Part shown: positions 1-14,967 of the stretch, one piece after another
How positions within the stretch are numbered: the stretch's first letter is position 1
How the letters are laid out: every line of letters starts with the position of its first letter
NCBI GenBank assembly: GCA_024741835.1
Contig: JAENRP010000620.1
Span: 1 to 14,967 of the forward strand
Reading direction: 5' to 3'
DNA: 14,967 bases
From: Diplocarpon mali
Lineage: Eukaryota > Ascomycota > Leotiomycetes > Helotiales > Drepanopezizaceae
Notes under the pieces: generated by a model
The model's database searches: none
The model's input: only the letters and a program-made list of their open reading frames with translations
What the model was told of the DNA's origin: nothing
Position numbers and translations under genes: made by a program

Positions 1-10
1 ATGCGCTTTC

Positions 11-33
11 ACCTATAGGCTAGGCCCAGGAGT
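11..33. repeat. Dispersed 23-bp palindrome, ORF-A distal end
   Basis: Arms ACCTATAGGCT and GGCCCAGGAGT flank a single A. In the phase starting with ACT the minus strand reads T-P-G-P-S-L-stop-V. This is the one copy inside or near a readable gene that is not in phase with it; the offset is one base. Confidence 0.75.
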
Positions 34-431
34 TAGAAAACGAAACTAGTAAAACAAATAAGCTATAGAATTGCAAAAACAATTAAAAATAGTACTAACC
101 TAGATATCAATTTTCCTTAGTTCTCTTTAAAAGGCGGGAAGACCTATTACTAGATAATACTCTCTTTATAAAGCGCCTACTTCTTCTTAATAGCTTACTA
201 TTAGTATTAAAGGAACTAGGTCTCGGTATAATAGGCGTCTCTATACTTCTTGCTAATGCTAGTATAGTATAACGACTTCTGCCGATAGGGAGAGAAACTT
301 ATATTATAGTATTATTATTATCTTCGTCTTTATTATTATTATCATCCTTTAGAGATTCGTTAGTGGCAAAGGGGGAGGCGATAGGTAACTCAATAGATAA
401 TACTTCCTTCTCTTTACCCTTAGTTAAATTA

Positions 432-454
432 AGTCGTAGGCCGGGCCCGGGAGT
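432..454. repeat. Dispersed 23-bp palindrome in ORF-A, GC-richest copy
   Basis: Arms AGTCGTAGGCC and GGCCCGGGAGT flank a single G. Read on the minus strand in the ORF-A frame it gives T-P-G-P-G-L-R-L without a stop. It is one of the least mutated copies and contains CCCGGGCCC, striking in an AT-rich setting. Confidence 0.85.
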
Positions 455-710
455 TATATCAAGGGTTATAGCACAGGGTTTCTTAGTGCTATACTTCTCG
501 AGAAGTATCGTCTTATTAATCATATTATCAGCTTCGATATTATCATTATTGCCTTTTATCTTAGTCTACGATTTGCCTCTATATAGCTATAATTCCAGTT
601 GTTGAATCATCTTCTATATATTCGAAAAATCTTTAAAGAGTTTTTACTTATATCTCTTTAAATATATTATTAATTATATCACATCTTTAGAAAACAATTC
701 CTTTACTATT

Positions 711-715
711 ATCAC
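711..715. repeat. Target site duplication, left copy (ATCAC)
   Basis: The 5 bp ATCAC directly precede the first base of the 5' LTR and recur directly after the last base of the 3' LTR. Five bp is the usual staggered-cut length of Copia integrase. The perfect match, despite heavy mutation elsewhere, fixes both element ends. Confidence 0.9.
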
Positions 716-910
716 TGTTGAGATAGGTGATATAGCTATCACTCTGATGTATTATCATATAACCCTACTGCTTAGTCAGTAGGATATTGATACATATATA
801 GCTATAAGGAAGAAAGGGGTAACCTTCCTTCTTTAACTCTTACTAATATATCGACTATCGACCTTTAAAAGCCTCCTTTACCTACTGCGCTGACTCACTT
901 AAGCTTAATA
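716..910 (+). repeat. Copia 5' LTR
   Basis: This 195-bp repeat begins with TG and ends in AATA, probably an original CA end changed by CpA-to-TpA mutation. It aligns without gaps to 6650-6844. By eye there are 18 differences, all transitions, and about 11 of them alternate between CA/TG and TA. The LTR should contain the promoter and the RNA start and end sites. A TATA-like stretch, TATATAGCTATA, lies near 795, but no transcription start can be fixed from sequence alone. Confidence 0.95.
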
Positions 911-925
911 GGTTATAAGCCTTAG
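911..925 (+). promoter_or_regulatory. Primer binding site, initiator-tRNA half type
   Basis: GGTTATAAGCCTTAG starts at the base after the 5' LTR. Allowing RIP-type changes, it is complementary to the anticodon arm of initiator methionine tRNA, which contains CTCATAACC. Drosophila copia and many fungal Copia elements prime from a half-tRNA cut in this loop rather than from the tRNA 3' end. The position and match identify it as the start site of minus-strand DNA synthesis. Confidence 0.85.
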
Positions 926-1315
926 ATAGACTGATAATAGATTATTAACTTCCTTTAGAAAGCACTTGCGCTATAACTGTTAGTAGGAAGTTAAACGAGA
1001 CTTATAGTAAGAGGCGAGCAATCGGCGAATAGGAGGTATAATTCCCTATTCAGCCAACTTATATTGCAAGAGGTATGATTCCTTGCTTTATAACCCTTTG
1101 GTATTATAAGAGGTATAATTCCTTACTTTACTATATTTTATAAGAGGTATAATTCCCTATGTTATAGCTTAAAACCCTTTTTAATAAAGAGGACTTCCTC
1201 CCTATTTAATACTTTTATAATACCTGCTATTTAATCATTTCAACTTTTCAATAGGAGGAGTGCCTTTAACTATTTAATTTATTTGATTTTAAACGCAATT
1301 CTATTTAAAACGGTA
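926..1315 (+). other. Copia 5' leader with four short tandem repeats
   Basis: This untranslated stretch of nearly 400 bp lies between the primer site and the inferred gag start. Its main content is a 16-base motif, GAGGTATRATTCCYTR-like, starting at 1033, 1070, 1110 and 1144, with spacings of 37, 40 and 34 bp. Repeats in an LTR-element leader could serve RNA packaging, dimerisation or translation, but nothing here proves which. A pyrimidine-rich stretch with no recognised signal follows from about 1160 to 1300. Confidence 0.6.
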
Positions 1316-2400
1316 ATAGCTTTCGATTCCGATCGAAATACTAGACTTAGAGACCTCTAACTCTCTCGAAAGAACTAGCAATAATGGTTCGACGATTTAA
1401 AGCTTTACTTTAAAAGTAAAGGCATTAAAATAGCGATTTAAAAGACACTTATTAAATATGTAAGAATAACTCCTTATACTCCTTCTACCGATTCGTCTAC
1501 TTCTACTTTAATAGCTAATATAATTGCTAAGGATTTGCCAAATATACTAAATAAGCTTAGCTTAAGAGCCTTAATAGATAATAACCGAGAATCCTAAAGG
1601 CAGATTTTAAATATAGAAAAGGAGAAGGAGTATAAGCTAGCGTTAGCCAAATGCAAGCTTAAGATTAATAGAGGTTTAAGCGATAAAGACTAAGATTTTA
1701 TTTAAGTTTATAATAATACGAAGATAAGATAAGATACCTTAAAGGTAAAATACTCTTATACAATTGCCTTTAATACTTAGTATCTACTATAGTAGATCAA
1801 TTTATTTTAATATAGAAAAGATAAAGATAGTAAAGATATAAATATAAATATAGACTCTGCTTAATTTATACTATATAAAGTGAGAAGGAGAGTAAGAGCT
1901 GTAGATCCTAGGATAGCTATAACTTTTAGGAAAACTTAGCTTTTTAGTTTCCTATTTAATAGCCTTCCTTTTAAGTTTGCTATTGCGAAACAATCTCTTC
2001 TCGTCTAATCCAACCTTAAGATCTATAAGAAGATCGACCTCCTTCGAACTATTAAGCAAGACCTTAAAGGACGCTCTAAATCGGCCGCGTTATAGGGCAA
2101 TGATAAGCCTAAGAAGAGGAAGGAGCGTAGGACAAGCCCTTAAGCTTATCGGGGATGCTACTTCTATAATAGTGCTTATAATATTACTAATTATAAAGTT
2201 AAAAGGCAACTGATCGATATAGTCGCTAGCTTTAATATTAAAAAGCAATTAAAGCAGAAGTCAAGAAGCAAACTGCCCTTATCCTATCAAAGGCTATAAC
2301 TATTAAGAAAAGGCAAAGGAAAAGGCTATTTAGTCAGAACTTTAGCAAATACTTTTAATAATAATAGTAGGTCATTTGAACTTAAATCTACTTTTGATAA
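1316..2400 (+). other. Gag region with zinc-knuckle remnant
   Basis: After the lost start, the frame reads W-F-D-D-L-K-L-Y-F-K-S-K-G-I near 1385-1426. This is the tryptophan-centred motif common near the N-terminus of Copia Gag (UBN2-type) proteins. A long helical, lysine-rich stretch follows. At 2156-2194 the frame reads C-Y-F-Y-N-S-A-Y-N-I-T-N-Y. If the tyrosines replace cysteine or histidine (TGT or CAT to TAT), this is a nucleic-acid-binding zinc knuckle, with three rather than the usual four residues before the third ligand. Gag forms the virus-like particle. The Gag assignment is firm from position and the N-terminal motif; the knuckle is tentative. Confidence 0.7.
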
Positions 2401-2464
2401 TTCAAACGATAATTATAATAAAGATGCTTATATCTTAAAAGCCGATCTTTATAAGATCCTTGAA

Positions 2465-2740
2465 TCCGACTAGTATAATAATATTAGTTGTATAGCATAT
2501 ATAATTAATAAATTCTACCTATTTAAAGGCCTGCTTACTAAAATAAAAAGGCGCTCTATTAAAGTTGGTAGTAGAAGGTTATATATAGACTTAATAGGTA
2601 TAGTAGAAATGAATATTATTAGCGTTTCTTTCCTTTTATAAAATATTCTTCTTATACTTAGCTTAAGCATTAATCTCTTATCTAACTATAAGATCTATAT
2701 AAAGTTAAATTATATAAGAGTTTTTAATAATTAATTTATA
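2465..2740 (+). other. Aspartic protease domain remnant
   Basis: At 2480-2503 the frame reads N-I-S-C-I-A-Y-I, where a Copia protease has its aspartate-centred active-site loop and following histidine. The aspartate codon is now AAT, preceded by T, which fits a TpG-to-TpA change. Downstream, R-R-L-Y-I-D-L-I-G-I-V, then L-L-S-N-Y-K-I at about 2678, match the flap and C-terminal part of the family. The enzyme would cut the polyprotein within the particle. The catalytic residue is lost. Confidence 0.75.
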
Positions 2741-2830
2741 TAGTTTATAAATAATAATTATAAAGTGATCTTTAAAGCTAAAATCAAAGATAGACTTTAT
2801 ATTATCTTAAAGGTAATATTATAGAAATTG

Positions 2831-3252
2831 ACTCTTAGGCCAGACTTATAAGTAGATTCCTTTAAGGAAAGTATACTCTTTACCCTAATACAATTAAGTA
2901 AGGATAAAGAGAATAGATAGACTCTTAAGCTAAGATCGTAAGTAAAATTCGTAAAAATGATTCTTAAGCTAAGACTATAGGTAGATTGTAAGGTGTTCTT
3001 AAAGGTGACTCTTAAGCTAGGATTATAAGTGAATTTAATAGAAATAACTCTTAGGCTAAGACTGCGAGTAGATTCTATAGATTTGCTAATAACAACTCTT
3101 AAGCTAGAATTGCAAGTGAAATTCGTAGAAATGACTTTTAAGCTAAGACCGCGAGTGAAATTCGCAAATTTGTTAAAGATAACTCTTAAGCTAAGACTAT
3201 AAGTAGATCTTGCGGTTTTATTAAAAACGACTCTTAAGCCAGGCTTACAATT
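2831..3252. repeat. Nine-copy in-frame palindrome array in Copia pol
   Basis: Copies of the 23-bp palindrome start at 2831, 2921, 2960, 3008, 3047, 3095, 3134, 3182 and 3230. Spacings are 90, 39, 48, 39, 48, 39, 48 and 48 bp, all multiples of three, so every copy is read in the same frame (for example T-L-R-P-D-L-stop-V at 2831). Pairs make an 87-bp higher-order unit. The array lies between D-R-L-Y-I at 2789-2803 and the integrase zinc site at 3377, a linker of some 190 codons where the family normally has a few tens of residues. The encoded text alternates basic and hydrophobic residues. Its function is unknown. Confidence 0.85.
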
Positions 3253-3370
3253 GGAAAATAGTAAAACCTCAAATTGCTATTATTAGTCCTTTCTAACCGC
3301 TAATAATAAAGTATCAACTAATAATAGGCTACTAAAGCTATTAAAAGCTAAAAGCTTATTAAAGTATTAG

Positions 3371-4110
3371 CTAATATATAAAAGATTCGCATATTTAAAG
3401 CTAAAGAAATTAAAAGGCCTATATAAGGTCTTAACCTTAAAACAGAAGATCTAAGTACTAAAGGATTGCTTAATATATCGAATTTATAAGCTAATAAAAC
3501 TTCGAAATCAGATGCGAACTAAGCTTAGTCTATAGAAAGATTCGATACTAGCGCTAATATCTATTAATACTATTAAACTATTTATAACCTTAATTAAAGG
3601 GAATAATTGGTTTTCTTAAATAGTAGATAATTCTATTTAATAGATATAGACTATTTATACTAAGACTAAATCTAAGCTTATAGAAAAGCTAGAAACTTGA
3701 AAAGTAATAAAGGAACGCTAGACCTAATTAAAGCTAATAGCTATTAAGTCTAATAACGCATTAAAGATTAAGGCAAAGTTAGACGAATAAGTAAAATAAG
3801 GAGTTTATTACAAACTAACTATAATATATAAAGGTTCCTATTAGAATAGCATCGCTAAGCAAAGCATCTAATAAGCAGAGACTAACTATCGCGCTCTACT
3901 ATAAGATGCTAACTTACTACTGGAATTCTAAGACCTTGCGGTTAAAGCAGATGCAGACTTGTAAAATAGAATAGGTAATAGACTAATAGTTAATAGCATC
4001 CAAATATTACTATATAAGGCATATTTTAAATAAAAACTAAGCTTAAACTATATCTATATCTTTAGAAGCGTTTGCTACTCCTATATTAGTCTAAAGTCCT
4101 AACCCGTAGG
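3371..4110 (+). other. Integrase: HHCC zinc site and DDE core, all acids lost
   Basis: The zinc site spans 3377-3478: the two histidine positions (3377 and 3392, four residues apart) read tyrosine, the first cysteine (3467) is kept and the second (3476) reads tyrosine. In the core, the first catalytic aspartate is AAT at 3566, the second is AAT at 3752 within S-N-N-A, and the glutamate is AAG at 3857 within N-S-I-A-K. The surrounding text is clearly Copia integrase, including A-E-T-N-Y-R-A-L-L near 3880. Every lost acid follows a T, so each is a TpG-to-TpA change. Integrase would join the cDNA to the target with a 5-bp stagger, matching the observed duplication. Confidence 0.9.
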
Positions 4111-4749
4111 TATAAAGAGTAAAAAGCTAATAGACTAAGGTAGAGAGTATATATTTATTAAATATATTAAATAGATAATAAAGCAATAGATAGTATATAT
4201 ATTAAATCTAAGGTAAGTAATTATATCCTTAATAATTGAATTTAATAAATCTTAAAATAGAAGGGAGCTATCTTTAAAGCTCTATATACTTAAAGATTCG
4301 CAAGGTATACCACTCGACGGTAATACTATCAAGTCGAACTAATAACCCCTTTCTCTTAGCTTAGGCATATTAAGCGCACTTGCTAATCGATAACCTACTA
4401 GTTGCCTAAAGGCCAAATAGACTATTCCTATTATTTGCAAACTACTTAAAGTATAAAATAACTTTAATATTATTATCCCTTTAATTAAAGCACTTAAGGT
4501 AAAGGATATTCTTAAAATAGGTATAAGTAATAATAAGCCTTTACTACTGGAAAGCGATTCCTTAGATAATAAGCCTATAAAACCTATAGCTAAACCTACG
4601 CCTTTAAAGAGGAATAAAGACCTAGAACTAGAAGATACCTTAAACGAATGCGAGTCTAAGCGTATCTAAGTTATAATAGTATATAAGATCTATAAGCTCA
4701 AACTTTAATAGAGCTTTGATAAAGATAATGTATTCCTAACTACTAAGGG

Positions 4750-5620
4750 GATAATGAAAATCTCTCTTTTAAAGATATATAATAAAGCTATTAATAACCT
4801 AAAGAATAGAGCAGTATAGAATAAGGCAATCTAAGAGGAGATAAGCTCTCTTATTGCAAATGGTATATAAATAAAGGAACTAATATTAAAGGATATGAAT
4901 CTGGTATTAATAAAGTAGGTCTTTACAATTAAGATATATATAAATAGGACCTTAGAATATTATAAGGTAAGGCTTATAGCTAAGGGCTTCTTCTAATAGT
5001 ATAAAGAAGACTACTTTAATATATTTGCGCTAATAGTTCGTATAGATACCCTTTGCATATTTATAGTAATAGTAGCCGCTAAGAACCTTAAATACAGATA
5101 GTATAATATTAAGAATGCATTTATTAAAGTGATTATAAAGGAATGGATTTTTCTCTCTTAACCTAATAGTATTCCTATATGCGCTAGCCACTCTCTTTAT
5201 ATACTTCGCAGTATCTATAGGCTTAAATAATCAGCCTATAATTAGAACCTCTTATATAGCTCTACTTTAATAGAAATAGGATTCGTTTAAAGCCTAGCTA
5301 ACCTTTGTCTATTTACCTATACTAAGCGTAGAATTAAGTTGCTATTATATATTAATGATATTGCTATAGCTGTAAAAACAACTACTTAATTAGATTGGTT
5401 CTTTATAATAATTCGGAAACGTTTTAATACTAAGGATTTAAAGGGAATTTATAAGATCCTTAGCATTTATATTATAAAGAACCGCTCTACTTAAGAACTT
5501 TAATTAGATTAAGAGTAGTATATTAAGAAGATCCTAAATCAAATAAGACTCTCCGCTTATGCTCCTAACTTTAAGCTAAAGCGTACTCTAATCGAAGGAA
5601 AGTATAATAAGTTAGAGCCT
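4750..5620 (+). other. Reverse transcriptase domain (RVT_2 type)
   Basis: The block starting at about 4830 (E-E-I-S-S-L-I-A-N-G) leads to K-V-R-L-I-A-K-G-F-F at 4964-4993 and then D-Y-F-N-I-F-A-L-I-V-R-I-D-T-L, the hallmark of Copia reverse transcriptase. The active-site box at 5345-5359 reads L-Y-I-N-D where the family has Y-V-D-D; the first aspartate is AAT (5354), the second is intact. The domain sits after integrase, confirming Copia. Many in-frame stops replace glutamine codons. It would copy element RNA to DNA. Confidence 0.93.
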
Positions 5621-5799
5621 ATTAATGAAAATAAGTAAAGAGGAGATCTGAAGAAGTACTAATAGGATATTAAAGCGATTATATATATTATAGTATATAT
5701 AAGACTAGATATAGCCTTTATTATTAAGCAACTTAATCAGAACTTAAAGGATCTAACGATTCAATATAAGAATGCAGTCAAGCGATTTAAAAGATACCT

Positions 5800-6300
5800 T
5801 TGATCGATAATTATATAAAAGGTAAGATATAGACTAACGAAATATATAAGTACAAAGCTTAAGATATATACCGATTCTAATTAGGCAAATATAAAAGGTT
5901 AGAAAAGTATATTTAAAAGTGTAGTAGTACTATATAGTAGACTTATATTATAGGAAAGTAGGAAGTAGAAATCAGTAGCTACCGCAAGCACTAAGGCCAA
6001 ATATATATTAATATTATTAAATTGTAAGTAAGGATTATAGATCGCCTAAGTTTTAAAAGATATAGGTTTCGCTAAGTATATTAAATGAGATAGGAATTGT
6101 ATTAATCTTTAAGTAGATAATATAAAGGCAATTACACTTATAAAGAATCTATACTTATATAAGCGATCGAAATATATTAATATTGCCTATTACTTTATCC
6201 GCAACCTTATTATAAAGAATAAGTTATCGATTACCTATATCTCAACCGATCGAATAGTAGCAGATGGATTTATAAAGCTACTAAAGACAGTTATAAAGTT
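5800..6300 (+). other. RNase H domain remnant
   Basis: The motif at 5867-5890 reads Y-T-D-S-N-stop-A-N, where Copia RNase H has D-x-D-W-A: the first aspartate is kept, the second reads asparagine and the tryptophan reads TAG. Further on, S-T-K-A-K-Y at 5987-6004 has the conserved glutamate changed to lysine (AAG at 5993). The end matches strongly: R-S-K-Y-I-N-I-A-Y-Y-F-I-R at about 6164-6202 and A-D-G-F-I-K-L-L at 6260-6283, a classic Copia pol C-terminus. It would degrade the RNA template. Confidence 0.9.
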
Positions 6301-6363
6301 CAAAGCATTTAAAAATATACTAAGGTTACAAAAGATAGTAAGGGCTTAGTAGGCTTAAGGACG

Positions 6364-6511
6364 ACTCCTAGGCCTACCTTGCGAGTTAGGTTATATAGTC
6401 TTATAAAGGAAAGTTTTTAAATCAATTCCTAGGCCTAGACCGCAAGTCAAGTTACGTAGTCTTATAAAGGAACGCTTTTAGAAATTTGACTCCTAGTCCT
6501 ACCTTATAAAT
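6364..6511. repeat. Three palindromes in a 61-64 bp repeat, Copia 3' UTR
   Basis: Palindrome copies start at 6364, 6425 and 6489, after the pol stop cluster. They belong to a longer tandem unit of 61 and 64 bp that also contains AGTCTTATAAAGGAA in the first two copies. Unlike the pol array, the three copies fall in three different phases, as expected outside coding sequence. They lie between pol and the polypurine tract, so they would be in the genomic RNA of the element. Confidence 0.8.
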
Positions 6512-6640
6512 AGGATTAGTGATTTCAATAGAGGTTACTATTAATTAATTGTTTTTAATTTAAATAGATACTTAAGAGTTAGATTAGCGCAAAAGGATAG
6601 TTATTATTTTCCTAACTATAGGTCAATCGGAGTAAGGTTT

Positions 6641-6649
6641 AAGTAGAGG
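6641..6649 (+). promoter_or_regulatory. Probable polypurine tract
   Basis: AAGTAGAGG directly abuts the first base of the 3' LTR. All bases but one are purines. LTR elements start plus-strand DNA synthesis from such a tract at this exact place. The tract is short, so the call rests mainly on position. Confidence 0.6.
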
Positions 6650-6844
6650 TATTAAGATAGGTGATATAGCTATTACTCTAATGTATTATCATATGACCCT
6701 ACTGTTTAGTTAGTAGGATATTAATATATATATAGCTATAGGGAAGAAAGGGGTAACCTTCCTTTCTTAACTCTTACCAATATATCGACCATCGACCTCT
6801 AGAAGCCTCCTTTACCTACTGCGCCGACTCACTTAAGCTCAATA
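6650..6844 (+). repeat. Copia 3' LTR
   Basis: This is the 195-bp partner of the 5' LTR with no length change. Its first bases read TATTAAG where the 5' copy reads TGTTGAG, so the terminal TG has been lost to a G-to-A change. Its right end, CTCAATA, keeps a CA that is TA in the 5' copy. Because each copy keeps bases the other has lost, mutation struck both copies independently after insertion. The target duplication follows at 6845. Confidence 0.95.
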
Positions 6845-6849
6845 ATCAC
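6845..6849. repeat. Target site duplication, right copy (ATCAC)
   Basis: The 5 bp ATCAC follow the 3' LTR and match 711-715. Removing the element together with one of these copies rejoins ORF-A without changing its reading frame. Confidence 0.9.
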
Positions 6850-7387
6850 TACTAATAGGTTATTCTATAATCTTCTACCTATAAAGGCCTTTGATAATAG
6901 ACCTCCTTTTATTATACTAAGCATTATATGAAATTTGGCTAACGATTCTCTAGTAATACTCTATCTCGCAATACTAGGTCTTTTTATACTAATAGAATCG
7001 ATAAGAAAATCTTCTAAGTCTATACTATTCTCTAGTAAGTTATTGCTAATAACTTCTATATAGTTGTTATTAATAGTAAGAAAGCCACCTTTTTTTAGTT
7101 CTCTAATAGATTCTATATTAATAAACGTGCCTTATTTAATAAATATAAAGAATAGAGTCGTCTTATTAGAGATATACTCCTTTAGAAGTGTCTTCTCTTT
7201 AGTATTCAATTCTTTCTATTATACTATATTTCGAGCTAGATTTAATAAGATCTATTAAGCATTCTTAAGGCGTTAAGGTATAAGATTTGATAATTCATAG
7301 GATTTTTCCTAAATAGCGAATTCTCTAGTCGATTGTTTAGCTGCTAGAATTATATAATAGTTAATAGTTCTACTATTAGGGGAATTG

Positions 7388-7410
7388 ACCTACGAGCTAA
7401 GCCTAGGAGT
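7388..7410. repeat. Dispersed 23-bp palindrome in ORF-A
   Basis: Arms ACCTACGAGCT and AGCCTAGGAGT flank a single A. In the ORF-A frame it reads T-P-R-L-S-S-stop-V. It lies 1,230 bp (410 codons) from the copy at 8618, keeping phase. Confidence 0.8.
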
Positions 7411-8617
7411 CAATCTTATAAATCTTATATTAGCATCAATCTTAATAGAAACAATTCGCAAATAATAGTCAATACCTATAAACTATATAGGCTTAGGATA
7501 CGCTACTAACTTATATAAAGAATTATATCAAGTTAGCAAAGCACTTAAGTATAATCTATAATGCATCCTCAGTATCTATTATATTAAGCTATAAGTTATA
7601 TTATAAAGGAAGGCAAAGGGGGGGTTTGGCTTCTTATCCAAGGTCCGGAAGTAGTATCGGTACATTTCTAATTCTTCTTATACTAATATTAAAAATGAAT
7701 TCTTTCTACGATTACTATAACTATACGTGCGTATAGCACCTAAAAAGGCGCAGCTAAATAACTTAAGCATATTTAAAAAGCCTTTGCTATAGAATGATAT
7801 AAAGTTGTTAATAGTTAGTATAGCATTATATTAGGCAAAGGTCTATATAATATTATAGAATAATTTAAAGGCTTTAGGTACTACTCTAAACTTAGAGAAG
7901 CCTAACGATATATCCTTCTTAACTTAGTTTGCTATTCTATTGCTAATAGCTATAATTGCATAATTTCCTAGATATAATAAAAATAAGGTCGGGTTAGGAG
8001 CGGTGCAAAATTTGTAGATATTAAAGGAAACTTACTTATTAGTTAAAGACACTATTATCAGCCTATAATATTATATATATTATCATTTATATAAAGTATA
8101 AAATTTTTCGAAACTAAAGTCCTTAAATATCCCTATTACAAATTTGCTCAATCGTATCTTCATCTCTGGTATTACCGCAATCTTGAATCTATCGCCATAT
8201 TAAAGTATTATCTTAATATTAAAGGAAACTTCATAGCACTTTATAGATATGATTATCGTACTACTTTCTAGCTTTTCTTTAAGGATATAGTAGTCGCCTT
8301 TCGATTTCTTATACTTAATAAAGAAATGCATAATATTATCTATAGAAAATTCGTCTTATTATAGCTTTATGATTTATTTAATAGCTCTTACTATTGCTTC
8401 CTATACTAGCAAAACTTCTCCTTGACCTTCCTTTTTCAAACGCTTCATTATTAACTTATAGAATTTCAAAACAAATTTTTACAAGTCCTTAAGGAAGGAT
8501 TGCATAATATTAGCGATATCCTTTTTAGTATTATTAAAAATCTCTAATACGTTAGTAACTATACTAGCCTCTTTATTTGACAAATCTTCTTCTAAGTTCA
8601 TAATATTACGTATATTA

Positions 8618-8640
8618 ACCTATAGGCCGGGCCTGTAAGT
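8618..8640. repeat. Dispersed 23-bp palindrome in ORF-A
   Basis: Arms ACCTATAGGCC and GGCCTGTAAGT flank a single G; the arms differ by only two transitions, so this copy is close to a perfect hairpin. In the ORF-A frame it reads T-Y-R-P-G-L-stop-V. ORF-B lacks a copy in the matching interval, which is about 63 bp shorter there. Confidence 0.85.
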
Positions 8641-8803
8641 CATTTTCTTTACTACTAGTATTTAAAGTATTTAAGGCATTTCTAAAGATAGTGACTTAAA
8701 TTCGTCTAAGTTAGAGGATTAGTAGTCAGGTAAGTCAGCTGCTTAAGTTCCTAGTATTATAAGCACTTCTAGCTTAAGGATATCCTCCTTATATGCTGAT
8801 TCC

Positions 8804-8826
8804 ACTTATAGGCTAGGCCTACGAGT
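8804..8826. repeat. Dispersed 23-bp palindrome in ORF-A, site shared with ORF-B
   Basis: Arms ACTTATAGGCT and GGCCTACGAGT flank a single A. In the ORF-A frame it reads T-R-R-P-S-L-stop-V. Measured from a conserved N-F-S block, it lies at 774 bp in ORF-A and the ORF-B copy at 12727 lies at 777 bp, so the two are probably the same ancestral insertion. Confidence 0.85.
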
Positions 8827-9714
8827 CAAATTCTCCTTATCAATTATTCCTATTAAAGGTAGTAGCATTTTTAAAATAATAGGGATAATAAACTCCTATC
8901 TTTCTATCTTATTATTAAAGTAATTCATAATATACTTAGCGAGATAAGTCATCTTTTCTTTTATAATAAGTAGACTATATTACAACTATTAAAGGCTAAG
9001 TATATCTAAAACAGTTTAATTAGGAAGTGCAAAATTATCATACTATAAGAGTTCGTCTTTTATAGTCTAAATGGTAGAATATATAATAGTGCTTAAGAAC
9101 CTAATAAATTTTCTACCTCTAATGCTATTTCCCTATAGCTTTTTCATACCTTCTTAAATAGTAAAATAATTTAATACCTATATAGCCTTTGCTATAGGTT
9201 AGTATATCTTAAAGATTTTATTAAGCCCTCGCAAGGCGTTATTAGTAGTAATATCAGTTATAAAGTAGGTCTAGAAAAGTATATTACAAGTGCCACTTAT
9301 AAATTGCAACAATCTTTTCATATACTCATTCTTCTTATCTCAATTTTTCTAAAACAAATCCATTAAATTAGCATACTCTTAATATTCCTATAGAAATTTT
9401 TCATAATCGATCCCTTTTATCTTAAGCTTATTTTCAAGAAAATCATCAAAGCCTAAAAATCCTTCTTCTATAGTAGAAATTCTATAGTTTAATACTTCTA
9501 TAGATGAGTTTAGGAATACTTGCTATTCTATTTCACCTAACGTTTTATAAGTAGTTACTATATCTTCTAATAATCTTAAAGCTTTTCTATCTTATGAAAA
9601 GTTACCCTCTAATATTAGTTTATTATTAGCAGTATTTAAGGGTTTGCTGCCTAAAGCTATAACTAATATATTCTTCTTAGGTATGGCTTTCTTACTTAAG
9701 TTCAATAGTGCTAT

Positions 9715-10202
9715 AATGAATTATTTAATAAGAGGGGGTAGTTTTAAACGGAGAGATAATTATTTAAAAAAGATTAATAATATAAGAGGCTTATATTAGA
9801 AAAGATTGATAATAAAAGATAATAGTAGTAGTACTAGTATTATAGGTCTGATAGGGTTATAGAAGAAGTAAAAAAAAGTAAAATCGTAGTATAAGGAGAG
9901 GTTTATTTATAGAGGTAAGAATCGCATTAGCGCGCAAAGGAAAAGTAGGCATAAAGAGGCCGAAAGTAGGAACAAAAGTAGGGTATAACGCATATAAGGA
10001 CCTATAATTGGTAAATAATAGCTATCAAAGGTAAGGATGACATTTTAAAGGTAAGCGTTAGAAAGTTGTATATAAAGGAAATAATCAAAGGATAGATCAT
10101 ATATAAAGAACGAAGTAGAGTAAAGAATATATATAAAATAGAATAATAAATAAAGAATAATAAGGTGCTAGTATATAGGAAGTAGATAATCTTAAAAAAA
10201 AG
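9715..10202. other. Purine-rich stretch between ORF-B end and ORF-A start
   Basis: No frame here gives a recognisable protein. The plus strand is strongly purine-rich, with runs such as AGAAGAAGTAAAAAAAAG near 9862, so the minus strand ahead of ORF-A is pyrimidine-rich, as many fungal promoters are. It could hold the ORF-A promoter and the ORF-B 3' end. No palindrome copy is present. Confidence 0.45.
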
Positions 10203-10455
10203 ATTTAATTCGAATTCGTAAGTTCTCTAAATGGTATTCTCTAAGGGTAATAGGCTAGATTCTCTAGATTGCTCGACTTAATTATTAGTTCTATTGTTAC
10301 TTTAGAGTCTTCTTCTCTTATATTAGTTCTTACTTCTTAGCGATTTTTCAGCTTTAAGGACCTCTTTTAAAGGATCTTCTATTAGTATCCCTAGATTTGG
10401 TAGCCGAAGTTCATTCAAACTATCTTATAGGCTAAAGCTAGCTAAGTCCAACCTT

Positions 10456-10478
10456 ACTCGCAGGCTAGGCTTATAAGT
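10456..10478. repeat. Dispersed 23-bp palindrome in ORF-B, stop-free copy
   Basis: Arms ACTCGCAGGCT and GGCTTATAAGT flank a single A. In the ORF-B frame it reads T-Y-K-P-S-L-R-V with no stop, within a run that is open on both sides. This shows best how the palindrome contributes a peptide to the protein. Confidence 0.85.
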
Positions 10479-11340
10479 CAGTCTTAGCATTTCTAAGCTT
10501 AAGGGTAAAAATAGGGAATTGGTTCCTAAATCAGGGTCTAGCACTATACTAGTATTATAGCTTATCTCTTTTCCGAATTTTCTTATAATAATATCTTTAT
10601 CAATTAGTGCATTAGGCTCTTAGATAGCATTTATTTTATTATATTATCCTTAAGACTTGAGTCTATAAAGAAGCAACTTAGTATTTGTAACGTTCGTCTA
10701 GGCATTAATAAAGGCATTAAAGAGTTTCTAATTATATTTTATAAAGTGGATTTTCAATTCGTCTTTATTAAAAAGAAACAACTTCTGTACTTTAATTATA
10801 ACTAAGGGGTCCGTCTAAGAGCGTTAACTAATAATAGCTTTAAAGAGGCTGCTGCAGTTCTTAAGATGAAAAGCTACTTTAAAAGGTGCAGTAGTTCTAC
10901 TTATATTAATCTATTAAGGTACTAAAGGTTGCTTTAAAGCAGAGATTGAAAAGATAAGATCGGAGATTCGAGTCTTATTTTCTAAGGTATTTTTATCGCA
11001 GATAGCTATATAGTTATTGCAAAAGGCTATAAAACCACCAGTTTTATAAGAATTATTTAAAAGCATTTTAAGAAGATATCCTTATTTTATTATTATTATA
11101 ATTGGATTGCTATTATTAGTAATAGGTCGTAAGATCTCCTTTCGCTTTATTTTTATAATTATTTAAGCTAATTAAGATTTTAAACTAAGTGCTTAAGAAG
11201 TCTATCGACTTATCTTCTTTATAGATAAAGTGAGTTTTATATTCGATTAAGAGCCGATCTACCTATTAAGACTTCCTAAAGCAGAGCCTTATCTAATCGG
11301 TAGGATCTAATAATCTAAGACTCGCTTACTAGCAAAATTG

Positions 11341-11363
11341 ACTCGCGGGCCAGAACTATAAGT
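11341..11363. repeat. Dispersed 23-bp palindrome in ORF-B
   Basis: Arms ACTCGCGGGCC and GAACTATAAGT flank a single A. In the ORF-B frame it reads T-Y-S-S-G-P-R-V. It lies 1,386 bp (462 codons) from the copy at 12727, so phase is kept even though the intervening text is partly obscure. Confidence 0.8.
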
Positions 11364-12726
11364 AAAAATCGGAATTTCTTTATTAGTAGTACTTATATCT
11401 CTTTTTATTAAAACGACTTAATTGTAAAGACTAAGGCCAATTAATTAAAGAGGTTCAAGGTAGGCTATAAGCTAATAGGTTCTTCTACTTCTTACTATTA
11501 TAGCTAAGAGGTAGAGTCTATAATACATTCGAAGGACTTATTAAGTAAGACTGAATATTATATTATAAAGAAAATAAGAAGGTGTAAAGGTCGCGCTATC
11601 TATAGGATAGAAGTAATAAAGATATATCTCTACTTCTTATCTTATAATAAAAAGGAATATACTTATAAAAGTACTATTATTAGTAGTAAAATTATCGGTT
11701 AGGAAGCGGCATCCGAAGGGTTTAAGCATTACAATTAACCCTTCTTCCTTTATTTCCTTTTGCTATTTATTACTTAATAATATCGATAAAAAGGAATTAT
11801 TCTATTCAATTGGCTCTAATGCTTTTAAGGCTTTAAGATTAGCCTTAAATTTTATAATACCTAAAGATGCCTCTATTATTAATAGGTTGGATTTATATAT
11901 CCTTAAAGAGATAAAGAATTAATTATTAAAATAAATTAGAAAAAGATCGATATCTTCTATTATATAAAGAAGTTTAAGGTATTTAATAGTTTTATTAATA
12001 TTAAAGCCTTTATAATTAAGACTATAATAAACCGAAAGAGAGCGAATATAAAGGTTATAAAGTCTTCTCCCTTTAATTCTTACGCTAGGAAGATACTATC
12101 GAAAGCGAGTTTTTATTATAAAGGACACTTAAATATTATATTATTCTTTAAACTTAAGGTTAAGAATAACCGATTAAGGCATATTGCTATAATTACAAAT
12201 GTCCTAATTAATAGATTCCTTTTTATATTCTCTTTTTTATAAGATAAAATAGTCTCGCTTAGCATTTAAGAGATTAGGTTTTTAACTTTTATAATTATTA
12301 AAGAATTAAATAATATCTATAAAGGCGAACTTGTTTAAGATAAGCTATTAAATCTATTTAATAGCTCTTCTAATTATCTTTAGAATAGTAGGAATAGGGT
12401 CTTCCCTTATATTATTATTTTTAAAGCAGTTATATATAAATATAAAGAAGTTAAGAACTAGCTCTTTTAAGTTATTAAGAAAGGAGTTTAAATAGGCGTA
12501 TAATCCTTTGATTTCAAATTGCAAATCAATTAAGATAGCTATTAAACGATCTATCCTTCTTAAAGGTTAAGCTAAAATTAGTCGTTTAACTAAAGGAGAG
12601 TCCTTTAAAGATTTTGAAAATTCTAAAGAGGCTATATTAAGCGTTTAAGCAGTTTATTTAATAGCAGTTTCTAAAATCATTTTAATAAAAGGCAAGTTAG
12701 GTCTAGTTTTAAAATTCTCATTTCTA

Positions 12727-12749
12727 ACTCTTAATCTAAGACTATAAGT
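12727..12749. repeat. Dispersed 23-bp palindrome in ORF-B, site shared with ORF-A
   Basis: Arms ACTCTTAATCT and AGACTATAAGT flank a single A. In the ORF-B frame it reads T-Y-S-L-R-L-R-V. It corresponds in position to the ORF-A copy at 8804, within one codon of the same distance from a shared upstream block. Confidence 0.8.
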
Positions 12750-13745
12750 CAAATTATATAGTTTAGCACTTATTATATCTTTAAGCTAAAAGGCGAATTT
12801 TAAAGCAGGCTTAATTATAAATAATTAATTCCCTTCTTTATTATTAAAGAAATCTTATTTAAACCTTAGTATAAAAGTCCAATTCTCTTTTAAAATAAGC
12901 AAACTATAAGCAAAAGCGTAAAGCCTTAGTATATTAATAATAGTACTATTAAGTAAGGTAATATCTATAGCCTAATTTGATCTTTTTATAGCCTTATCAG
13001 CTGCTATAAGTACTGCATTAAATAGGCTTATAAATCTATAATTATAAATTCGATTGCCTTAGAATTTTGCTACTCCTTCTTAAATGATAAAGAAATTAAG
13101 AATTTGAATAGCTTTAGCTATAAAAGTATTTTCCTTAAGAATTTTTAATAACACTCGCCTTCTATTATTAGAATTAATATTTATTAAAAAGCGTAAATGA
13201 AATAGGAGTCCTCTTTTATTAATAGCTAAATTATCTAATTATCGAATAGATTTTTCTCTTTTATCTCAGTCTATTTTAAAAGTATTAGCCAAAGTTATAT
13301 ATTAATCTGCGTCAGCTAAGAATTCCTCTTTAAAGATTCCCTTTAATCTTAATTCTTTAATTAAGAAGTTGTTAAATTAGAGAATTCCAAGGGCCACTTA
13401 GGTTAAAAGGTTACTAATAGTATTCGCATAAGCTAAAAGGAGTTTTTATTACTTTATATCTCCTAAGGTTATATAAGTCGATTTAAAGCTCTTTAATAAT
13501 GCAATAGCTCTACCGTCTTAAGAGAAGTTTATAACTAGTACTTATTTATCTCCTATTATAGTAGATAAAACCATTTATAAGTTCTTTAAAGGTATATTAC
13601 TTATAAAGGATAAGGAGTATAAATAAGAGAGTTTAATAGGATATAAGAATGAAAAGGGTATATAAGCTACAATAGGTTTGCTATATATATATTAAGGAAA
13701 TTGGACTTTTTATTTATTATTTAAGGAAAGTAATAGGAATGCTAT

Positions 13746-13964
13746 AATTAAAGGCTAATATTAAGAATGTAAAATAAGTTAAAGTAAGCAAGAATTTAAA
13801 GTGATCTTAAAAGATCTATATCTTAAATAATAAAGGAGGCGACCTTGCCGAAAATGTAAAAATAAGGATTAAAGGAAGGTAGGATAATTAATAGGCTAAG
13901 AAATCGCTTAATATTCCTACTTGCGTTCTTCAAATATTTTAGAAATAATAACTTAAGATTGCGA
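13746..13964. other. Unassigned gap between Gypsy pol tail and ORF-B
   Basis: About 220 bp separate the end of the readable Gypsy frame from the inferred ORF-B start. A GC-richer patch (AGGAGGCGACCTTGCCG at 13833-13849) stands out. The Gypsy 3' untranslated region and LTR, or the ORF-B promoter, would be expected here; neither can be shown, because the partner LTR would lie outside the window. Confidence 0.3.
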
Positions 13965-14967
13965 TTAATTAGATATTTTAATATTCTTTACTTATAGGAC
14001 CGGCTTATAGGTTAAGTTGGAAAAATCTTAATCTTTATCTAAGGGTTTAAAATTGCTTATATTACTATTAGTTCTTATAAAAGATTTAAAGGTTATATCG
14101 GTTTCCGATTCGTCTTCTAAGGGAAATAAGGTCTAATTATATTAATAAAATCGCTTTAATCGATTAGCTATAAAGGTTCCTTTAATATTAACTCTATTAA
14201 GTTCTTAAAGAGAATAGTATCCCTTTTCTTTTTACTTAGATTTAACCTTAAATAGGCCAAGCTATCGATAGTCAAGTTTAGTATTTACTAATATATTAAT
14301 ACTTCTTATAATATTATAAATTAGAATAAGATCATCTTTTCAAATAGGATGCGTTTTAAATACTTTAAAAGCAGCCTATACTTCCTTAGCTTTTTCCTAA
14401 TATCATTTCTTTTATAGAATGATTTCCTTTATATTTATATCTTAAAGCTTAAGTTATTAGCATCTTATTATAAGTAAATCGGAATAGTTCTAAATTTGAC
14501 TATAATCGAATAATCTCTAAATAAGCTATCAAGATTTAAAAGGGAGCTATGCCTCTTTACTATAAATAAGGAAAAATAGTATAACTTTAATCGGTTTATA
14601 AATTATCGTTTAATAAGCAAAGAGTATTTTATAAAAGTGTTTTATCTAATTTTTAAATCCTTTATAAGTAACTTTAGATAGCTTATTAAGAATATCGCAA
14701 TATCTTCGCTTTACTATTCTATTAGCTTTCGAATTATATACTAAGATTTGAACCTATTTAATACTATATTTTCATAAAAAAGCTTTAACTATTCCTTTAT
14801 TTTTAAAGCCTTTATTAATAGTTAGTTTACTAAAAAGTCTATAGTAATAAACTATATCTTCTTAAAGGAACTTCGCAATAGATTCAAAGTTAATAGATCT
14901 CAAAGGTCGTCCTTTAGGCCATTTTAATAAGTCCTCCTTTATTAAAATAAAATATATAATCCTATTT
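13965..14967 (-). pseudogene. Ty3/Gypsy pol, integrase end, runs off the right edge
   Basis: The minus frame (starts at 2 mod 3) enters at the window edge and reads as a fungal Gypsy integrase. W-P-K-G-R-P-L-R-S-I (about 14920), I-N-K-G-F-K-N-K-G-I-V-K-A-F (about 14819) and Y-N-S-K-A-N-R-I-V-K-R-R (about 14738) form the core. K-H-F-Y-K-I-L-F-A-Y follows, and the C-terminal SH3-like domain reads L-D-Y-R-stop-L-G-L-F-K-V, G-Y-Y-S-L and G-T-F-I-A-N-R-L-K-R-F-Y near 14180-14250. In the core the second aspartate position is asparagine and the glutamate position is lysine. Stops occur at glutamine, arginine or tryptophan sites. The frame is kept to the end and contains the palindrome at 13990. The rest of pol and gag must lie to the right. 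No 3' LTR could be defined on the left. Confidence 0.88.
13990..14012. repeat. Dispersed 23-bp palindrome in Gypsy pol tail
   Basis: Arms ACTTATAGGAC and GGCTTATAGGT flank a single C. In the Gypsy pol frame it reads T-Y-K-P-V-L-stop-V, some 30-50 codons after the conserved integrase C-terminus, so it is part of a non-conserved C-terminal extension. Confidence 0.8.

Follow-up and report, generated by a model that had tools for sequence, protein, structure and literature searches.

Does a short palindrome that recurs in the transposon proteins of a fungus always lie in them in one reading frame, and did it get there by insertion? The question is raised by a stretch of 14,967 nt of Diplocarpon mali DNA (contig JAENRP010000620.1; the window), for which a preliminary description reported that the palindrome is always read with ACT as its first codon (ACT-first) and proposed in-frame insertion like that of the Rickettsia palindromic elements (RPEs). 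RPEs are taken to use one reading frame of the element. Protein-coding palindromic repeats are already known from Rickettsia and organelles; a nuclear version common to unrelated retrotransposons would show very short DNA words spreading between elements inside genes. With hundreds of copies open to comparison, the palindrome family is also a natural experiment on frame use.

The palindrome and its distribution

The core of the palindrome before mutation by RIP is ACTC[C/G]CGGGCCNGGCCCG[C/G]GAGT. Together with weaker conserved outer arms, traced in 46 flanks from 23 sites, this 23-nt core makes up a unit of about 35 nt. Scanning of the window detected 17 sites against 0–1 per Markov shuffle (n = 20 shuffles), and at a looser cut-off 19 RIP-tolerant copies against 0–2. 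The 17 copies listed in the preliminary description are correctly placed, those at 2960 and 12727 being below the cut-offs and recognised as repeat members only; the list is incomplete, as the copy at 11–33 was missed. The features of the window are collected in the table.

Features of the window, with strand and reading frame of the palindrome copies
Feature	Position	Strand	Remarks
Palindrome past the fixed stop of ORF-A	11..33	-	without clear coding frame
Palindrome in ORF-A	432..454	-	ACT-first; cluster of 9 copies
Copia-B, Copia-type LTR retrotransposon	718..6844	+	RIP-mutated; inside ORF-A of a larger Gypsy-type element
Copia-B LTRs	~718-910 and 6652-6844	+	193-nt direct repeat, 91%
Nine decayed palindromes, tandem array in Copia-B pol	2831..3252	+	ACT-first frame
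Starts of the 23-mers in the Copia-B pol array	2831, 2921, 2960, 3008, 3047, 3095, 3134, 3182, 3230	+	
Three palindromes 3' of the Copia-B pol stop	6364..6511	+	starts 6364, 6425, 6489
Palindrome in ORF-A	7388..7410	-	ACT-first
Palindrome in ORF-A	8618..8640	-	ACT-first
Palindrome in ORF-A	8804..8826	-	ACT-first
Palindrome in ORF-B	10456..10478	-	ACT-first; cluster of 15 copies
Palindrome in ORF-B	11341..11363	-	ACT-first if the minus strand codes; stop counts ambiguous
Strongly decayed palindrome in ORF-B	12727..12749	-	shares the minus-strand grid of 10456 and 11341
Decayed palindrome near the 3' end of Gypsy-A pol	13990..14012	-	ACT-first by continuity

In the 49.4 Mb genome at least 628 sites were found, against 0 for the reversed control. 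Sites are spread over many large contigs and in Copia and Gypsy elements, and copies are also seen in 3' untranslated regions. At least two Copia and at least two Gypsy families carry the palindrome, and these unrelated families have one DNA word in common. The exact pattern was not found in viral or prokaryote sequence collections. The 203 sites sampled fell into 17 clusters; when 19 further distinct sites were added (20 less L125, a duplicate of an earlier site), 17 belonged to known clusters and two formed one new cluster. On our reading all 18 sampled clusters lie in repeats, and no site in this sample of the genome was in a recognisable host gene. The sampled sites were selected by closeness to the consensus, and decayed or unusual copies are therefore under-represented.

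Reading frame of the coding copies

Copia-B interrupts its host element, other copies of which align on either side of it, up to about 716 and again from about 6842. Its RVT_2 domain (residues 1635–1851) is in frame 2, which fixes the frame of pol and thus the ACT-first reading of the nine-copy array. In L112, a less mutated relative, the sense strand is free of stops only in the ACT-first frame. The three copies past the pol stop occupy three different phases, in agreement with the preliminary description; one relative (L075) has three copies (spacing 66/61) and another (L094) has two (spacing 66).

Searches of ORF-A and ORF-B against Pfam (six frames of L034 and L015) gave no family at E 0.1. 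The frame at 12727 was assigned by grid position only, and stops were compared across copies at the other ORF-A and ORF-B sites. At 432, 7388, 8618, 8804 and 10456, stop-bearing codon columns were fewest in the ACT-first grid on each strand, so the phase at these five sites holds whichever strand codes. For stops fixed in all copies, the minus strand again had its minimum in the ACT-first grid at each of the five sites; on the plus strand this was not so at 7388 and 8618. The stop counts at 11341 were lowest for ACT-first on the minus and not on the plus strand. The cluster used at 432 was gathered with searches that include the palindrome itself. At 8804 the relative L034 retains 11 of 11 palindrome pairs. 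The copy at 11–33 is beyond the first ORF-A stop common to all seven copies compared. At 13990, where stop counts alone are ambiguous, the frame is continuous with the Pfam-anchored RNase H/H2C2 frame of L012. Elsewhere, the L058 repeat gave one Pfam match below the cut-off (DotZ, E 0.089; 12.8 bits, the cut-off being 27), and none was obtained for the 3' region of L038.

ACT-first reading is a strong bias among the coding sites. Of the 12 sites where the frame is supported, eleven are ACT-first, the frame that gives T-x-G-P-G-P-x-V, and one is in another frame. At Copia all 53 site-copies are ACT-first, a count in which five loci (L067, L070, L074, L092 and L104; 14 site-copies) that match Copia through repeats only are assigned to Gypsy-B. 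The exception is a palindrome between RNase H and H2C2 of Gypsy-A, outside the window and in the same Gypsy element as the window's copy at 13990; it is in another frame in 8/8 copies (11 copies pooled). A gag-side site of Gypsy-B (L110, L117), (nearly) stop-free in two frames of its own strand, was excluded from the count. The Gypsy-A site rules out a single universal reading frame: the claim that the palindrome is always read in the same frame is largely true within the window and fails beyond it. The un-mutated core, as had been stated and can be read from the sequence, has no stop in any of the three frames, and stop avoidance is therefore rejected as the source of the bias. In coding arrays, where the tandem unit of 39–72 nt is a multiple of three, this holds for all 50 unique spacings at 31 fetched loci and for 5/5 in the window; in the noncoding Copia-B array it holds for 2/5.

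Comparison with homologues

An intact Copia polyprotein (P0001), matching at 80%, contains two and three tandem copies of the palindrome in two inter-domain linkers. Six relatives (P0002, P0003 and P0013–P0016, of which P0016 ends short of the first linker) lack the peptide in the matching linkers. Its pattern was present in 1 of 66 proteins examined and in none of 26 Gypsy relatives. The first Copia linker, at 91 residues, is longer than in three of the four measurable relatives (64, 64, 49 and 113). The second (76 residues against 79–139) is no longer than in relatives, and the linker of the off-frame Gypsy-A copy (38 residues) falls inside the span of its relatives (37–44), and thus neither shows net insertion. 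At the Gypsy-A site the peptide LASPA[R/C]ES resembles a motif present in six of the seven closest relatives (SPAQE, SPARE, SPSQE and similar) and lies almost equally far from the conserved stretch that follows; this motif was defined after inspection of the alignment. This off-frame palindrome looks like native coding sequence.

Gap-pattern searches at three sites revealed no empty site or target-site duplication. At one site each of the 51 matches had room for the palindrome, and it is present in all 36 for which letters were available. The Gypsy-A search gave 82 + 88 matches, and the 100 listed all span 52 nt; the Gypsy-B search gave four, all of 50 nt (lengths only in both cases).

Origin of the copies and relation to known palindromic elements

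The palindrome is probably, if by no wide measure, a family of short GC-rich repeats that has passed between several unrelated LTR retrotransposon families within a single fungal genome by copying of DNA or cDNA. New copies would be templated, either inserted or put in place of existing sequence, most likely when the template is switched at the hairpin in the course of reverse transcription or repair, and local duplication would then build the arrays. Within genes, retention may be limited to copies that keep an open frame in flexible inter-domain linkers. The ACT-first bias, for whose strength neutral insertion is a poor explanation, is probably due partly to common descent within an element and partly to better tolerance of the Gly/Pro-rich peptide. 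RIP afterwards mutated most copies. A rather unlikely, more specific course begins in a Gypsy element, in the linker on its integrase side: the native L-A-S-P-A-R-E there can be encoded as a near-perfect palindrome, and the repeat would have been born from it. Hairpin correction would have made it perfect; it would then have moved in hairpin form into other retrotransposon families at reverse transcription and been fixed there almost only in the T-x-G-P-G-P-x-V frame. If so, a eukaryotic nuclear genome would hold a protein-coding palindromic element for which retrotransposons are both source and host.

An unlikely alternative gives the palindrome a putative nucleic-acid function in each retroelement, as a dimerisation or packaging hairpin or the site of a dimeric host protein, with the coding location incidental. 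The less mutated copies do form stable predicted RNA hairpins (−13.2 to −20.1 kcal/mol in four of six folded copies, with both folded window copies weaker at −8.9 and −7.0 kcal/mol), single elements carry several copies, in arrays and 3' untranslated regions, and variants with paired changes occur (GGTCC..GGACC, CGTAGG..CCTACG). However, copies of one element differ in how many palindromes they hold (1 or 3 in a Gypsy-B linker), and some coding copies retain just 5–7 of the 11 pairs. Selection for T-x-x-P-G-x-x-V, which retrotransposon proteins would have acquired again and again for its function as a linker or in interactions, appears quite unlikely. The peptide is encoded at 11 of the 12 supported-frame coding sites, and transversions from the consensus are almost confined to third codon positions of the ACT-first frame, in Copia-A (35/318 against 4/742 at first and second) and in Gypsy-B (15/114 against 0/266). 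These transversions are mostly at two positions, both also changed in the noncoding Copia-B array, and look like a few ancestral changes; the counts are biased by the selection of sites for similarity to the consensus; and third positions 3 and 21 are invariant in the 72 coding copies counted, though changes there could be synonymous. Identical DNA in 3' untranslated regions and in another frame in Gypsy-A rules out peptide selection, the alternative offered in the preliminary description, as the only cause.

That the palindrome is moved in trans by a transposase, like an RPE or MITE, and can enter any gene, with only the retrotransposon copies visible here, is very unlikely. It is dispersed, in frame in proteins and conserved in its outer arms, but the unit is very short, every sampled cluster was read as lying in repeats, and the searches above gave neither target-site duplication nor empty site. 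Highly improbable is an ordinary ancestral sequence in each protein family. It fits the Gypsy-A linker, where the motif of the relatives makes ancestry possible, and the length of the second Copia linker; as a general account it is refuted by the absence of the peptide from both linkers of the Copia relatives, and the DNA word common to unrelated Copia and Gypsy families also speaks against it.

Under the reading we favour, copying among retrotransposon families, RPE-like behaviour is plausible; the evidence is for a likeness and stops short of family membership. RPEs are palindromic repeats of about 150 bp, in frame within protein genes and with a conserved peptide; the bacterial genes that carry them are metabolic and unrelated to one another (excerpts of PMC10969869). 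The present repeat is likewise palindromic and hairpin-forming, in frame inside protein genes and with a conserved peptide; it differs from RPEs as described there in its length (23–35 nt), its fungal nuclear retrotransposons, its tandem arrays and its untranslated regions, and on our reading none of the 18 sampled clusters is a unique gene. The excerpts of PMC2635572 contain no statement on the frame use of RPEs. In-frame insertion is supported by the Copia relatives that lack the peptide, the one DNA word across families and the coding spacings in multiples of three, and weakened in that only one of the two Copia linkers is longer than in most relatives and the Gypsy-A site may be native. 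A sample free of host genes, searches that gave no empty site and a far shorter unit stand in the way of counting the palindrome among the RPEs.

No report on palindromes in nuclear fungal retrotransposons was found among titles and abstracts of the open-access literature. According to the parts of PMC7218506 consulted, PstI palindromes of Neurospora, which are GC-rich, yeast GC clusters and double-hairpin elements of Allomyces are short, dispersed and regarded as mobile and recombinogenic. The present copies are likewise short, dispersed and GC-rich; those elements are mitochondrial, whereas these lie in LTR retrotransposons on many contigs. In Nematomorpha, inverted repeats of up to 284 bp are embedded in the coding sequence of mitochondrial genes, with both arms encoding conserved protein (excerpts of PMC6649704). 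The likeness is in inverted repeats within coding sequence; here one short word is common to many genes.

Palindromes in the window and in the genome

The ACTC..GAGT palindromes were found where the preliminary description had placed them: the Copia pol array holds nine, the stretch after the Copia pol stop three, and the large element eight. Copies 2960 and 12727 fall below the cut-offs through decay and were recognised as repeat members. One further palindrome had been missed: it stands at 11-33, past the fixed stop of ORF-A. Seventeen sites were detected in the window as against 0-1 in Markov shuffles of it, and 19 as against 0-2 at a looser cut.

In the whole genome, ACTCSCGGGCCRGGCCCGSGAGT, the DNA counterpart of the peptide repeats in the protein P0001 (below), gave 628 forward and 617 reverse matches when three mismatches were allowed, and the same pattern read backwards gave none on either strand. 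Since many sites match on both strands, their true number lies between 628 and 1,245. The high LTR content of the genome is in keeping with a published account of Diplocarpon coronariae (PMC11527701), and the host is probably this species or a near relative. The 203 sites in fetched loci fell into 17 flank clusters, the largest of 79 sites with several neighbouring sites merged and three of a single site; 19 further distinct sites gave one additional cluster. By our reading all clusters are multi-copy or lie within an element, and among those examined, a sample picked by similarity and not a census, no unique gene was found as host.

Outward of the core, a purine occupies the second position in 46/46 flanks and C or G the first in 38/46 (23 sites, some belonging to the same element). 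The outer arms are thus conserved, and the repeat is nearer 35 nt than 23. On folding six copies, hairpins of -13.2 to -20.1 kcal/mol were obtained for four; the two window copies gave -8.9 and -7.0 kcal/mol.

Elements and palindrome sites (window positions; single sites by the start of the 23-nt core)
Element or site	Position	Strand	Palindrome frame	Basis or remark
Large Gypsy-type element, RIP-mutated	1-716, 6842-14967	minus		Window holds part of element
Copia element interrupting it	~718-6844			LTRs 718-910 and 6652-6844
Copia-A family				Palindromes in coding linkers and in 3' untranslated region directly after pol stop
Copia-A protease-side and SH3-RT linkers (two sites)			ACT-first	
Copia-B array			ACT-first	Palindrome-bearing family; element of window
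Gypsy-B, upstream of RT			ACT-first	Palindrome-bearing family (L029 and relatives); anchor on downstream side only
Gypsy-B, RNase H-H2C2 linker			ACT-first	
Gypsy-A, ORF-A	432, 7388, 8618, 8804		ACT-first	Palindrome-bearing family with ORF-A and ORF-B; stop counts
Gypsy-A, ORF-B	10456		ACT-first	Stop counts
Gypsy-A	13990		ACT-first	Continuity with genomic copy L012
Gypsy-A, between RNase H and H2C2			Not ACT-first	Pfam anchors on both sides, one frame
Further palindrome-bearing repeat				L028, L058

TCACT at 712-716 and 6846-6850 is, by inspection of the sequence, an apparent short duplication flanking the Copia element in ORF-A. Pfam searches with two less mutated copies, L034 and L015, gave no family at E 0.1 for ORF-A and ORF-B (107-12749, minus strand), which may be additional genes of the large Gypsy element.

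Reading frame and the exceptional Gypsy-A copy

The palindrome had been proposed to be read always with ACT as the first codon. Unclear sites aside, this holds in the window; in general it is a bias, with 11 of 12 supported-frame sites ACT-first and one exception. The tally covers sites of clear frame and so excludes 11341, 12727, the Gypsy-B gag-side site (L110, L117) and the repeat of L028 and L058. The chance of at least 11/12 in one frame is 25 in 531,441 for independent sites and equal frames; sites within an element may be non-independent, so the evidence is weaker than this figure.

The exception, between RNase H and H2C2 of Gypsy-A, reads R-L-A-S-P-A-C-E-S in L012, and in 8/8 copies fewer stops occur in its frame than in the other two of that strand. 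The off-frame copy is possibly native coding sequence and not an insertion, because a SPAQE-like motif, defined post hoc once the alignment had been seen, stands at a similar position in 6/7 of the closest relatives of Gypsy-A (SPAQE, SPARE, SPSQE, SPARQ or SLAQQ; P0067-P0073). In the seventh, P0068, no anchor was detected by the script, and the motif was found in 0/14 of the remaining relatives with an anchor. It lies 17-18 residues ahead of the next conserved stretch (SPACES of L012, 19), and the linker has 38 residues in L012 as against 37-44 in close relatives. The flanks of the site gave ~170 matches; among the 100 listed every span is 52 nt, and the tandem variation known from other sites is not seen. 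These features make this linker a candidate source of the palindrome. If the copy is native, the later-gained copies could all be ACT-first.

At this site L012, L017, L022 and L089 show a two-base difference, GAGCC vs GGTCC. The variant is seen at other sites too, and could reflect conversion between palindromes.

Possible insertion, and growth of arrays

P0001 (PZA11_001233), an intact D. coronariae protein, matches the full length of the query, Copia-A copy L036, at 80%; the relatives that come next, from Rhynchosporium, reach 42-43%. P0001 carries two STREPGPGVNSS-type repeats in the linker from gag to the protease-side domain, and three TPGPGPRVN repeats in the one joining the SH3-like and RVT_2 domains. 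Its first linker has 91 residues, as against 64, 64, 49 and 113 in four measurable relatives, the longest (P0014) having other sequence there. The second has 76, as against 79-139 in six relatives. As the second is not longer than in relatives, protein comparison supports net insertion at the first Copia linker only.

Spacings in coding arrays (45, 54, 48, 66, 72 and 39) are multiples of three in 50/50 distinct cases from 31 fetched loci. The same holds for 5/5 spacings in the window coding array, and for 2/5 in the 3' array of Copia-B; these counts take in copies related by descent. In Gypsy-B the same linker holds one or three units, differing between copies. Together, the spacings in threes and the Gypsy-B units make local duplication the simplest route of growth; arrays would lengthen in this way, with selection keeping the frame open.

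Two causes had been offered for the common frame, a process like that of Rickettsia palindromic elements (RPEs) and selection for the peptide. The latter, as sole cause, is ruled out, as it leaves the noncoding and off-frame copies unexplained. RPE-like insertion is plausible as the mode of action; the palindrome is likened to RPEs and not placed among them.

A second stretch resembling a palindrome (17 nt; CCTACTCTAGAGTAGAG or close to it) lies ~30 nt right of the palindrome in L038, L041, L043 and other loci. It is present in some Copia-A 3' regions and missing at the same place in others, so that these copies may form a presence/absence pair for a further, very small palindrome.
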